Shown piece by piece: positions 1 to 64,000 of a stretch of 64,000 bases of DNA. The position numbers and the translations under genes were made by a program. The DNA lies in the NCBI RefSeq assembly GCF_001636405.1, contig NZ_KV440950.1, positions 612,001-676,000 of the forward strand, read 5' to 3'. Position 1 is the first letter of the stretch, and every line of letters starts with the position of its first letter. The notes beneath the pieces are model-generated. The model worked only from the letters and a program-made list of their open reading frames with translations. It had not been told where the DNA came from and searched no databases. The DNA is from Peribacillus frigoritolerans. Its GTDB lineage: Bacteria; Bacillota; Bacilli; Bacillales; DSM-1321.

Positions 1-886
1 CATATTTTTCAGCTATATTTACTTTTCACTCTTTTTGGCATTCTTTATTGGGAATGTTCAAAATAAGGTTGGATTTTTCGTATTATATTCAATCCAGCTA
101 TTGGCTACCATTGTGTCTGTCAATATTGGCTTCATCATGAAAGACCCTACCTTCTTTTCGCAATTTCCCTTTATGCTCATTTGTGTGGTAGGCGTGATCC
201 TTCTCCCTTTCAACACGTATAATCGGAACAAACGGGGTATGCTGGAAGAACAATTGGAGGATGCCCATAAACGAATATCAGAGCTTGGAAAAATGGAAGA
301 ACGTCAGCGGATTGCCCGTGACCTACATGATACACTTGGACAAAAGCTGTCTTTGATTGGCTTGAAAAGTGACCTTGCAGGGAAATTGATCGATTTGAAT
401 CCGGAGACGGCCAAGAAGGAAATCAAGGATATCCGGCAAACGGCGAGGACGGCACTCAAGGAAGTACGTGAAATGGTGTCGGAAATGCGTGGGGCGAAGC
501 TAAGCGATGAAATCATCCGGGTCAAGCAAATATTGAAAGCGGCAGAGATAGAATTCAATTTGGAAGGCACCGCGGAATTGCGGGATACCCCATTGCTGGT
601 TGAAACGGTTTTGAGCATGTGCCTGAAGGAAGCTGTGACCAATATCGTCAAGCATAGCGGTGCCGACTGCTGTAATATCGTCATCGAAGAATTACAAACA
701 GGAGTGACGATCAAAGTACAGGATAATGGAGTGGGACTTTCACATCGAGCAGAGTATATTAAAGGAAATGGACTTCAAGGAATGAAAGAAAGGCTCGAAT
801 TCGTTAATGGCAGCCTGGATATTAAATCAACAGATGGAACGACACTGTATATAAGGGTTCCGAATGCTATAAAAAATAATGGATAG
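1..886 (+). CDS. desK: DesK-like sensor histidine kinase (5' end cut by window)
   Basis: Membrane-bound NarL-type (HisKA_3) histidine kinase, the cold/lipid-order sensor that pairs with DesR to control fatty acid desaturation in Bacillus. The frame is open from base 2, so the start lies outside the window and about 295 residues are visible. Two hydrophobic stretches come first, then a short coiled linker and the HisKA_3 box 'ERQRIARDLHDTLGQ' with the phospho-acceptor His at codon 326-328. The ATPase part shows 'DNGVGL' and 'GNGLQGMKERL'. The stop lies 12 nt before the TTG start of desR, so the two are co-transcribed. Assignment as DesK rather than another DegS/LiaS-type kinase rests largely on the very DesR-like partner. 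Confidence 0.85.
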   Translation, partial: IFFSYIYFSLFLAFFIGNVQNKVGFFVLYSIQLLATIVSVNIGFIMKDPTFFSQFPFMLICVVGVILLPFNTYNRNKRGMLEEQLEDAHKRISELGKMEERQRIARDLHDTLGQKLSLIGLKSDLAGKLIDLNPETAKKEIKDIRQTARTALKEVREMVSEMRGAKLSDEIIRVKQILKAAEIEFNLEGTAELRDTPLLVETVLSMCLKEAVTNIVKHSGADCCNIVIEELQTGVTIKVQDNGVGLSHRAEYIKGNGLQGMKERLEFVNGSLDIKSTDGTTLYIRVPNAIKNNG

Positions 887-898
887 GTGGGATTAACC

Positions 899-1507
899 TT
901 GATTCGAATCGTAATTGCCGAAGATCAGCGGATGCTGCTTGGCGCTTTAGGTTCCATCCTTGATTTGGAAAGTGACATGGAAGTTGTCGGAAAAGCGAGC
1001 AATGGGGAAGAAGCAATGAATCTCGTCAATCAATTAAAGCCGGATATCTGCATAACCGATATTGAAATGCCAGTTAAAACCGGGCTTGATGTAGCGGAGG
1101 AGATCAAGGATCAGGGCCACCAATGCAAAGTCATCATTTTGACCACCTTTGCACGTCCTGGGTATTTTGAAAGAGCAAGAAAGGCCGAGGTAGGCGGATA
1201 TCTTCTCAAGGATAGCCCAAGTGAGGAACTGGCGAACTCGATTCGTGTCATCATGGATGGGCGGCGCATTTATGCTCCTGAGCTGGTGGATATGGCTTTC
1301 GAAGAAGAAAACCCTTTGACTGAAAGGGAGAGCCAAGTGCTCAAATTGATCGCAGATGGTAAGACCACAAAGGAAATCGCAAGCCAGCTTTATCTGACCA
1401 ATGGAACGGTCCGTAATTATATATCGGTCATCCTTGATAAATTGGATGTGAGCAACCGCGTTGAAGCGATCGTAAAATTCAAGGAAAAGGGCTGGTCAAA
1501 GGATTGA
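899..1507 (+). CDS. desR: DesR response regulator, NarL/LuxR family
   Basis: Cytoplasmic response regulator of the desaturase pathway. The receiver domain covers residues 1-120 with acidic pocket E8-D9 and phospho-acceptor D54 in 'CITDIEMP'. A LuxR-type helix-turn-helix follows ('LTERESQVLKLIADGKTTKE'). The protein follows B. subtilis DesR closely from 'IAEDQRMLLGALGS' through 'FARPGYF' to the C-terminus. I chose the TTG at 899 because AGGTGGG lies 8 nt upstream and the product then starts MIRIVIAEDQ, matching DesR; an upstream GTG at 887 lacks a ribosome site. The target gene des is not in the window. Confidence 0.9.
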   Translation: MIRIVIAEDQRMLLGALGSILDLESDMEVVGKASNGEEAMNLVNQLKPDICITDIEMPVKTGLDVAEEIKDQGHQCKVIILTTFARPGYFERARKAEVGGYLLKDSPSEELANSIRVIMDGRRIYAPELVDMAFEEENPLTERESQVLKLIADGKTTKEIASQLYLTNGTVRNYISVILDKLDVSNRVEAIVKFKEKGWSKD

Positions 1508-1610
1508 ACAAAGCGTAAATCCCTGGAGGCTTTGCAAATCAAAAAAGCACTGTGTCAGGATTGAATTATGGTATATTAATTTCTATTACATAAGGAAAGG
1601 GGTGACCATT

Positions 1611-2132
1611 ATGCAAAAGGCTACATTTGCTGGAGGCTGTTTCTGGTGCATGGTGACACCATTTGAAGAACAACCGGGGATTGGGGGAATCGTATCCGGT
1701 TATACGGGAGGACATGTTGAAAACCCGACTTACGAGGAAGTGAAGACGGGAACTACGGGGCATTATGAAGTCGTGGAAATCACTTTCGATCCTCAGTTAT
1801 TTCCTTATGAAAGATTGCTGGAACTATATTGGCAGCAAATCGATCCAACCGACGATGGCGGTCAATTCCATGATAGAGGAAGCCAATATCGGACGGCCAT
1901 CTTCTATCATGATGAAGCTCAAGAAAAACTGGCCCTTGAAGCGAAAGAAAAGGTAGCGGCCAGCGGGAAGTTCCAGAAACCAATCGTAACGGAAATCCTT
2001 CCGGCCCAAACCTTTTACCCTGCCGAAGAGTACCATCAGGGCTATCATAAAAAAAACAAAGATGATTATAAAGCGGACCGTGCGAAATCGGGACGCGATG
2101 AATTCATTGGCCAGCATTGGAACGGTGAATGA
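1611..2132 (+). CDS. msrA: Peptide-methionine (S)-S-oxide reductase MsrA
   Basis: Reduces methionine-S-sulfoxide in proteins and as the free amino acid, a cytosolic oxidative-damage repair enzyme. The catalytic motif 'GGCFWCM' places the nucleophilic Cys at residue 10. Other family signatures are 'GYTGG', 'TGHYEVVEITFDP' and 'FHDRGSQYR'. Length of 173 residues is normal for a stand-alone MsrA. The ATG at 1611 is preceded by AAGGGGTG 7-8 nt upstream; an upstream in-frame GTG at 1602 overlaps that ribosome site and is less likely. It is monocistronic here, followed by its own terminator; no msrB partner is adjacent. Confidence 0.95.
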   Translation: MQKATFAGGCFWCMVTPFEEQPGIGGIVSGYTGGHVENPTYEEVKTGTTGHYEVVEITFDPQLFPYERLLELYWQQIDPTDDGGQFHDRGSQYRTAIFYHDEAQEKLALEAKEKVAASGKFQKPIVTEILPAQTFYPAEEYHQGYHKKNKDDYKADRAKSGRDEFIGQHWNGE

Positions 2133-2136
2133 AATG

Positions 2137-2168
2137 GATCGGGTGTGTTTTCACATCCGGTTCTTTTT
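2137..2168 (+). terminator. Intrinsic terminator after msrA
   Basis: Stem CGGGTGTG (2140-2147) pairs with CACATCCG (2152-2159) with one G-U pair and a 4-nt loop, followed by TTCTTTTTATT. Confidence 0.75.
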
Positions 2169-2290
2169 ATTGTCCTTTTAAAGGTACAAAAATTAAATTC
2201 ATCATTTCAGCGGATTTTTATGCGGAGGGGTCAATTTCTCATGATATTTTCATATTTCTTCAGTACACTAAGGGGTAGGTGGTGATGATC

Positions 2291-2986
2291 ATGAATAAGA
2301 GAATTTTAATAATAGAAGATGAAGAAAAAATAGCAAGGGTCCTTCAGCTGGAACTTAATCATGAGGGTTATCAAACAGAATCGGCATTTACGGGAAAGGC
2401 AGGTCTGGAAAGGGCGGAAGCCGAAGAGTGGGATTTAATCTTATTGGATGTGATGCTGCCCGAGTTGAATGGCATAGAGGTACTTAGGCGTTACCGGAAA
2501 AAGAATGGATCGACACCGGTCATCCTTCTGACCGCAAGGGATGCTGTGCCAGACAAGGTGAATGGCCTGGATCATGGCGCGAATGATTATGTAACGAAGC
2601 CGTTTGAAATTGAAGAGCTGCTGGCACGGATCCGTGCTTGTTTTCGTACCAATGTAAGGGAGAGCCAATCAGAAGGGGAAGCGGATGAACTGAAGATCCA
2701 TGATCTGAAGCTGAACCTTGGCACTAGGGATATTCACAGGCAAGGCAATAGGATTGAGCTGACTTCACGCGAATTCGATTTGCTGGTTTATCTTTTGCAA
2801 AATAAAAATCAAGTACTTTCAAGGGAGCAAATCCTGACACATGTATGGGGATATGACTTTGCAGGGGATACGAATGTGGTTGATGTGTATATCCGTTATT
2901 TGCGCAAAAAGATAGATTATCCCTTTGAGCTGCAGCTCATCCATACTTACCGCGGGGTAGGTTACAGCCTGAAGGAGCCAGTATGA
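2291..2986 (+). CDS. ykoG: YkoG-like OmpR-family response regulator
   Basis: DNA-binding response regulator. The N-terminal receiver domain has the acidic residues 'EDEEK' and phospho-acceptor D53 in 'LILLDVMLP'; 'LLTARD' and 'YVTKPF' mark the signalling Thr and Lys. A C-terminal winged helix (about residues 130-230) carries 'LTSREFDLLVYLL' and 'DTNVVDVYIRYLRKK'. It is most like B. subtilis YkoG, and the following kinase and PepSY genes reproduce the ykoG-ykoH-ykoI order. The ATG at 2291 has AGGTGGTG 6 nt upstream. The stop overlaps the kinase start by 4 nt (ATGA), implying translational coupling. Its signal is not evident from sequence. Confidence 0.87.
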   Translation: MNKRILIIEDEEKIARVLQLELNHEGYQTESAFTGKAGLERAEAEEWDLILLDVMLPELNGIEVLRRYRKKNGSTPVILLTARDAVPDKVNGLDHGANDYVTKPFEIEELLARIRACFRTNVRESQSEGEADELKIHDLKLNLGTRDIHRQGNRIELTSREFDLLVYLLQNKNQVLSREQILTHVWGYDFAGDTNVVDVYIRYLRKKIDYPFELQLIHTYRGVGYSLKEPV

Positions 2987-4338
2987 AGATTCGGACGAAA
3001 ATCCAATCGTATTCCAGTCTTTTTTTAAGCGTCATGCTCATATTGTTGAGTATCATCGTTTTAATCGCCTTCCTTTGGATATCGTTAGAGAGGGAACGGG
3101 ATCTGCTTGAAGATCAAGCTTCATTAATCGAAGAAAATATCCTGACGAAAGATTTGATTTCCGGTGATTCCGATTTAATGGAACCGTATATCCCGGACGA
3201 TGGAATGGTCCGGATATTCGACATGGATGGAAGGCTGGTTAAATCATTTACGGATGAAGAGGACCTCAAGGGGCTTGCGGTTAAATCCATTAACGAGAAA
3301 GGATATGATTTTGCCAAAGCTGACGGTGAATATGTATTGACCTACCGTTATCCTTATCCTGATGAGGGGAAGAAACTGGGGATGATCGAGGTCACACAGC
3401 CGCAGGATACCCTCCTTGATAATTTATCGACGCTTGCCCTCGTTTTGGGCGGTGCATCCCTTTTTGTCATTCTGTTATCGATTCTTGCCGGTAAGTGGCT
3501 GGCCAACCTGATCCTCAAACCGATATCGGTCATGAGCGGAACGATGAAGGATATTGAGAAAAGCGGGGAATTCAAACGAATACCGCTATCGGATCAATCG
3601 AAGGACGAGCTGCAGGTGATGGGAGCGGCATTCAACAGGATGATGGAAAGGCTGGAGCGGAATTATAACCAACAGCAGCAATTCCTTTCAGATGCCTCAC
3701 ATGAATTGAAAACACCGATTACGGTCATCGAAAGCTACTCCTCTCTACTGAAACGCTGGGGAATGAAGGATCAGGCGATTCAGGAAGAGGCAGTGGAGGC
3801 AATCCATCATGAAGCCGTCCGGATGAAAAAACTGACGGAACATCTTCTGCAGTCAGCTTCCCAAACGGAACCTTCAGAAGATGTGGAAGGGAAAATAGAA
3901 CTCATTTCGTTTTGTGAAGGGATTGCCCAAACATTCAGAAGGACGGGAAATCGTGAAATAACGATAGAGTCAGAGTTTAAGGAAATCTATGCAATGACCA
4001 TTTCCAGTAAGCTTGAACAGGTGATAGTCATCCTATTGGACAATGCAATGAAATATAGTGAATCAAGTATACAGATCATGATAAAACGGCAGGATAATGA
4101 AATTGTCATCGGTGTGAAAGATCACGGCGGAGGGATATCACCAGAACATCTCCCACATGTATTTGACCGTTTTTATCGCGTTGATTCATCAAGGGCAAGG
4201 AAAACGGGAGGCAATGGACTCGGGCTATCCATCGCCCGGACGCTTGTAGAGTCATTCGACGGTAAATTGGAGATTCAAAGCGAGGTGGGAGAGGGAACGT
4301 TGGTGACTCTTACTCTTTCTCATCAAATTCTAATCTAA
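2983..4338 (+). CDS. ykoH: YkoH-like sensor histidine kinase
   Basis: Classical membrane histidine kinase of 451 residues. TM1 lies at about 12-34, an extracellular sensor region of about 115 residues follows, then TM2 at about 150-172 and a HAMP linker. The dimerisation/phospho-acceptor box is 'FLSDASHELKTPITVIES' with His240. ATP-binding motifs are 'LDNAMKYS', 'DHGGGI' and 'GGNGLGLSIA'. It starts inside the stop of the response regulator gene and is followed 64 nt later by a secreted PepSY protein, which may modulate the sensor as proposed for PepSY proteins next to such kinases. The ligand is unknown. Confidence 0.87.
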   Translation: MKIRTKIQSYSSLFLSVMLILLSIIVLIAFLWISLERERDLLEDQASLIEENILTKDLISGDSDLMEPYIPDDGMVRIFDMDGRLVKSFTDEEDLKGLAVKSINEKGYDFAKADGEYVLTYRYPYPDEGKKLGMIEVTQPQDTLLDNLSTLALVLGGASLFVILLSILAGKWLANLILKPISVMSGTMKDIEKSGEFKRIPLSDQSKDELQVMGAAFNRMMERLERNYNQQQQFLSDASHELKTPITVIESYSSLLKRWGMKDQAIQEEAVEAIHHEAVRMKKLTEHLLQSASQTEPSEDVEGKIELISFCEGIAQTFRRTGNREITIESEFKEIYAMTISSKLEQVIVILLDNAMKYSESSIQIMIKRQDNEIVIGVKDHGGGISPEHLPHVFDRFYRVDSSRARKTGGNGLGLSIARTLVESFDGKLEIQSEVGEGTLVTLTLSHQILI

Positions 4339-4402
4339 CGCTCATGTTCATTTCATGAAGGGTGCTTATTATAAGGGTAACAACTTAAAGGAGGAATCAT
4401 TC

Positions 4403-4951
4403 ATGAAAAAACAGTGGAGTACGATTAAAGAAGGGATCATTCAAAGGAAAAAGGTAATCATGACAGTGTCCATAGCGTCCGTATTGCTTTTCGGCGGTGC
4501 TGCTGGAACGGCGGTATATGCAGTCAATAAGGGGAACCTTTCCGAGGATGAGGCTATCAAAATGATTTCAGAAAAACTAGGCGGGGAAGTTACTCAATTT
4601 GAAAAGGATTGGGACCAGCCGATGACCTATGAAATGACCGTAAAAACGAAAGAAGGCTATCAGGACGTTGACGTTGATGCTGAAAAAGGAGAGATTCTTT
4701 CTCAGGAGATGGAAGACGGTGACGATGAGGATATGAGCATACAACAAGCCGTGGAAAATGCAAAAGTCAGCAGAGATCAAGCTGAAAAGATTGCCTTGAA
4801 AGCGGTGGATGGTCAAGTAACGGATATGGAGCTGGATTCAGAGAATGGCACCCTTGTGTACGAGCTGGAAATAAAACAAGAACTAAAGGAATATGATGTA
4901 GTGGTGGATGCCACCACGGGAAAAGTATTGAAAAACCAATTGGATGATTAA
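4403..4951 (+). CDS. ykoI: Membrane-anchored double PepSY protein (YkoI-like)
   Basis: A 182-residue protein with one N-terminal membrane anchor ('VLLFGGAAGTAVYAV', about residues 20-35) and two extracellular PepSY repeats of about 60 residues: the first from 'LSEDEAIKMISEKLGG', the second from 'VSRDQAEKIALKAVDG'. The acidic tail 'VDATTGKVLKNQLDD' is typical of the fold. PepSY domains are thought to inhibit peptidases or modulate sensors at the cell surface; a role with the upstream YkoH kinase is inferred from operon position. The ATG at 4403 has an excellent AAAGGAGG 11-12 nt upstream. An intrinsic terminator ends the operon. Confidence 0.85.
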   Translation: MKKQWSTIKEGIIQRKKVIMTVSIASVLLFGGAAGTAVYAVNKGNLSEDEAIKMISEKLGGEVTQFEKDWDQPMTYEMTVKTKEGYQDVDVDAEKGEILSQEMEDGDDEDMSIQQAVENAKVSRDQAEKIALKAVDGQVTDMELDSENGTLVYELEIKQELKEYDVVVDATTGKVLKNQLDD

Positions 4952-5002
4952 TCATATGTCATGTCGACAGTAATCCATGATATATGGAGATTGAAATGTA
5001 TG

Positions 5003-5038
5003 AAAGGATTTGCCGGGAGGCAGATCCTTTTTTTATTT
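5003..5038 (+). terminator. Intrinsic terminator of the ykoGHI operon
   Basis: Stem AAAGGATTTGCC (5003-5014) with GGCAGATCCTTT (5019-5030), loop GGGA, followed by a T-rich run. Confidence 0.85.
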
Positions 5039-5201
5039 GCCAAGCTAGTTGGGGAAGTGAAGCTTCCGAATCCTTAACAATATATTAGTTCCTGGCTGCA
5101 GCATTGTTGGGAGATGGGCTGTTTATACATATTAAGAAGGAATTGAAAAGAAGAATCGCGAATAGGGGCATTAAGGAATCATATACAATGGAGGAATGAC
5201 A

Positions 5202-5684
5202 ATGGGAAATTTGGAAATGGCCCTGCACTTAAGGGAAAAGAAAGAACTCGAAAAATCCAATCGTATATTGATGGATCTCGCAAAGCAAAATCCCGGTGAT
5301 GCAGTCATACAGTATCAGTGTGCCTGGAGTTTGGATATTCTCGGACTTGAGGTAAAGGCGGTGCCCTATTATGAAGCGGCACTCGAATTAGGGTTGCCGG
5401 AGGAGGATGCAAAAGGGGCCTACCTCGGGTTGGGGAGCACATATCGCACCATAGGGGAATATGAAAAATCAAGACGGACATTGGAATCCGGACTGGCGAA
5501 GTTTCCTGGGGATAAGGCTTTATCGGTATTCAGGGCCATGGCATTTTATAATTTGGGCCAACATGATCTTGCGATGGAATCTCTTTTGAAGATCATTGCC
5601 GAAACCTCGAGGGATCAAGAAATACAATCTTATGCTAAGGCTATAGAATTTTATAGTGATAAACTGGATAAAGTTTTCACATAA
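5202..5684 (+). CDS. Tetratricopeptide repeat protein (TPR_5 type)
   Basis: A soluble 160-residue helical protein without signal peptide. At least three TPR-like helix pairs are visible: residues about 5-35 ('HLREKKELEKSNRILMDLA'), 40-75 ('YQCAWSLDILGLEVKAVPYY') and 85-150 ('YLGLGSTYRTIGEYEKSRRT', 'FRAMAFYNLGQHDLAMESLL'). Such proteins act as protein-protein adaptors; no partner can be read here. ATG 5202 is preferred over ATG 5196 because GGAGG (5190-5194) is 7 nt from the former. The gene is isolated, with the DnaA-box-rich gap directly downstream. Confidence 0.8.
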   Translation: MGNLEMALHLREKKELEKSNRILMDLAKQNPGDAVIQYQCAWSLDILGLEVKAVPYYEAALELGLPEEDAKGAYLGLGSTYRTIGEYEKSRRTLESGLAKFPGDKALSVFRAMAFYNLGQHDLAMESLLKIIAETSRDQEIQSYAKAIEFYSDKLDKVFT

Positions 5685-5703
5685 AATCGTGCTCATCCCC
5701 AAA

Positions 5704-5878
5704 CTATCCACAAACCTGTATAAAACCAGTCATTTTTACATAGCCGAAATGAATGAATCAACAAATTTGAGGTGGAAATTCTTGCTTTTGCCACTTTTAC
5801 GGATAAATGAATGTGGATAACCTCGGATTGTGGATAACTTTCCGGTGTTATTCACTACTTTTCCACAGGTAATCCACA
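5704..5878. promoter_or_regulatory. Cluster of six DnaA-box-like 9-mers
   Basis: Consensus DnaA box is TTATnCACA. Two perfect TTATCCACA sites are on the minus strand (5812-5820 and 5829-5837, 17 nt centre to centre). One-mismatch sites are on the plus strand at 5704-5712 (CTATCCACA), 5848-5856 (TTATTCACT), 5859-5867 (TTTTCCACA) and 5870-5878 (TAATCCACA). Six boxes in 175 bp of non-coding DNA between two convergent genes is far above chance. No dnaA, dnaN or DUE-like layout is nearby, so this is more like the DnaA-box clusters found away from oriC in B. subtilis than an origin. Confidence 0.7.
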
Positions 5879-5911
5879 TATTCACCTTTAATATGAAAAA
5901 AACACTGGCGA

Positions 5912-7807
5912 TTAAGTCTCCAGGAATTTTTTATTGTAATGACTTAAGGCTAAAAGGGGATAAATATAGCGATAGCTATGATAATGGATATACAAAAAAT
6001 CCGCCATTCCCTGGCCTGCAGGATAATCATTGGTCCAGCTTTCTTGTTGACCTGCACGGATGAGGTAGGCAATGCCTTTTTCAATCTCGGCTGTCGGCTT
6101 TTCTGATGCCGATATCAACGCATCCACAGCCCAGGCTGTATGTGTCAGTGTGCTTGTTCCGAGGGGGATATATCGTTGCTTGATATCACTGTAACAAGAT
6201 TCACCCCAGCCGCCATCTTCATTTTGAATTTTCTTCAACCAAGTTAAGGCTTTTTGGATGGATGGATGTCCGGTGGCTTGCCCTGCTGCCTTCATGCCGG
6301 TCAGTGCAGACCATGTGCCATATAGATAGCAGATGCCCCAGCGCCCATACCAGGAGCCATCATGCTTCTGGTCTTCCAATAGCCAATCCACCGCTCTTTT
6401 ACTGACTTCTTCCGGCTTTTTCATATTTGTATAGTTCCCCAGGAATTCCAGCGTCCTTCCTGTCAGATCAGCGGTGGAAGGGTCAGTCAGGAGATATTTC
6501 GAACCCTCTATAGGAAGAAGCTGCAGCCATTTATGGTCGTTATTCCGTTCGAAGGCTGGAAATCCACCATCATCATTTTGCATGGAAATCGTGAAGGTGA
6601 CACCGCGCTGCCAGCTGTCCCGATTATCCGGTTTCGCTTGCAATTGCTTAGCCAGCGCCCGCAGTGACGCGGTCGTATCATCGACATCCGGATTCATGGT
6701 ATTCAAATCCGAGAACCCCCAGCCGCCAGGAATTGCATCAGGATTATGGATCAGCCAATCTCCATACATATAATGCTGGCGTGACAGTAAGTACTGATTG
6801 GCGGCCTTGACCGTTTTGTCTTTGAAAGGCATTCCCGCTTCTTGAAGGGCGTAGCTTATTAAGGAGGTATTCCAAACATGGGGCGTCGTGAACTGGATAT
6901 GTGTGTGTCCCTCAATGGAGCAGGCCATCCCCTTCAGACCGGCAATGGCCTTTAGAATCACTGGATCTCTTTTCGAATATCCAATTGAAAGGAGGGCAAA
7001 GATCATGAAAAAGGTAGAGCCGAAATAATTGTACAGTGTCCCGTCTGGTTCCAGCCTGTCAAGCATGAACCTTTTCGTTGAATCCAAGGCCAAGGAATGC
7101 AAATAATCCGGATAACCAATCAAGGTTTTGACGCCTGTTTGAAGTTTGGAGAAGAAGGAACGATATTCTTTGGTACGGTATTCTTCCCACACTTGCTCTT
7201 CGGAACTGTCCTCCCTTGTTTGGAATAAATCTTTTAAACTTGGCGTGTCCGGGGTCGTGATCTGAAACTTTTTATGGCCCAGCAATAGCAATGGAATCAT
7301 ATTGACCCGCCCATAAACGGAAAGGTCATAAATGCTGACGAAAAAGGTCGGAGGCAGTAAGACCACTTCGAGTGGAATGGGGAATAGGCGCGGCCATTGA
7401 TATTGTCCGGTGACAGTAAGCATCATTTTCGTTAACATTTTGGCCTGTTTGATGCCGCCCTTGGAAAGAATGAATTGTTTGGCTTTCCTCATATGTGGAT
7501 GATTCTTATTGCGGAGTCCGCTAAAAAGAAGGCCATAGTAAGCCTCGATCGTAACCGTAACATTGCCGTCCTTCTCATCTTGGAATAGTTTCCATGACCC
7601 GTTTTCCGTTTGCTTGCTTTCGATTCTTTTTACTAAAGCCTCTATAAGAGGAGTATCTTCCATATCTAGAATTTTCAATAATATGATCATATAGGCATCT
7701 GCTGTTATCCCGGTGTCAAAGGGATAATTCCACGAACCATCAGCGGATTGGTCTTGTTTCAAGCGATGAACAAGGCGATTGATTTCCGATTGTACATCTT
7801 GGTTCAA
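5912..7807 (-). CDS. sqhC: Squalene-hopene / sporulenol-type terpene cyclase
   Basis: Class II triterpene cyclase of 631 residues, the normal length. The protonating motif D-V-D-D-T lies at residues 374-378, the same numbering as the DXDD motif of Alicyclobacillus squalene-hopene cyclase. QW-type repeats occur along the chain, such as 'QDQSADGSW', 'QNDDGGF', 'QKHDGSWYGRWG' and 'QNEDGGWGE'. In B. subtilis the orthologue SqhC makes sporulenol from tetraprenyl-beta-curcumene; which substrate is used here cannot be decided from sequence. Start chosen at TTG 7807, as AGAGGAGG lies directly upstream and the product begins near the family N-terminus; an ATG at 7873 has no ribosome site. No squalene synthase gene is adjacent. 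Confidence 0.9.
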   Translation of the reverse strand: MNQDVQSEINRLVHRLKQDQSADGSWNYPFDTGITADAYMIILLKILDMEDTPLIEALVKRIESKQTENGSWKLFQDEKDGNVTVTIEAYYGLLFSGLRNKNHPHMRKAKQFILSKGGIKQAKMLTKMMLTVTGQYQWPRLFPIPLEVVLLPPTFFVSIYDLSVYGRVNMIPLLLLGHKKFQITTPDTPSLKDLFQTREDSSEEQVWEEYRTKEYRSFFSKLQTGVKTLIGYPDYLHSLALDSTKRFMLDRLEPDGTLYNYFGSTFFMIFALLSIGYSKRDPVILKAIAGLKGMACSIEGHTHIQFTTPHVWNTSLISYALQEAGMPFKDKTVKAANQYLLSRQHYMYGDWLIHNPDAIPGGWGFSDLNTMNPDVDDTTASLRALAKQLQAKPDNRDSWQRGVTFTISMQNDDGGFPAFERNNDHKWLQLLPIEGSKYLLTDPSTADLTGRTLEFLGNYTNMKKPEEVSKRAVDWLLEDQKHDGSWYGRWGICYLYGTWSALTGMKAAGQATGHPSIQKALTWLKKIQNEDGGWGESCYSDIKQRYIPLGTSTLTHTAWAVDALISASEKPTAEIEKGIAYLIRAGQQESWTNDYPAGQGMADFLYIHYHSYRYIYPLLALSHYNKKFLET

Positions 7808-8003
7808 TGACTTTCCTCCTCTAAAAACACATTTCCGTTTATATGTATATTCAAAACTTGTCGTTGCATTCAAGAAATCATGTCAGGCGCATCGATAAAG
7901 GAGGGGGGAACTAAAAACGCTTGGGCAATGAAAGCTGCCAAAGCGTCATTTGGATCCTATCAGTAGTTCGGTTTGATTCAAAGAAGGTATGCTTTTAAAT
8001 CAT

Positions 8004-8035
8004 CTAACCCGAATTATGCGAGGAATTCGGGTTAG
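8004..8035 (-). terminator. Perfect 12-bp hairpin after the Mga-like gene
   Basis: CTAACCCGAATT (8004-8015) and AATTCGGGTTAG (8024-8035) pair perfectly with an 8-nt loop. It lies 53 nt past the stop of the minus-strand regulator gene. No strong T run follows on that strand, so termination is likely but not certain. Confidence 0.5.
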
Positions 8036-8087
8036 GTATATTGCTACCAGATATACTTATTTTCTTCTACTTGAGTTCTTATGTTCA

Positions 8088-9599
8088 TTAACAAGGACAT
8101 TCATTAATACCATAGGGATAGATCAATTCCGGTTCTATACCTAAATTTCCATAAAAATGCTGTTCTATAAAATGTTTAATATTTATTAATTCTGAAGGGG
8201 TGGGAAAGGACGATACTTGAATGGTAGGGATGTGCTCAATTAACATATTTTTATGATCACCAATATCGGTAGAAATGAGCAGATCAAACTCCTCATATTT
8301 GAAGAGCAAATCAATACTGGAAGGATCCAATGTTGAAATAGCCACTTTATTACCATAGTGATATTTTAATACTTCCCTAATATAATCTTTTTCGTTATAA
8401 GTTCTGCACATTAATGCAACCTGTATTGTATGTTGATTCCATTTTCTCAAGACAACAGACTGTAGAAGTGAAAATATCTCTAAAACATCAAGTTTCTTAA
8501 TCGTTAAAGGCACTGAAGAAAAACTTTCAATTGCCAGTTCCTCAATTACCTGGAAAATCGGATTTGTTTCAAAGTATGGAAGGAACTGCAACATTGAATT
8601 TCCTGCACTTTCCGTTTCAAATTCAGTTTCAACTTGTATCCTTTTTAATGTTTGGGATAAATGGAATAAAAAAATATCATCTTGTGATAGATTAAAACCA
8701 ACATATTTAGAAAGACATTTTAAAAATTTAACCAAGGGAAAACCTTTTTTACTCCTCATTCTTTTTTTAATATAATTAATGTACTGTGATCTATTTAATG
8801 GTCGTTCCTCACTCATGATATAAATAGAAAAGAAGAGAATTTCCTGTAGTTGAATATCTCTTGTCGGGCATTTGGCCATATATTTTACCAATTCTTTCGA
8901 GAGCTCAAAATATTTACTACCTTCGTAAGTATTTATTAGATTTTTAGGAAATGAGATATAATGCCCCATGGAGACACGAAAATTTGATATAAATAAAATC
9001 ATTGTTAATCGCTGTAAGGCACCTGTTCTGCAAGACATTGAATATTTTGAAAACAGCTGTAATAAATCTGTTTGAAATTTTATCGTATCGATTGAATCAT
9101 CTTTAATGGTATTGGCTTCAACTGACATAAAGTCCAAATATTTCATGATGAATCTTCTAATCTTTTTTTCATCCCCTATGACTTTAAAGGGGCTTGCAGT
9201 TAATGTAACACCTGCCTCACTTACAACCTCTTGTAATTTTTCAAGGTGACGGTATGCAGTGGAACGACTAATATAAACCGCTTGGGATATCTGGGGAATA
9301 TCAACACCATCGTTCAAAAGAATTAACTTTAATGTGTGTAAATAGGAATTCTTTTCTCTTATTTGTGTTAATAAACTTTCTAATGTACCATTTTCAGGTT
9401 TAATTAGACGAACTCCAAGGTTTTCATTTTTTTTCAAAATCCATCCGTCAGGGAAAATAGACTCCAGGATTTCTAAATCACGCCAAATAGTACTTCTTGA
9501 ATACTCTGTTTTCTCGGATAATTCAGCTATACTAATCCATTTGTTACTATTAAGTAAATGAAAGATCAAGTCTGAATAACGTTTATAAAATCGATTCAT
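8088..9599 (-). CDS. Mga/AtxA-like transcriptional regulator
   Basis: A 503-residue cytoplasmic regulator of the Mga/AtxA (PRD-containing) type. Two N-terminal helix-turn-helix segments are visible: 'ISIAELSEKTEYSRSTIWRD' and 'DIPQISQAVYISRSTAYRHL'. A long helical middle follows that resembles PTS-regulation domains, then a C-terminal part resembling an EIIB-like fold ('KVAISTLD', 'DLLISTD'). Family members control surface proteins and virulence genes and respond to PTS phosphorylation; that is family knowledge. It ends the minus-strand WxL cluster, so it is a candidate regulator of it. ATG 9599 has AGGTG 5 nt upstream; ATG 9626 (nine residues longer, with AGGA upstream) is an alternative. 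The gene is clearly AT-richer than sqhC. Confidence 0.75.
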   Translation of the reverse strand: MNRFYKRYSDLIFHLLNSNKWISIAELSEKTEYSRSTIWRDLEILESIFPDGWILKKNENLGVRLIKPENGTLESLLTQIREKNSYLHTLKLILLNDGVDIPQISQAVYISRSTAYRHLEKLQEVVSEAGVTLTASPFKVIGDEKKIRRFIMKYLDFMSVEANTIKDDSIDTIKFQTDLLQLFSKYSMSCRTGALQRLTMILFISNFRVSMGHYISFPKNLINTYEGSKYFELSKELVKYMAKCPTRDIQLQEILFFSIYIMSEERPLNRSQYINYIKKRMRSKKGFPLVKFLKCLSKYVGFNLSQDDIFLFHLSQTLKRIQVETEFETESAGNSMLQFLPYFETNPIFQVIEELAIESFSSVPLTIKKLDVLEIFSLLQSVVLRKWNQHTIQVALMCRTYNEKDYIREVLKYHYGNKVAISTLDPSSIDLLFKYEEFDLLISTDIGDHKNMLIEHIPTIQVSSFPTPSELINIKHFIEQHFYGNLGIEPELIYPYGINECPC

Positions 9600-9738
9600 A
9601 TTATCACCTATTTCGTAATCGATCATAGTCCATTCCTAAACCTAAGACTACAAAAGGATTCTCATTTTATTTTCCCTGTTTAAGGAATTTACATTATTAA
9701 CTTAGAATTTTTACATCGATCTCTTATTGATAGTAACT

Positions 9739-9841
9739 AAGTCCCGTTTTTTTAATAATACCTTTTCTCCTTGGTGAATATTCAGAAAATTATAAAAAAA
9801 GTCCCGCTTTTGGCTCACACCCCGTTATTTAAGGTATTATT
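9739..9841. repeat. Inverted and direct repeats in the gap between two regulator genes
   Basis: AATAATACCTT (9754-9764) is repeated in inverse at 9831-9841, 66 nt apart. AAGTCCCG occurs twice in direct orientation (about 9739 and 9799). The gap is AT-rich and non-coding. It lies upstream of the Mga-like gene and may hold its promoter and operators; no known box was recognised. Confidence 0.45.
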
Positions 9842-9905
9842 CTTTCTGACTAAAAAACTTAGAATAATCCCCAACTTTTAAGAAGATGGTGATCATGACT
9901 GAATG

Positions 9906-9938
9906 TGTAGCAAAAAGCACTTACATAAAGTAAGTGCT
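9906..9938 (-). terminator. Intrinsic terminator after the DegU-like gene
   Basis: AGCACTTAC (9916-9924) and GTAAGTGCT (9930-9938) form a perfect 9-bp stem with loop ATAAA. On the minus strand a run of five T follows directly. A T-rich run also follows on the plus strand, so it could work both ways. Confidence 0.8.
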
Positions 9939-10039
9939 CAAATAGTCTTTTCTTTTTTTGTGGCCTGTTAAAGAGTAGGCAGGGGATTGTTACATGATTT
10001 CAACCATTAACTTTCGTAGTTAAAAGTCCTGATCTATTA

Positions 10040-10723
10040 TCAAATTTTGACCCAGTTATTTTTAATCGCATGGATAACTGCTTCAGTACGGTCATTTACT
10101 TTTACTTTTTGGAGTATTCTGCTGACATGATTTGTTACAGTCTTTTCACTAATGAAAAGTGCTTCACCGATCTGGGAATTGCTTTTTCCATCTGTAAGCA
10201 ATTGAAGGACTTCACATTCGCGATTCGTTAGCAGGTGGAGAGGGCGACAAAGCTTAAGAGATTGCTCAAAAGCTTCATCTTCTCTTAAGTGTTTTTCAGC
10301 TAATTTTCGATATTCATTTAGGATATTGTTGATTACCTTTGGATGCAAATAAGAACCGCCCTCCGCAACAAGATGAACAGCATCAATAAGTTCACTTGCG
10401 CTCATCTCTTTAAGCAGATAACCTATTGCACCGCTTTGAAGTGCTTCGGTTACATAATGTTCATCTTCACTTATGGATAAGATCATTACTTTTGTATTGG
10501 GGTTATTTTCGATTAGCCTGCGTGTTGCTTCGAGTCCATTCATTAGTGGCATACTGATATCGATTATGAAAACGTCTGGCTTATATTCTTTTTCAATAGA
10601 AGCTACTTCGATACCATCTACACCTTCGGCAATAACTTGAAAAGATTTTTCAATTTCAAGGATTCGTTTAAACCCTTCTCGGAAAAGTTGATGATCATCT
10701 ATAATCGCAATTGTGGTAGTCAT
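10040..10723 (-). CDS. DegU-like orphan response regulator
   Basis: NarL/LuxR-family response regulator of 227 residues. Receiver domain with '[11 protein letters not shown]', phospho-acceptor D55 in 'VFIIDISMP', and 'GYLLKEM'. The output domain '[19 protein letters not shown]' followed by '[16 protein letters not shown]' is a LuxR HTH. Similarity to DegU runs end to end, including '[12 protein letters not shown]'. True degU sits beside degS; here there is no kinase, so this is a paralogue that may use DegS or another kinase. GGAGGAG lies 8 nt before the ATG. Position just downstream of the lectin-WxL gene suggests a role in this surface-protein locus (inference). Confidence 0.83.
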
Positions 10724-10909
10724 TTAGGCAGCTCCTCCTACCCTTCTAATTTTCTATATTATTAAAACGTTTATTAAACCTATTCGTAACAATGAAATGA
10801 AGCAAGTATACGGATTGTCCTAAGTATTAATTGAATGGAACCTATTCAGTTCATATCATTTCTTCAAGTTACGATTTAACCGAATAAGTATGTCAATTTA
10901 CCCTCTATA

Positions 10910-13234
10910 TTATGGGGCATCAATTAGATTCCAATTAATTTTCCCAGTATAATTACCTATATAAACAAAAGGATCAATTTTTAGCAGTATACCTTTATCC
11001 GATTCCCAGTTAATCGATATATTTTGTTCATCCTGTGTAATCATTTCATAAACATTCGTCCCAGCTCCAAGCGCCATTGTTGTTTCAATTCCATCCTCAT
11101 TAACAAACTTTAATGCATCCCTCAAAAAATGCCCTTGACTATCAGAGAATTCCTCCACTAATGTTGCTGTGAGACGCCATGAACTTCCCAATCCACGGGT
11201 ATCTTTCACAAGGATCTCCCAATCATCATTTCTTTTTGAATAGGTTGGTTGATTTGGTACTTTCATATTTTCAAAACTAACATTTTCAGTTACACTCATG
11301 AAACTTAATTTTCCCGTTACATTGACGTTCACTACTTCAATATTTGATTTTCGACCCGTATCATCCACAGCATAAACTGAAACTTGATGCATGCCTATAG
11401 ACAATTGATCTGCCGGAATGCTGTATTGATAGTTAATGTCCTCACCTTTGTTAGTAGAATTTGATACATTAGAAGCAAATTTTACAGGAGTATTACTGTC
11501 TACTGCATAATATAAATCAACTAGATTACTATCAAGGTCGTTCCAGCTGCCACTCATCGTATACTCAGTGCCAAAATCAACAGGAATTTCCCGATTAGCA
11601 TCCGTTAACGTAATGGCTGGAGGACTTTCAACAATGATTTTCAACTTAGCGGAAACTGAATAAGCGCCTTTACCATCTTTTGCTGTGACTTGAAGATTAT
11701 TTTCTCCTAATTTTAACTGATCTGATGTTATAAGATAGCTCCAATCTACCGGTTCAGTAGAACCTCCATTGTCTAGCACTTCGGATTTTAGCAACTCGCC
11801 ATTTAAGTCATAATACAAGGTATTAGTGGAATCATCTGGATCTTTCCAAGTTCCTTTTGCATGATAATCTTCACCAACAGCTAAATGAATGGGACCTTCT
11901 TCAGTTATGGTCACTTCAGGTACATTGTTAGCTTGAATGACATAATCTACTGGATTCGTATTCGTTATATAGTTACTACCCTCAAACTTAACTGTCTCAG
12001 TAACTGGCGTATTTACCTTTACTTGATTGACTTTCACTTTAAAGGAAATGGTGACATCGTTCCGATTGGTATCCATATTAGGAATACTAGCTGCTAAAGA
12101 TTGTCCCGTCCAAAAACCATCATCCAATTCTCCTGAGCCGTCCCCTGATGATATTGCCATTGAGCCAGGAACATAGGAAACATGATCATTTAAAAAAGTC
12201 TTTACTATAATATCGGTCCAATCCTGTTTGCCGGAAAGATACTTCGCGTTTATCGTATAGGTTAGTTCCTCACCATTATTGGCCAGGGCACCATTGTCAA
12301 CAACAGCACCATCCTTTCTCGTAATTGTTTGTTTCACTTCTGCATTTACTAGCCCTGGCACTTCTTCAAATGCAACACGATTGTTCTGATATCTAGATCC
12401 CGTTGAACCAGTAAACCCCCAATAGACTTGATCTGCACCAAAAATATCTTGTACATTTATTGGGATACTAACAGACGATAGGCCTTCTAATTGATACGTA
12501 AGTGTTGAAGTTGTTGCATTCCAATTAATGGTGAATTTACGCCAGGTATCATTCGATAAATTGCCAGGATATTGAGCACCATTATTTGGACCATCAATGT
12601 TATTATGTTTCATCGTTCTTCTATACTGAAAACTTGTGTAGTAATCGATATAAGTTTCAGCTTGGCCTGGGTAGCTCCAAGCAACATGGGCCCCTTTGGT
12701 TGTATTTGTATCAAAATAACCATCGTTCACATTATTGTTTATAAAGGTATCGAACTCAACAGCAAAGCTTTTTTGAATGCCATCCGTTTTGGATGACCCA
12801 TGTGTCTGTCCAGCATAAACTCCAAGACCCGAACCACTATGAGGTGATATGGCATTTGTGCCTCTTGAGTCATTATGCATAACAAAGGCCATACCATCTG
12901 CTGCGTTAGCTCCGCGATCCCCGAAATAGATATACATTGACGCTTTAAAATCTTTTGTTAAATCCATTTTATTAGCTTCAGTCGACCAGATACCACCCTT
13001 TTGATTAGTAGTATCAGGGGTTACTTGAACGATATTACCTCCTATAACGGAACTATTTGAACCGGTAGCGGGAGTAACGAATATACCAGTCAAATCAATT
13101 TTAAATGGAGGATTACCGTTATTTGCTGCTTTAACTTGCACAGGGGCCAACCAACCGGGACTTGGTAGAATTAACCCCATAACTAACATTACGGAAAGGG
13201 CAGCACGAGGAAATTTCCTGTTACTCTTCTTCAT
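10910..13234 (-). CDS. Secreted lectin-domain WxL cell-surface protein
   Basis: A 774-residue exported protein. A signal peptide (residues 1 to about 37, ending 'VQVKAA') is followed by an L-type (legume-like) lectin domain at about 45-300, with 'DGMAFVMHND', 'GLGVYAG' and 'SFAVEFDTF'. A beta-rich DUF11-like segment (about 300-430) and two Ig-like repeats (about 440-535 and 540-630) come next. The C-terminal WxL domain has the paired motifs 'WRL' and 'WNL' and ends 'NWNLIDAP'. WxL domains bind peptidoglycan non-covalently; the lectin suggests glycan binding. Its start overlaps the end of the DUF916-type gene by 14 nt, so translation is probably coupled. Glycan target unknown. Confidence 0.82.
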   Translation of the reverse strand: MKKSNRKFPRAALSVMLVMGLILPSPGWLAPVQVKAANNGNPPFKIDLTGIFVTPATGSNSSVIGGNIVQVTPDTTNQKGGIWSTEANKMDLTKDFKASMYIYFGDRGANAADGMAFVMHNDSRGTNAISPHSGSGLGVYAGQTHGSSKTDGIQKSFAVEFDTFINNNVNDGYFDTNTTKGAHVAWSYPGQAETYIDYYTSFQYRRTMKHNNIDGPNNGAQYPGNLSNDTWRKFTINWNATTSTLTYQLEGLSSVSIPINVQDIFGADQVYWGFTGSTGSRYQNNRVAFEEVPGLVNAEVKQTITRKDGAVVDNGALANNGEELTYTINAKYLSGKQDWTDIIVKTFLNDHVSYVPGSMAISSGDGSGELDDGFWTGQSLAASIPNMDTNRNDVTISFKVKVNQVKVNTPVTETVKFEGSNYITNTNPVDYVIQANNVPEVTITEEGPIHLAVGEDYHAKGTWKDPDDSTNTLYYDLNGELLKSEVLDNGGSTEPVDWSYLITSDQLKLGENNLQVTAKDGKGAYSVSAKLKIIVESPPAITLTDANREIPVDFGTEYTMSGSWNDLDSNLVDLYYAVDSNTPVKFASNVSNSTNKGEDINYQYSIPADQLSIGMHQVSVYAVDDTGRKSNIEVVNVNVTGKLSFMSVTENVSFENMKVPNQPTYSKRNDDWEILVKDTRGLGSSWRLTATLVEEFSDSQGHFLRDALKFVNEDGIETTMALGAGTNVYEMITQDEQNISINWESDKGILLKIDPFVYIGNYTGKINWNLIDAP

Positions 13235-14246
13235 TGTCTTCCCCTCTTTTTTTCTTTTTCAGCAAAATAATGATAATGATGATCAGTGATAAAATGAACA
13301 CAGCAAGTCCGATGAAAAGGAACGTATAATCTTTTTCTACTTCAATTGCTGTTTTATTTATCGCTTTTGCATCTGCACCTTTAATTTCAAACATTTTATC
13401 AAATTTCCATGTTTGATTACCGTCTGTAATTGTTAAATATAGATGGTATTTACCTGGTTCCAGTTTTTGATTATCCCAGGTAATAGGAAAGTCAAAATTA
13501 GAATTCGGTGCCATGGATAACTTACTTTTCTTCGTTGAGTGGAGCTTCTCTTTTTTTCCTTCCCTCGTAATACGTGCATTTACATCCAAGTTATTTATTA
13601 TGACAGCTTCGGTATTTTGTAAATTCGCAGTAACAACCGTACGATAGTTCATCAACCCTGCTTGAACTTCATTTAACTTTAGTTTCGGCTTCACAACTTC
13701 ATCCGTTCCGGTTAATTTCACGCCAATCACATACGAAAATTCATTTTTGATTTGAACTTTATTATTTTCTTTCTTTTTTTCCTCTTTATTTACTTCGTCA
13801 ACATAGAATCCACCCAGAATAATTCCATCAAATGACTCTTTGGGCATTTGAATAGTAAAGGGCACTTTCTTCGTTTCTTTTCCTTTTATTACAATTTCTT
13901 GCTTTGGAGATATCAAATCAGAAAAAGCATATTTTAATGAGCTGTCTTTTTTGTGTCCATGTTTGCTATAGTCGATCACTCCATTTTGATTGGTAATAGC
14001 TGAATTGGGTTCGATCATTATCTTTTTTTCTTCACTAGAAGTGTTTTTAACGGTTAAAGATATCGTTTGTTTTGAACCTGGAGCCATCTTCAAGTCAAAA
14101 TAGGTGAGCTTTTTATTAATTTGGTTTTTGGGGATATTGGCTTTTACTGAATACTCCATAGTACCAGCAAAGGCCACTTCATTAGTGGAAACAAACCCCA
14201 ATCCAGTCAATAATATTAAAACCATAATGGATAACATATTTTTCAT
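13221..14246 (-). CDS. DUF916/DUF3324-type membrane-anchored WxL partner protein
   Basis: A 341-residue protein with an N-terminal signal peptide (to about 'EVAFAG') and one C-terminal transmembrane helix ('FLFIGLAVFILSLIIIIIIL') followed by a basic and acidic tail. The outer part has two beta domains: residues about 30-155 ('YFDLKMAPGSKQTISLTVKN', 'GGFYVDEV') and about 165-290, matching the WxL-protein peptidoglycan-binding (DUF916) and host-binding (DUF3324) pair. In WxL clusters this protein sits at the membrane and works with WxL proteins at the surface. It lies between the small WxL genes and the lectin-WxL gene, in a strand-matched array. Confidence 0.82.
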   Translation of the reverse strand: MKNMLSIMVLILLTGLGFVSTNEVAFAGTMEYSVKANIPKNQINKKLTYFDLKMAPGSKQTISLTVKNTSSEEKKIMIEPNSAITNQNGVIDYSKHGHKKDSSLKYAFSDLISPKQEIVIKGKETKKVPFTIQMPKESFDGIILGGFYVDEVNKEEKKKENNKVQIKNEFSYVIGVKLTGTDEVVKPKLKLNEVQAGLMNYRTVVTANLQNTEAVIINNLDVNARITREGKKEKLHSTKKSKLSMAPNSNFDFPITWDNQKLEPGKYHLYLTITDGNQTWKFDKMFEIKGADAKAINKTAIEVEKDYTFLFIGLAVFILSLIIIIIILLKKKKRGEDNEEE

Positions 14247-14287
14247 TTTTTCTATCCCTCATATCTCTAATTTCATGATGTTATTTT

Positions 14288-14328
14288 TCAAAAAAAACTT
14301 GGCTAAAATAATTAATTAAGCCAAGTTT
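14288..14328 (-). terminator. Intrinsic terminator after the second WxL gene
   Basis: AAACTTGGCT (14295-14304) pairs perfectly with AGCCAAGTTT (14319-14328). On the minus strand a run of T follows directly. It splits the WxL cluster into two transcription units or sets a ratio between them by read-through. Confidence 0.82.
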
Positions 14329-14341
14329 CTTTAATTTGAAT

Positions 14342-15037
14342 TTATTTCGGTGCGTCAGATAATTCCCATGTCATAGTAGCCGTATAGTTTTGAGCATCAG
14401 CGGATCCCGCCAAAACATTTAATTGTACGTTACTATTATCGCCTTCGGTACCTGAAAAAACATCTAGCCATGTTCCGCGACCTGCATCTACTTCAGCTAA
14501 CATAAGTACTTTGGAATCCGAATTATCAAATACAACATCATTAGCAGTTGGTGGTGTGGAAACATTACTGGTTTGTGATTTCACTTGTCCATTTTTGAAT
14601 GATAAAATAGCTCCTCTTAAGACTTCTCCAGAATCGCTTTTAAATTCTGAAGCCTTTGCTGTCAAAGACCATCCTTCCCCCGTTCCGCGTTTATCTGAAA
14701 CTTGTACAAAGGGATCCTTATTTTTAGCATTATAAGTCGTGTTTCCGCTCATGATTTTTTGTGTTCCAAATTGGATATTTGAGACATGGTCCAGAGTTAA
14801 AGCCCCAGCATTTCCAGTACCACCATTGCCTGGATCTTCCGGATCAATTGGACTTGGTGGATTAGGATTGTCCGGATTTGTAGGATCTACTGGATTAGTC
14901 GGTCCCTCATCTGCAATAAAGCCAATATAATTATTAGAAGTTGCGTCATTTATGACAGCCGCCTCTGCTGAACTTGTTGAAAGAAGTGTTCCGGCCAAAA
15001 TAATGCTGCCTACTGCTGATAGACTAAATGCTTTCAT
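14342..15037 (-). CDS. Small WxL-domain surface protein (second copy)
   Basis: A 231-residue secreted protein. The signal peptide ends near 'SSAEAA'. A proline/asparagine/aspartate-rich linker (about residues 45-75, 'PTNPDNPNPPSPIDPEDP') leads to a WxL domain of about 150 residues. The domain has the conserved 'DKRGTGEGWSLTA' and the terminal 'TWELSDAP', giving the two W-x-L motifs. It probably attaches non-covalently to peptidoglycan. It is a paralogue of the protein encoded just upstream at 15066-15755; the two share the linker plan and the C-terminal ending. The next gene is separated by a strong terminator. Confidence 0.85.
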   Translation of the reverse strand: MKAFSLSAVGSIILAGTLLSTSSAEAAVINDATSNNYIGFIADEGPTNPVDPTNPDNPNPPSPIDPEDPGNGGTGNAGALTLDHVSNIQFGTQKIMSGNTTYNAKNKDPFVQVSDKRGTGEGWSLTAKASEFKSDSGEVLRGAILSFKNGQVKSQTSNVSTPPTANDVVFDNSDSKVLMLAEVDAGRGTWLDVFSGTEGDNSNVQLNVLAGSADAQNYTATMTWELSDAPK

Positions 15038-15065
15038 TTTTCTAATCTCCTATTTCGTTTATTTA

Positions 15066-15755
15066 TTATTGTGGAGCGTCCAATAGACTCCAAGTTAAAG
15101 TCGATACATAATCCCCTGCTAAGTTTCCTGATGGAACGGAAATTTTAATTCTGCTTGGATCAAATTTATCTACCCATGTCCCTAATCCTGTGTTCATATC
15201 AGCTCTCATAAGGATTTGGGGATTAGTTGTTCCACTATCCGTACCTAATTGTACTTCCCTTAGTTCAGGTGGTGGAGAAACATTTCCTGGATTCGTCTCA
15301 GCAGTACCGATTGGTAATGTAACAATTGCACCTTTTAAAATTTTAGTGCCATCTGTTTGATCCATAAATGGTGAAGTTGCAACTTGCAAAGCCCAACCAA
15401 CACCTGTACCACGCTTATCGGTTACTTGTGCGTTAGGATCTATGGATGTAGTTGTATATTCTACGGCACCACTCGCTAATTGGTGGGTATCGAATTCTAA
15501 AGGTGAAACATTATCAATCGTTAATGAACCTTCGTTACCTGTTTCACCACCTGGTTCACTTGGGAAAATTGGATCGGTTGGTCCTGTAGTTTCGTCTCCT
15601 GGTGTTATCATAATATGACCATGAGAAGTTGCTCCAAGGCCATCTGTACTTCCTGTCACTGCATTGGGATCGATTGCTGCGAATGTAGGTGTCGCGAATA
15701 ACAGTAATGCTGCTGAGGACATTAGTCCTTTAATTAAGGCTTTTTTGATACTCAT
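15066..15755 (-). CDS. Small WxL-domain surface protein (first copy)
   Basis: A 229-residue secreted protein, first gene of the minus-strand WxL cluster. Signal peptide to about residue 26 ('ATPTFAA'), a proline-rich spacer ('GPTDPIFPSEPGG'), then the WxL domain with 'DKRGTGVGWALQV' and the ending 'LTWSLLDAPQ'. Expected to sit on the wall surface and, with the DUF916-type protein and lectin-WxL protein, form a surface complex (family knowledge plus inference). It lies 28 nt before the second WxL gene and is likely co-transcribed. A hairpin followed by T lies in its leader. Confidence 0.85.
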   Translation of the reverse strand: MSIKKALIKGLMSSAALLLFATPTFAAIDPNAVTGSTDGLGATSHGHIMITPGDETTGPTDPIFPSEPGGETGNEGSLTIDNVSPLEFDTHQLASGAVEYTTTSIDPNAQVTDKRGTGVGWALQVATSPFMDQTDGTKILKGAIVTLPIGTAETNPGNVSPPPELREVQLGTDSGTTNPQILMRADMNTGLGTWVDKFDPSRIKISVPSGNLAGDYVSTLTWSLLDAPQ

Positions 15756-15814
15756 TTTGTATTTCCCCTTTTAAATTTTAATATATGTTGAACATGACCA
15801 TGCCTCTGGTTTGG

Positions 15815-15845
15815 ATGAAAAACCCAGTGTTTCGATAAAACACTG
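15815..15845 (-). terminator. Hairpin with T run in the leader of the WxL operon
   Basis: CAGTGTTT (15825-15832) and AAACACTG (15838-15845) form a stem. On the minus strand it is followed by GGGTTTTTC. It lies 70-90 nt before the first WxL start. It could end an upstream transcript or act as an attenuator. Confidence 0.45.
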
Positions 15846-16260
15846 TTACCAATTCTACTAATAACTCCTCGTTTTCCCGTTGTTTTTCCCTCCTTGCAGT
15901 TATTTATGTTCAATGAAGAAATGAGTAGTCTGTAGGATAAAAGGAATGTCATGTGTTAATTACATTCTATAAAATAAATCGTTAGATCTAATTTCAAAAA
16001 TGGGTTATGAGACTTCATATAAGAAATTAGACCTACTGATATTTACTTTGAATGACTTAGGACTGTTGTGATTTTTCGGGTTATGTAAATTTAACGCTAG
16101 AAGGCTAAAGAGGGAATAAGAAGCATAATTCACTTATTTAAATGAAAGTTATATTTCAAGAGGAGGAAACACTATTAGTAGTTACGAAAAGGGGATTTGA
16201 CATTAAATAATCAAAAGGGCTCATAGTTTCGATAAACGGCATATACTCTAGTCTAAATAA
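15846..16260. other. AT-rich non-coding stretch upstream of the WxL operon
   Basis: No convincing gene. A good ribosome-site-like AGAGGAGG near 16158-16165 is not followed by a start codon with an open frame, so it may be a relic. The promoter of the WxL operon should lie in the left part. Confidence 0.4.
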
Positions 16261-16482
16261 ATTTATTGGGCTGTTTTTGTAAACAGAAATTTGTTGAAGT
16301 TGTTTTTGATGAGTTTTCGCCTTGTTTTTGAAAGAGTTAAATGGATGCCTTATGAGAATGTTGAACAGGACTATAAAACGAAGGTTTTGAGATCATACTT
16401 GTCTAGTCAGGAGCAGCACGAAAGATTTGCAGAAGATACAGCTGAAGGGGGGAGGGGGGAGACACTTTTCCAATTAGCATAA
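16261..16482 (+). CDS. Unrecognised short ORF, possibly a gene remnant
   Basis: An open frame of about 74 codons after a stop at 16258-16260. The possible start is TTG 16291, which gives 63 residues and has no clear ribosome site. The product is charged and helical with 'RVKWMPYENVEQDYKTK' and 'YLSSQEQHERFAED', more protein-like than random AT-rich DNA. It ends in a G-rich tract. A strong plus-strand terminator lies about 160 nt downstream, which supports some plus-strand transcription here. I do not recognise a family; a decayed gene is as likely as a real one. Confidence 0.25.
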   Translation: MYWAVFVNRNLLKLFLMSFRLVFERVKWMPYENVEQDYKTKVLRSYLSSQEQHERFAEDTAEGGRGETLFQLA

Positions 16483-16639
16483 GACTAATCGGAAAAAGTA
16501 CATAAGAGGAAAATTGATTTGGACAAACTATCTTTAAAAATATATCTAATATGAAGTAGTTTGCTCCAATAAAGAAATACTATAGGTATTTTCATGTCTT
16601 ATACTTATTTCCACATACCCTCAACCCCTTATTTTTTTA

Positions 16640-16690
16640 AGGTAAGTTTCACCGATTATTTTCGGCGGAACTTACCTATTTTTTTAGAGG
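16640..16690 (+). terminator. Strong intrinsic terminator
   Basis: AGGTAAGTT (16640-16648) pairs with AACTTACCT (16669-16677), with an inner ACCGA/TCGG pairing. ATTTTTTTAG follows on the plus strand. No clear gene ends close to it. Confidence 0.75.
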
Positions 16691-17028
16691 TTTTTAACTA
16701 TGTGGGATGATGGGCAAATAGAAACTTAACTAAAACTTCTCTACAGTTAAGATCATATATGTAAATTCTTTTTTGAGCTCTTGTTAGTACTAGCCCATAA
16801 AAACAGATGGATTTTTGGATTAGGTAATTCAATTATACTTCCTTTGCAAAAAAATACGTCCCAATTTTAATTTGTTTGGTTTCAACAAAGATATATTGTC
16901 TGAATTTTGAAGGGGTACTCTTTAAGAAGTGATGAATTTAATCGATGTATTACCTAATAACATTTAATAAATAATACTCAATTATTCTATCTACTTTATA
17001 TTTAGAGTATTAATAAGGAGAGTACGGA
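16691..17028. other. AT-rich non-coding gap before the HD-domain gene
   Basis: No coding signal on either strand. The right end holds AAGGAGAG, the ribosome site of the HD-domain gene. Confidence 0.4.
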
Positions 17029-17592
17029 ATGATAGAAACTACACAAGAATTAATATGTAATTTATATAAGCACTGTAAAGTGACAACTTGCCATTCATTT
17101 AGGGTGGGGAATGACTTATGTGGTTTCGGACGTTTTTTGGGAATTGAAAATCAAGAATTTCTTTTTATTTTAGGAGCTCTTCATGATATTGGTAAATTAG
17201 AAATTCCTCAACAATTATTAAATAAAAAAGAAAGTCTAACAGAACTCGAATATGAAAAGATTATGCACCATACAGTTTACGGAGCACAAATAGTACAAAG
17301 CATCCCCCAATTCCCATCAGAGCTTTCAGATGTAATCTTATTTCATCATGAAAATTTTGATGGATCTGGATATTACGGAAAGAAAGGAAAAAATATACCT
17401 CTTCTTTCTAGGATTATCAGAATTATTGATTCTTACGATACGATGTTATATGGACGTATTTATCAAAATCCAAAAGACCAATACCAAATAATTCAAGAGA
17501 TTAAATCTCTTAGTGACATTCATTACGATAAAGACTTGGCGCTATCCTATACAAATTCCCTTGAAACGAAGGCTTGCCAACTCCTACTATGA
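17029..17592 (+). CDS. Stand-alone HD-GYP-like phosphohydrolase domain protein
   Basis: A soluble 187-residue protein made of little more than an HD-GYP-type domain. Metal-binding motifs are 'ALHDIGK', 'HHTVYGA' and 'HHENFDGSGYYGKKG', then 'RIIRIIDSYDTM'. HD-GYP proteins hydrolyse cyclic di-GMP or related nucleotides; here the GYP triplet reads G-Y-Y, so activity and substrate are uncertain. There is no sensory or receiver domain. ATG 17029 has AAGGAGAG upstream. It is a single gene on the plus strand in the AT-rich segment beside the WxL cluster; no partner is evident. Confidence 0.78.
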   Translation: MIETTQELICNLYKHCKVTTCHSFRVGNDLCGFGRFLGIENQEFLFILGALHDIGKLEIPQQLLNKKESLTELEYEKIMHHTVYGAQIVQSIPQFPSELSDVILFHHENFDGSGYYGKKGKNIPLLSRIIRIIDSYDTMLYGRIYQNPKDQYQIIQEIKSLSDIHYDKDLALSYTNSLETKACQLLL

Positions 17593-17752
17593 TATTCCAA
17601 TCAGCATATCAATGGTAAGGGGAGGAAATCTATTAATTAAAAGTAATCTCAATTGAAAGAAGTGTCAGCATGCTTGAAATTCAAAAATATTAAAGAATCA
17701 ATAAATCAGAATATATAAGAAAAAATTACTTAAAGACAATGGAGCCCTTCAG

Positions 17753-18004
17753 ATGGAATGGCTTCAATTTAGAGGGGGGGAAGAAGTTAATGTTAAACAT
17801 AGGGGAACAAACAAAATTCCGGAATCTCCTCACAAGGCTCCGTTTGGTCCGGGTGTGCTATTAAAGAAAGGATTTCCTGATGAATCAGCTTCTCCTGTGT
17901 TGATTGATTACACTAGGGAATTTCACTATCTTAGCAAATATAATTTGATACGCATATTAATAAGCGAAATTAATTATTCTTTTCATTCCCTAGAGAGTAA
18001 CTGA
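17753..18004 (+). CDS. Hypothetical small protein
   Basis: 83 codons, start ATG 17753 with a weak GGAG 11 nt upstream. The middle 'HKAPFGPGVLLKKGFPDES' has balanced composition, but no motif, signal peptide or membrane helix was recognised. It stands alone between the HD-domain gene and a broken ORF. It may be a chance frame. Confidence 0.25.
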   Translation: MEWLQFRGGEEVNVKHRGTNKIPESPHKAPFGPGVLLKKGFPDESASPVLIDYTREFHYLSKYNLIRILISEINYSFHSLESN

Positions 18005-18108
18005 ATGAAAAGCGCCTTAACCCTCCGTGCTTAACTCGTAGGACCCTCCAATAGCAATACTTTCCCTTTGTATATAGAACTAGTTTAAAAATGGGAAGGC
18101 TGATAGCG

Positions 18109-18324
18109 ATGGAGCATACATATACGGTGAAATTGAAGGTATGGGATTGTGGATTTTATAAGACTTACGGGGGAGTATTTCATAGGATTGGTGAGATAGG
18201 TTAATTATTAAACAAAAGCAGAAGTATGATTAGAATTGACTTCGCTTTTGCAGCAATTGAAGTAGGTGAACAGGAAGTAACGACCAGATTAATGATTCCA
18301 TGGGAAAATTCGCAATCCTTTTAA
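18109..18324 (+). pseudogene. Small ORF interrupted by one in-frame stop
   Basis: One reading frame runs from ATG 18109 to the stop at 18322-18324 (71 codons) with a single TAA at 18202-18204. The first part reads 'MEHTYTVKLKVWDCGFYK' and the second 'FAAIEVGEQEVTTRLMIPWE'. Both parts have protein-like composition, and GGAAGG lies about 9 nt before the ATG. Either one small gene killed by a nonsense mutation, or two tiny ORFs. Family not recognised. Confidence 0.35.
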
Positions 18325-18335
18325 TAGATGTTTAT

Positions 18336-18410
18336 CACCTGTATTCTATATAATTACAGGTGGAAAGTCATAATGATACAGATTAAGCTATTTGCTTAAT
18401 CCGTATCATT
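18336..18410. terminator. Two adjacent hairpins between convergent small genes
   Basis: Hairpin 1: CACCTGTA (18336-18343) with TACAGGTG (18355-18362). Hairpin 2: a 17-nt stem with one mismatch, 18372-18388 with 18394-18410, loop TATTT, overlapping the stop codon of the DUF1450 gene. Neither has a long T run, but the position fits termination from both sides. Confidence 0.5.
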
Positions 18411-18678
18411 TCAATTCATCATATAACTTATTTAAAAGATCCTGTGAATCTTCGCCGCTCATTATCTGGCCGTTCACTTTCGCATAGGGGGTTTTCTTAC
18501 AAAGTTTACACTCACTCAAACATTCATATTCCTTATATTGAATCCTTGGATTCTCTAAGAACTTACCATAATCGGCAATTGTTTGTTCATTAAGGAAGCG
18601 GTCAAGATTATTTTGGCAAAATTCAATCTGGATTTTCGCCTTTTTTGAGAACACTTTGGATAACAAGTTTTTCATCAT
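18406..18678 (-). CDS. DUF1450 (YuzB-type) family protein
   Basis: A small soluble protein of about 90 residues. The conserved DUF1450 pattern is clear: 'QIEFCQNNL', 'YECLSECKLCKKTPYAKVNG' and a C-terminal 'LLNKLYDEL'. The cysteines C, C-x3-C-x2-C recall thioredoxin-like ferredoxin folds. Function is unknown. I chose ATG 18678 ('MMKNLLSKVFSKK'), where the family similarity begins; an upstream in-frame ATG at 18768 would add 30 unusual residues and lacks a ribosome site. It is divergent from the yclNOPQ operon, with a Fur box in between that could control both. Confidence 0.7.
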   Translation of the reverse strand: MMKNLLSKVFSKKAKIQIEFCQNNLDRFLNEQTIADYGKFLENPRIQYKEYECLSECKLCKKTPYAKVNGQIMSGEDSQDLLNKLYDELK

Positions 18679-18852
18679 ATCGCTTCTTTCATTGGAAGAG
18701 TAAATATTTGTTATTTTGATTTTATCACTTCCTGAAACGAAATGCATGGTTGGTTCATCCGAATCCATTACAATTTGACTATCGGGAGAATATCAAGTAA
18801 TTCCCTTGTATATATTGACACATGTCCAAGAAATGATAGAATAAGAATGGAT

Positions 18853-18871
18853 GATAATGAATCTCATTATC
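18853..18871. promoter_or_regulatory. Fur box
   Basis: GATAATGA-ATC-TCATTATC is a perfect 8+3+8 palindrome that differs from the classic 19-bp Fur box (GATAATGATAATCATTATC) only at the three central bases. It lies 142 nt before yclN and about 175 nt before the divergent DUF1450 gene, in the only intergenic gap between them. Iron-dependent repression of yclNOPQ is the expected outcome. Confidence 0.88.
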
Positions 18872-19012
18872 ACGAATGGAAGATCCTTGTAACTATTGCA
18901 ATTTAATGAGTCCCATTTCAATAGGTGACTTAATGATAGTCTTTATTCAAATATATTTAATTAAAAATATTATCGCTGTATTAAAGTGAGATAGGAAGAG
19001 TAGGAAATGTAG

Positions 19013-19963
19013 ATGAAGATAAGATATTTAGTCATGGCGTTAATTGTTCTATCATTTACGTCATTATTCATTGGTGTAAAAGATATTACCCCCCTGGATT
19101 TATTGAATCTAAGTGATGATAAAGTGCAAATCATGCTGCAAAGCCGTTTCCCCAGAATGGTGACCATAGTCATTGCTGGTATTGTGATGAGTATAAGCGG
19201 TCTGATCATGCAGCAATTGAGCCGCAATAAATTTGTATCCCCGACGACTGCCGGTACCATGGACTCTGCAAGGCTGGGACTTCTTCTTGCCATTATCATT
19301 TTTCCATCGGCAGCACTTATTGAGAAAATGGCATTCGCTTTCATATTCGCTTTGGCAGGTACATTCTTGTTCATGAAAATTCTTGATCAAGTGAAATATA
19401 AGGATACGATCTTCATTCCATTGGTTGGTTTGATGTTTGGTAATATCGTAGGATCGATCTCGACTTTCTTTGCCTATAAATATGATTTGATTCAAAGCCT
19501 CAACACATGGATGAATGGTGATTTCTCGATGATCATGTCGGGAAGGTACGAACTTATATATCTAAGTATCCCGCTAGTCATTCTCGCATACTTCTTTGCC
19601 AATAAATTCACTGTGGCAGGGATGGGTGAGGAGTTTGCTATCAATCTAGGACTCAATTATAAGCTTATAGTCAACTTTGGATTGATCATCGTGGCATTAT
19701 CCTCCACTGTCGTTTTGTTAACGGTGGGAACGATTCCTTTCATAGGATTGATCGTACCGAATATTGTATCCCTTTACCTTGGTGACAATTTGAAAAAGAG
19801 TCTTTCTCATACAGCATTGCTAGGGGCAGTCTTCCTATTGATCTGCGATATTCTGGGCAGGATCCTTATATATCCATTTGAAATCCCGATCGGACTCGTG
19901 GTTGGTGTGATAGGAAGCGCCGTATTTATCTATCTGATACTGAGGAGAAAGGCATATGAATAA
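19013..19963 (+). CDS. yclN: Ferric siderophore ABC transporter permease (petrobactin type)
   Basis: FecCD-family membrane permease of 316 residues with about nine to ten hydrophobic helices. Family motifs include 'SRFPRMVTIVIAGIVMSISG' and the cytoplasmic coupling region near 'GMGEEFAINLGLNY', then 'GTIPFIGLIVPNI'. It forms a heterodimeric channel with YclO, is driven by YclP and fed by the lipoprotein YclQ; the B. subtilis set imports ferric petrobactin. The start ATG 19013 follows GGAAGAGTAGG. It overlaps yclO by 8 nt. The upstream Fur box predicts iron repression. Confidence 0.88.
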   Translation: MKIRYLVMALIVLSFTSLFIGVKDITPLDLLNLSDDKVQIMLQSRFPRMVTIVIAGIVMSISGLIMQQLSRNKFVSPTTAGTMDSARLGLLLAIIIFPSAALIEKMAFAFIFALAGTFLFMKILDQVKYKDTIFIPLVGLMFGNIVGSISTFFAYKYDLIQSLNTWMNGDFSMIMSGRYELIYLSIPLVILAYFFANKFTVAGMGEEFAINLGLNYKLIVNFGLIIVALSSTVVLLTVGTIPFIGLIVPNIVSLYLGDNLKKSLSHTALLGAVFLLICDILGRILIYPFEIPIGLVVGVIGSAVFIYLILRRKAYE

Positions 19964-20903
19964 TAAAAGTAGGATCATTGTATTGGCTGTTCTTGCAGCT
20001 GCTTTAACGGCAGGTTATATCTTTTGGGACCTTGGCCCGAATTGGGATTATGCACTGCCGAGAAGGGTCATAAAGATCGTCGCCATCATCGTGGTAGGTT
20101 GTGCAATTGCTTTTTCAACAGTGATTTTCCAGACGGTCACGAATAATAAAATCCTGACGCCAAGCATTTTAGGGTTGGACTCCATGTATATGCTGATTCA
20201 AACGGGAGTGATTTTCATCTTCGGTTCAACGCATATCATGATCATGAATAAAAATCTCAATTTCCTGATTACACTTGCGGCCATGCTCATTTTTGCAAGC
20301 CTGCTGTTCAAGTTCATGTTCAAGAAAAACCGCAATATTTACTTCCTATTGCTGATCGGTATCATCTTCGGAACCTTATTCGGCAGCATGTCTTCATTCA
20401 TGCAGGTATTGATTGACCCGAATGAATTCCAAATCATTCAAAATAAAATGTTCGCCAGCTTCAATAATGTCAACACGGACCTGTTAACCTTAACTATTGT
20501 CCTCATGATTGCGGCAATGATATATTTCATGAGATTTTTGAAGTATTTAGATGTCATGTCCCTAGGGAGGGACCAAGCCATAAACTTGGGTGTGGATTAT
20601 GATTTTGTCACGAAGCGGGTTTTAATCGTCGTTACGATTTTAATTTCCATTTCGACTGCCTTGATCGGTCCGATCACGTTCTTCGGATTGCTTGTTGCAA
20701 ATGTGGCTTATCAATTCATTAAGTCCTATCAGCATAAACATATCCTCCCGGGTGCAATGCTGATCAGTGTGATTGCCTTGGTCGGCGGCCAATTCATTGT
20801 AGAGAGGATCTTCACGTTTTCCACGACCTTAAGTGTCATCATCAACTTTGTCGGCGGTGTCTATTTCATCTATCTTCTATTAAAGGAGAATAAATCATGG
20901 TAG
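19956..20903 (+). CDS. yclO: Ferric siderophore ABC transporter permease, second subunit
   Basis: FecCD-family permease of 315 residues, partner of YclN. The segment 'VIFQTVTNNKILTPSILGLD' matches the conserved region after helix 2, and 'SLGRDQAINLGVDY' is the loop contacting the ATPase. 'ALIGPITFFGLLVANVAY' is a typical late helix. About nine membrane spans. It starts 8 nt inside yclN and ends 7 nt inside yclP, so the three genes are tightly coupled. Confidence 0.88.
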   Translation: MNNKSRIIVLAVLAAALTAGYIFWDLGPNWDYALPRRVIKIVAIIVVGCAIAFSTVIFQTVTNNKILTPSILGLDSMYMLIQTGVIFIFGSTHIMIMNKNLNFLITLAAMLIFASLLFKFMFKKNRNIYFLLLIGIIFGTLFGSMSSFMQVLIDPNEFQIIQNKMFASFNNVNTDLLTLTIVLMIAAMIYFMRFLKYLDVMSLGRDQAINLGVDYDFVTKRVLIVVTILISISTALIGPITFFGLLVANVAYQFIKSYQHKHILPGAMLISVIALVGGQFIVERIFTFSTTLSVIINFVGGVYFIYLLLKENKSW

Positions 20904-21655
20904 AAGTGAAAAATTTATTCAAAAAATATAATAATAAAACGGTTGTCGAGGATGTTTCCATTGAAATAATGAAAGGGAAAATCACATCCTTCATCGGTCC
21001 CAATGGAGCGGGTAAAAGTACCGTCCTTTCGATGATCAGCCGTCTCATTACCCGGGATTCAGGAGAAGTCCTTATCGAGGGTAAGGATATGGGGAAATTC
21101 AATAGCAATGAACTTGCGAAAAAGATTGCCATCTTAAAGCAGGCTAACCACATCAATATCCGTTTAACGATTCGTGAACTCGTCGCCTTTGGCCGTTTTC
21201 CTTATTCACAAGGAAAGCTGACGAAAGAGGATTGGAAATACGTCGATGAAGCGATTGAATATATGGAACTTGCTGACATGCAGGATAAGTTTCTTGACCA
21301 GCTTAGCGGCGGGCAGCAACAGCGGGCCTTCATTGCCATGGTCATTGCTCAGAACACGGAGTATGTGCTTCTTGATGAACCGCTGAACAATCTTGATATG
21401 AAGCATTCCGTCCAAATCATGAAGGTATTGAGGAGATTGGCCGATGAATTGGGGAAAACGGTCATCATCGTCATTCATGACATTAATTTTGCATCCTGTT
21501 ATTCCGACTATATCGTCGCATTGAAGGATGGCAAGGTTGTTCATAATGGGCCAACCGAACAAGTCATCAATTCCAATGTTTTAAAGGAAATTTATGATAT
21601 GGATATTGAAATCCAAAGTATCAATGACAATAAGATCTGTGTGTACTTCACATAA
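20897..21655 (+). CDS. yclP: Ferric siderophore ABC transporter ATP-binding protein
   Basis: Cytoplasmic ATPase of 252 residues. Walker A is 'GPNGAGKST', the signature is 'LSGGQQQRAFIA', Walker B is 'YVLLDEP', and the switch His is in 'VIHDINFAS'. It drives uptake through YclN/YclO. It overlaps yclO by 7 nt. The GTG/ATG choice is not an issue: ATG 20897 has AAAGGAG upstream. The next gene, yclQ, is 211 nt away. Confidence 0.9.
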   Translation: MVEVKNLFKKYNNKTVVEDVSIEIMKGKITSFIGPNGAGKSTVLSMISRLITRDSGEVLIEGKDMGKFNSNELAKKIAILKQANHINIRLTIRELVAFGRFPYSQGKLTKEDWKYVDEAIEYMELADMQDKFLDQLSGGQQQRAFIAMVIAQNTEYVLLDEPLNNLDMKHSVQIMKVLRRLADELGKTVIIVIHDINFASCYSDYIVALKDGKVVHNGPTEQVINSNVLKEIYDMDIEIQSINDNKICVYFT

Positions 21656-21866
21656 GGCAATTCCAAAATTGGTTTTAAATTACTTCAGTATTCATAGCCG
21701 TCCAGAAGTCACCCCGTACGCTTCTTAGGCAGTTAAGAGTTGGCGGGCGCCCAAGACTTTAGCCGCCTCCCGTTCATCTGGCAGGAAAAGTGATGAAGGT
21801 GAACTCTGTGATGGTGAGGATTCAATATGTAATTTTAAATAAAAAAATTTTTTCGAGGTGACAATA
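21656..21866 (+). other. Spacer between yclP and yclQ
   Basis: 211 nt, GC-richer in its first half with the palindrome GGGCGCCC near 21746-21753, then AT-rich up to the ribosome site. It may hold a processing site or a second promoter that raises yclQ expression, as binding proteins are usually made in excess. No T run follows any hairpin here. Confidence 0.35.
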
Positions 21867-22814
21867 ATGATCAAGAAATTATCCTTACTGCTTTTGGTTG
21901 CAATGCTGGCTGTAGTGGCTGTAGCTTGTGGAGCAGATAAAGAAAAAGAAGAATCAAGCACGAAAAAAGAAAGTGCTAAAAGCGAAGAAATTACGGTTAA
22001 GCACCAACTAGGCGAAACGAAAGTGAAAACAAACCCTGAAAAAGTCGTTGTATTCGATATGGGTACTCTTGATACTCTTGATAAATTAGGTGTGGAAGTA
22101 GCAGCTGTTCCTCATGATGGACTTCCGGAATACCTTTCTAAATATGAAGGTACAACTGAAAATGCCGGTGGATTAAAAGAGCCTGACTTCGAAAAAATCA
22201 ACGAAATTGCTCCAGACTTAATCCTTATTTCTGGCCGTCAATCTGAAGCATATAAAGAATTAAGCAAAATTGCCCCTACTGTTTTTGTAGGTGTGGATAC
22301 AACAAAGTATATGGAGTCGTTTGAAGAAAACGTGACACTTTTGGGTAAAATCTTCGATAAAAAAGACGAAGCAGCTAAAGAATTGGCAAGTGTTGAAGAA
22401 AACATTAACGCTTTGAAAGAAAAAGCCCCGACTGACAAAACTGGTTTAATCGTTCTTTCCAGCGGCGGAAAAGTAAGTGCTTACGGACCGGATTCAAGAT
22501 TTGGTATCATCCATGATGTATTCGGAGTACCTGCAGTGGATGATAAATTGGAAGTTTCGACTCATGGTCAAAGTATTTCTTTCGAATACATTGCTGAAAA
22601 AAATCCTGACTACTTATTCGTTGTAGATAGAGATGCGGTTGCCGGTGATGGAGCTGCAGCAAAAGAAACGATTGAAAATGACATTGTAAAAAATACAAAG
22701 GCATTTAAAGAAGGTAACATCATTTATCTAGACCCTAACTACTGGTACTTATCAGGCGGCGGTTTAGAATCTGTTGACGCTATGGTTAAAGAAGTTTCAG
22801 AAGGCATTAAGTAA
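21867..22814 (+). CDS. yclQ: Petrobactin-type siderophore-binding lipoprotein
   Basis: FepB/FhuD-type substrate-binding lipoprotein of 315 residues. The lipobox 'VVAVAC' gives a lipid-modified Cys near residue 21, followed by a Lys/Glu/Ser-rich linker. The mature part carries 'PEKVVVFDMGTLDTLDKLG', 'KEPDFEKINEIAPDLILISG' and 'SISFEYIAEKNPDYLFVVDR'. It captures the ferric siderophore outside and delivers it to YclNO. ATG 21867 has GAGGTG 6 nt upstream and yields a proper lipoprotein signal. A strong terminator follows. Confidence 0.9.
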   Translation: MIKKLSLLLLVAMLAVVAVACGADKEKEESSTKKESAKSEEITVKHQLGETKVKTNPEKVVVFDMGTLDTLDKLGVEVAAVPHDGLPEYLSKYEGTTENAGGLKEPDFEKINEIAPDLILISGRQSEAYKELSKIAPTVFVGVDTTKYMESFEENVTLLGKIFDKKDEAAKELASVEENINALKEKAPTDKTGLIVLSSGGKVSAYGPDSRFGIIHDVFGVPAVDDKLEVSTHGQSISFEYIAEKNPDYLFVVDRDAVAGDGAAAKETIENDIVKNTKAFKEGNIIYLDPNYWYLSGGGLESVDAMVKEVSEGIK

Positions 22815-22833
22815 TGTAAATATGATTTAAGAT

Positions 22834-22870
22834 AATCCTGTCCTCGATCGAGGGGCAGGATTTTTTATTT
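22834..22870 (+). terminator. Intrinsic terminator of the yclNOPQ operon
   Basis: AATCCTGTCC (22834-22843) pairs with GGGGCAGGATT (22852-22862) including one G-U pair, followed by TTTTTTATTTTTTAT. Confidence 0.88.
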
Positions 22871-23895
22871 TTTATAATAAAGCTGGATGAAACAAATATA
22901 CTAACAAAGGGGAAGAAAAGAATTCCTGCAAAACACAGGTAAGCATATAATAAGGCGCCCACAACCGAATTAAGGGGGAATGGGAAAGGACAAGGTCTAT
23001 ATTCCGCCTGTTGCCGTCGCGATGGCTTATATGGGCTGCAATCGTCAGAATTTGACCCTTCAGCCAAAAAGAAAAATTCAGTTTCTTCCTATTATACTGT
23101 CTTTTTGCATCCTTTCCGGTACCAGGAGGGATTTGAAATCGAAATTTATGTAAAATTGGCAAATTTCATTCTATTATGGATGATGAAAATAATATGATCT
23201 CCACTTCAAATTATTGGGGGGAAATCGGTGGATTAATATTTTTCAGGAAAAATTATTTGAAAAAGCTGAATAAAAAAGCCGGAGGGGAATGATGTCGATA
23301 CTTCGTGCAATCCATTTGTTATTTTATGGGATTTAAGAGTGGCTGGACGCTTATAATTAAAAGGTTAAACTTTTACAGGCACGGGGTATCAAAAGTGCGG
23401 ATGAGAAAAGCATCCATGTATCCGGCAATTAATTTTAAACTGTCGAATTATCGGGAAAAAAATCCTGGGATATAAGCATAGCTTTCAATAATTGAAGGTT
23501 TATATCTTTACATATTTTGTAATGTGCTGGTTTTTTTATAAAGAGTCGTTTATAATGGTAAAAGCCTGAAGGACGTTAAAATATTTAGTTACTGCCATCC
23601 GCAGTCACACCAAAAAATTACGGTAATATTTATTGGATTAAGGCGTGTAGTTCCTATATATTTGTTATAGGTACGCTGAACATTCGAGACGGGCGAAACT
23701 CTGTTATTTTTTCAAAGGCTTGTTCATAAGCTAAAGAAGTGTTCTGGATAAGAGTTATGGATGTGACAAAAGGTGGTTTTCACAATCTTGACTATCCAAG
23801 TGAAAGAATGCTATTATAAGGTTTCCGATTTTCCGTCTTTTGTAAGTTTGTAAAAATTTATATAAATAAACCACTAGATTAATAGAGGTGAAAGC
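22871..23895. other. One-kilobase gap before ltaS without a convincing gene
   Basis: Reading frames of 86-96 codons on the minus strand (for example 22872-23162) lack ribosome sites and have no recognisable similarity. Short plus-strand ATGs behind GGAGG (near 23291) stop after about 15 codons. The stretch looks like decayed or regulatory DNA. The right end carries GAGGTG, the ribosome site of ltaS. Confidence 0.45.
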
Positions 23896-25863
23896 ATGAA
23901 TAATTTTCTTAAAAAAAGCCGGCATTTATTTGCAGATAACATACTAGGCTTTTTCTTTATTGCGGTAGTCTTGTTTTGGATAAAAACTTATATTGGATAT
24001 CGAATTGAATTTAACTTAGGTCTTGAAAATGGCCTGCAACAGTTCTTACTGTTCATAAATCCGATCAGTTCAGCCATTTTATTCTTTGGCTTGGCACTAT
24101 TGGCTAGAGGCAAAAAATCGTTTAAATGGATCATCAGGTTGAACCTATTGATGTCCTTATGGTTATTCTTCAATATTGTATATTACCGGTCATTTACCGA
24201 TTTCATTACATTGCCAACCTTGACGCAAGTGCAAAATGCCGGGGATTTGGGACCGAGTATTTTAGAATTATTTAAAGGCCATGATGTATTTTATTTCCTT
24301 GATACGATACTTTTGATCGTGTTGTACAGATTCAAAGACTTTAAAGCGGAAGACTTCAAAGTCAAACGCCGTACAGTTGGAATGGTTTACCTAGCGGGAC
24401 TGGCGATTTTCGCCATCAATTTGGGACTTGCCGAAAAGGATCGCCCGCAATTATTATCAAGAACATTCGACCGGAACTATATCGTCAAATACTTGGGCAT
24501 GTTCAACTATACGGTTTATGATGCCGTTCAGAATACTAAAACATACGCCCAGCGTGCGACTGCAAACAGCACGGATATCGCCGAAGTCGTCAACTATACG
24601 AAGGCAACAAGCGCTGAGCCGAATCCTAAGTATTTTGGTGCAGCCAAAGGCAAGAATGTCATCTACCTGCATTTGGAATCGATGCAGAATTTCCTTATCG
24701 ATTATAAGTTGAATGGGGAAGAAGTAACTCCATTTTTGAACTCACTTGCACATGATAAATCAGATTTCATGCACTTTGACAATTTCTTCCATCAAGTAGG
24801 CCAAGGGAAAACGGCGGATGCCGAATTCATGCTTGAAAATTCCCTGTTCGGCTTACCACAGGGAGCAGCATTCACAAACCGTTCCCAAAATACGTATCAA
24901 GCAGCACCAGCTATTTTAGGACAACAAGGATACACATCCGCTGTGTTCCATGGTAATTACAAATCTTTCTGGAACCGGGATAATATGTATAAGTCTCTAG
25001 GTTTTAATCAGTTCTTCGATGCAAACCATTATAATATGGAAAATAAAGAGGAAGTACTAAGTTATGGATTAATGGATAAGCCGTTCTTTAAGGAATCGAT
25101 TCCAATGTTAGAAACGCTTAAACAGCCTTTCTATACAAAATTCATAACGGTATCCCATCATTTCCCATATGCGATGGACCAGGAAAAAGCAACAATCGGC
25201 AAGCATACGACAGGTGATGCTTCCGTTGATAGTTACTTCCAAACTGCACGCTATGCCGATGAGGCGCTTAAAGAGTTTTTCGATTATCTGAAGGAATCCG
25301 GTCTATATGATAACTCGGTAATCGTTATGTATGGTGATCATTATGGTATTTCCGAAAACCATAAAGAAGCCATGTCAAAAGTTCTTGGCGAGGATGTTGG
25401 CGCATTTGAGAATGCCCAATTGCAACGTGTACCATTATTGATCCATGTTCCAGGTGTTGAAGGCGGGGAAATGCACCAATACGGAGGACAGATTGACCTT
25501 CTCCCGACTTTATTGCATCTGTTAGGAATTGAATCTAAAGATTATGTACAATTCGGTTCCGATTTATTGTCAAAAGATCATAATGAAGTGGTACCTTTCA
25601 GGAATGGTGATTTTGTAACACCGGATGTCACTTCCATTAAAGGGAAATACTACGATACTAAAACGGGAGAATTGGTCGAGGAAAATGATGCCATCCTCAA
25701 TTATAAAACGAGAGCTGAAACGATGCTCAATTTATCCGACCAAGTAGTGAACGGCGACTTACTCCGTTTCTATACTCCAAACGGCTTTAAACCGATTGAT
25801 CCTGCTGATTATGATTACACATATGATGAAGAAGGTTCTAAGGAAGAAAAGACCGATAAATAA
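23896..25863 (+). CDS. ltaS: Lipoteichoic acid synthase LtaS
   Basis: Polyglycerol-phosphate LTA synthase of 655 residues. Five N-terminal membrane helices (about residues 15-210) are followed by an extracellular sulfatase-like domain. The catalytic nucleophile is Thr306 in 'GQGKTADAEFMLENS'. Further metal and substrate motifs are 'FHGNYKSFWNRD', 'TVSHHFPYAM' and 'VMYGDHYGISENH'. End-to-end similarity to B. subtilis LtaS (YflE) is closer than to the paralogues YfnI, YqgS or YvgJ, including the C-terminal 'GDLLRFYTPNGFKPIDP'. It is usually processed after the membrane part. Monocistronic, with GAGGTG before the ATG and a strong terminator after. Confidence 0.93.
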   Translation: MNNFLKKSRHLFADNILGFFFIAVVLFWIKTYIGYRIEFNLGLENGLQQFLLFINPISSAILFFGLALLARGKKSFKWIIRLNLLMSLWLFFNIVYYRSFTDFITLPTLTQVQNAGDLGPSILELFKGHDVFYFLDTILLIVLYRFKDFKAEDFKVKRRTVGMVYLAGLAIFAINLGLAEKDRPQLLSRTFDRNYIVKYLGMFNYTVYDAVQNTKTYAQRATANSTDIAEVVNYTKATSAEPNPKYFGAAKGKNVIYLHLESMQNFLIDYKLNGEEVTPFLNSLAHDKSDFMHFDNFFHQVGQGKTADAEFMLENSLFGLPQGAAFTNRSQNTYQAAPAILGQQGYTSAVFHGNYKSFWNRDNMYKSLGFNQFFDANHYNMENKEEVLSYGLMDKPFFKESIPMLETLKQPFYTKFITVSHHFPYAMDQEKATIGKHTTGDASVDSYFQTARYADEALKEFFDYLKESGLYDNSVIVMYGDHYGISENHKEAMSKVLGEDVGAFENAQLQRVPLLIHVPGVEGGEMHQYGGQIDLLPTLLHLLGIESKDYVQFGSDLLSKDHNEVVPFRNGDFVTPDVTSIKGKYYDTKTGELVEENDAILNYKTRAETMLNLSDQVVNGDLLRFYTPNGFKPIDPADYDYTYDEEGSKEEKTDK

Positions 25864-25871
25864 GGCTAATG

Positions 25872-25911
25872 AAAAACAGGCAGGAAGCCATCGCTTCCTG
25901 CCTGTTTTTTT
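25872..25911. terminator. Bidirectional terminator between ltaS and the RraA-like gene
   Basis: AAAAACAGGCAGGAAG (25872-25887) pairs perfectly with CTTCCTGCCTGTTTTT (25894-25909), loop of 6 nt. T runs follow on both strands, so it can end both convergent genes. Confidence 0.92.
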
Positions 25912-25916
25912 ATGTG

Positions 25917-26537
25917 TCATCCTTTATTGGTCATCATGGCAATATACTTTCTGATTTCATCAGGCTTCCCGGCATATTTTTCAGCACGCTGTTCGTCTTT
26001 GGTGATTTTATCCTTTGCTTTGACCAGGATTTCTTCACCCTTATCTTTGGGCACGGCCACGACCCCATCTATGTCCCCTATGATGATGTCCCCTGGATAT
26101 ACGGTGACACCTCCACATGATATGGGCACATTGGTTTCGCCTACACCTGCCTTGCCGCTTGAGGCAACCGTCGTCCCTTTGCTGAATACAGGGAAATTCA
26201 ATTCTTTAATGGCTTCAAGGTCGCGAATGACCCCATCGACTACGAGGCCGCCTATTTCCATGGTCTGCATCATGCCGACAACAAAGTCTCCTGCTATTGC
26301 CCGGTATGTATCACCCTTGCTGTCAACGACAATTATATCCCCAGGCTTGGCTTCACCGATCGCTTTTAACACGGCTGAATTATCACCGACGGGAATCTTT
26401 ACGGTCAAAGCTCGTCCGGCCAAACGAAATTCTTCCTTTAAGGGTTTAATTGCCGAATCAAGATTGCTTAACCCTTCCATTGCATCTGAAATCGCCGTGG
26501 TGGGCAAATTCCTGAACTGTTGAATAAGATTATCCAT
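25917..26537 (-). CDS. RraA-family aldolase-like protein
   Basis: A 206-residue soluble protein of the RraA/HMG-aldolase fold. Key segments are 'TTAISDAMEG' at the N-terminus, the phosphate/pyruvate-binding 'GGLVVDGVIRDLEAI' with the R-D pair, and 'YPGDIIIGDIDGVVAVP'. Family members cleave 4-hydroxy-4-methyl-2-oxoglutarate or decarboxylate oxaloacetate; a RNase E inhibitor role is limited to other bacteria. Which reaction is done here is not clear. AAGGAGG lies about 10 nt before ATG. It ends at the bidirectional terminator shared with ltaS. A fragment of a second copy lies at 27199-27257. Confidence 0.85.
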   Translation of the reverse strand: MDNLIQQFRNLPTTAISDAMEGLSNLDSAIKPLKEEFRLAGRALTVKIPVGDNSAVLKAIGEAKPGDIIVVDSKGDTYRAIAGDFVVGMMQTMEIGGLVVDGVIRDLEAIKELNFPVFSKGTTVASSGKAGVGETNVPISCGGVTVYPGDIIIGDIDGVVAVPKDKGEEILVKAKDKITKDEQRAEKYAGKPDEIRKYIAMMTNKG

Positions 26538-26738
26538 GACTATGATTCCTCCTTAAGAGTTAATGAATATAGCCTAATTATACACAAATTTCGTAATTTT
26601 CTAATAGTTTTCAGCTTGATAAAATGGTAAGTGTTGTTTTGTCTGTTACACCGGTTCATAACCGAACTGCGAATTTTCAAGAAATGAAGGCACCCATTTT
26701 TTCATTTTTAATAGGATGTGCATGAAGGAGTGATGAAT

Positions 26739-26958
26739 ATGCCGTGGCAACAAAAAATTGCTATTTAATAAGTCAGCCTGTTGGGATTTCATTAACGAAT
26801 GAACAAGGGACGTCAGGTGTTTTGTGTGGTACTTCAGGTGAAAAGCTTTTTGTGAATATATGTATCAAGCACAATTCTCCTTAAAACAATACGATTTTTA
26901 TATGATTCAGGATATAAATGCATTTCCACCCTGTCAGAACACACAACCATTAAATTAA
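26739..26958 (+). pseudogene. Frameshifted small gene (about 70 codons)
   Basis: A start ATG 26739 with AAGGAGTGATG upstream opens as 'MPWQQK', then the frame must shift at the run of six A (26752-26757) to continue as 'NCYLISQPVGISLTNEQGTS' and 'GVLCGTSGEKLFVN'. It must shift again near 26860 to read 'EYMYQAQFSLKQYDFYMIQD' and 'INAFPPCQN', ending at TAA 26956-26958. The second break fits loss of one GAAT unit from a GAATGAAT tandem. Each piece has strong protein character. The family is not named with certainty. Confidence 0.6.
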
Positions 26959-27010
26959 TGAAAAGACCGATTTAGAGGGGCTTCAGGCTTTTGATAAACT
27001 CGATGAAAAT

Positions 27011-27133
27011 CGAATTTGTCTAAAGTTTTTTTACGGTTTGTACAATTTGAACGTTCCCCCTCTGGTAGCCTCCTCTGCGGCTTCTTTTTTCTGGACGCGC
27101 ATTTCCGCAGGAGTCTCGCACACCCGCTCTAAT
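27011..27133 (-). repeat. Dispersed non-coding repeat, degraded copy
   Basis: Read on the minus strand, this stretch matches 57829-58003: both hold GAGCGGGTGT, CGAGACTCCTGCGG, GAGGAGGCT, AACGTTCAAAT, and an ending that includes TAGACAAA. The middle is shortened and mutated here. Repeats with this GAGACTCCTGCGG core are common between genes in Bacillus relatives. No open frame or transposase is included. Confidence 0.7.
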
Positions 27134-27198
27134 TGTTTTAACTCTTTGATAGAACCCTTTTGCCTACAGTCTTGATTGGTTGATTAAAACTTAAGGTG

Positions 27199-27257
27199 AT
27201 TGCTCAACCCATCCATTGCATCTGAAATCGCCGTGGTGGGCAAATTCCTGAACTGTT
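27199..27257 (-). pseudogene. Remnant duplicate of the RraA-like gene 5' end
   Basis: 27199-27257 equals 26463-26521 in 57 of 59 positions, corresponding to about codons 6-25 of the RraA-like gene in the same orientation. The similarity goes on weakly into its upstream region (CTAATAGTTTTC and ATGGTAA-TG occur in both), but the bases around the start codon are missing. The rest of the gene is absent. Confidence 0.75.
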
Positions 27258-27601
27258 TTGTAAACTAATAGTTTTCCGTAGTATGGTAAATGTAGTGTAA
27301 ATAATATCTGAAGGGGAGGGAAGCCCAGCTGTCACAAGGGGGGGTAAAGGCAAATTCCGTTTTAATCAATCGATTGATTAAACTTTAAAGATCATAGCTA
27401 TGAAGAGATTGAAATCCTGGATAGGAACAGTCCGAGCAATATTCATGGTCGGGCCTCCATGGCAGTTTGTTCCGTACAGGAACATTCTTCCGAAGCAAGG
27501 GTAGAATGCTGGTGCATATCCTCGGTTTTTTTCTGATCTGGATGGGGGTGTCAGCGAAGAAATCCATAACACAGCCAGTGTGCAGGGGATACTTGCAATC
27601 T

Positions 27602-27781
27602 TCAAAGCAGGAGCAGAATCAAGACGGATGTTGCCAATGTAAGCCAAAGGGGGCTGAAAACTTCTGGATGAATGATTAAAAAAATGATTCCTGCAATCGT
27701 GGCAGCCTGCTGTATGGTCATATGTCTAATGAAGTGGATTCCAGCTTTAAAACAGGCTTTAAGAAGAGGCATTTGATTCAT
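27602..27781 (-). CDS. Possible 59-residue membrane protein
   Basis: ATG 27781 has a strong AAAGGAGG 7 nt upstream. The product starts 'MNQMPLLKACFKAGIHFIRH', has a hydrophobic stretch 'AATIAGIIFLII' and ends with 'LWLTLATSVLILLLL', so two short membrane helices are likely. No family recognised. The next frame continues open for about 75 codons downstream, so a truncated longer gene is possible. It is divergent from the DUF948 gene. Confidence 0.45.
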   Translation of the reverse strand: MNQMPLLKACFKAGIHFIRHMTIQQAATIAGIIFLIIHPEVFSPLWLTLATSVLILLLL

Positions 27782-27899
27782 TTTCATTCCTCCTTTTACT
27801 TTCAATAATATGACCAGGCATAAAAGAAAATACATGGGGATTCGTTTTCTGCTCAATTATTACGGGTATAGTAAAGGTAAAATAAAAGGAGGAATCTAG

Positions 27900-28229
27900 G
27901 TGATCATTGTATATATTAGTCTTGCCCTCTTTATCGGATCGATTATTTATTTAGCGTTTTTTGCTTTTAAAACATTTAAGGATTCCAAACCGACAATTGA
28001 AAATGTGACTCAAACCGTTACACGCATCCAGGCCAAAACGGACCAGATTAAATCGGAAACGGACCAACTCGCCATGACACAGCAAGAAATCACTGAAGAT
28101 GTTGAATATAAAAAAGAGGCTGTCCAATATACGGTTGAGGCGGCTAAAGAAATACCTGAACCCTTTAAGCATATTTGGTTTTCAATAAAAGGTGACAAGT
28201 GGAAGCTTAGAAACAGAAGCGATGCATAA
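27900..28229 (+). CDS. DUF948 (YtxG-like) membrane-anchored protein
   Basis: A 109-residue protein with one N-terminal membrane helix ('ISLALFIGSIIYLAFFAF') and a cytoplasmic or surface helical part of heptad type ('TVTRIQAKTDQIKSETDQL'). This matches the DUF948/YtxG general-stress family, whose function is unknown. The start is GTG 27900 with AAAGGAGGAAT upstream. It stands alone; the guanidine riboswitch region follows. Confidence 0.72.
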   Translation: MIIVYISLALFIGSIIYLAFFAFKTFKDSKPTIENVTQTVTRIQAKTDQIKSETDQLAMTQQEITEDVEYKKEAVQYTVEAAKEIPEPFKHIWFSIKGDKWKLRNRSDA

Positions 28230-28267
28230 GTGTTTGACCGATCTGAAATGTACATGATATAGTATGG

Positions 28268-28368
28268 AAATACTATGTTTCTAGGGTTCCTCGGTTGAAT
28301 GTTACCGGAATGGTCCAAGAGAAACGCGCAGGAATCTGCGTACACGGAGGGAAAAAAGCCCGGGAGGT
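28268..28368 (+). ncRNA. Guanidine-I (ykkC) riboswitch aptamer
   Basis: The class hallmarks are in order: TCTAGGGTTCC (about 28280), CCGGAATGGTCCAAGAGAAAC (about 28305-28325, conserved core), a variable hairpin GCGCAGGAATCTGCG, then ACACGGAGGGA and AAAAGCCCGGGAG. These match the ykkC consensus closely. Guanidinium binding should stabilise the aptamer, using the GCCCGGGAG strand that otherwise forms the terminator, so it acts as an ON switch for the exporter gene downstream. Confidence 0.9.
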
Positions 28369-28396
28369 TATGAAAGATGACCTCCCGGGCTTTTTC
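28353..28396 (+). terminator. Riboswitch-controlled terminator before the guanidinium exporter
   Basis: AAAAAGCCCGGGAGGT (28353-28368) pairs perfectly with ACCTCCCGGGCTTTTT (28380-28395). Its 5' arm overlaps the aptamer's conserved 3' end. Confidence 0.92.
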
Positions 28397-28416
28397 TGTA
28401 ATTGGAGGGGAAAAAG

Positions 28417-28737
28417 ATGGCTTGGATTCAATTGGTGATTGCAGGAATATTTGAAGTGGTATGGGCGACAAGTCTAAAGTATACCGAGGGTTTTACGAAA
28501 TTATTACCTTCTATCATAACGATTGCTGGCATGGTTATTAGTTTTTATTTTTTGTCATCGGCGATAAAAACTCTGCCTATGGGAACAGCGTATGCAATCT
28601 GGACGGGAATAGGGGCTCTTGGGGCTGTTCTGGTAGGCATCATCGTTTTTAACGAGCCTAAGGATGCGATGCGATTGGTATTCGCCGGTTTTATTTTGGT
28701 TGGAATTATCGGCTTGAAGGTCACCTCTTCTGAATAA
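28417..28737 (+). CDS. gdx: SMR-family guanidinium exporter Gdx/SugE
   Basis: Small multidrug resistance protein of 106 residues with four membrane helices. The motif 'GIFEVVWATSLKYTEGFTK' has the essential Glu13 and the Gdx-type W-x3-K spacing; 'GTAYAIWTGIGALGAV' is the SMR helix-3 signature. The Gdx subclass exports guanidinium ion in exchange for protons, and the guanidine-I riboswitch in front confirms the substrate. B. subtilis has a two-gene ykkCD after this RNA; here a single homodimer-type gene is used. ATG 28417 is preceded by GGAGGGG 7 nt upstream. Confidence 0.93.
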   Translation: MAWIQLVIAGIFEVVWATSLKYTEGFTKLLPSIITIAGMVISFYFLSSAIKTLPMGTAYAIWTGIGALGAVLVGIIVFNEPKDAMRLVFAGFILVGIIGLKVTSSE

Positions 28738-28743
28738 TCTGCC

Positions 28744-28785
28744 CACTCCTCGCAAATAGTAATGTTAAATGATATTTGAGGAGTG
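28744..28785 (+). promoter_or_regulatory. Hairpin that hides the ribosome site of the YhcN-like gene
   Basis: CACTCCTCGCAAATA (28744-28758) and TATTTGAGGAGTG (28773-28785) pair with one bulged base. The 3' arm contains the ribosome site GAGGAGTG of the lipoprotein gene. It could limit translation or be a T-less terminator of gdx. Confidence 0.5.
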
Positions 28786-28791
28786 AAGAAT

Positions 28792-29334
28792 ATGAACTAT
28801 AAAGCGATAGTATCAAGTGCAATGATGGCTTTAGTGATTACAGGTTGTGCAACGAATGATAACGAAGACGCCAGTGATAATCTTGGCCTGAATCGTACTC
28901 ATCAGGATAATTTGGATAATCCGATGAATGTAGGCGACACAAGGCAAAATGTTAATAATGTCAATAATGATAATAATGATAATAATGATAATGGCGTAAA
29001 CGGTATGAGGGTCTCCGAGGATATCTCAAATCGAGTCGAAGCTTTGAAGGAAGTAAGTAACGCAAATGTCATCGTGACTGAAAATAATGCCTATGTAGGC
29101 GCAGTATTAAAAGACGGCGGGGAAAAGGATATCTCGAATGACCTTAAAGAAAGGGTTGCTGATGCAGTAAGGGGAGCAGATCCATCTGTAGACCAAGTTT
29201 ATGTGTCGGCAAATCCGGACTTTGTTCAAAGAATGGATGGGTATGCGAATGATATCGAGAATGGAAAACCCGTTGAAGGATTTGCTGAAGAGTTCCGTGA
29301 ACTTGTAACACGGATCTTTCCAAGTCCAAGATAA
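28792..29334 (+). CDS. YhcN/YlaJ-family sporulation lipoprotein
   Basis: A 180-residue lipoprotein. The signal 'MMALVITGC' places the lipid Cys near residue 20. A linker rich in Asn and Asp follows with 'NNDNNDNNDNG' repeats, then a conserved YhcN/YlaJ domain: 'VEALKEVSNANVIVTENNAY', 'VGAVLKDGG', 'VSANPDFVQRMDGYANDIEN'. Family members are made in the forespore and sit in the spore inner membrane, affecting germination and outgrowth. That fits the gerA-type operon just downstream. ATG 28792 is preferred to an upstream in-frame GTG at 28783. An intrinsic terminator follows. Confidence 0.82.
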   Translation: MNYKAIVSSAMMALVITGCATNDNEDASDNLGLNRTHQDNLDNPMNVGDTRQNVNNVNNDNNDNNDNGVNGMRVSEDISNRVEALKEVSNANVIVTENNAYVGAVLKDGGEKDISNDLKERVADAVRGADPSVDQVYVSANPDFVQRMDGYANDIENGKPVEGFAEEFRELVTRIFPSPR

Positions 29335-29350
29335 TTGGAAATTAAGAAGT

Positions 29351-29388
29351 AAAGACTTATCCGGTGGATTCCGGATAGGTCTTTTCCT
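29351..29388 (+). terminator. Intrinsic terminator after the YhcN-like gene
   Basis: AAAGACTTATCCGG (29351-29364) pairs with CCGGATAGGTCTTT (29371-29384) with one G-U pair, followed by TTCC. Confidence 0.78.
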
Positions 29389-29476
29389 ATTTTAAAGATA
29401 TCTGTGGAACATGACTAACTTTAAATAGGGTGGTTACAATAATCGAATGAACGAAAAACTTTGTATTGGGGGTGGG

Positions 29477-30988
29477 ATGGTGAGGTTTTTTAAGGGCAAG
29501 AGGGAAATGGATTCAGCATCCTTTCAGGTTACTTCCAAGGATTTCCAGGAACTCCTTAAAAAGTTTAAAACATCTGATGATTTTCTTACCTTCCAATTCC
29601 CGAATGATGATGGCTATATCATCTCCTACTTCAATTCACTGGTCAGTGTACAACAGCTCCACGAACAAGTATTGGCGGTCATGTCGAATCAACCAAAGAA
29701 GGTCCTTAAGCAACTAAAAGGCGATATTCCGATGGAAGATATGAAATTGACGGCTGATTTAAAAGACATTCAAAGATTGGTTTTGGAAGGATCGATCATG
29801 ATTCAATACAAACAAGACGATGAAATGTGTTTGCTCATTCCGTGTGTTCACAGTGTGAAAAGGCAAATTTCAACACCTGAGTCGGAGTATACGGTCGTTG
29901 GATCCAAGGAGGCGTTTGTTGAATCGCTTGATTCGAATTTGAATCTGATCCGTAACCGATTGCCCACTCCTGAATTGCAGTCCAAGGAATTTAGGGTCGG
30001 GAGCATCTCGCAAACAAGGATAGCGGTACTCTACATAGATGGGGTGGTAAATCAACAGATCATCAAGACGGTCATACAGAGAATAGAAGATATAGAATAT
30101 GATACGATCGTCGATATTTCGTTCGTAAGCCAGATGATCACGGATAATCGGAATTCGATGTTCCCGCAATTGATTGATACGGAGCGGCCTGATCATCTGG
30201 CCAGTGTATTATCGGAAGGGAAAATAGGGATCATGCTGGATGGATCTCCTCATGCATTGGTTGGTCCCAATACCATCATTTCATTCTTCTCGTCATTTGA
30301 AGATTATTTTCAAATTTGGAATCTCGGTACTTCATTCCGTTTGATTCGGCTTTTCGCCGTGCTGTTTTCCGTTTTGTCATCACCTCTGTATGTGGCCGTT
30401 TTAACCTATCATTATCAAGTGATCCCAACGGATTTGCTGCCAATCTTAATATCATCCAGGGGAGTGATCCCTTTTCCGCCGATCTTGGAAGCGATCGTGC
30501 TGGAAGGGACGATCGAATTGCTGAGGGAAGCGGCGGTCAGGCTGCCTGCCAAAGTTGGCTCTACCATCGGCATTGTTGGCGGTATAGTTATCGGTTCAGC
30601 CGCTGTGGAAGCGGGATTTGTCAGTAATGTCTTGTTGATGCTTGTCGCTTTGGCTGCCTTGGCTTCATTTACGGTGCCGATTTACCAAATCAGCAATACG
30701 ATTCGCCTTATCCGCTTTCCCTTTCTAATTGCTGCCCAGTTATACGGGCTGTTTGGAATAGCTTTATGCAGTGCATTCATTTTAAGTCATTTATTGAAAT
30801 TGACTTCGCTTGGCAGTCCTTATTTAGACCCGCTTTACCCGTTAAGAATTCATGACTTTAAAGATAGTCTGATTCGCCTCCCTTTTTCAAAGCAGAAAAA
30901 ACGCCCGCAGTTTCTGCGGACGGAAAATCCACTAAGGATAAGGAAAGAGGCGGAAAAACGAAACACCCGTAATGATATCGATGAATAA
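29477..30988 (+). CDS. Spore germinant receptor A subunit (GerA family)
   Basis: GerAA/GerKA-family protein of about 503 residues. A large N-terminal soluble part (1-290) has 'YIDGVVNQQIIKTVIQRIED' and the highly conserved 'DTERPDHLASVLSEGKIGIM'. The membrane part from about residue 290 has 'GVIPFPPILEAIVLEGTIEL' and 'KVGSTIGIVGGIVIGSAAVE'. It forms, with the B and C subunits, a nutrient-gated ion channel in the spore inner membrane. The germinant cannot be told. Start uncertain: GTG 29480 or ATG 29477 lies behind GGGGGTGG; ATG 29447 is possible but has no ribosome site. The basic C-terminal tail is common. Confidence 0.88.
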   Translation: MVRFFKGKREMDSASFQVTSKDFQELLKKFKTSDDFLTFQFPNDDGYIISYFNSLVSVQQLHEQVLAVMSNQPKKVLKQLKGDIPMEDMKLTADLKDIQRLVLEGSIMIQYKQDDEMCLLIPCVHSVKRQISTPESEYTVVGSKEAFVESLDSNLNLIRNRLPTPELQSKEFRVGSISQTRIAVLYIDGVVNQQIIKTVIQRIEDIEYDTIVDISFVSQMITDNRNSMFPQLIDTERPDHLASVLSEGKIGIMLDGSPHALVGPNTIISFFSSFEDYFQIWNLGTSFRLIRLFAVLFSVLSSPLYVAVLTYHYQVIPTDLLPILISSRGVIPFPPILEAIVLEGTIELLREAAVRLPAKVGSTIGIVGGIVIGSAAVEAGFVSNVLLMLVALAALASFTVPIYQISNTIRLIRFPFLIAAQLYGLFGIALCSAFILSHLLKLTSLGSPYLDPLYPLRIHDFKDSLIRLPFSKQKKRPQFLRTENPLRIRKEAEKRNTRNDIDE

Positions 30989-31012
30989 GGAAGTAGAAAG
31001 CGGTGAGAAGGA

Positions 31013-32113
31013 ATGGAAGTCAAACCAAATGAAACAAAACAAATATCTCCATTTTTTGTTTTTTTCCTCATGCCCGGCATGCAGATTGGAGTAGGGATAT
31101 TGGGGTTTGAACGGATAATAGCGAAAGAGTCTGGCCAAGACGCATGGATATCGGTCCTGATATCAGGGTTGATCATAAATGTTCTGCTTTGGATGTGTTT
31201 CAAGCTTTTGGGCAGGGGCCCCCAAACACTTGATTTGGTTGCCATCCACAAGGATTTGTTTGGTAAATGGGTCGGAAATGCTTTCAATATATTATTCATC
31301 CTCTACTTTATCATGATTTCCATCATTCTTATCAGGACTTATTTAGAAGTCATTCAGGTTTGGATGTTCCCAGGTGTCAATGTCCTGATGCTGATAACCA
31401 TCATTCTAATTCTCGTATATCGCTTTGTGGAGGGCGGTTTCAGGGTCATTACCGGTTTTTGCATAATCGGCCTTATGATTGGATCGCCATTATTCCTTTT
31501 GAATTATTTCCCTTTGAAGTACGCCCACTTTGAAAATTTGGGTCCTTTTCTTGATCATTCCTTTTTGGAAATCATGAAGGCCTGTAAGAAGATGACCCTG
31601 AATTACCTTGGTTTTGAATTAATCCTCATTTATTATCCTTTCATTAAAAATCGTGAAAAATCTCAAAAGTGGGCCCACTTAGGGGCGTTGTTCACTATGG
31701 TGATCTATGTAGTATCCATACTTGTTTCATTAGCCTACTATCATCAAGATCAGCTGAAAGATGTAATTTGGGCAACTTTGACGTTATGGAAAATTGTAGA
31801 CCTTCCATTCATTGAAAGGTTCGAATACATAGGGATTTCCGTTTGGCTGTTCATGGTGCTGCCGAATGTTTGCCTAGGGGTTTGGGCAGCAAGCAGGACA
31901 GCGAAAAGAGTATTCGGATATAGACAAAAAAAGATGTTGGTTCTCATTCTGATCATCATTTTGGTTTCCTGCATTTTTTTGGATAACCGCTATAGGATCG
32001 ATAAGTTTAACACGATCAGTTCGCAAATTGGTTTTTATATCGTTTATTTGTATCTTCCTCTCTTATTCATATGGCAGTCGATCGTCTATAAATTCAGGGG
32101 GCATAAATCATGA
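31013..32113 (+). CDS. Spore germinant receptor B subunit (GerB family permease)
   Basis: Integral membrane protein of 366 residues with about ten helices, of the GerAB/GerKB spore germination permease family (APC fold). The N-terminal 'ISPFFVFFLMPGMQIGVGIL' holds the usual first helix, and 'LGFELILIYYPFIKNREKSQ' is a typical middle motif. The B subunit carries the nutrient-binding site. It starts 24 nt after the A subunit and overlaps the C subunit by 4 nt (ATGA). AAGGA lies close before the ATG. Confidence 0.88.
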   Translation: MEVKPNETKQISPFFVFFLMPGMQIGVGILGFERIIAKESGQDAWISVLISGLIINVLLWMCFKLLGRGPQTLDLVAIHKDLFGKWVGNAFNILFILYFIMISIILIRTYLEVIQVWMFPGVNVLMLITIILILVYRFVEGGFRVITGFCIIGLMIGSPLFLLNYFPLKYAHFENLGPFLDHSFLEIMKACKKMTLNYLGFELILIYYPFIKNREKSQKWAHLGALFTMVIYVVSILVSLAYYHQDQLKDVIWATLTLWKIVDLPFIERFEYIGISVWLFMVLPNVCLGVWAASRTAKRVFGYRQKKMLVLILIIILVSCIFLDNRYRIDKFNTISSQIGFYIVYLYLPLLFIWQSIVYKFRGHKS

Positions 32114-33192
32114 AAATCAAACTTCTCTTGATAACATTAGCAAGCTTTTTGATGACGGCGTGCGGCGTGGAAAAGCAAATATTAGAAGATATATTAATTG
32201 CTGAAGTCGTTGGTTATGATGATGCCGGAGACAAGAAAATCAAAGGAACGGTCGTTGTCAGCGTTCCTCAGCCTGGGGAGGAAGCAGATCTGGGTAAAGA
32301 AGTATATGAAGCGGACTCCCATGATATAAAGGCGGCCCGTCAGCAGGAAAATGCAAAAACACCATACCCGATTGTCGGCGGGAGACTGACAGTCACTCTA
32401 TATGGTGAAGAATTGGCAAGTAAGGGGTTGAATGATTATGTCGATACATATAGGCGTGACCCAATGGTGGGAAGGGATTTGTATTTAGCGGTCGTTCATG
32501 GCAAAGCGGAGGATGTAGTTAAAATGGAGCCGAAGTTGATTAAAACTCCAGGGGTTCAAGTGAAGGAGCTGATCGAACAGAATATAAGGACCAATTTGCC
32601 TGATGTAGATCTTCACAGGTATTTATATGCGTGTCATGGTAAAGGGATCGATCCGGTCTTGCCCTTATTGGAAACAACAGGAGACCAAATACGGGTAAGG
32701 GGGATCGCCTTGTTTAAAACGGATCGTTATATTGGGAAATATATACCTTATGAAGACGGCTTTTTATATAAGGTCCTTAGTGAAAATTTTAAGCTGGGGA
32801 GTTATGAAATTAAATGGAAGGAAAATGACTTTACCGATATCAATAACGTGGAGTCACGTGTCCATTATCATATTTCGAATGCCAATCAAGACCCAAAGGT
32901 CAGGATTGAAGTGAAAATGAAAGCGAGTCTGCTAGAGGTCCAAGGCTACGACTTGGGCAAAGCGGTCGACCTGAATAAAATAGAGGCCAGGGCCGAGCAG
33001 GTCATTGGCAAAAAATTAAATGAGATGGTAACCATGTTTCAGGAGAACCATATAGATCCGCTTGCACTCGGTGATCATGCTAAAAGTAAAACAAGAAATT
33101 TTGATCAAAAACATTGGGAGGAGGCATATCCCGATATTCCAATCGAGGTCGATCTGGATATTGAAATGATTCAAACGGGAATAGCTGAATAA
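32110..33192 (+). CDS. Spore germinant receptor C subunit (Ger(x)C lipoprotein)
   Basis: A 360-residue lipoprotein. The lipobox 'FLMTAC' gives a diacylglyceryl Cys at residue 18. The Ger(x)C fold is shown by 'ILIAEVVGYDDAG', the central 'RDPMVGRDLYLAVVHGKAED' and 'GIALFKTDRYIGKYIPYEDG', with a C-terminal helical domain ending near 'DLDIEMIQTG'. Together with the A and B subunits it makes the receptor complex. Expected control is by sigma-G in the forespore; I could not identify the promoter by eye. Confidence 0.88.
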   Translation: MKIKLLLITLASFLMTACGVEKQILEDILIAEVVGYDDAGDKKIKGTVVVSVPQPGEEADLGKEVYEADSHDIKAARQQENAKTPYPIVGGRLTVTLYGEELASKGLNDYVDTYRRDPMVGRDLYLAVVHGKAEDVVKMEPKLIKTPGVQVKELIEQNIRTNLPDVDLHRYLYACHGKGIDPVLPLLETTGDQIRVRGIALFKTDRYIGKYIPYEDGFLYKVLSENFKLGSYEIKWKENDFTDINNVESRVHYHISNANQDPKVRIEVKMKASLLEVQGYDLGKAVDLNKIEARAEQVIGKKLNEMVTMFQENHIDPLALGDHAKSKTRNFDQKHWEEAYPDIPIEVDLDIEMIQTGIAE

Positions 33193-33276
33193 AAGTAGAA
33201 TATTCTGGAGTTTCCCCCTTTATAATAGGGTATTGGTGTAAGGATTGTGTCAATGCGGTAAAAAAGGGGGAAAAGC

Positions 33277-34956
33277 ATGGACAAAGCATGGTGGAAAGAG
33301 GCAGTTGTGTATCAAGTGTATCCAAGGAGTTTTATGGATAGTGATGGCGATGGTATTGGTGATATAAACGGGATTTTGATGAAGCTAGATTATTTACAAG
33401 AGCTGGGTGTGAACGTGATATGGCTATCCCCAGTTTATCAATCTCCCAATGATGACAATGGGTACGATATCAGTGATTATAAAGCAATCATGACTGAATT
33501 CGGGACCATGGCCGATTTCGATAGGTTGTTGAAGGCCGTTCATGAACGTGGAATGAAGATCATGATGGACCTGGTGGTCAATCATTCTTCAGATGAACAT
33601 CCATGGTTCGAGGAATCCCGATCCTCAAAAGACAATCCGAAACGTGATTACTATATTTGGAAACCTGGCAGGAATGGGAAAGAGCCAAATAATTGGGAGT
33701 CGATTTTTAAAGGTTCAGCATGGGAATATGATGAAGCAACCGATGAATATTATTTACATTTATTCAGCAGGAAACAACCGGATTTAAACTGGGAGAACCC
33801 TAAGCTCCGTGAAGAAGTTTACAGTATCATGACTTGGTGGCTGGATAAGGGTGTCGATGGCTTCCGGATGGATGTCATCAACTTCCTTTCAAAAGATCAA
33901 AGCTATTCAGATGGAGCCGTTCATCATGAGAAGCAGTATGGTGATGGAAGCCCCTTTTTCCTGAATGGACCGCGCATACACGAGTTTCTGCAGGAAATCA
34001 ATCAACGGGCACTTTCTGGACATGACGTGATTACGGTTGGGGAAATGCCAGGCGTCACGCCGGAGGAAGCGCAATTGTTTACAGGTAAAGATCGTGGTGA
34101 GCTACATATGGTCTTTCAATTCGAACATATGGATTTGGGGAGGGGACCAGAAGGGAAATGGAGTAACGATAAATGGAAGCTAACCGATTTAAAGCGAATC
34201 CTCTCTAAGTGGCAGACTGGTTTGGAGGGGGATGGCTGGAACAGTTTATACTGGAACAACCATGATCAGCCCCGGGTTGTCTCAAGGTTTGGTAATGATG
34301 GAAAGTATCGTATTGAAAGCGCAAAGATGCTTGCCGCTTGTCTTCATATGCTGCAAGGTACACCTTATATATATCAAGGGGAAGAGCTGGGAATGACCAA
34401 TGTTGCATTTGAAAGCATCGATGAATACCGGGATATCGAAACATTGAATTCATATGACGAACTCGTCCATTCTCATGGCTGGTCAAAAGAGCGGATGATG
34501 TCAGCCATCCACGCCCGCAGCCGGGATAATGCGAGGACACCGATTCAGTGGAATGACTCCCGGAACGCAGGATTCACGAAAGGGACCCCTTGGATTAAGG
34601 TTAATCCCAATTTTCCCGAGATTAATGCAGAAAAGGCTTACAATGATCCGAATTCCATTTTTCATTTTTATAAAAAGCTTATCCAACTGCGCAAGGAACA
34701 TGATATCGTCGTTTATGGCCGTTTTGGACTGCTGTTGCCGGATGATGAACGAATATTTGCCTACACGAGATCGTTTGAGGAAGAAAAGCTGTTGGTGCTG
34801 TGCAACTTTAAAGAAGAGCAGGCCTCTTATACTTTGCCTGAAGAGCTGCATGCATATTCTGCCACAAAGATGATCGGCAATTATGATCAGGAGGAAGAAG
34901 GAATCTCCAGTAAACCCCTGCAACCATATGAATGCCGTGTTTATCATTTGAAATGA
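33277..34956 (+). CDS. malL: Oligo-1,6-glucosidase / alpha-glucosidase (GH13)
   Basis: Cytosolic GH13 alpha-glucosidase of 559 residues. The family regions appear in order: 'DLVVNHSSDEHPWF', 'GFRMDVINF' with nucleophile Asp199, 'VGEMPG' with acid/base Glu256, and 'NHDQPR' with the stabilising Asp. The pattern 'DGIGDINGI' near the N-terminus is typical of oligo-1,6-glucosidases and trehalose-6-phosphate hydrolases. It acts on isomaltose, panose or sucrose-type oligosaccharides; precise specificity is not decided. AAAGGGGG precedes the ATG. No sugar transporter is adjacent, and the LacI-type regulator at 37 kb is separated by the lysine permease. Confidence 0.85.
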   Translation: MDKAWWKEAVVYQVYPRSFMDSDGDGIGDINGILMKLDYLQELGVNVIWLSPVYQSPNDDNGYDISDYKAIMTEFGTMADFDRLLKAVHERGMKIMMDLVVNHSSDEHPWFEESRSSKDNPKRDYYIWKPGRNGKEPNNWESIFKGSAWEYDEATDEYYLHLFSRKQPDLNWENPKLREEVYSIMTWWLDKGVDGFRMDVINFLSKDQSYSDGAVHHEKQYGDGSPFFLNGPRIHEFLQEINQRALSGHDVITVGEMPGVTPEEAQLFTGKDRGELHMVFQFEHMDLGRGPEGKWSNDKWKLTDLKRILSKWQTGLEGDGWNSLYWNNHDQPRVVSRFGNDGKYRIESAKMLAACLHMLQGTPYIYQGEELGMTNVAFESIDEYRDIETLNSYDELVHSHGWSKERMMSAIHARSRDNARTPIQWNDSRNAGFTKGTPWIKVNPNFPEINAEKAYNDPNSIFHFYKKLIQLRKEHDIVVYGRFGLLLPDDERIFAYTRSFEEEKLLVLCNFKEEQASYTLPEELHAYSATKMIGNYDQEEEGISSKPLQPYECRVYHLK

Positions 34957-34958
34957 AA

Positions 34959-35000
34959 AAAGGACCTGTTCTTCTCCGGTTAGGGAAGAACAGGTCCTTT
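34959..35000. terminator. Bidirectional terminator between malL and the lysine permease gene
   Basis: AAAGGACCTGTTCTTC (34959-34974) pairs perfectly with GAAGAACAGGTCCTTT (34985-35000). On the minus strand a T run follows directly; on the plus strand TTTGCG follows. Confidence 0.85.
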
Positions 35001-35005
35001 GCGTA

Positions 35006-36457
35006 TTATTTTGATTTAAGGTCACATTCCTCAAGCGGAATGATTTTCGTTTTATGCTTAATTTTATAGCCGAACCATAGGACGAAAAATAGAATCAAGC
35101 CAATGTAGGAAACGAACATTGAATTCCAGTCGATCCCATCGCTGCTGAAAGCCTGATAGCCTTGTCCGATGATAATGATAATACAAAGGACAAGTGCGAA
35201 TATAGGTCCGAATGGGAAGCCTTTTGCCCGGAATGGTAAAGCATTCATATCAAGGCCTTGAGCGGCATAAGCTTTGCGGAACCGATAATGGGCAATCGCA
35301 ATCCCTACCCAGGTGACGAATCCTGCCATGCCTGAAGCGTTCAATAACCAGATATAAACGACGCCATCCCCGAAAAATGAAGCTAAGAATGCAACGCAGC
35401 CAACTAAAGAAGTCACGATAAGTGCATTCACGGGCACTCCTCTTTTATCTAACTTGCCTAGGAATTTCGGTGCTTTCCCATCACGTGCCAAGTCCCATAA
35501 CATACGGGTTGAAGCGTACATGCCAGAGTTACCGGCAGAGAGTACGGATGATAAAATGATCGCGTTCATGATGGATGCAGCAAATGCAAGGCCGGCCCGT
35601 TCAAATACAAGCGTGAATGGACTTACGGCAACATCTTGACTCAATAAACGTGAATCCGTAAACGGAATGATCATTCCAATAACGAAAATTGCAAGGATAT
35701 AGAACAAGAGGATGCGCCAGAAAACGGATCTGATCGCTTTTGGGATATTTTTTTCTGGATCTTCACTTTCACCAGCAGTCACTCCAAGCAATTCCGTACC
35801 TTGGAATGAAAAGCCGGCAGCCATGAATACACCTAGAATCGTGAAGAACCCTCCGTTAAAGGGACCTTCGCCCATTGTGAAATTGGAAAAACCGATTGGG
35901 TCATTCCCACCCATGATTCCGAGAATGATCAGAACACCCGTAATCAAGAAAATGACGACTGTCACGACCTTGATCATGGCAAACCAGAATTCTGTTTCCC
36001 CGAAACCTTTAACGGACATGTAATTGATAAGAAACATAGTGATTAACGCAATGGCACTCCAGATAAATGAAGGGCTATCCGGGAACCAGAACTTCATAAT
36101 TAAGACAACGGCTGCCAATTCGGCGGCAATGGTGATTGCCCAGTTATACCAGTAGTTCCAACCAATCGCAAAACCGAAGGACGGATCGACGAATTTGGAT
36201 GCATAGACACGGAACGAACCGGCCACTGGCATGAACGCTGCCATTTCTGCAAGACTTGTCATTAAGTAATAAACCATGATACCGATGACCGCGTAGGCCA
36301 CCAAGGCACCGCCGGGACCGGCTGAATGAATGGCACCGCCACTTGCTAAAAATAAACCTGTTCCAATCGTTCCACCTAATGAAATCATCATTAAATGACG
36401 CGCTTTCAGGCTCCTTTTCAGTTCAGTAGGGCTTGTTGGTGATTGTGAATTTGACAA
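35006..36457 (-). CDS. lysP: APC-family amino acid permease, probably lysine
   Basis: A 483-residue membrane protein with about twelve helices of the amino acid-polyamine-organocation family. The N-terminal 'LKRSLKARHLMMISLGGTIG' and 'GTGLFLASG' with 'SAGPGGALVAY' is the classic substrate-binding unwound helix. 'GFSFQGTELLGVTAGESEDP' is the helix-6/7 signature of the basic amino acid permeases. LysP/RocE-type specificity alone would be uncertain, but the lysine riboswitch upstream on the same strand indicates lysine uptake that is shut off when lysine is plentiful. It ends at a bidirectional terminator shared with malL. Confidence 0.85.
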   Translation of the reverse strand: MSNSQSPTSPTELKRSLKARHLMMISLGGTIGTGLFLASGGAIHSAGPGGALVAYAVIGIMVYYLMTSLAEMAAFMPVAGSFRVYASKFVDPSFGFAIGWNYWYNWAITIAAELAAVVLIMKFWFPDSPSFIWSAIALITMFLINYMSVKGFGETEFWFAMIKVVTVVIFLITGVLIILGIMGGNDPIGFSNFTMGEGPFNGGFFTILGVFMAAGFSFQGTELLGVTAGESEDPEKNIPKAIRSVFWRILLFYILAIFVIGMIIPFTDSRLLSQDVAVSPFTLVFERAGLAFAASIMNAIILSSVLSAGNSGMYASTRMLWDLARDGKAPKFLGKLDKRGVPVNALIVTSLVGCVAFLASFFGDGVVYIWLLNASGMAGFVTWVGIAIAHYRFRKAYAAQGLDMNALPFRAKGFPFGPIFALVLCIIIIIGQGYQAFSSDGIDWNSMFVSYIGLILFFVLWFGYKIKHKTKIIPLEECDLKSK

Positions 36458-36494
36458 TTGATGTTACACTCCTTTTTATTGGAAGGGAACGAAA

Positions 36495-36533
36495 AATAAA
36501 AAAACAGCAGTCGAAAAAGATCGACGGCTGTTT
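36495..36533 (-). terminator. Riboswitch-controlled terminator of the lysine permease gene
   Basis: On the minus strand AAACAGCCGTCGA (36533-36521) pairs with TCGACTGCTGTTT (36514-36502), followed by a run of T. It lies between the lysine aptamer and the permease start. Confidence 0.88.
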
Positions 36534-36552
36534 ATAATAAACCCGTTTATCC

Positions 36553-36740
36553 TTCCGAAGATAGCTCCCCACGCTTTTTTGAAAAAACGTGACAGTGGTG
36601 TTCCTATTCGGTTACACCGCCAGCAAGAATATACATGGAATATACCCTAACTTCGGCAACTTATCCTTTCAAACGGAGTCTTTAATTTTCCAGAATCTCG
36701 TCCGTTTTACTTTTATAAGCTGCAGCCTCTAACTCATCGG
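36553..36740 (-). ncRNA. Lysine riboswitch (L box)
   Basis: Read on the minus strand the conserved blocks are: GAGTTAGAGGCTGCAG (5' side, about 36736-36719), AAGGATAAGTTGCCGAAG (about 36669-36651), TTGCTGGCGGTGTAACCGAA (about 36627-36608), TAGGAACACCACTGTCACG, and GGGGAGCTATCTTCGG (about 36573-36557). Order and spacing match lysC-type lysine riboswitches of Bacillus. With the terminator downstream it should act as an OFF switch. Confidence 0.88.
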
Positions 36741-36764
36741 TAAATGAGGAAGTATTCAATTTTC

Positions 36765-36807
36765 TAAAATCGTTGGCGTCAGTTTGTAGGTGACGTCTGA
36801 CGATTTT
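36765..36807 (-). other. Hairpin upstream of the lysine riboswitch
   Basis: TAAAATCGTTGGCGTCA (36765-36781) pairs with TGACGTCTGACGATTTTA (36790-36807) with small defects. It may end the transcript of the LacI-type gene (stop at 36997) or lie in the riboswitch leader. Confidence 0.45.
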
Positions 36808-36996
36808 ACTCATGAAATTCATGCAATCGCTAATAGATTGCTAGTAATTGAGTAAACTTTACTATATCAAAATTATAAAATAACTTCTGGGATATCGCAA
36901 TGATTATTTCACATGGTTATTTTTCCCTAGTTAATGAATGATGGCAGTAAGGGAGAATCAAGTGACGATATACTAAAATATAGCAAATCCTGATAA

Positions 36997-37959
36997 CTAA
37001 ACGGTTTTCCTTTTTATTAGGGCATAGTCCAGTTTTACATGTTTGACCTCTTCAGGATTCTCAAAGAGATCCACTGCCATTTTCCCGATCCATTCCAGCG
37101 GTAAGGAAATGGTCGTGATGTCGAGCATTTCGCCAAGGCTATCATTATTGAAGCCGAGAATGGCCACATCTTCCGGCACCCTTATGCCCGATTTCTTAGC
37201 GGTAAGAATGAAGCCCGCCGCCGTGTCATCATTCGTTATGATGATGGCTTCAGGTTTATCCATCATCGAATTCCATTCCTGAAACAATTGTTCACCGTCC
37301 TTAATGTGATAACTGCCTTCAAACAGCCATTCTTTATTGTTTATCAGTTGGTGTTTACTCATGATATCGTTAAAGGCCTTTGTACGATGGGAACTGTTTC
37401 TGCTCTTTTTACGGCCGAGGCTGTATCCGATTTTCTTATATCCTTTAGCAATCACGTACTCAAGGGCACAGGAGAAAGCTGCATAATGATCAATGCTGAT
37501 GGATGAGAATTCAGCCTGGGCGGTATCTTCACATAAAATAATCGGTCCGTATTTTTGATAATCCAAGAGGATTTTCATTTCCGAAATCCTTGAACAAACG
37601 ATAATGCCATCGAGCTGCTTCATTTGCAGCATATTAAAAGCCTGGATCTCTTTCTCCCTGTCATAATTTGTTTGAAAGATGACGATATGACAGCCAATTG
37701 CATTTGCCTGTTTTGTGATTCCGTTAACGATTGCCCCGTAATATGGGTGATTGTTGAAGGGGATGATGACGCCGATAAGGTTGGTTTTCCCTTTTGAAAG
37801 ATGGATGGCGTTGATGTTTCTCGTATAATTCAAACGATTGATCGCTTCTAGGACGCTCTTTCTTTTATCGGGGCTTACATAAGGATGATCATTCAATACA
37901 CGAGACACTGTTGAGACAGATACACCAGCACATTGAGCTATTTCTTTAATATTTGTCAT
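36997..37959 (-). CDS. LacI/GalR-family transcriptional regulator
   Basis: A 320-residue repressor. The N-terminal HTH is 'TNIKEIAQCAGVSVSTVSRV' followed by the hinge 'LNDHPYVSPDKR'. The effector-binding part resembles periplasmic sugar-binding proteins: 'LIGVIIPFNNHPYYGAIVNG', 'KQLDGIIVCSR', 'PEAIIITNDDTAAGFILTAK' and 'VPEDVAILGFNNDSLGEM'. Target and ligand are unknown; the nearest carbohydrate gene is malL, 2 kb away and not adjacent. No clear LacI-type palindrome was seen before malL. It may act elsewhere in the genome. Confidence 0.85.
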   Translation of the reverse strand: MTNIKEIAQCAGVSVSTVSRVLNDHPYVSPDKRKSVLEAINRLNYTRNINAIHLSKGKTNLIGVIIPFNNHPYYGAIVNGITKQANAIGCHIVIFQTNYDREKEIQAFNMLQMKQLDGIIVCSRISEMKILLDYQKYGPIILCEDTAQAEFSSISIDHYAAFSCALEYVIAKGYKKIGYSLGRKKSRNSSHRTKAFNDIMSKHQLINNKEWLFEGSYHIKDGEQLFQEWNSMMDKPEAIIITNDDTAAGFILTAKKSGIRVPEDVAILGFNNDSLGEMLDITTISLPLEWIGKMAVDLFENPEEVKHVKLDYALIKRKTV

Positions 37960-38116
37960 GATATCACCGTTTTTCTTTTTTTATATTGTACAGTATGAAA
38001 CCCATTTCAGGGCAAGGGAACAGTGGGGACTGCTGAAGATTTCTACAAATAGGGTCTTGTTATGGTATTGGTTTCATCCTTTAAGATTGGTCTAAGTCTT
38101 AGAGGAGGAGGAAATC

Positions 38117-38209
38117 ATGATGTTTCAAACTTTAATCACCCTGTTTTTGCTTTGCGGAATCGAATTGGGATTTGCGTACTTGGCCATTTCCTTGAAACAG
38201 GAGAAATGA
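38117..38209 (+). CDS. 30-residue single-helix membrane peptide
   Basis: ATG 38117 stands behind AGAGGAGGAGG, an unusually strong ribosome site, and encodes a 30-residue peptide. It has one hydrophobic helix ('FQTLITLFLLCGIELGFAYL') and a basic tail ('SLKQEK'). A terminator lies about 150 nt downstream. Size and form recall KdpF/CydX-like small subunits or other short membrane proteins, but no family was recognised and no partner is next to it. An overlapping 69-codon frame from 38062 looks like a shadow. Confidence 0.5.
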   Translation: MMFQTLITLFLLCGIELGFAYLAISLKQEK

Positions 38210-38361
38210 GTGGCAATGCCCGTCAAGAAGAAGTCCGCGGCTTTATACGTGGAAACCGCGTTTACTCGTGAATTTCACGTCGTCCAGAAATAGCTCCCCC
38301 TAGTTATGTTCACCAGTGAAACTCCACAATATAAATATAATTTCATCATACGGAATGACTG

Positions 38362-38402
38362 ACTGTCAGAAGCTGCCTAGTGGAGCCTCCTGACAGTTTT
38401 TG
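38362..38402 (+). terminator. Intrinsic terminator after the small membrane peptide gene
   Basis: ACTGTCAG (38362-38369) pairs with CTGACAGT (38390-38397), extended by an inner partial stem, then TTTTTG. Confidence 0.7.
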
Positions 38403-38446
38403 CTGCGTGTAAAAGTCATTCGCCTATTTGAAATGTTTAAAAATAG

Positions 38447-38476
38447 TTGCACTTTTTTTGTATATTTGTGTATAGT
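38447..38476 (+). promoter_or_regulatory. Candidate sigma-A promoter of mntABCD
   Basis: TTGCAC (38447-38452), 18-bp spacer, TATAGT (38471-38476). The MntR box lies about 55 nt after the expected start point. Confidence 0.5.
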
Positions 38477-38538
38477 ATAAAATAAGTTGTGTAGAGGAAA
38501 CTTTTTAGCATTTACGACAATGTAAAAAAATTTACACT

Positions 38539-38560
38539 TAGTTTTGCACAAGGCAAACTA
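38539..38560. promoter_or_regulatory. MntR operator
   Basis: TAGTTTTGC-ACAA-GGCAAACTA is an imperfect palindrome very close to the MntR box of B. subtilis mnt genes (AGTTTTGC..AAGG.AAACT). It lies 33 nt before mntA. Just upstream TGTAAA-AAAA-TTTACA (38521-38536) is a second palindrome of unknown use. Repression by manganese-loaded MntR is expected. Confidence 0.8.
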
Positions 38561-38592
38561 TTTTAGAAAGATGAAAAAGGGAGGGAATATGG

Positions 38593-39516
38593 ATGGGTTT
38601 TCTTAAATCTATTGGAGGCGTGCTTGTTGCATTGCTGGTTTTAACGGGGTGCGGCAATGATACGGCCGAAAGTGATAATGGCAATGGCAAGCTGGATGTC
38701 GTTACAACAACGGGAATGATTGGGGATTTGGTTGAGAATATCGGCGGTAAACATGTCGAGGTCACAAGTTTAATGGGACCGGGAGTCGACCCCCATCTAT
38801 ATAAAGCGACGCAGGGTGATGTGAAGACATTGGATTCGGCTGATATGATTTTTTATAACGGACTGCATCTTGAAGGGAAAATGACGGATATATTTGAAAT
38901 GATGAGCAAGGATAAACCGACGATTGCCGTAACGGAAGACTTCAAGGAGAACCAACTTCGCAAAGTGGGTGCATCTGAGCATGATCCCCACGTATGGTTT
39001 GATGTAAAGCTTTGGATCGTTGCGGCGGAGGCAGTTAAGAAAGAATTGATCGCCAAGGACCCGGACAATGAAGGGGAGTATCGTGAAAATTATGAGGAGT
39101 ACGTTCTGCAATTGGAGGAACTCGATAAATATGTCCATGAGGAAATCAATAAAGTGCCAGAAGACCAACGGGTGCTCGTTACGGCACATGATGCTTTTGG
39201 GTACTACGGGCAGTCATATGGCCTGGACGTAAGAGGGCTCCAAGGGATCAATACATTATCGGAATATGGATCGAAAGATGTGACGGATATGCGGAACTAT
39301 CTTGTGGAGAACAAAATAAAAGCGATTTTCATAGAGTCAAGCGTACCGAGGAAGGCTATCGAGGCTGTCATTCAAGGAGCAGGTAAGCAGGGCCACAAAG
39401 TGGAAATCGGCGGTGAATTGTTCTCGGATGCCATGGGTGAAAGAGGGACGGAAGAAGGAACGTATATCGGAATGGTCCGTCATAACACGGACACCATCGT
39501 CCGTGCTTTGAAATAG
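38593..39516 (+). CDS. mntA: Manganese-binding lipoprotein MntA
   Basis: Cluster A-I (ZnuA/PsaA-type) metal-binding lipoprotein of 307 residues. The lipobox 'LVLTGC' sets the lipid Cys near residue 20. Metal ligands are visible as His in 'GVDPHLYKAT' and 'EHDPHVWFD', Glu in 'AIFIESSVP' and Asp in 'GELFSDAMG', the H-H-E-D set of Mn/Zn receptors. No His-rich loop is present, which favours Mn over Zn. The MntR box upstream agrees. GGGAGGG precedes ATG 38593. First gene of a four-gene operon. Confidence 0.92.
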   Translation: MGFLKSIGGVLVALLVLTGCGNDTAESDNGNGKLDVVTTTGMIGDLVENIGGKHVEVTSLMGPGVDPHLYKATQGDVKTLDSADMIFYNGLHLEGKMTDIFEMMSKDKPTIAVTEDFKENQLRKVGASEHDPHVWFDVKLWIVAAEAVKKELIAKDPDNEGEYRENYEEYVLQLEELDKYVHEEINKVPEDQRVLVTAHDAFGYYGQSYGLDVRGLQGINTLSEYGSKDVTDMRNYLVENKIKAIFIESSVPRKAIEAVIQGAGKQGHKVEIGGELFSDAMGERGTEEGTYIGMVRHNTDTIVRALK

Positions 39517-39528
39517 GGGGGAGAAACT

Positions 39529-40284
39529 ATGAATCAAGCAGCTTTGAAGGTCGAGAATTTAACGATTGCTTATCATAAGAAGCCGGTTGTCGAAGATGTC
39601 TCATTTGAGGTGCCGGAAGGGAATTTAATCGGAATCATAGGCCCCAATGGAGCAGGGAAGTCCACTTTGATAAAGGGGATACTCGAATTGATCCCGAAAA
39701 TATCGGGGCACATCACGATCAAGGGCTCTACTTATAAATCGATGAGGAAGAGCATCGGCTATGTACCACAGCGGGAGTCAGTGGATTGGGATTTTCCGAC
39801 CAACGCACTTGATGTCGTGATGATGGGCAGATATGGTCATCTCGGATGGCTGAGGCGACCAGGGAAGTCCGAAAGGCAGAAGGGGATGGAGTGCCTGGAG
39901 AAGGTGGGGATGGCTGAATACGCAAACCGCCAGATCAGCCAGCTATCAGGCGGACAGCAGCAACGGATATTCCTGGCCCGTGCATTGGCACAGGAAGCGG
40001 ATATTTATTTTATGGATGAACCGTTCGTAGGGGTGGATGCCGCAACAGAGAAAGCGATCATACAATTGCTGATGGAATTGAAGGAAAAAGGCAAAACCGT
40101 TCTGGTTGTGCACCATGACCTATCCACCGTGAAGGAATATTTCGACTGGACGATGTTATTGAATAAGAAGGTGATGAAAATAGGTCCGACAGAAGAAGTG
40201 TTCATTCCCGAATACCTACAGGCAACATATGGAGGCCGCCTAGCGATACTATCAGACACAAAGTCCGGCCTTTTATTAAAATGA
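39529..40284 (+). CDS. mntB: Manganese ABC transporter ATPase MntB
   Basis: ATP-binding protein of 251 residues. Walker A 'GPNGAGKST', signature 'LSGGQQQRIFLARAL', Walker B 'IYFMDEPF', and switch His in 'VVHHDLSTV'. 'YVPQRESVDWDFPTNALDVV' is the Q-loop region characteristic of Mn/Zn/Fe chelate importers. It powers MntC/MntD. It lies 12 nt after mntA, with a good GGGGGGAG site. Confidence 0.92.
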   Translation: MNQAALKVENLTIAYHKKPVVEDVSFEVPEGNLIGIIGPNGAGKSTLIKGILELIPKISGHITIKGSTYKSMRKSIGYVPQRESVDWDFPTNALDVVMMGRYGHLGWLRRPGKSERQKGMECLEKVGMAEYANRQISQLSGGQQQRIFLARALAQEADIYFMDEPFVGVDAATEKAIIQLLMELKEKGKTVLVVHHDLSTVKEYFDWTMLLNKKVMKIGPTEEVFIPEYLQATYGGRLAILSDTKSGLLLK

Positions 40285-40294
40285 GGTGTACACG

Positions 40295-41218
40295 ATGAAT
40301 ATAATGGACATTATCACCGATCCAAATACAAGGTGGATATTGCTTGGCACGATGTTCCTCGGATTAAGCAGCGGGGTCATCGGCAGCTTTGCCTACCTCA
40401 GAAAGCAGTCTTTGCTTGGCGACACGCTCGCACATGCAGCGCTACCCGGTATCTGTGTCGCCTTCATGTTAACTGGAGTGAAATCCACTTCCTACTTTTT
40501 GATAGGTGCCGCCCTGGCTGGCTTAGTCGCTGTCTTCTTGATCAGTGTGCTTACGAGATACAGTAAGATCAAGCAGGATGCGGCCTTGGGAATCGTCTTA
40601 TCTTCTTTCTTTGGTTTCGGAATTGTGATGCTTACGCAAATCCAGCAGAGCGAGTATGGAAACCAGAGTGGATTGGATACCTTTTTATTCGGACAGACGG
40701 CGTCAATGGTCATGTCCGATGTATATATGATGATGACGGTTTCCTTCATTCTCATTTTCACTTGTACCGTATTTTTTAAAGAATTCAAATTACTGTCCTT
40801 TGATCCCGGGTTTGCTAAGGGGATGGGATTGCCGGTGGTTTTTCTGGATTATTTCATCATGATGCTGATCGTGGCAGCTGTAGTGATCGGTATCCAGGCT
40901 GTAGGCGTCGTATTGATGGCATCTTTACTGATAACGCCTGCGGTATCAGCGAGATATTGGACCGAGCGCCTGCATATCATGGTCATCCTGTCTGGTATAT
41001 TCGGAATGATGAGCGGTGTGTCTGGAACGTTGATCAGTACATCTGTCAATGATTTGCCGACAGGACCGTTAATTGTCTTATCCGCGACGGTATGGTTTTT
41101 CTTTTCCATGCTTTTTGCACCTAAACGCGGAGTGCTTTCATCTATATGGAGAAGGGTTTCGACGAAAAAGAAATATTCTCTCGAACAGGATAGAAGGAAA
41201 GGGAGCCACTCATCATGA
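40295..41218 (+). CDS. mntC: Manganese ABC transporter permease MntC
   Basis: ABC-3 family permease of 307 residues with about eight helices. Family motifs are 'LSSGVIGSFAYLRKQSLLGD' and 'TLAHAALPGICVAF', and late 'VIGIQAVGVVLMASLLITPA'. It forms the channel with MntD. ATG 40295 is preceded by GAGGTG; the frame also offers GTG 40286, which is part of that ribosome site. It overlaps mntD by 4 nt. Confidence 0.9.
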   Translation: MNIMDIITDPNTRWILLGTMFLGLSSGVIGSFAYLRKQSLLGDTLAHAALPGICVAFMLTGVKSTSYFLIGAALAGLVAVFLISVLTRYSKIKQDAALGIVLSSFFGFGIVMLTQIQQSEYGNQSGLDTFLFGQTASMVMSDVYMMMTVSFILIFTCTVFFKEFKLLSFDPGFAKGMGLPVVFLDYFIMMLIVAAVVIGIQAVGVVLMASLLITPAVSARYWTERLHIMVILSGIFGMMSGVSGTLISTSVNDLPTGPLIVLSATVWFFFSMLFAPKRGVLSSIWRRVSTKKKYSLEQDRRKGSHSS

Positions 41219-42096
41219 ATGATTTTTGGATTATCTTAGTCGGAGCATTAGTGGCGGGTTCTTGCAGTGTATTGGGGTGTTTTTTGATAGTCAGGAAAAT
41301 GACGTTGATTGGGGATGCAATCAGTCATTCCGTTTTGCCGGGAATCGTATTGGCATTTTTAATAACCGGAACCCGTGATTCGGTTCCAATGCTGATCGGG
41401 GCTGCTGCGCTCGGCTTGCTTGCCGTGTTCTTGATCCAGCTTTTCCAATCGTCGGGCGTTCAATCCGACGCTGCTATCGGGATTGTATTCACTTCCCTTT
41501 TTGCAACGGGGATCGTACTTGTGAGCTTGTACACGCAACAAATAGATTTTGACCTGGAACATGTCCTTTATGGGGAAATAGCCTATACCCCGTGGAACAC
41601 GATGACAATCGGGGGAATCGAGGCTGGACCAAAAGCTGTTTGGATAGTCGGCAGTTGTTTTATCCTGAACCTCATAATGATTTTCCTTTTCTTCAAACAG
41701 TTTAAACTCGTTTCATTTGATCCAGCACTTGCTGCCGCGATGGGAATTCCTGTACTGTTCTTTCATTACTTATTGATGAGCCTCATTTCACTGACAACTG
41801 TTGCTTCTTTTGATAGTGTAGGTTCCATTTTAGTAGTTGGAATGCTCATCATACCTGCGGCAACGGCCTATCTGCTGTCAGACCGTTTAAGCCGCATGAT
41901 ATTGGTCAGTATCGGGGTCGGGGTGCTAAGTTCCGTCATCGGCTACTATTCAGCCACCATTTTGGATGCCTCGATATCAGGTTGCATGGTGGGTTCGGCC
42001 GCCATATTATTCGGATTGGCCTTTCTCTTCTCCCCAGGCAATGGATTGGTCAGCCTATTGCTGAAACGGAGAAAATCAAAGGAATCACACGCATAG
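41215..42096 (+). CDS. mntD: Manganese ABC transporter permease MntD
   Basis: ABC-3 family permease of 293 residues, paralogous to MntC. It shares 'SCSVLGCFLIVRKMTLIGDA' and 'ISHSVLPGIVLAFL' near the N-terminus and 'SVGSILVVGMLIIPAATAYL' late. B. subtilis mntC and mntD are also both ABC-3 permeases in tandem. Starts within the mntC stop (ATGA). A hairpin follows 12 nt after the stop. Confidence 0.9.
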   Translation: MNDFWIILVGALVAGSCSVLGCFLIVRKMTLIGDAISHSVLPGIVLAFLITGTRDSVPMLIGAAALGLLAVFLIQLFQSSGVQSDAAIGIVFTSLFATGIVLVSLYTQQIDFDLEHVLYGEIAYTPWNTMTIGGIEAGPKAVWIVGSCFILNLIMIFLFFKQFKLVSFDPALAAAMGIPVLFFHYLLMSLISLTTVASFDSVGSILVVGMLIIPAATAYLLSDRLSRMILVSIGVGVLSSVIGYYSATILDASISGCMVGSAAILFGLAFLFSPGNGLVSLLLKRRKSKESHA

Positions 42097-42108
42097 CTCC
42101 CATGCCTG

Positions 42109-42140
42109 CAGGCTTCATGGAAATAACTCCATGAAGCCTG
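42109..42140 (+). terminator. Hairpin after mntD
   Basis: CAGGCTTCATGG (42109-42120) pairs perfectly with CCATGAAGCCTG (42129-42140). Only a weak T-rich stretch follows. Confidence 0.65.
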
Positions 42141-42242
42141 TAAACTATTCTTCTATATAGTTGTGATTTTATTTGTTTAAAGTATAATGAATAAGTGTAT
42201 TTATAGATGTATCGCAGGAGCCTTTTTAAGGGAGAGTTTAGT

Positions 42243-43415
42243 ATGGAAGAACAAAATAAATTTTCATCTCGAATAGATTTTTCTTTGGTCACAATATTGC
42301 TGTTATTATGCGTTGGAAGCTGCCTGGCAATCTATAGTGCCCAAACGACTGGACAGTACGCTGAAAACTTCTTAATAAAACAAATTTTTTGGTATATAGT
42401 GGGGATAGGAATCGTATTAGGGTTCATCACACTGGATTCGGACCAGTTGAAGAAAATCTCTTGGTACGCTTATGGCTTCGGATTATTTTTACTTTTTTTG
42501 CTGATCATTATGCCGGAAAGCATCGTTCCTGTCCGGAATGGTGCGAAAAGTTGGTTCATCATTCCGGGAATCGGTTCGATTCAGCCATCGGAATTCATGA
42601 AGGTTTTCCTGATCCTGGCTTTAGCGAATGTCATATCGAACCATCATCTCAAAAACACGCTGAAAACGATTCAAACGGATATCTGGCTGCTTATTAAAAT
42701 CGGTCTTGTGACCGGTGCCCCTTTATTGTTAATCATGCAACAGCCTGATTTGGGCACCTCGCTTGTCATCATGTCAATCATGCTCGGAATGATTTTCATA
42801 TCAGGGGTATCATGGAAGATCCTGCTGCCGATCGTTTCGGGGGGAGTTGTCGTCGCTTCCACGGTCCTGTACTTTGTACTTTGGAAGCCGGAAATCCTGG
42901 AAAAATACCTAGGGGTAAAATCTTATCAATTCGGCCGTATCTATTCTTGGCTGGATCCATATAATTATGCCAGCTCCGAAGGGTATCACTTAACCAAATC
43001 CTTACTGGCCATCGGCTCCGGCCAGACCACAGGAAAGGGAATCGGTTCAAGGGAAGTGTATTTGCCCGAGAGTCATTCGGATTTCATTTTCAGCATCATC
43101 GGTGAAGAATTCGGCTTCATCGGATCAAGCATCATCATTTCCTTGTTTTTCCTATTGATTTACCACATAACAAAAACGGGAATGGACACGAAAAATAACT
43201 TCTATACATATATCTGTGTTGGCGTTATAAGCATGTTGACGTTCCACGTTTTTCAAAATATCGGCATGACTGTAGGCCTTTTGCCGATTACGGGGATTCC
43301 GCTTCCATTTGTCAGTTATGGAGGAAGCTCGCTCATGGGGAACATGATGGCGATGGGCTTAATATTCAGCATTCGGTATCACTATAAGAAGTATATGTTT
43401 TCCACGGATATCTAA
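42243..43415 (+). CDS. SEDS-family peptidoglycan polymerase (RodA/FtsW/SpoVE type)
   Basis: A 390-residue protein with about ten membrane helices. SEDS hallmarks are 'NGAKSWFIIPGIGSIQPSEF', 'QQPDLGTSLVI', 'YHLTKSLLAIGSGQTTGKG' and 'PESHSDFIFSIIGEEFGFIG', plus the final 'TGIPLPFVSYGGSSLMGNMM'. These proteins polymerise lipid II glycan strands with a partner class B PBP. The absence of division genes nearby leaves RodA-like (elongation) or a sporulation role open; I lean to a RodA paralogue. ATG 42243 has AAGGGAGA upstream. Confidence 0.85.
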   Translation: MEEQNKFSSRIDFSLVTILLLLCVGSCLAIYSAQTTGQYAENFLIKQIFWYIVGIGIVLGFITLDSDQLKKISWYAYGFGLFLLFLLIIMPESIVPVRNGAKSWFIIPGIGSIQPSEFMKVFLILALANVISNHHLKNTLKTIQTDIWLLIKIGLVTGAPLLLIMQQPDLGTSLVIMSIMLGMIFISGVSWKILLPIVSGGVVVASTVLYFVLWKPEILEKYLGVKSYQFGRIYSWLDPYNYASSEGYHLTKSLLAIGSGQTTGKGIGSREVYLPESHSDFIFSIIGEEFGFIGSSIIISLFFLLIYHITKTGMDTKNNFYTYICVGVISMLTFHVFQNIGMTVGLLPITGIPLPFVSYGGSSLMGNMMAMGLIFSIRYHYKKYMFSTDI

Positions 43416-43417
43416 TA

Positions 43418-43450
43418 ATAAAGCCGGCCCCCGATGGGCCGGCTTTATTT
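43418..43450 (+). terminator. Intrinsic terminator after the SEDS gene
   Basis: ATAAAGCCGGCCC (43418-43430) pairs perfectly with GGGCCGGCTTTAT (43436-43448), loop CCGAT, then TTG. Confidence 0.85.
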
Positions 43451-43497
43451 GTAGCAAAAAAACAAAAGGAGCAGAATCCACCCCCCTGAATGTTTGT

Positions 43498-43833
43498 TTA
43501 TTGAATGTTCGTTCCAGATGGAAATTGATTTTTATAACCGGAAAATTGTTGATGCGATTGGCTTAAGCTGGAAGCTTGCGCCTTTTCTAAACTATACCAG
43601 CCTTTTTCGAACATAAGGTTATAGAGTTCACGCTGCATCTCCTGATTTTCTTTGGAAATGGAGAAAATGTCTTGGAATAATGCTTGATTGCTCATTTCAT
43701 GCAAGGCAACGGAAAGGGAGTTACAAAAGTACTTTTCAGTTGTGAGCATATCATTTATAAAATCCCTGTCATTCATTTGCGGTGTTTTTGCCACGGGAGA
43801 TTCAGGGTTTTGGACTTTGTTTTCATTGGGCAT
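43498..43833 (-). CDS. CotF-like spore coat protein
   Basis: A small helical protein of 111 residues of the CotF family: 'MNDRDFINDMLTTEKYFCNS' and 'FQDIFSISKENQEMQRELYN' form the ferritin-like four-helix core, then 'LMFEKGWYSLEKAQ' and a Q/S-rich tail. CotF-type proteins are built into the spore coat. ATG 43833 has AAAGGAGGG about 7 nt upstream; TTG 43836 is less likely. It lies 13 nt after a second CotF-like gene on the same strand. In B. subtilis the matching position carries yusN. Confidence 0.82.
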   Translation of the reverse strand: MPNENKVQNPESPVAKTPQMNDRDFINDMLTTEKYFCNSLSVALHEMSNQALFQDIFSISKENQEMQRELYNLMFEKGWYSLEKAQASSLSQSHQQFSGYKNQFPSGTNIQ

Positions 43834-43846
43834 CAAGAACCCTCCT

Positions 43847-44125
43847 TTATTGATATTGTTGTTGACTCTGATTTTGGTCCGGGTTCAAATGTTTCAAAAT
43901 GGTATCGTAATGGCGTTGATGCATGAGTCCGCACCGATTTAACGCATCAATGATTTGCGGGTCCTTACATTGTGTGGCAAAAAAATGTGCCTTTTTAACC
44001 GCATTCAGATTCCATGCAAGCATATCGGTTAAGTATAAGCTATCTTTCACCGAAACCATCTCCGGCGGCTGTTTCATAAAGCCGGTCGACTGCTGTTGGC
44101 TATTAAACGAATTTTGCTGTTCCAT
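43847..44125 (-). CDS. CotF-like small spore protein
   Basis: A 92-residue helical protein, first of the two CotF-like genes. 'SVKDSLYLTDMLAWNLNAVK' and 'MHQRHYDTILKHL' match the CotF helix pattern; both ends are rich in Gln and Asn. Likely a coat or spore-associated protein. GAGGAGG lies 7 nt before ATG 44125, with another ATG 3 nt upstream. The pair is divergent from the proline dehydrogenase gene. Confidence 0.75.
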   Translation of the reverse strand: MEQQNSFNSQQQSTGFMKQPPEMVSVKDSLYLTDMLAWNLNAVKKAHFFATQCKDPQIIDALNRCGLMHQRHYDTILKHLNPDQNQSQQQYQ

Positions 44126-44273
44126 CATTCTACCTCCTCATGTGTTCTTTAATCGGGCTTAATTTTCCCTTCATGAAATTTTTTATTCTTGATTCTAAAT
44201 ATCTGAAAAATGAATTAAATGGTAAAATAATCTTGTGCATCTATTTTCCAAAATGATTTGGAGGGGAATGCAG

Positions 44274-45191
44274 ATGGAAAGGATTTTGAAAAATCTATTC
44301 CTTTTTTTATCAAAGAATAAAGCTATGACACAGGCAGCGAAAAAATACGGGCTGCGGTTTGGTGCATCTCGCTTCGTGGCAGGAGAATCCTTGGATATGG
44401 CATGTGATGTGATTGCTGAACTCAACCGGAAGGGGCTTGCTGTCACCATTGATTATTTGGGTGAATTCATTGAAGATGAACAAGAAGCAGGGAAGATGGC
44501 AGAAGAGTGCATCGAAGCCATCCGGATGATTGGCACAAATGAACTGGATTCACAGTTATCCCTGAAGCTGACCTCGATGGGCTTGGATGTGTCCGAACAA
44601 GTCGTAATGAATAACATGCGGAGAATCTTGGATGAAGCTAGAGCCCATCGTGTTTTCGTGACGCTTGATATGGAAGATTTTCCGCGCTGTCAGCCGACTT
44701 TGGATGTATTCAAAACCCTTAAGTCTGAATATAATGAATTGGGGACTGTCATTCAAGCTTATCTGTATCGTACTGAGAGGGATATTGAAGAGCTGGATGC
44801 ATACCATCCGAATTTAAGACTTGTTAAAGGGGCTTATAAAGAACCAAGGGACGTGGCTTTTCCTGAAAAAAAAGATGTGGATGAGAATTTCAAGAAAATC
44901 ATCAAGAAGCATATGCAAAATGGAAATTACACAGCCGTTGCCACACATGATGATAGTATCATTGATTATACGAGGGACCTAGTCAAAGGTCAGGGAATAC
45001 CCCGGGATTCATTTGAATTTCAAATGTTATATGGCATCCGCACTGAAAAGCAGCTTGAACTTGCTAAAGAAGGATATAAGGTAAGGGTGTATGTTCCTTA
45101 TGGTACGGATTGGTATGGATATTTCATGCGCCGCCTTGCGGAGAGGCCAGCCAATATTGCTTTCGTTTTAAAAGGCCTATTCAAGAAATAG
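44274..45191 (+). CDS. fadM: Proline dehydrogenase (FadM/PutB type)
   Basis: FAD-dependent proline dehydrogenase of 305 residues. The TIM-barrel motifs are 'LTSMGLDVS', 'FVTLDMEDFP', 'GTVIQAYLYRTERDIEEL', 'LRLVKGAYKEP', 'AVATHDDSII' and the C-terminal 'FMRRLAERPANI' that binds substrate. It oxidises proline to pyrroline-5-carboxylate and feeds electrons to the membrane. In B. subtilis the orthologue sits in the same place (yusM, renamed fadM). ATG 44274 is 7 nt after GGAGGGG; an earlier in-frame ATG at 44235 has no ribosome site. Confidence 0.9.
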   Translation: MERILKNLFLFLSKNKAMTQAAKKYGLRFGASRFVAGESLDMACDVIAELNRKGLAVTIDYLGEFIEDEQEAGKMAEECIEAIRMIGTNELDSQLSLKLTSMGLDVSEQVVMNNMRRILDEARAHRVFVTLDMEDFPRCQPTLDVFKTLKSEYNELGTVIQAYLYRTERDIEELDAYHPNLRLVKGAYKEPRDVAFPEKKDVDENFKKIIKKHMQNGNYTAVATHDDSIIDYTRDLVKGQGIPRDSFEFQMLYGIRTEKQLELAKEGYKVRVYVPYGTDWYGYFMRRLAERPANIAFVLKGLFKK

Positions 45192-45196
45192 GAAGC

Positions 45197-45228
45197 GAGA
45201 GCCGCCCCGGAAAAGGGGACGGCTGCTC
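45197..45228 (+). terminator. GC-rich hairpin after fadM
   Basis: AGCCGCCCC (45200-45208) and GGGGACGGCT (45215-45224) pair with a bulge, close after the fadM stop. T run is weak. Confidence 0.55.
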
Positions 45229-45241
45229 AAATCAAGAAGGA

Positions 45242-45373
45242 TTATCTTTTGAACTGATTGTTCTGGCTGTTCACTTTATTGATTCCATGTTGACGTTCAG
45301 AGCCAGGGCCGGCATTGCCTTTAACACTTGCTGCGCTCACGGCTGCTTTAGAAGGATTATCTTTACGCTTCAT
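45242..45373 (-). CDS. yuzL: YuzL-family small protein
   Basis: A 43-residue basic, disordered protein: 'MKRKDNPSKAAVSAASVKG' then 'GPGSERQHGINKVNSQ' and a final 'NNQFKR'. GCAGGAGGTGA lies 9-10 nt before the ATG, a very strong site. The pattern K-x-N/D-PSKA-x-VSAASVKG matches the YuzL family, which sits at the same spot between the proline dehydrogenase and fadN in B. subtilis. Function unknown; amino acid content recalls small spore proteins. Confidence 0.75.
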   Translation of the reverse strand: MKRKDNPSKAAVSAASVKGNAGPGSERQHGINKVNSQNNQFKR

Positions 45374-45540
45374 TATATAAGTCACCTCCTGCCCGGTTAT
45401 TTTTTACTGAAAGGAGGAGAAATAACCGAAAGAACGCGGAGAAAAAAATATATTTTTTCCTGTTTAATCATTGCGGAATTTCCAAATATATTCTATATTA
45501 GTAATAAGAAAAAATATTCAAAATTTTTTTGAATTAAAAA

Positions 45541-45558
45541 TGAATGAACATTCATTCA
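45541..45558. promoter_or_regulatory. FadR (YsiA) operator upstream of fadN
   Basis: TGAATGA-ACAT-TCATTCA fits the B. subtilis FadR consensus TGAATGAnTAnTCATTCA except in the centre, with perfect 7-bp arms. It lies 27 nt before the TTG start of fadN. Repression in the absence of long-chain acyl-CoA is expected for the fadN-fadA-fadE operon. Confidence 0.9.
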
Positions 45559-45584
45559 ATAAATTGTGTAAGGGGGATATAAAC

Positions 45585-47969
45585 TTGGTTCGACAAATAC
45601 GAAAGGCTGCTGTTCTAGGGTCAGGAGTTATGGGATCAGGGATTGCTGCACACCTTGCTAACATCGGCATTCCGACTTTATTATTGGATATTGTACCTCG
45701 TGAACTCACTGAGGATGAAAAGAAAAAGGGACTGACATTAGATAATAAACAAGTGCGTAACCGCATCAGCCAAACGGCGATTACGAAACTTTTAAAACAG
45801 AAACCAGCTCCGCTTTCGGCTAAGGGAAACATCGCGTTGATCGAGGCTGGAAACCTGGAAGATGATATAAGTCGTTTAAAGGATGTCGATTGGATCATCG
45901 AAGTGGTCGTTGAGAAGCTTGAGGTTAAGCAAAGTGTATTCGCCCAGGTTGATCAGCATCGTAAACCAGGAAGCATCGTTTCATCGAATACATCCGGAAT
46001 TTCAATCGAAGCGATGGCAGAAGGACGTTCGGAGGACTTTCAAAAGCACTTCCTGGGAACTCACTTCTTCAATCCGCCGCGTTATCTTAAATTGTTGGAA
46101 ATCATCCCTACTAAGGCAACTTCACCAGAAGTGCTTGAATATATGAAACGATTTGGCGAAGATGTTCTTGGAAAAGGTGTTGTCGAAGCCAAGGATACCC
46201 CCAACTTCATCGCAAACCGCATTGGAACTTATGGTTTATTGATCACTTTGCGGGAAATGCAAAAAGGCGGATACAGTGTCGGTGAGGTCGATTCGGTTAC
46301 AGGTCCGTTGATTGGAAGGGCAACTAGCGCGACTTTCCGGACACTTGACGTCGTTGGATTGGATACCTTTGCACATGTTGCCAGAAACGTTTATGACCAG
46401 GTGGACGGAGAAGAAAAAGAAGTTTTCAAGATACCTGATTTCATGAATGAAATGCTTAAGAATGGGTGGCTTGGAAGCAAGTCAGGACAAGGATTCTTCT
46501 TGAAAAAAGGCAAGGAAATCCTTGAACTGAATCCCGAAACCCTTGAATATGCTGCACGAAAAAGATTAAAAACGCCTTCCATCGAAATGGCTAAACAGGC
46601 CAAGGGCTTGGATAATAAAATGAAAGCGCTTGTTTATAGTGAAGACCGTGCCGGCCAATTGCTATGGAATGTTTTGAATCCGGCGCTTGTGTATTCTGCC
46701 CAGCTGCTTGGGGACATCGCGGATGACATCGTGGCGATCGATCAAGCGATGAAATGGGGATTTGGATGGTCCACAGGGCCATTTGAAACCTGGGATGCGA
46801 TAGGGGTAGAAAAATCGGCAGCCCGAATGGAAGCGGAAGGCATCACCGTTCCGCAATGGGTGAAGGATATGCTCGCTAAAGGCATCACGTCATTCTATAA
46901 AGAAGAAAATGGCATAGTTCACTATTATGATAATGGTGAATATAAAGAGCTTGTCGAAAATCCTAAAGTGATCAATCTTAAAGCGATCAAGAAGCAAAAA
47001 GGCGTAATCAAGAAAAACAGTGGCGCAAGCTTGATCGATATCGGCGATGGAGTGGCTCTGCTTGAATTCACTTCGCCGAATAATGCAATCGGTCTGGATA
47101 TCATACAAATGATCAATGCCGCGGTTGACGAAGCGGAAACGAATTTTAAAGGCCTGGTCATCGGAAACCAAGGAAAGAATTTCTGTGTCGGCGCTAATAT
47201 TGCAATGATGCTTATGGAAGCGCAGGATGACAATATTTTTGAACTCGATATGGTCATCAGCCAATTCCAACAGGCGATGCTTAAAATTAAGTACAGTGCA
47301 GTTCCTGTAGTGGTTGCCCCGTTTAATATGACACTTGGCGGGGGTGCTGAAGTGTCCCTTCCGGCAGCGCGCATCCAGGCAACGACTGAAACGTATATGG
47401 GACTAGTGGAACCTGGTGTCGGCTTGATCCCAGGCGGGGGCGGGACTAAAGAACTTTATGTGAAGACGTTGAGGAATATGCCGAAGGGCGTTGACTTCGA
47501 CTTACAGAAAGTGGCCAACCAAGTATTTGAAACGGTCGCCATGGCAAAAGTTTCGACCTCAGCCGAGGAAGCGAGGGGGAATAATTTCCTTGATTCAGCT
47601 GATGGAATAAGCGTGAATGCAGATCATCAGCTTTATGATGCGAAACAGGCGGTACTTTCCATGCATGAACAAGGCTATACCGCTCCAGCCCGCACAAAGA
47701 TCCCTGTCGTAGGTGAAACTGGATATGCCGCACTGCTATTAGGGGCGGAATCCATGCGCCTTTCAGGATTTTTATCTGAACATGACCTTGTCATAGCCAA
47801 AGAGCTGGCATACGTCCTGGCAGGGGGGAAACTCCCATTTGGCACGGAAGTAGATGAACAGTATATCTTGAACCTGGAAAAACAGGCATTCCTAAAACTG
47901 ATTTCGACTCCGAAATCCCAGGCAAGGATGCAGCACATGCTCGTTAAAGGTAAACCACTCCGTAATTGA
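45585..47969 (+). CDS. fadN: FadN: 3-hydroxyacyl-CoA dehydrogenase / enoyl-CoA hydratase
   Basis: Bifunctional beta-oxidation enzyme of 794 residues. The N-terminal NAD-binding domain has 'VLGSGVMGSGIAAHLANIG' and 'SSNTSGISIEAMAE', followed by the catalytic 'LGTHFFNPPRYLKLLEIIPT'. The C-terminal half is a crotonase domain ('GNQGKNFCVGANIAMM', 'NMTLGGGAEVSLPAARIQ', 'VGLIPGGGGTKELY'). It converts enoyl-CoA to 3-ketoacyl-CoA. Start TTG 45585 gives 'MVRQIRKAAVLGS' like B. subtilis FadN and has AAGGGGGA upstream; the frame is open further upstream, across the FadR box, but that part is not translated in my reading. Confidence 0.93.
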   Translation: MVRQIRKAAVLGSGVMGSGIAAHLANIGIPTLLLDIVPRELTEDEKKKGLTLDNKQVRNRISQTAITKLLKQKPAPLSAKGNIALIEAGNLEDDISRLKDVDWIIEVVVEKLEVKQSVFAQVDQHRKPGSIVSSNTSGISIEAMAEGRSEDFQKHFLGTHFFNPPRYLKLLEIIPTKATSPEVLEYMKRFGEDVLGKGVVEAKDTPNFIANRIGTYGLLITLREMQKGGYSVGEVDSVTGPLIGRATSATFRTLDVVGLDTFAHVARNVYDQVDGEEKEVFKIPDFMNEMLKNGWLGSKSGQGFFLKKGKEILELNPETLEYAARKRLKTPSIEMAKQAKGLDNKMKALVYSEDRAGQLLWNVLNPALVYSAQLLGDIADDIVAIDQAMKWGFGWSTGPFETWDAIGVEKSAARMEAEGITVPQWVKDMLAKGITSFYKEENGIVHYYDNGEYKELVENPKVINLKAIKKQKGVIKKNSGASLIDIGDGVALLEFTSPNNAIGLDIIQMINAAVDEAETNFKGLVIGNQGKNFCVGANIAMMLMEAQDDNIFELDMVISQFQQAMLKIKYSAVPVVVAPFNMTLGGGAEVSLPAARIQATTETYMGLVEPGVGLIPGGGGTKELYVKTLRNMPKGVDFDLQKVANQVFETVAMAKVSTSAEEARGNNFLDSADGISVNADHQLYDAKQAVLSMHEQGYTAPARTKIPVVGETGYAALLLGAESMRLSGFLSEHDLVIAKELAYVLAGGKLPFGTEVDEQYILNLEKQAFLKLISTPKSQARMQHMLVKGKPLRN

Positions 47970-48040
47970 TGAATAGATGAAGATATGGCCAAAACGAGAT
48001 CAATAGATCGATAGCTTAAAAATGAGTAAGGGGGATCCTC

Positions 48041-49219
48041 ATGAAAGAAGCGGTAATAGTAGCTGGAGCAAGGACTCCGGTAGGAAGAGCGAAAAAAGGT
48101 TCTCTTGCTAGTGTACGTCCTGATGATTTAGGGGCTCTTGTCGTAAAGGAAACGTTAAAGCGTGCAGGGAATTATGAAGGAACGATAGATGACCTAATTA
48201 TCGGTTGTGCAATGCCTGAAGCGGAACAAGGATTGAACATGGCGCGTAACATTGGAGCATTGGCAGGATTGCCTTATACAGTACCGGCCATAACGATTAA
48301 TCGTTATTGTTCAAGCGGGCTGCAAAGTATCGCATATGGAGCGGAAAGGATCATGCTCGGCCAAAGTGATACAGTCATTGCAGGCGGGGCGGAATCCATG
48401 AGCCTTTTGCCAATGATGGGCCATGTAACACGTCCGAACGCGAGACTTGCGGAAACGGCACCGGAATATTATATGGGGATGGGTCACACTGCTGAAGCCG
48501 TTGCCAAAAAATACGGCATTTCCCGTGACGAGCAAGATGCATTTTCTGTTAGAAGTCATCAGAAGGCGGCTAAGGCCATTGCAGAAGGAAAGTTTTCCGA
48601 TGAAATCGTACCGGTTGACGTTACCCTTCGTTCAGTGGGGCCAGATCTTAAGTTAAAGGAAAAATCATTTACTTTTACACAGGATGAGGGCGTTCGTCCA
48701 GGAACGACTGCTGAAGTGCTGAAAAAATTAAGACCTGCATTCTCCGTTACGGGATCCGTAACAGCAGGGAATTCATCACAGACGAGTGATGGTGCAGCCG
48801 CGGTCATGGTCATGGACGGGGAAAAGGCTTCTTCCTTAGGGATGAAACCGATGGGTAAGTTCCGTTCCTTTGCTGTAGCAGGAGTACCGCCTGAAATTAT
48901 GGGTATTGGACCGATTGCAGCCATACCTAAAGCTTTGAAGCTAGCGGGTCTTGAATTATCGGATATTGGTTTATTTGAATTGAATGAAGCATTTGCTTCC
49001 CAATCCATTCAAATCATTCGTGAGCTCGGATTGAATGAAGAGATTGTCAATGTAAATGGCGGAGCCATCGCTTTAGGCCATCCACTAGGATGTTCGGGAG
49101 CGAAATTGACATTAAGCCTGCTTCATGAAATGAAGCGCAGGAACCAACAGTTCGGAGTCGTGACAATGTGTATCGGCGGCGGGATGGGTGCTGCAGGAGT
49201 GTTTGAATTAATGGCGTAA
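48041..49219 (+). CDS. fadA: FadA: acetyl-CoA acyltransferase (3-ketoacyl-CoA thiolase)
   Basis: Thiolase of 392 residues. The acyl-accepting Cys is residue 90 in 'NRYCSSGLQSIAYGAER'. The second half has 'NGGAIALGHPLGCSGAKLTL' (His) and 'CIGGGMGAAGVFE' (Cys) that complete the triad. 'AGNSSQTSDGAAAVMVM' is a standard thiolase signature. It performs the last step of beta-oxidation, releasing acetyl-CoA. AAGGGGGA precedes the ATG. It is the second gene of the FadR-controlled operon. Confidence 0.95.
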   Translation: MKEAVIVAGARTPVGRAKKGSLASVRPDDLGALVVKETLKRAGNYEGTIDDLIIGCAMPEAEQGLNMARNIGALAGLPYTVPAITINRYCSSGLQSIAYGAERIMLGQSDTVIAGGAESMSLLPMMGHVTRPNARLAETAPEYYMGMGHTAEAVAKKYGISRDEQDAFSVRSHQKAAKAIAEGKFSDEIVPVDVTLRSVGPDLKLKEKSFTFTQDEGVRPGTTAEVLKKLRPAFSVTGSVTAGNSSQTSDGAAAVMVMDGEKASSLGMKPMGKFRSFAVAGVPPEIMGIGPIAAIPKALKLAGLELSDIGLFELNEAFASQSIQIIRELGLNEEIVNVNGGAIALGHPLGCSGAKLTLSLLHEMKRRNQQFGVVTMCIGGGMGAAGVFELMA

Positions 49220-49287
49220 TCCAAACCCTACCGGAAGCTGTCATGCTTCCGGCGGGTTACTATCTTAAACACATAGGAGGAAATAAC

Positions 49288-51075
49288 ATGTCCAATCAAA
49301 CTACAGATAACCTCATTAAAGGCGGGGCCTTTTTAATAGAAGATATTACGTATGATCAAGTGTTTACACCGGAAGATTATTCTGATGAGCATAAAATGAT
49401 TGCCAAGACTTCCGAGGAATTCGTAGTGAATGAAATTCTGCCGCAGGTTGAACATTTAGAAAACCATGAGTTTGACCGTTCCGTTAAATTACTGAAGCAT
49501 GCAGGTGAAATCGGTTTACTTGGTGCTGATGTTCCTGAGGAATACAGCGGATTGGGTCTCGATAAAATCAGTTCGGCATTGATTACGGAAAAAATGGCAC
49601 TTGCAGGCGGTTTCGGAATTACGCATGGTGCACATGTAGGTATTGGCTCTTTGCCAATCGTATTATTCGGGAATGAAGACCAAAAGAAAAAATACCTTCC
49701 TTTACTTGCAACGGGTGAGAAGATTGCTGCGTATGCCTTAACGGAACCAAGCTCAGGTTCTGATGCCTTGGGAGCAAAAACGACAGCGAAATTGAATGCG
49801 GAAGGAACACACTATATTTTAAATGGCGAAAAACAATGGATTACAAATGCAGGTTTTGCAGATGTCTTCTGTGTATACGCCAAAATCGACGGCGAACAAT
49901 TCTCCGCTTTCATTGTTGAGCGTGATTATAAAGGCGTATCAACTGGGGCTGAAGAAAAGAAAATGGGGATCAAAAGCTCATCTACACGTACTTTAATCCT
50001 CGAAGATGTTCATGTACCAGTCGAAAACCTTTTGGGTGTAGCCGGAAAAGGGCATGTCATCGCTTTCAATATCCTGAATATCGGCCGCTATAAATTAGGC
50101 GTCGGTGCTGTCGGCGGATCTAAACGTGCCCTTGAGATTACAGCTGCTTATACGAATCAACGTCAACAGTTCAAAACGAAAATTTCCGATTTTAACTTGA
50201 CGAAAGAAAAACTTGCAACAATGGCAGCGAAAATTTATGCAGCAGAAAGCTCTGTATATCGTACGGTTGGCCTTTATGATCAAAGACAAAGCAAATTGAC
50301 GGATGAGCAAGTGAAAGATGGGAAATCAATGGCGGCTGCAATCGCTGAGTATGCCATTGAATGTTCATTGAATAAATTCTTTGCTTCCGAAGTATTGGAT
50401 TACGTTACGGACGAAGGCGTACAGCTTCATGGCGGTTATGGTTTCATGCAGGAGTATGAAATTGAAAAAGCATATCGCGATTCCCGTATTAACCGGATCT
50501 TTGAAGGTACAAATGAAATCAATAGATTGCTTGTCCCGGGAACTTTCCTGAAGAAAGCACTTAAAGGGGAATTGCCGCTACTTCAAAAAGCTCAAGGCCT
50601 GCAAGAGGAATTAATGATGATGATGCCGGAAGAACCTGGCGATGAGCCACTGGCACAAGAAAAAATGCTTGTTAGGAACGCTAAGAAAATTGGTATTCTG
50701 GCAGCTGGGCTTGCGGCACAGAAATACGGCAAAAATCTTGATCAAGAACAAGAAATCCTCTCCAACATTGCAGATATCGCATCCCTTGCCTATGCAGCTG
50801 AATCCGTGGTATTGCGTACGGAAAAAGCAATTGCAGCTACAGGTCTGGAGAAGAATAAACAAAAAGTGCTTTACACTGAAATCTTCGTTCAGGAAGCTTT
50901 CAATGAAATAGAACAGCATGCAAAGGAAACGTTAATTGCGGTGGAAACAGGCGATACTCTCCGCATCATGCTTTCGTCGCTCCGTAAGCTGACAAGACAC
51001 ACTCCGATCAATGTCATTGCGAAAAAACGCGAAGCATCCGTCAAAGTAATCGAAACGGAAAAATATGCTCTTTAA
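49288..51075 (+). CDS. fadE: FadE: long-chain acyl-CoA dehydrogenase
   Basis: Acyl-CoA dehydrogenase of 595 residues. The core of about 400 residues has 'ITHGAHVGIGSLPIVLFGNE', 'YALTEPSSGSDALGAKTTA', 'NGEKQWITNAGFADVF' and 'LHGGYGFMQEYEIEKAYRDS', with catalytic Glu in 'IFEGTNEINRLLV'. A further C-terminal helical part (about 430-595) is typical of the B. subtilis YusJ/FadE subgroup. It does the first, FAD-dependent step of beta-oxidation. ATG 49288 has AGGAGG upstream; an ATG at 49243 would add 15 residues without a site. Confidence 0.93.
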   Translation: MSNQTTDNLIKGGAFLIEDITYDQVFTPEDYSDEHKMIAKTSEEFVVNEILPQVEHLENHEFDRSVKLLKHAGEIGLLGADVPEEYSGLGLDKISSALITEKMALAGGFGITHGAHVGIGSLPIVLFGNEDQKKKYLPLLATGEKIAAYALTEPSSGSDALGAKTTAKLNAEGTHYILNGEKQWITNAGFADVFCVYAKIDGEQFSAFIVERDYKGVSTGAEEKKMGIKSSSTRTLILEDVHVPVENLLGVAGKGHVIAFNILNIGRYKLGVGAVGGSKRALEITAAYTNQRQQFKTKISDFNLTKEKLATMAAKIYAAESSVYRTVGLYDQRQSKLTDEQVKDGKSMAAAIAEYAIECSLNKFFASEVLDYVTDEGVQLHGGYGFMQEYEIEKAYRDSRINRIFEGTNEINRLLVPGTFLKKALKGELPLLQKAQGLQEELMMMMPEEPGDEPLAQEKMLVRNAKKIGILAAGLAAQKYGKNLDQEQEILSNIADIASLAYAAESVVLRTEKAIAATGLEKNKQKVLYTEIFVQEAFNEIEQHAKETLIAVETGDTLRIMLSSLRKLTRHTPINVIAKKREASVKVIETEKYAL

Positions 51076-51094
51076 GCAATGAGTCAGAATCCGA

Positions 51095-51128
51095 AAAGGG
51101 AATGCCCGTATAGGCATTCCCTTTATTT
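51095..51128 (+). terminator. Intrinsic terminator of the fadN-fadA-fadE operon
   Basis: AAAGGGAATGCC (51095-51106) pairs perfectly with GGCATTCCCTTT (51113-51124), followed by ATTTCC. Confidence 0.8.
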
Positions 51129-51216
51129 CCTTTGATGAAATCGCATTGGAAATTCAAAAGACATTTCGTTGTATTGCGTGGTAAAAACGGGTATTCTATT
51201 GATAGGTGGTGAAATG

Positions 51217-51573
51217 ATGGGCTTAACATTATATTGGTACCCAAAATGCGGTACATGCCGTAATGCGAAGAAGTGGCTGGATAATCATGAACTGCAATAT
51301 GAAGCGACCCATATAGCGGATAATCCCCCTTCGCGAACTGAAATAGAACAACTATATAAAAACAGCAATTTGGAGTTGAAGAAGTTTTTCAATACTAGCG
51401 GTCAAAAATATCGGGAGCTGGGCTTAAAGGATAAGCTGAAAGAAGCTTCTGAAGCAGAGATGCTTGATATATTGTCCACAGATGGAATGCTTCTGAAAAG
51501 GCCGATTGTTACGGATGGCACCAAAGTGACGGTAGGATTCAAAGAAGAGCAATTCGAACAGGTTTGGAACTGA
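51217..51573 (+). CDS. yusI: ArsC/Spx-family protein YusI
   Basis: A 118-residue thioredoxin-fold protein. The N-terminal 'YWYPKCGTCRNAKKWLDNH' has a C-x-x-C pair, and 'SDGMLLKRPIVTDG' in slightly varied form is the Spx/ArsC loop with the R-P motif. It follows B. subtilis YusI closely. Function is unproven; it may be an arsenate-reductase-like or redox protein. ATG 51217 has AGGTGG 7 nt upstream and starts at the family N-terminus; an upstream GTG/ATG would add a non-conserved leader. Confidence 0.85.
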   Translation: MGLTLYWYPKCGTCRNAKKWLDNHELQYEATHIADNPPSRTEIEQLYKNSNLELKKFFNTSGQKYRELGLKDKLKEASEAEMLDILSTDGMLLKRPIVTDGTKVTVGFKEEQFEQVWN

Positions 51574-51668
51574 AATTTCACAAAATATTTGGTTAATTCC
51601 TTACTTAAACAAACAATCTACCTTATAATGGAATAGATAAAATAAGATGTACATATGGAGGGTTAATT

Positions 51669-52052
51669 ATGACAACAACACCAAAAGAACTTCGTTACAC
51701 TAAAGAACATGAATGGGTCAAAACGGAAGATGGAACAGTGCGCATTGGAATTACGGCATTCGCACAGTCCGAGCTAGGGGACATCGTATTCGTTGAGCTT
51801 CCGGAAATCGGCGATGAATTGAAAGCGAACGAACCATTTGGAAGCGTTGAATCCGTTAAGACGGTTTCTGAACTTTATGCACCTATCAGTGGCAAGGTTG
51901 TTGAAGTGAACGAAGATTTAAGTGACAACCCTGAATATGTAAATGAGTCTCCTTATGAAAAGGCATGGATGGTCGTGCTTGAACCATCTAATAGCAGTGA
52001 TATTGAAAACTTGATGAGCGCTGAAGAGTATGAGAGTTTAATCAACGGTTAA
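51669..52052 (+). CDS. gcvH: Glycine cleavage system H protein
   Basis: Lipoyl-carrier protein of 127 residues. The lipoylated Lys64 is in '[15 protein letters not shown]', with the usual 'KEHEWVK' near the start and '[16 protein letters not shown]'-like pattern later. GcvH shuttles the aminomethyl group between P, T and L proteins; in Bacillus it is also the entry point for octanoate in lipoic acid assembly. The other glycine cleavage genes are not here, as in B. subtilis. TGGAGGGT lies 9 nt before the ATG. Confidence 0.95.
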
Positions 52053-52146
52053 AAAGAAAGGAGAGGGGGGACTGAAAAGGCCTGCTCTCTTTTTCATTTG
52101 TACAGTGGGTGAGTTGCGCACATAATTCGTGAGATGGAGTGATGAC

Positions 52147-52512
52147 ATGGAGTGGGGCGAATTCGATAAAGTGATCATTGTAGAAGGCAGTTCCGATAGA
52201 AGAAAAGTTGCCTCCGTTTTAAATGAAGATGTGGAAATAAGATGTACGAATGGGACCATATCATTAACTAAGCTGGATGAATTAGTGGATGAATTGATCG
52301 ACCGTGATGTTTATCTCCTTTTTGACGCAGATGAATCAGGAGAAAAGCTGCGGAAGCAGTTCCGAAGGGAAATGCCGGAAGCGAACCACCTGTATATTAA
52401 TAAAATGTACAAAGAAGTGGAGAGCTCACCCGAACATCATATCGCAACTGTGCTCCTATCTGCCAATATGAATGTGAAAATGAAATTTTTAAGTCAAAGG
52501 GTGAACGACTAA
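52147..52512 (+). CDS. yusF: Toprim-domain protein YusF
   Basis: A single Toprim domain of 121 residues. The acidic residues are seen in 'VIIVEGSSDRRKV' (Glu) and 'YLLFDADESGEKLRKQFRRE' (DxD). Toprim domains occur in primases, topoisomerases and small nucleases such as RNase M5; the role of stand-alone YusF is not known. ATG 52147 has GGAG 7 nt upstream. It lies between gcvH and yusE, as in B. subtilis, and ends 1 nt before the yusE frame begins. Confidence 0.83.
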   Translation: MEWGEFDKVIIVEGSSDRRKVASVLNEDVEIRCTNGTISLTKLDELVDELIDRDVYLLFDADESGEKLRKQFRREMPEANHLYINKMYKEVESSPEHHIATVLLSANMNVKMKFLSQRVND

Positions 52513-52824
52513 TTGATGCAGGAATGGAAAGAAGAAGAGTGTAAGCTTGCTGTTGAAAATGGGGAAACCTTTTGCTTATATTTATATACACCTTTATGCG
52601 GAACCTGTCAGGTGGCCTCCAAGATGCTGACGATATCCTTGGAGCTTTTCCCCGAATTGAAGGCAGGCAAAATGAATATGAACTATATCCAAGCAATTGC
52701 CGAATCATATGAAATCGAAAGTGTTCCTTGCTTATTGCTTTTCAAAGAAGGGCAGCTGCACAAGAAAATATATGCCTTTCAATCCGTTCCTTATTTGTAC
52801 GGATTGCTTAAGGAAATCAGTTAG
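52513..52824 (+). CDS. yusE: Thioredoxin-like protein YusE
   Basis: Thioredoxin-fold protein of 102-103 residues. The active site is 'YTPLCGTCQVASKML' (C-G-T-C) and the cis-Pro loop is 'IESVPCLLLFKEG'. The conserved 'YAFQSVPYLYGLLKE' end identifies the YusE group. It is expected to be a cytosolic disulfide reductase. Start is TTG 52513 or ATG 52516, directly after the yusF stop; AAGGGTGA of the yusF end serves as ribosome site. Confidence 0.85.
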   Translation: MMQEWKEEECKLAVENGETFCLYLYTPLCGTCQVASKMLTISLELFPELKAGKMNMNYIQAIAESYEIESVPCLLLFKEGQLHKKIYAFQSVPYLYGLLKEIS

Positions 52825-52857
52825 GAAACCAACCAGAACCGCGGTTGGTTTTCTTTG
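52825..52857 (+). terminator. Intrinsic terminator after yusE
   Basis: GAAACCAACC (52825-52834) pairs with GGTTGGTTTTC (52843-52853), followed by TTTG. Confidence 0.75.
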
Positions 52858-52969
52858 TTACTGACATTAGAATGAGAGTAGGAAATAAACAAAGAATATT
52901 CTAACAATTCATTGACTGATTTAATCTAAAATGCTATATTTTGAATTAAGTAATGGCAGAATTTAATAG

Positions 52970-53085
52970 TTCTTATCAAGAGTGGCGGAGGGACTGGCCC
53001 GACGAAGCCCGGCAACCGGTATAAATTTTTATATACGGTGCTAATTCCTGCAGAGTGTTGGCTCTGGTAGATGAGGTGTGTTCTT
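52970..53085 (+). ncRNA. SAM-I riboswitch (S box) upstream of metY
   Basis: Conserved blocks in order: CTTATCAAGAG (52972-52982), GGCGGAGGGACTGGCCCGACGA (52984-53005 region), AGCCCGGCAACC, a variable hairpin around 53020-53045, GTGCTAATTCCTGCAG, and GATGAG at 53070. These are the S-box core. With SAM bound the terminator downstream forms and metY is off. Confidence 0.95.
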
Positions 53086-53086
53086 G

Positions 53087-53118
53087 AAACCTCTTCTTAT
53101 AGAAGTGGTTTTTTTGTT
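53087..53118 (+). terminator. SAM-controlled terminator before metY
   Basis: AAACCTCTTCT (53087-53097) pairs with AGAAGTGGTTT (53101-53111), then TTTTTG. Confidence 0.88.
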
Positions 53119-53177
53119 TATAAAAAGCTAGATTTCATATAAATCCAACTAAATCCATAGAAAAAAGGTGAAATTAT

Positions 53178-54488
53178 ATGTCAGAGAAAAAGTTGCGTTT
53201 CGAAACATTGAGTGTTCATGGCGGTCTGCAAGCTGATGAAACAGGTGTCCGTGCCGTTCCTATCTACCAAAGCAATGCATACTTGTTCAAGGATACCGAC
53301 CATGCAGCGAATTTATTTGGCCTAAAGGAGAATGGCTATATATATTCACGGCTTCATAATCCCACGGTCAGCGTTTTTGAGGAAAGAATGGCCTTATTGG
53401 AAGGCGGTATCGGCGGATTGGCAACGGCAAGCGGAATGGCCGCCATCTCACTTTCAATCCTGAATATTGCTGCCGCAGGGGATGAGATTGTTTCAGCCTC
53501 TACATTATATGGCGGTACGTATAACCTTTTCGAAAACACTCTTCCTAAATATGGGATCAAAGTGAAGTTCGTTTCTCCCGATGACCCTGAGAATTTTAAA
53601 AGGGCGATTACACCAAGAACTAAAGCCATTTTTGCTGAAACGATCGGAAATCCAAGTTTGAGGGTGCTCGATATTGAAGCGGTAGCGGAAATCGCCCACG
53701 AAGCCGGCATACCTTTAATCATTGATAATACCTTCGCAACACCGTATCTTTGCAGACCAATTGATTTTGGAGCGGATATTGTCATCCATTCCGCTACAAA
53801 ATGGCTTCTTGGAAATGGAACGACGCTAGGCGGTGTCATCGTGGATGGAGGGAAATTCGATTGGAACTCGCCAAACTATCCTGGCTTCACGGAGCCTGAC
53901 CCTAGTTACGACGGTCTGGTATACGCCGAGGCAGTTGGCCCTGCCGCATTCATAACGAAAGCCCGAGTCCAGTTACTCCGTGATTTGGGCCCTGCGCTAA
54001 GTGCCCAAAGTGCTTTCCAGTTTACGCTTGGACTTGAAACGCTGCATGTAAGGATGAAAGAGCATCTATCAAACACCAAGTCTGTCATTCAATATTTAAA
54101 AAACCATCCTGCCGTGACCTGGGTTTCACATCCTGGTGATGAGGATCATCCCGATAAAGCCCTTGCGGATAAATATTTGCCAAAGGGAGCTGGATCTGTC
54201 GTCACATTTGGGATTCAAGGTAATCGCGAAGCTGGGGCAAAACTTATCAATTCGGTGGAATTATGGTCCCATGTGGCGAATGTAGGGGATGCGAAGAGCT
54301 TGATCATCCACCCAGCAAGTACCACCCATCAACAATTGAATGAGGCGGGTCTTGCGAAAGCGGGTGTAAGTGCCGATCAAGTCCGTTTATCGATTGGGAT
54401 TGAAAATGTAGACGACTTAATAGAAGATTTGGAGCAGGCAATTGAAAAGGTGACGAACATCGTCTCCTTGACTTCCAAAACGCTTTAA
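53178..54488 (+). CDS. metY: O-acetylhomoserine aminocarboxypropyltransferase MetY
   Basis: PLP enzyme of the Cys/Met metabolism family, 436 residues, making homocysteine directly from O-acetyl-L-homoserine and sulfide. The PLP Lys is residue 208 in 'IHSATKWLLGNGTTLGG'. Other motifs are 'IYSRLHNPTVSVFEERMALL', 'SASTLYGGTYNLF' and 'HPASTTHQQL'. The length and the insertion after the PLP site favour MetY over the shorter MetI/MetC/MetB type. AAAAGGTG precedes the ATG. The SAM-I riboswitch upstream fits methionine control. Confidence 0.92.
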   Translation: MSEKKLRFETLSVHGGLQADETGVRAVPIYQSNAYLFKDTDHAANLFGLKENGYIYSRLHNPTVSVFEERMALLEGGIGGLATASGMAAISLSILNIAAAGDEIVSASTLYGGTYNLFENTLPKYGIKVKFVSPDDPENFKRAITPRTKAIFAETIGNPSLRVLDIEAVAEIAHEAGIPLIIDNTFATPYLCRPIDFGADIVIHSATKWLLGNGTTLGGVIVDGGKFDWNSPNYPGFTEPDPSYDGLVYAEAVGPAAFITKARVQLLRDLGPALSAQSAFQFTLGLETLHVRMKEHLSNTKSVIQYLKNHPAVTWVSHPGDEDHPDKALADKYLPKGAGSVVTFGIQGNREAGAKLINSVELWSHVANVGDAKSLIIHPASTTHQQLNEAGLAKAGVSADQVRLSIGIENVDDLIEDLEQAIEKVTNIVSLTSKTL

Positions 54489-54602
54489 GCAAAGTTCCTG
54501 TTCATTCTTGTACTAGAAATAATATACATTGCGCTCCTTTTTTATCTATGATAAAATTTCTCCATACTAAAGAACTTAATGATGTACAAATATTCTATAT
54601 AT

Positions 54603-54735
54603 TAGCTCTTATCAAGAGAGGTGGAGGGATGTGCCCGATGAAACCCGGCAACCGACAAGGTGATTTCCTTGGAAAGGTGCCAATTCACACAAAGTTTAAT
54701 CACTTTGGAAGATGAGAGGAAGGCCTGATTCTTCA
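54603..54735 (+). ncRNA. SAM-I riboswitch (S box) upstream of metNIQ
   Basis: S-box blocks: CTCTTATCAAGAGAGGTGGAG (54606-54626), GGGATGTGCCCGATGAAACC, CGGCAACC (about 54646-54653), a hairpin CAAGGTGATTTCCTTG, GGTGCCAATTC (54676-54686), and GATGAGAG (54711-54718). The layout matches the aptamer in front of metY. Confidence 0.95.
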
Positions 54736-54739
54736 CCTG

Positions 54740-54768
54740 CCTTTCTGCTCATGCAGAAAGGTTTTTTC
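54740..54768 (+). terminator. SAM-controlled terminator before metN
   Basis: CCTTTCTGC (54740-54748) and GCAGAAAGG (54753-54761) form a perfect stem with loop TCAT, then TTTTTTC. Confidence 0.9.
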
Positions 54769-54863
54769 TATTTTAATTGGGAACATGATAGGAGAAACAG
54801 ACTAATAATGTAGAGAAATCAACTAAGTTCATAGGTTTTATTGGATAAAAGAGGTGAGGGTTA

Positions 54864-55898
54864 ATGATTACATTGACGAAAGTCAGTAAGCTGTTCCGAA
54901 CAGGAAAAGGAAACAGTGAGACGATCAAGGCTGTAAATAATGTGAATGTTGAAATAAATAAAGGCGAGATTTTCGGGATCATCGGTTACAGTGGAGCGGG
55001 GAAAAGTACTTTGATCAGAATGCTCAATGGATTGGAAACACCGACAGAGGGATCCGTTGTGGTGGCTGAAAAGGAAATTTCAAAAATTAAAGGGGCTCAG
55101 CTCCGTAAGGCCCGTCAAGAAATCAGCATGATTTTCCAGCATTTCAATCTATTATGGTCAAGGACCGTTCAGGAGAATATATCTTTCCCGTTGGAAATTG
55201 CAGGAGTTTCTAAACCTGAACGCACCAAGCGTGTGAACGAATTGATCAAGTTAGTCGGACTTGAAGGCAGGGAAAAGGCCTATCCTTCGCAATTAAGCGG
55301 AGGGCAAAAGCAAAGGGTGGGAATAGCCAGGGCTCTGGCAAATGACCCTAAAGTGCTTCTGTGTGATGAAGCGACTTCTGCTTTGGATCCGCAGACTACC
55401 GACTCCATACTCGAATTGCTTGTTGACATCAATAAGCGTTTGGGATTGACGATCGTCTTGATTACGCATGAAATGCATGTAATACGTAAAATCTGCCATC
55501 GTGTCGCCGTGATGGAAAGCGGGCAGGTTGTTGAACAGGGTCCTGTCCTGGATGTTTTCAAGAATCCTAAAGAACAAATGACGAAGCGTTTCGTGCAACA
55601 GGTAACGGAACCGGAAGAAACGAAAGAAACGATGGACCATTTGCTCGAACGCTATCCAGCAGGCAAAGTGATTCAATTGACCTTTGTAGGTGATCATGCA
55701 GAAAGCCCATTGATCACCAAGCTTGTACGTAACTTCGAGTTGGATGTCAATATCGTTCAAGGTAAGATATCCCAAACAAGAAGCGGTTCATATGGAACAT
55801 TGTTTATCCATCTAGATGGCAAAGAGGATGAAATGCTCCGCGCAATCGAATTCATTAAAGCACAGCAGGTAGGCGTGGAGGTGATTACTCATGCTTGA
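54864..55898 (+). CDS. metN: Methionine ABC transporter ATPase MetN
   Basis: ATPase of 344 residues. Walker A 'GYSGAGKST', Q-loop 'ISMIFQHFNLLWSRTVQENI', signature 'LSGGQKQRVGIARALAN', Walker B 'VLLCDEATSALDPQTTDS' and switch His in 'ITHEMHVI'. A C-terminal NIL (ACT-like) domain from about 265 binds methionine and inhibits uptake allosterically in MetN homologues. It overlaps metI by 8 nt. AGAGGTGAGG precedes the ATG. Confidence 0.95.
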   Translation: MITLTKVSKLFRTGKGNSETIKAVNNVNVEINKGEIFGIIGYSGAGKSTLIRMLNGLETPTEGSVVVAEKEISKIKGAQLRKARQEISMIFQHFNLLWSRTVQENISFPLEIAGVSKPERTKRVNELIKLVGLEGREKAYPSQLSGGQKQRVGIARALANDPKVLLCDEATSALDPQTTDSILELLVDINKRLGLTIVLITHEMHVIRKICHRVAVMESGQVVEQGPVLDVFKNPKEQMTKRFVQQVTEPEETKETMDHLLERYPAGKVIQLTFVGDHAESPLITKLVRNFELDVNIVQGKISQTRSGSYGTLFIHLDGKEDEMLRAIEFIKAQQVGVEVITHA

Positions 55899-56559
55899 AG
55901 AATTATTGCCGAATGTTGATTGGGAAGACATCATTGAAGCTACGAAAGAAACGCTTTACATGACAAGCGTCTCTGTAGTGGCAACCTTTTTTATAGGCAT
56001 AATACTAGGATTGATCCTTTTCCTGACAGGGAAGGGTAATATGTGGCAAAACCGGGCTGTCAACGGAGTCATGAGTGCTGTCGTCAATATATTCCGCTCC
56101 ATTCCATTTCTTATTTTGATCGTGCTGCTCATTCCTTTCACTAAAGCGCTTGTCGGTTCCATGATCGGTGAGAACGCTGCACTGCCGGCACTTATTATCG
56201 GTGCTGCCCCATTTTATGCGCGTATGGTTGAAATCGGCCTTCGTGAAATCGATAAAGGTGTAATTGAAGCCGCTAAATCGATGGGAGCAAAAACGAGCAC
56301 GATCATTTGGAAGGTCCTTCTTCCAGAGTCGATGCCTGCCCTTATTTCCGGGATTACGGTAACATCGATTGCATTGGTTGGATATACCGCGATGGCCGGG
56401 GTCATCGGCGCTGGCGGGCTTGGTAATCTAGCCTATTTGGACGGCTATCAAAGAAATCAAAATGACGTTACGCTTGTAGCGACGATCGTTATTCTAATTA
56501 TCGTCTTCATAATTCAAATTATTGGAGATGTGATTACATCTAAATTGGACAAAAGATAA
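55891..56559 (+). CDS. metI: Methionine ABC transporter permease MetI (MetP)
   Basis: Permease of 222 residues with five to six helices. The ABC loop is 'GVIEAAKSMGAKTSTIIWKV' with 'LLPESMPALISGI', and 'NIFRSIPFLILIVLLIPFTK' is a MetI signature. It is named metP in B. subtilis. It starts 8 nt inside metN and ends 15 nt before metQ. Confidence 0.93.
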   Translation: MLEELLPNVDWEDIIEATKETLYMTSVSVVATFFIGIILGLILFLTGKGNMWQNRAVNGVMSAVVNIFRSIPFLILIVLLIPFTKALVGSMIGENAALPALIIGAAPFYARMVEIGLREIDKGVIEAAKSMGAKTSTIIWKVLLPESMPALISGITVTSIALVGYTAMAGVIGAGGLGNLAYLDGYQRNQNDVTLVATIVILIIVFIIQIIGDVITSKLDKR

Positions 56560-56574
56560 AGGGAGATGAAGAGG

Positions 56575-57411
56575 ATGAAAAAGTTTTTAGGATTTGCATT
56601 AATCTTAGTGTTATCTATCGCTTTGGCTGCTTGTGGAAGTGAAAAGGATAAAAGCGGCAGCGATACGGATAAAGAATCGAAGAAAATAGTTGTAGGGGCA
56701 TCCAATGTTCCTCATGCAGAAATCCTTGAGGAAGCTAAACCGCTTCTTAAAGAAAAAGGAATCGATTTGGAAATTGAAACGTTCCAGGACTATGTTTTAC
56801 CGAATAAGGCGTTGAATGATAAGGAATTGGATGCTAACTACTTTCAACACATTCCATATTTAGAAGGGCAAATTAAAGAAAATGGATATGACTTCGTCAA
56901 TGCTGGCGGAATCCATATCGAGCCGATTGCTCTATATTCACAAAAATATAAAAGCATTGATAAACTTCCGGAAGGCGCAACAATTATTATGAGCAGCTCT
57001 GTTGCTGATCATGGACGCGCTTTATCCCTTTTGGAAAAGAATGGCCTGATCACTTTGAAAGAAGGCATCGATAAAACGACGGCTACAACGAAAGACATCG
57101 TAGAAAATAAGAAAAACCTTAAATTCGATGCCGATTATGAAGCGGCCCTGCTTCCTAAAATTTATGAGAGCGGCGAAGGCGATGCAGTCTTGATCAACTC
57201 CAACTATGCAATTGACGCCGGTTTGAATCCTCTTGAAGATTCAATTGCGATTGAAGATTCCGAATCACCTTATGTGAACGTCATTGCCGTAAACAAAGGT
57301 GACGAAAATAAAGAAGCAATCAAAGCGCTTGTAGAAGTATTGCATTCTAAAGAAATTCAAGATTTCATTCTTAAAGAATACAAAGGTGCAGTTGTACCGG
57401 CGGATAAATAA
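56575..57411 (+). CDS. metQ: Methionine-binding lipoprotein MetQ
   Basis: NlpA-family lipoprotein of 278 residues. The lipobox 'ALAAC' sets the lipid Cys near residue 20. The mature part has 'KIVVGASNVPHAEILEEAKP', 'ETFQDYVLPNKALNDKELDA', 'NYFQHIPYL' and 'DAVLINSNYAIDAGLNP'. It captures methionine (D or L) for MetNI. ATG 56575 is preferred because the earlier ATG 56566 sits inside the ribosome site. A long terminator ends the operon. Confidence 0.93.
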   Translation: MKKFLGFALILVLSIALAACGSEKDKSGSDTDKESKKIVVGASNVPHAEILEEAKPLLKEKGIDLEIETFQDYVLPNKALNDKELDANYFQHIPYLEGQIKENGYDFVNAGGIHIEPIALYSQKYKSIDKLPEGATIIMSSSVADHGRALSLLEKNGLITLKEGIDKTTATTKDIVENKKNLKFDADYEAALLPKIYESGEGDAVLINSNYAIDAGLNPLEDSIAIEDSESPYVNVIAVNKGDENKEAIKALVEVLHSKEIQDFILKEYKGAVVPADK

Positions 57412-57450
57412 TTCGAGAATGGCGGCCTGATTTAATTCAGGTCTCAGTTT

Positions 57451-57492
57451 AAAAAGGTTTCGGAATGTTCTCATTCCGAAACCTTTTTTTTA
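57451..57492 (+). terminator. Intrinsic terminator of metNIQ
   Basis: AAAAAGGTTTCGGAATG (57451-57467) pairs perfectly with CATTCCGAAACCTTTTT (57472-57488), loop TTCT, then more T. Confidence 0.93.
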
Positions 57493-57828
57493 TTGGATTT
57501 GAATCATAATAGCCCTCTGTATTTTTATTGAGTGCCGATGGGCAGGGATAACAACCAAAACGCTCATATTACACATAGCCATGGTTGCGGAATCTGCGTC
57601 AACAGCTTCAGGTTTTATTCATTTATGCTTCAGCAGACGATAACGGATTTGTGTTGGGACGATAGTAACACCCGGAAATACTCGATTAAGAGCCTCTGAT
57701 TGAACAAATGATTAATAAAGCTGCCGAACTTAGAGAAGTGAAGCACTTTATCACGGAAATCCTAACCGGCATTGAACGGAATATAGAATGTAGGTGAAAG
57801 TGATTCTATCTGATTGTGTAGTCTTAGT
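57493..57828. other. Decayed stretch after metQ
   Basis: No complete gene. A short frame at 57690-57799 encodes 'MINKAAELREVKHFITEILT' and looks protein-like, but it is bounded by a stop and has no ribosome site, so it is probably a relic. Confidence 0.35.
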
Positions 57829-58003
57829 GGATTGGAGCGGGTGTTCGAGACTCCTGCGGGAAAAAGCGAGTCAAGGGGAGACACCGCAGGCGCAAGAGCA
57901 CCGAGGAGGCTTCCGGACCGCCCGCGGAAAGCGAGTGCCTGAAGTGGAAAGTAACGTTCAAATTTTGAAAAACCTAAAAGTCTAAAAAACTGTAGACAAA
58001 CTA
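57829..58003 (+). repeat. Dispersed non-coding repeat, longer copy
   Basis: GAGCGGGTGTTCGAGACTCC, TGCGGGAAAAAGCGAGTC, GAGACACCGCAGGCGCAAGA, GAGGAGGCTTCCGGACCGCC, CGCGGAAAGCGAGTGCCTG and AACGTTCAAAT follow one another, ending in a small hairpin GTCTA..TAGAC (57980-57998). A degraded copy in inverse orientation is at 27011-27133. It is GC-rich, with several internal self-complementary blocks, and does not encode a credible protein. Confidence 0.75.
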
Positions 58004-58105
58004 AAAATTATGAGCGACGCATTATGTAAAAGCTGAACGGACAAACAAGCTCGCTATAATGATGGTCCAGGTTGTTTCAGTCTGCGTCTTAATTTAATTC
58101 CTTTC

Positions 58106-58369
58106 ATGTTTAATCAGGAAAGGAAAGGGTATAGAGATAATGAAGGTAAAAAAAGATACACAAATTTGAAAGGATGGTTCACTATCAATACTCTGGATTT
58201 AAATGTAACAAGCGAAATGGAAAAGGCGATGCAGTCTTCACATGGGATTGGCTACAGTGAGTACAGTAGAGACTTAGACCTCCGTATCGAGGTTGAGAAG
58301 GAACGGGATAGGGAACATGTAAAGTGCAACAAAATGGTCCAGGACCTACAACGCAAAATTCACGGCTAA
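58106..58369 (+). CDS. Hypothetical small protein, uncertain
   Basis: An 87-codon frame from ATG 58106. The product is charged and helical ('MEKAMQSSHGIGYSEYSRDL', 'LRIEVEKERDREHVKCNKMV'). There is no clear ribosome site and no recognised family. It lies between the dispersed repeat and the suf operon and could be a leftover of a longer gene. Confidence 0.3.
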   Translation: MFNQERKGYRDNEGKKRYTNLKGWFTINTLDLNVTSEMEKAMQSSHGIGYSEYSRDLDLRIEVEKERDREHVKCNKMVQDLQRKIHG

Positions 58370-58704
58370 GCATATAAAAGAATTCTTTAAAAGATCGGTC
58401 TGTAGAGGTAAAATGGAAAGTGGTCCATAAAATAAGGGTTTCCTTATTGGATAAACTTACATAATACCTGACAGTCCGATTTTTTTCTTTTTAAGCGGAA
58501 CGTTCATACCTTGCAATCGAAACCTTTGAACATATAGTAATAAGGACAAAGATTTGCCGAATAATAAGATAATTTTAACAAAAGCTAAAATAAGTATGAA
58601 TATGCAGTAAACAGGCCATATCTGTTAATATTGTAAGAATCGGACAGGTTTTTAACATGGCCGAAGTGGAAACCCCTATCTATTTAGTTGATTCCAAATT
58701 GGAT

Positions 58705-58733
58705 TTGTTATAAAATTGGAATGAGAATAAAGT
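58705..58733 (+). promoter_or_regulatory. Candidate sigma-A promoter of the suf operon
   Basis: TTGTTA (58705-58710), 17-bp spacer, TAAAGT (58728-58733), 87 nt before the sufC start. The rest of 58370-58819 is non-coding and AT-rich. Confidence 0.4.
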
Positions 58734-58819
58734 GAGAATGCTTTTACGGAAATTATAGTAATGAAAGTAATCTTTACTTTCTGGTAATAAAATTGGAATT
58801 AGTTCACGGAGGTATTATT

Positions 58820-59605
58820 ATGTCAGCTTCTACATTAACGGTTAAAGATCTGCACGTATCAATTGAAGGCAAAGAGATTTTAAAAGGGGTAAACCTTGAA
58901 GTTAAAGGTGGAGAAATCCATGCGATCATGGGACCAAATGGAACTGGTAAATCAACTTTATCATCAGCAATCATGGGTCACCCTAAATATGAGGTAACTA
59001 GCGGAAGCATCACATTCGATGGTGAAGATGTATTGGAGATGGAAGTAGACGAGCGCGCTCGTGTCGGTCTATTCCTTGCTATGCAATATCCAAGTGAAAT
59101 CAGCGGTGTTACAAATGCAGACTTCTTACGTTCTTCCATTAACGCACGCCGTGAAGAAGGCGATGAAATTTCATTGATGAAATTCATCCGTCAAATGGAC
59201 CAAAAAATGGAATTCCTTGAAATGGATGAAGATATGGCGCAACGCTATTTAAATGAAGGTTTCTCAGGCGGAGAGAAAAAACGCAACGAGATTCTTCAAT
59301 TAATGATGATCCAACCTAAAATTGCAATCTTGGATGAGATTGATTCAGGTCTAGATATCGATGCACTTAAAGTCGTTTCAAAAGGAATCAACGAAATGCG
59401 CGGAGAAGACTTTGGATGCTTGATCATCACTCACTACCAACGTCTATTAAATTACATCACTCCTGATTTTGTACATGTAATGATGCAAGGACGTGTCGTA
59501 AAATCAGGCGGTCCTGAACTTGCTGCCCGCTTGGAAGCGGAAGGTTATGACTGGATTAAACAAGAATTGGGCATTGAAGACGAAACTGTTGGCGAAGAAG
59601 CGTAA
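58820..59605 (+). CDS. sufC: Fe-S cluster assembly ATPase SufC
   Basis: ABC-type ATPase of 261 residues, soluble. Walker A 'GPNGTGKST', signature 'FSGGEKKRNEILQ', Walker B 'IAILDEIDSGLD', and switch His in 'ITHYQRLLNYI'. 'AMQYPSEISGVTNADFLRSS' is typical of SufC. It binds SufB and SufD to form the scaffold complex SufBCD. ATG 58820 has GGAGG 8-9 nt upstream. First gene of sufCDSUB. Confidence 0.95.
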   Translation: MSASTLTVKDLHVSIEGKEILKGVNLEVKGGEIHAIMGPNGTGKSTLSSAIMGHPKYEVTSGSITFDGEDVLEMEVDERARVGLFLAMQYPSEISGVTNADFLRSSINARREEGDEISLMKFIRQMDQKMEFLEMDEDMAQRYLNEGFSGGEKKRNEILQLMMIQPKIAILDEIDSGLDIDALKVVSKGINEMRGEDFGCLIITHYQRLLNYITPDFVHVMMQGRVVKSGGPELAARLEAEGYDWIKQELGIEDETVGEEA

Positions 59606-59620
59606 GTAGGAGGATTTGCA

Positions 59621-62569
<2,949 letters not shown>

Positions 62570-62624
62570 TTAAATTAAAATGAGCTGTTGTAATTCAGCC
62601 ATTTGAAATGGAGGAATACGAGCT

Positions 62625-64000
62625 ATGGCAAAGAAAATGCCTGATATCGGCGATTATAAATATGGCTTTGCGGATAAAGATGTTTCCATCTTCCGTTCAA
62701 AGCGTGGTCTGACAAAAGAAATCGTGGAAGAAATTTCTCGAATGAAGGATGAACCGCAATGGATGCTTGATTTCCGTTTGAAATCATTGGAGCATTTTTA
62801 CAACATGCCAATGCCTCAATGGGGCGGCGACATGCAGAGCCTGAACTTCGATGAAATCACATACTATGTTAAGCCATCAGAGAAATCAGAGAAGTCTTGG
62901 GATGAAGTTCCTGATGAAATCAAACAGACTTTTGATAAATTGGGAATTCCTGAAGCCGAACAAAAATACCTTGCCGGTGTATCTGCCCAATATGAATCTG
63001 AAGTGGTTTACCATAGCATGAAAGAAGAATTGGAAGACTTGGGTATCGTGTTTAAAGATACGGACTCAGCACTTCGTGAAAATGAAGATATCTTCCGTGA
63101 GCATTTCGGGAAAACGATCCCGCCTACTGACAATAAATTTTCTGCATTGAACTCGGCAGTTTGGTCAGGTGGATCATTCATCTATGTACCAAAAGGCGTT
63201 AAAGTGGATACTCCGCTTCAAGCTTATTTCCGGATCAACTCTGAAAACATGGGGCAATTCGAACGTACGCTAATCATTGTTGATGAAGGCGCATCCGTTC
63301 ACTATGTAGAAGGTTGTACAGCTCCTGTTTATACAACTAACTCCCTTCATAGTGCGGTTGTTGAGATTGTCATCAAGAAAGATGCTTACTGCCGTTACAC
63401 GACGATCCAAAACTGGGCAAACAACGTGTTTAACCTGGTTACGAAACGTGCGGTTTGTGACGCTAATGCAACAATGGAATGGATTGATGGTAACATCGGT
63501 TCGAAATTGACAATGAAATATCCTGCTGTCATCTTAAAAGGTGAAGGCGCTCGCGGTATGACATTATCGATTGCCATTGCAGGTAAAGGCCAACACCAAG
63601 ACGCGGGAGCGAAAATGATTCACCTAGCGCCAAATACATCTTCAACGATTGTATCTAAATCAATTTCTAAACAGGGCGGTAAAGTAACATACCGTGGTAT
63701 CGTTCATTTTGGACGTAAAGCGGATGGAGCTCGTTCCAACATTGAATGTGATACATTAATCATGGATAATCAGTCTACATCTGATACGATCCCTTACAAT
63801 GAAATCTTGAATGATAACATTTCCCTTGAACACGAAGCGAAGGTTTCCAAAGTATCTGAAGAACAATTGTTCTACTTGATGAGCCGCGGAATTTCTGAGC
63901 AAGAAGCAACGGAAATGATCGTAATGGGCTTCATTGAACCATTTACAAAAGAACTTCCAATGGAATATGCGGTTGAAATGAACCGTCTGATCAAGTTCGA
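62625..64000 (+). CDS. sufB: Fe-S cluster assembly protein SufB (3' end cut by window)
   Basis: Scaffold subunit of SufBCD. 458 complete codons are visible without a stop, and the usual length is about 465, so only the last few residues are missing. Marks are '[20 protein letters not shown]', '[20 protein letters not shown]', '[20 protein letters not shown]', '[20 protein letters not shown]' and '[20 protein letters not shown]', with the conserved Cys in 'NIECDTLI'. GGAGG lies about 10 nt before ATG 62625. Gap to sufU is 55 nt, so it remains in the operon. Confidence 0.95.

Follow-up and report, generated by a model that had tools for sequence, protein, structure and literature searches.

A conserved, clade-specific cluster of predicted DnaA boxes in the convergent gap between a TPR-repeat gene and sqhC in Peribacillus

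Our analysis identified a DnaA-box cluster in the 227-bp non-coding gap at 5685-5911 of the window, the whole 64-kb stretch of Peribacillus frigoritolerans contig NZ_KV440950.1 that was analysed and to which all coordinates refer unless a locus is named. The boxes, their clustering, their conservation, the clade that carries them, their distance from dnaA and their convergent gene setting are established. It is a known kind of element at a new locus, namely a real, conserved and lineage-specific predicted DnaA-box cluster. We consider it fairly likely that this is an oriC-proximal, lineage-specific cluster of the Bacillus subtilis type, to which DnaA would bind and which would act by titration. 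It is probably one of several origin-near DnaA sponges that help set replication timing. The accessible parts of the literature describe DnaA-box clusters outside oriC for B. subtilis, several of them at promoters; among the literature matches listed, titles and abstract openings made no mention of such a cluster at sqhC or in Peribacillus.

The gap is bounded by the end of a TPR-repeat gene (5196..5684, + strand, 162 aa, Pfam TPR_5) and by the end of the squalene-hopene cyclase gene sqhC (5912..7873, - strand, TIGR01507 above cutoff, first possible start 7873), so that the non-coding location claimed in a sequence-only reading of this DNA was confirmed. The two genes form a convergent pair with both 3' ends at the gap, which is therefore no ordinary promoter region, and a promoter scan of 5600-6000 returned no promoter-like site. 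A search of 5000-6200 for structured RNAs in Rfam gave two matches, both far below the gathering scores and both outside the gap. Beyond sqhC lies a gene for an AcpB/EbpR/MafR-family regulator (8088-9626, - strand; NF053736, above cutoff).

With a box defined as at most one mismatch to TTATCCACA, the gap contains two perfect and three one-mismatch boxes. The two perfect sites 17 nt apart that the sequence-only reading had described are present at 5812..5820 and 5829..5837, both on the - strand, the 17 nt being counted from start to start. Its four one-mismatch sites were reduced to three (5704, 5859 and 5870), since the fourth, presumably TTATTCACT at 5848-5856, has one mismatch to TTATNCACA and two to TTATCCACA; this site is not kept in all relatives. 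The boxes fall into two modules. The left module (5693..5712, + strand) consists of the weak box TCATCCCCA at 5693-5701, with two mismatches, and the one-mismatch box CTATCCACA at 5704-5712, 11 nt apart and in the same orientation. The right module (5811..5884) comprises the two perfect boxes followed by two one-mismatch boxes on the + strand, TTTTCCACA at 5859..5867 and, 11 nt from it, TAATCCACA at 5870..5878, together with conserved edges (an A preceding the first box, CC and GG next to boxes, and TATTCA after the last). The box at 5859 is contained in the string CTTTTCCACAGG, which recurs in the oriC region upstream of dnaA.

Across the 64-kb window as a whole, such sites occurred in unremarkable numbers (25 with at most one mismatch, against 20.5, sd 5.0, in shuffles), and the unusual feature is their clustering. 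Twenty 20-kb stretches taken at even intervals from this genome (400 kb in total) contained 120 sites with at most one mismatch, and the densest 175 bp among them held 2, compared with 5 in the TPR-sqhC gap. Nothing of comparable density was thus found in this sample, so that the outcome which the sequence-only reading had named as refuting, a similar box density in many random intergenic gaps, was not seen. A Poisson estimate, which ignores the real clusters of the genome, gave approximately 1e-4 stretches as dense per genome. The gap accordingly packs more near-consensus DnaA boxes into a few hundred base pairs than chance would give.

The pair TGTGGATAA-N8-TGTGGATAA occurred in exactly one copy in each of 21 of the 36 genus genomes, and a repeat or mobile element was ruled out by the single-copy state of this 17-nt box pair in every carrier. 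The carriers are the same 21 genomes that have a TPR homologue of at least 73% identity; sqhC was checked as the other neighbour in 13 of them. Three further genomes, whose TPR homologues share 51-54% identity, carry no more than a single one-mismatch site in the locus retrieved, and five TPR loci of 29-32% identity (L130-L134) were left out as distant. The absence of the pair from the other 15 of the 36 genomes implies that the cluster is dispensable at genus level.

Because the pattern search required the box pair itself, the invariance of the boxes at 5812 and 5829 in 21/21 carriers was demanded by the pattern, which placed no constraint on the remaining three boxes or on the spacing. The left box at 5704 was nevertheless present in all 21, with CTATCCACA replaced by a perfect TTATCCACA in five; the box at 5859 (TTTTCCACA) was kept in all 21, and TAATCCACA at 5870 was changed to TCATCCACA in two. 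The right-hand boxes were spaced 0/17/47/58 without any indel in 21/21 carriers, the whole right module aligning without gaps, while the distance from the left box to the right module varied from 98 to 159 nt. Columns 5694 and 5696-5703 of the left module were also invariant among carriers. Overall, invariant columns made up 43/45 of the box positions and 39/182 of the remaining gap, and in the TPR codons covered they amounted to 23/95 first and second positions and 3/48 third positions; Fisher values on these counts are not true probabilities, since the sequences are related (18 of the 21 right modules are distinct). Nine of nine close relatives, which overlap the 21 carriers and include P. 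frigoritolerans, P. simplex, P. butanolivorans and P. muralis, possess the full right module. The conservation that the sequence-only reading looked for in relatives is therefore present, though within one Peribacillus clade only. The cluster was intact in G003, where the TPR gene is split over two frames, and in G024, where sqhC is fragmented, although sequencing error may explain either break.

In an sqhC tree of 29 rows, all 12 carrier rows formed one clade (100/100 support; 100% of 200 bootstrap trees). The 17 non-carrier rows comprised 12 rows from 10 genus genomes and five from other families, and in none did the 1.5 kb downstream of sqhC hold more than two sites of one mismatch or better; the locus with sqhC in pieces (L024) was left out. 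By parsimony, the simplest account would be a single gain in the clade including P. simplex, P. frigoritolerans, P. muralis and P. butanolivorans. In two other genomes (G015 and G019), the TPR gene and sqhC are convergent with another gene in between and no cluster there; G015 has one perfect box within sqhC. The non-carrier G011, with 104 perfect boxes, retains, among the matches listed, at least the clusters at tsaD, yqeG, ywlC, rlmH and mnmE and near a yfhF homologue. An order-wide pattern search matched 6 of 299 genomes, three of them within Peribacillus. The other three matches (L135-L137), as judged by comparing offsets, share the box layout of the region upstream of dnaA in the genome of the window, so these are probably oriC and not the sqhC-gap element. 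The region upstream of dnaA (L032 5126-5355) has nearly the same box layout in L135-L137, two of which come from other families.

The cluster was located 368-433 kb from dnaA, always on the upstream side, in 7/7 genomes measured, which corresponds to approximately 6-8% of the chromosome (for G041 the distance is a plain position difference; G046, G048 and G050 were left out of this set). In all seven it is thus chromosomal, outside oriC and origin-proximal. The genome of the window itself has 83 perfect boxes, compared with 48 for a reversed control pattern, and 41 of the 83 fall in the zone reaching 15% of the genome to each side of dnaA, compared with an expected share of 30%. Ten clusters of at least two perfect boxes within 300 bp were found in it, whereas 2000 random placements gave 0.38 on average and never more than 4. 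Besides the one in the sqhC gap, these are upstream of dnaA, at jag-mnmE, htrA-rlmH (yydA), spoIIR-ywlC, upstream of yqeG, at tsaD-ydiF, at hflX, near a yumC-like gene, and between yfhF-like and acyl-CoA ligase genes. HflX, TsaD, the threonylcarbamoyladenylate synthase (ywlC), an ABC-F protein, a TIGR01777 oxidoreductase and a ligase scored above the NCBIfam cutoff; the remaining neighbour names (e.g., jag, mnmE, htrA, rlmH, spoIIR, yqeG and the yumC-like gene) are our presumed assignments from translations. Near the yumC-like gene (L035 2682-3033; 698.2 kb in this genome), four perfect boxes were observed, and because part of them may lie inside a reading frame, this cluster may be partly coincidence.

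The accessible text of PMC4447404 names eight strongest DnaA sites in B. subtilis: dnaA, dnaA-dnaN, ywcI/vpr, gcp/ydiF, trmE/jag, ywlC, yqeG/sda and yydA. Six of the eight have counterparts among our ten clusters; dnaA-dnaN has one perfect box here, and no ywcI/vpr counterpart was seen among the ten. The hflX, TPR-sqhC, yumC-like and yfhF-like loci lie outside the eight sites named there. The boxes listed for another genome (G013) form clusters in a similar layout. Like the B. subtilis clusters outside oriC (ywlC, ywcI/vpr, yydA, gcp/ydiF, sda/yqeG and trmE/jag), the TPR-sqhC cluster combines several boxes in a short non-coding stretch, and like several of them it is origin-proximal. The gcp/ydiF cluster also occupies a convergent gap, according to the portion of PMC4447404 available. 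Unlike the B. subtilis clusters, the present one, a predicted DnaA site, is confined to a single Peribacillus clade.

The DnaA of this genome aligned to chain 8btg_A, which we take to be B. subtilis DnaA, over residues 1-448 with 849 bits, the DNA-binding end included. Since the host protein thus has the DNA-binding domain of B. subtilis DnaA, its box preference should be the same. Under titration, DnaA would bind the five or six boxes cooperatively. Given that the cluster lies only some 6-8% of the chromosome from dnaA, the replication fork would double it early in the cell cycle. The doubled cluster would then take up free DnaA and lower its level, and by analogy with B. subtilis this uptake, together with that of the genome's other clusters, may help delay the next initiation. 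That both neighbouring genes end in the gap makes titration more likely than control of either of them. In B. subtilis, as the available portion of PMC5295017 describes, the loss of six clusters outside oriC led to early initiation, which was strong only when all six were gone, and restoring one cluster gave partial relief. The accessible part of PMC13220808 likewise reports early initiation without the six clusters, with over-initiation not observed.

Titration alone would not need fixed box spacing, which speaks against a pure sponge; a rigid arrangement in a gap that contains no gene start is suggestive of a defined complex. A bolder reading, to which we give a low probability, would make the element a specific DnaA complex. 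Its fixed array, made up of a 17-nt and an 11-nt pair facing each other, would alter the activity or partners of DnaA, as a Bacillus-type counterpart of the E. coli datA and DARS sites, which set the supply of usable DnaA. It would have arisen once in a convergent gap, reusing an oriC-like box geometry, and would since have kept to a roughly constant distance from the origin; if so, the cluster would be more than a passive sponge. Like datA and DARS, it is a non-coding multi-box DnaA site outside oriC. The consulted part of PMC5295017 likewise assigns this control of DnaA supply to datA and DARS, and has datA working with IHF to promote hydrolysis of DnaA-bound ATP. The IHF and ATP-hydrolysis activities are features of the E. 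coli site.

With regard to oriC-like geometry, the Bacillus oriC upstream of dnaA has two boxes in the same orientation at 17-nt spacing (L032 5149, perfect, and 5166, one mismatch), as in the sqhC gap, and shares the string ACTTTTCCACAGG with the cluster. The cluster differs from oriC in its 368-433 kb distance from dnaA, is not beside dnaA/dnaN, and has no similarity to oriC beyond box-sized strings. A recent oriC copy was ruled out: the best local score of the right module against the region upstream of dnaA was 26, the weak control of 100 base shuffles reached at most 23, and of the 9 other clusters tested 7 exceeded the score of the right module.

Alternatively, the right module might be an RNA hairpin, or the site where transcripts of both convergent genes end, and resemble DnaA boxes only secondarily; we find this explanation unlikely. 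The TPR gene and sqhC do converge at the hairpin, its outer arms pair in 21/21 carriers, and 5800-5900 is predicted to fold more strongly than every one of 200 shuffles, whichever strand is taken (z -3.69 each), but inward-facing boxes create an inverted repeat on their own. None of the 17 pairs of the consensus fold varies in carriers, and they are therefore uninformative for a hairpin. In the variable inner stem, a pair was lost in up to 5 of 18 distinct rows and one cell was changed on both sides; since 100 of 500 shuffles did as well, there is no covariation beyond shuffles. One terminator-like match was found on the + strand at 5830-5855 (9 pairs, 3 of them G-C, tail TACTTTTCCA), compared with 0.3 in shuffles; its inner stem is not kept in all relatives, and on neither strand is the outer stem followed by a T-run. 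The left module, which is not part of the hairpin, folds no better than shuffles, yet is as conserved. The hairpin is thus weaker than the DnaA-cluster reading, and both may be true at once.

It is very unlikely that DnaA bound at the cluster regulates the TPR gene or sqhC. A precedent exists in B. subtilis, where DnaA reportedly controls sda, ywlC, vpr and further genes from other clusters to which it binds (PMC4447404). Here, however, both genes end in the gap, 5600-6000 lacks a promoter-like site, and the boxes are intact beside the TPR gene in two frames (G003) and sqhC in pieces (G024). The suggestion of the sequence-only reading that this might be a conserved chromosomal DnaA reservoir or control site consequently held for density and for conservation within the clade, while its regulatory part, control of the neighbouring genes, was left unsupported. 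Effects on the TPR gene or sqhC through read-through or antisense transcription may occur.

Binding of the repeats by another regulator, for example a response regulator reading 11-nt direct repeats, is highly improbable. The idea draws on G011, in which 11-12-nt tandem arrays of the same 9-mers adjoin alkaline-phosphatase-like and DcuS-like kinase genes, but the sqhC gap contains no gene start, carries boxes in both orientations and has its perfect boxes 17 nt apart. The PhoP unit is TT(A/T/C)A(C/T)A, which by eye does not fit CTATCC, TTTTCC or TAATCC. Shared ancestry without function is scarcely credible: the carriers form one clade, and the 21 genomes are for that reason not independent, but the boxes hardly vary, in contrast to TPR third codon positions and spacers, and indels occur in the left spacer with none in the right module.

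A clade-specific cluster in a convergent gap, alongside relatives without it, provides a natural experiment that sets titration against gene regulation and that also asks whether the gain of one cluster shifts initiation timing. Rigid spacing without a gene start hints that such clusters may build defined complexes and not loose sinks.

Tandem pairs of the form TTATNCACA-N2-3-TTATNCACA were observed 18 times in G011 and 17 times in G021, compared with 0-4 times in the other 34 genus genomes. The G011 repeats lie at L093 2036-2077, L097 1110-5553, L091 2027-2058, and L094 2025-2056 and 3217-3248; several consist of three units with a shared AAGTCACTGTGAC-like string behind them, and some adjoin an alkaline-phosphatase-like gene. 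These repeats in G011 and G021 may represent a regulon motif or a spreading repeat. An open reading frame near the G011 repeats (L097 4093-4632) resembles, by eye, a REP-associated transposase.
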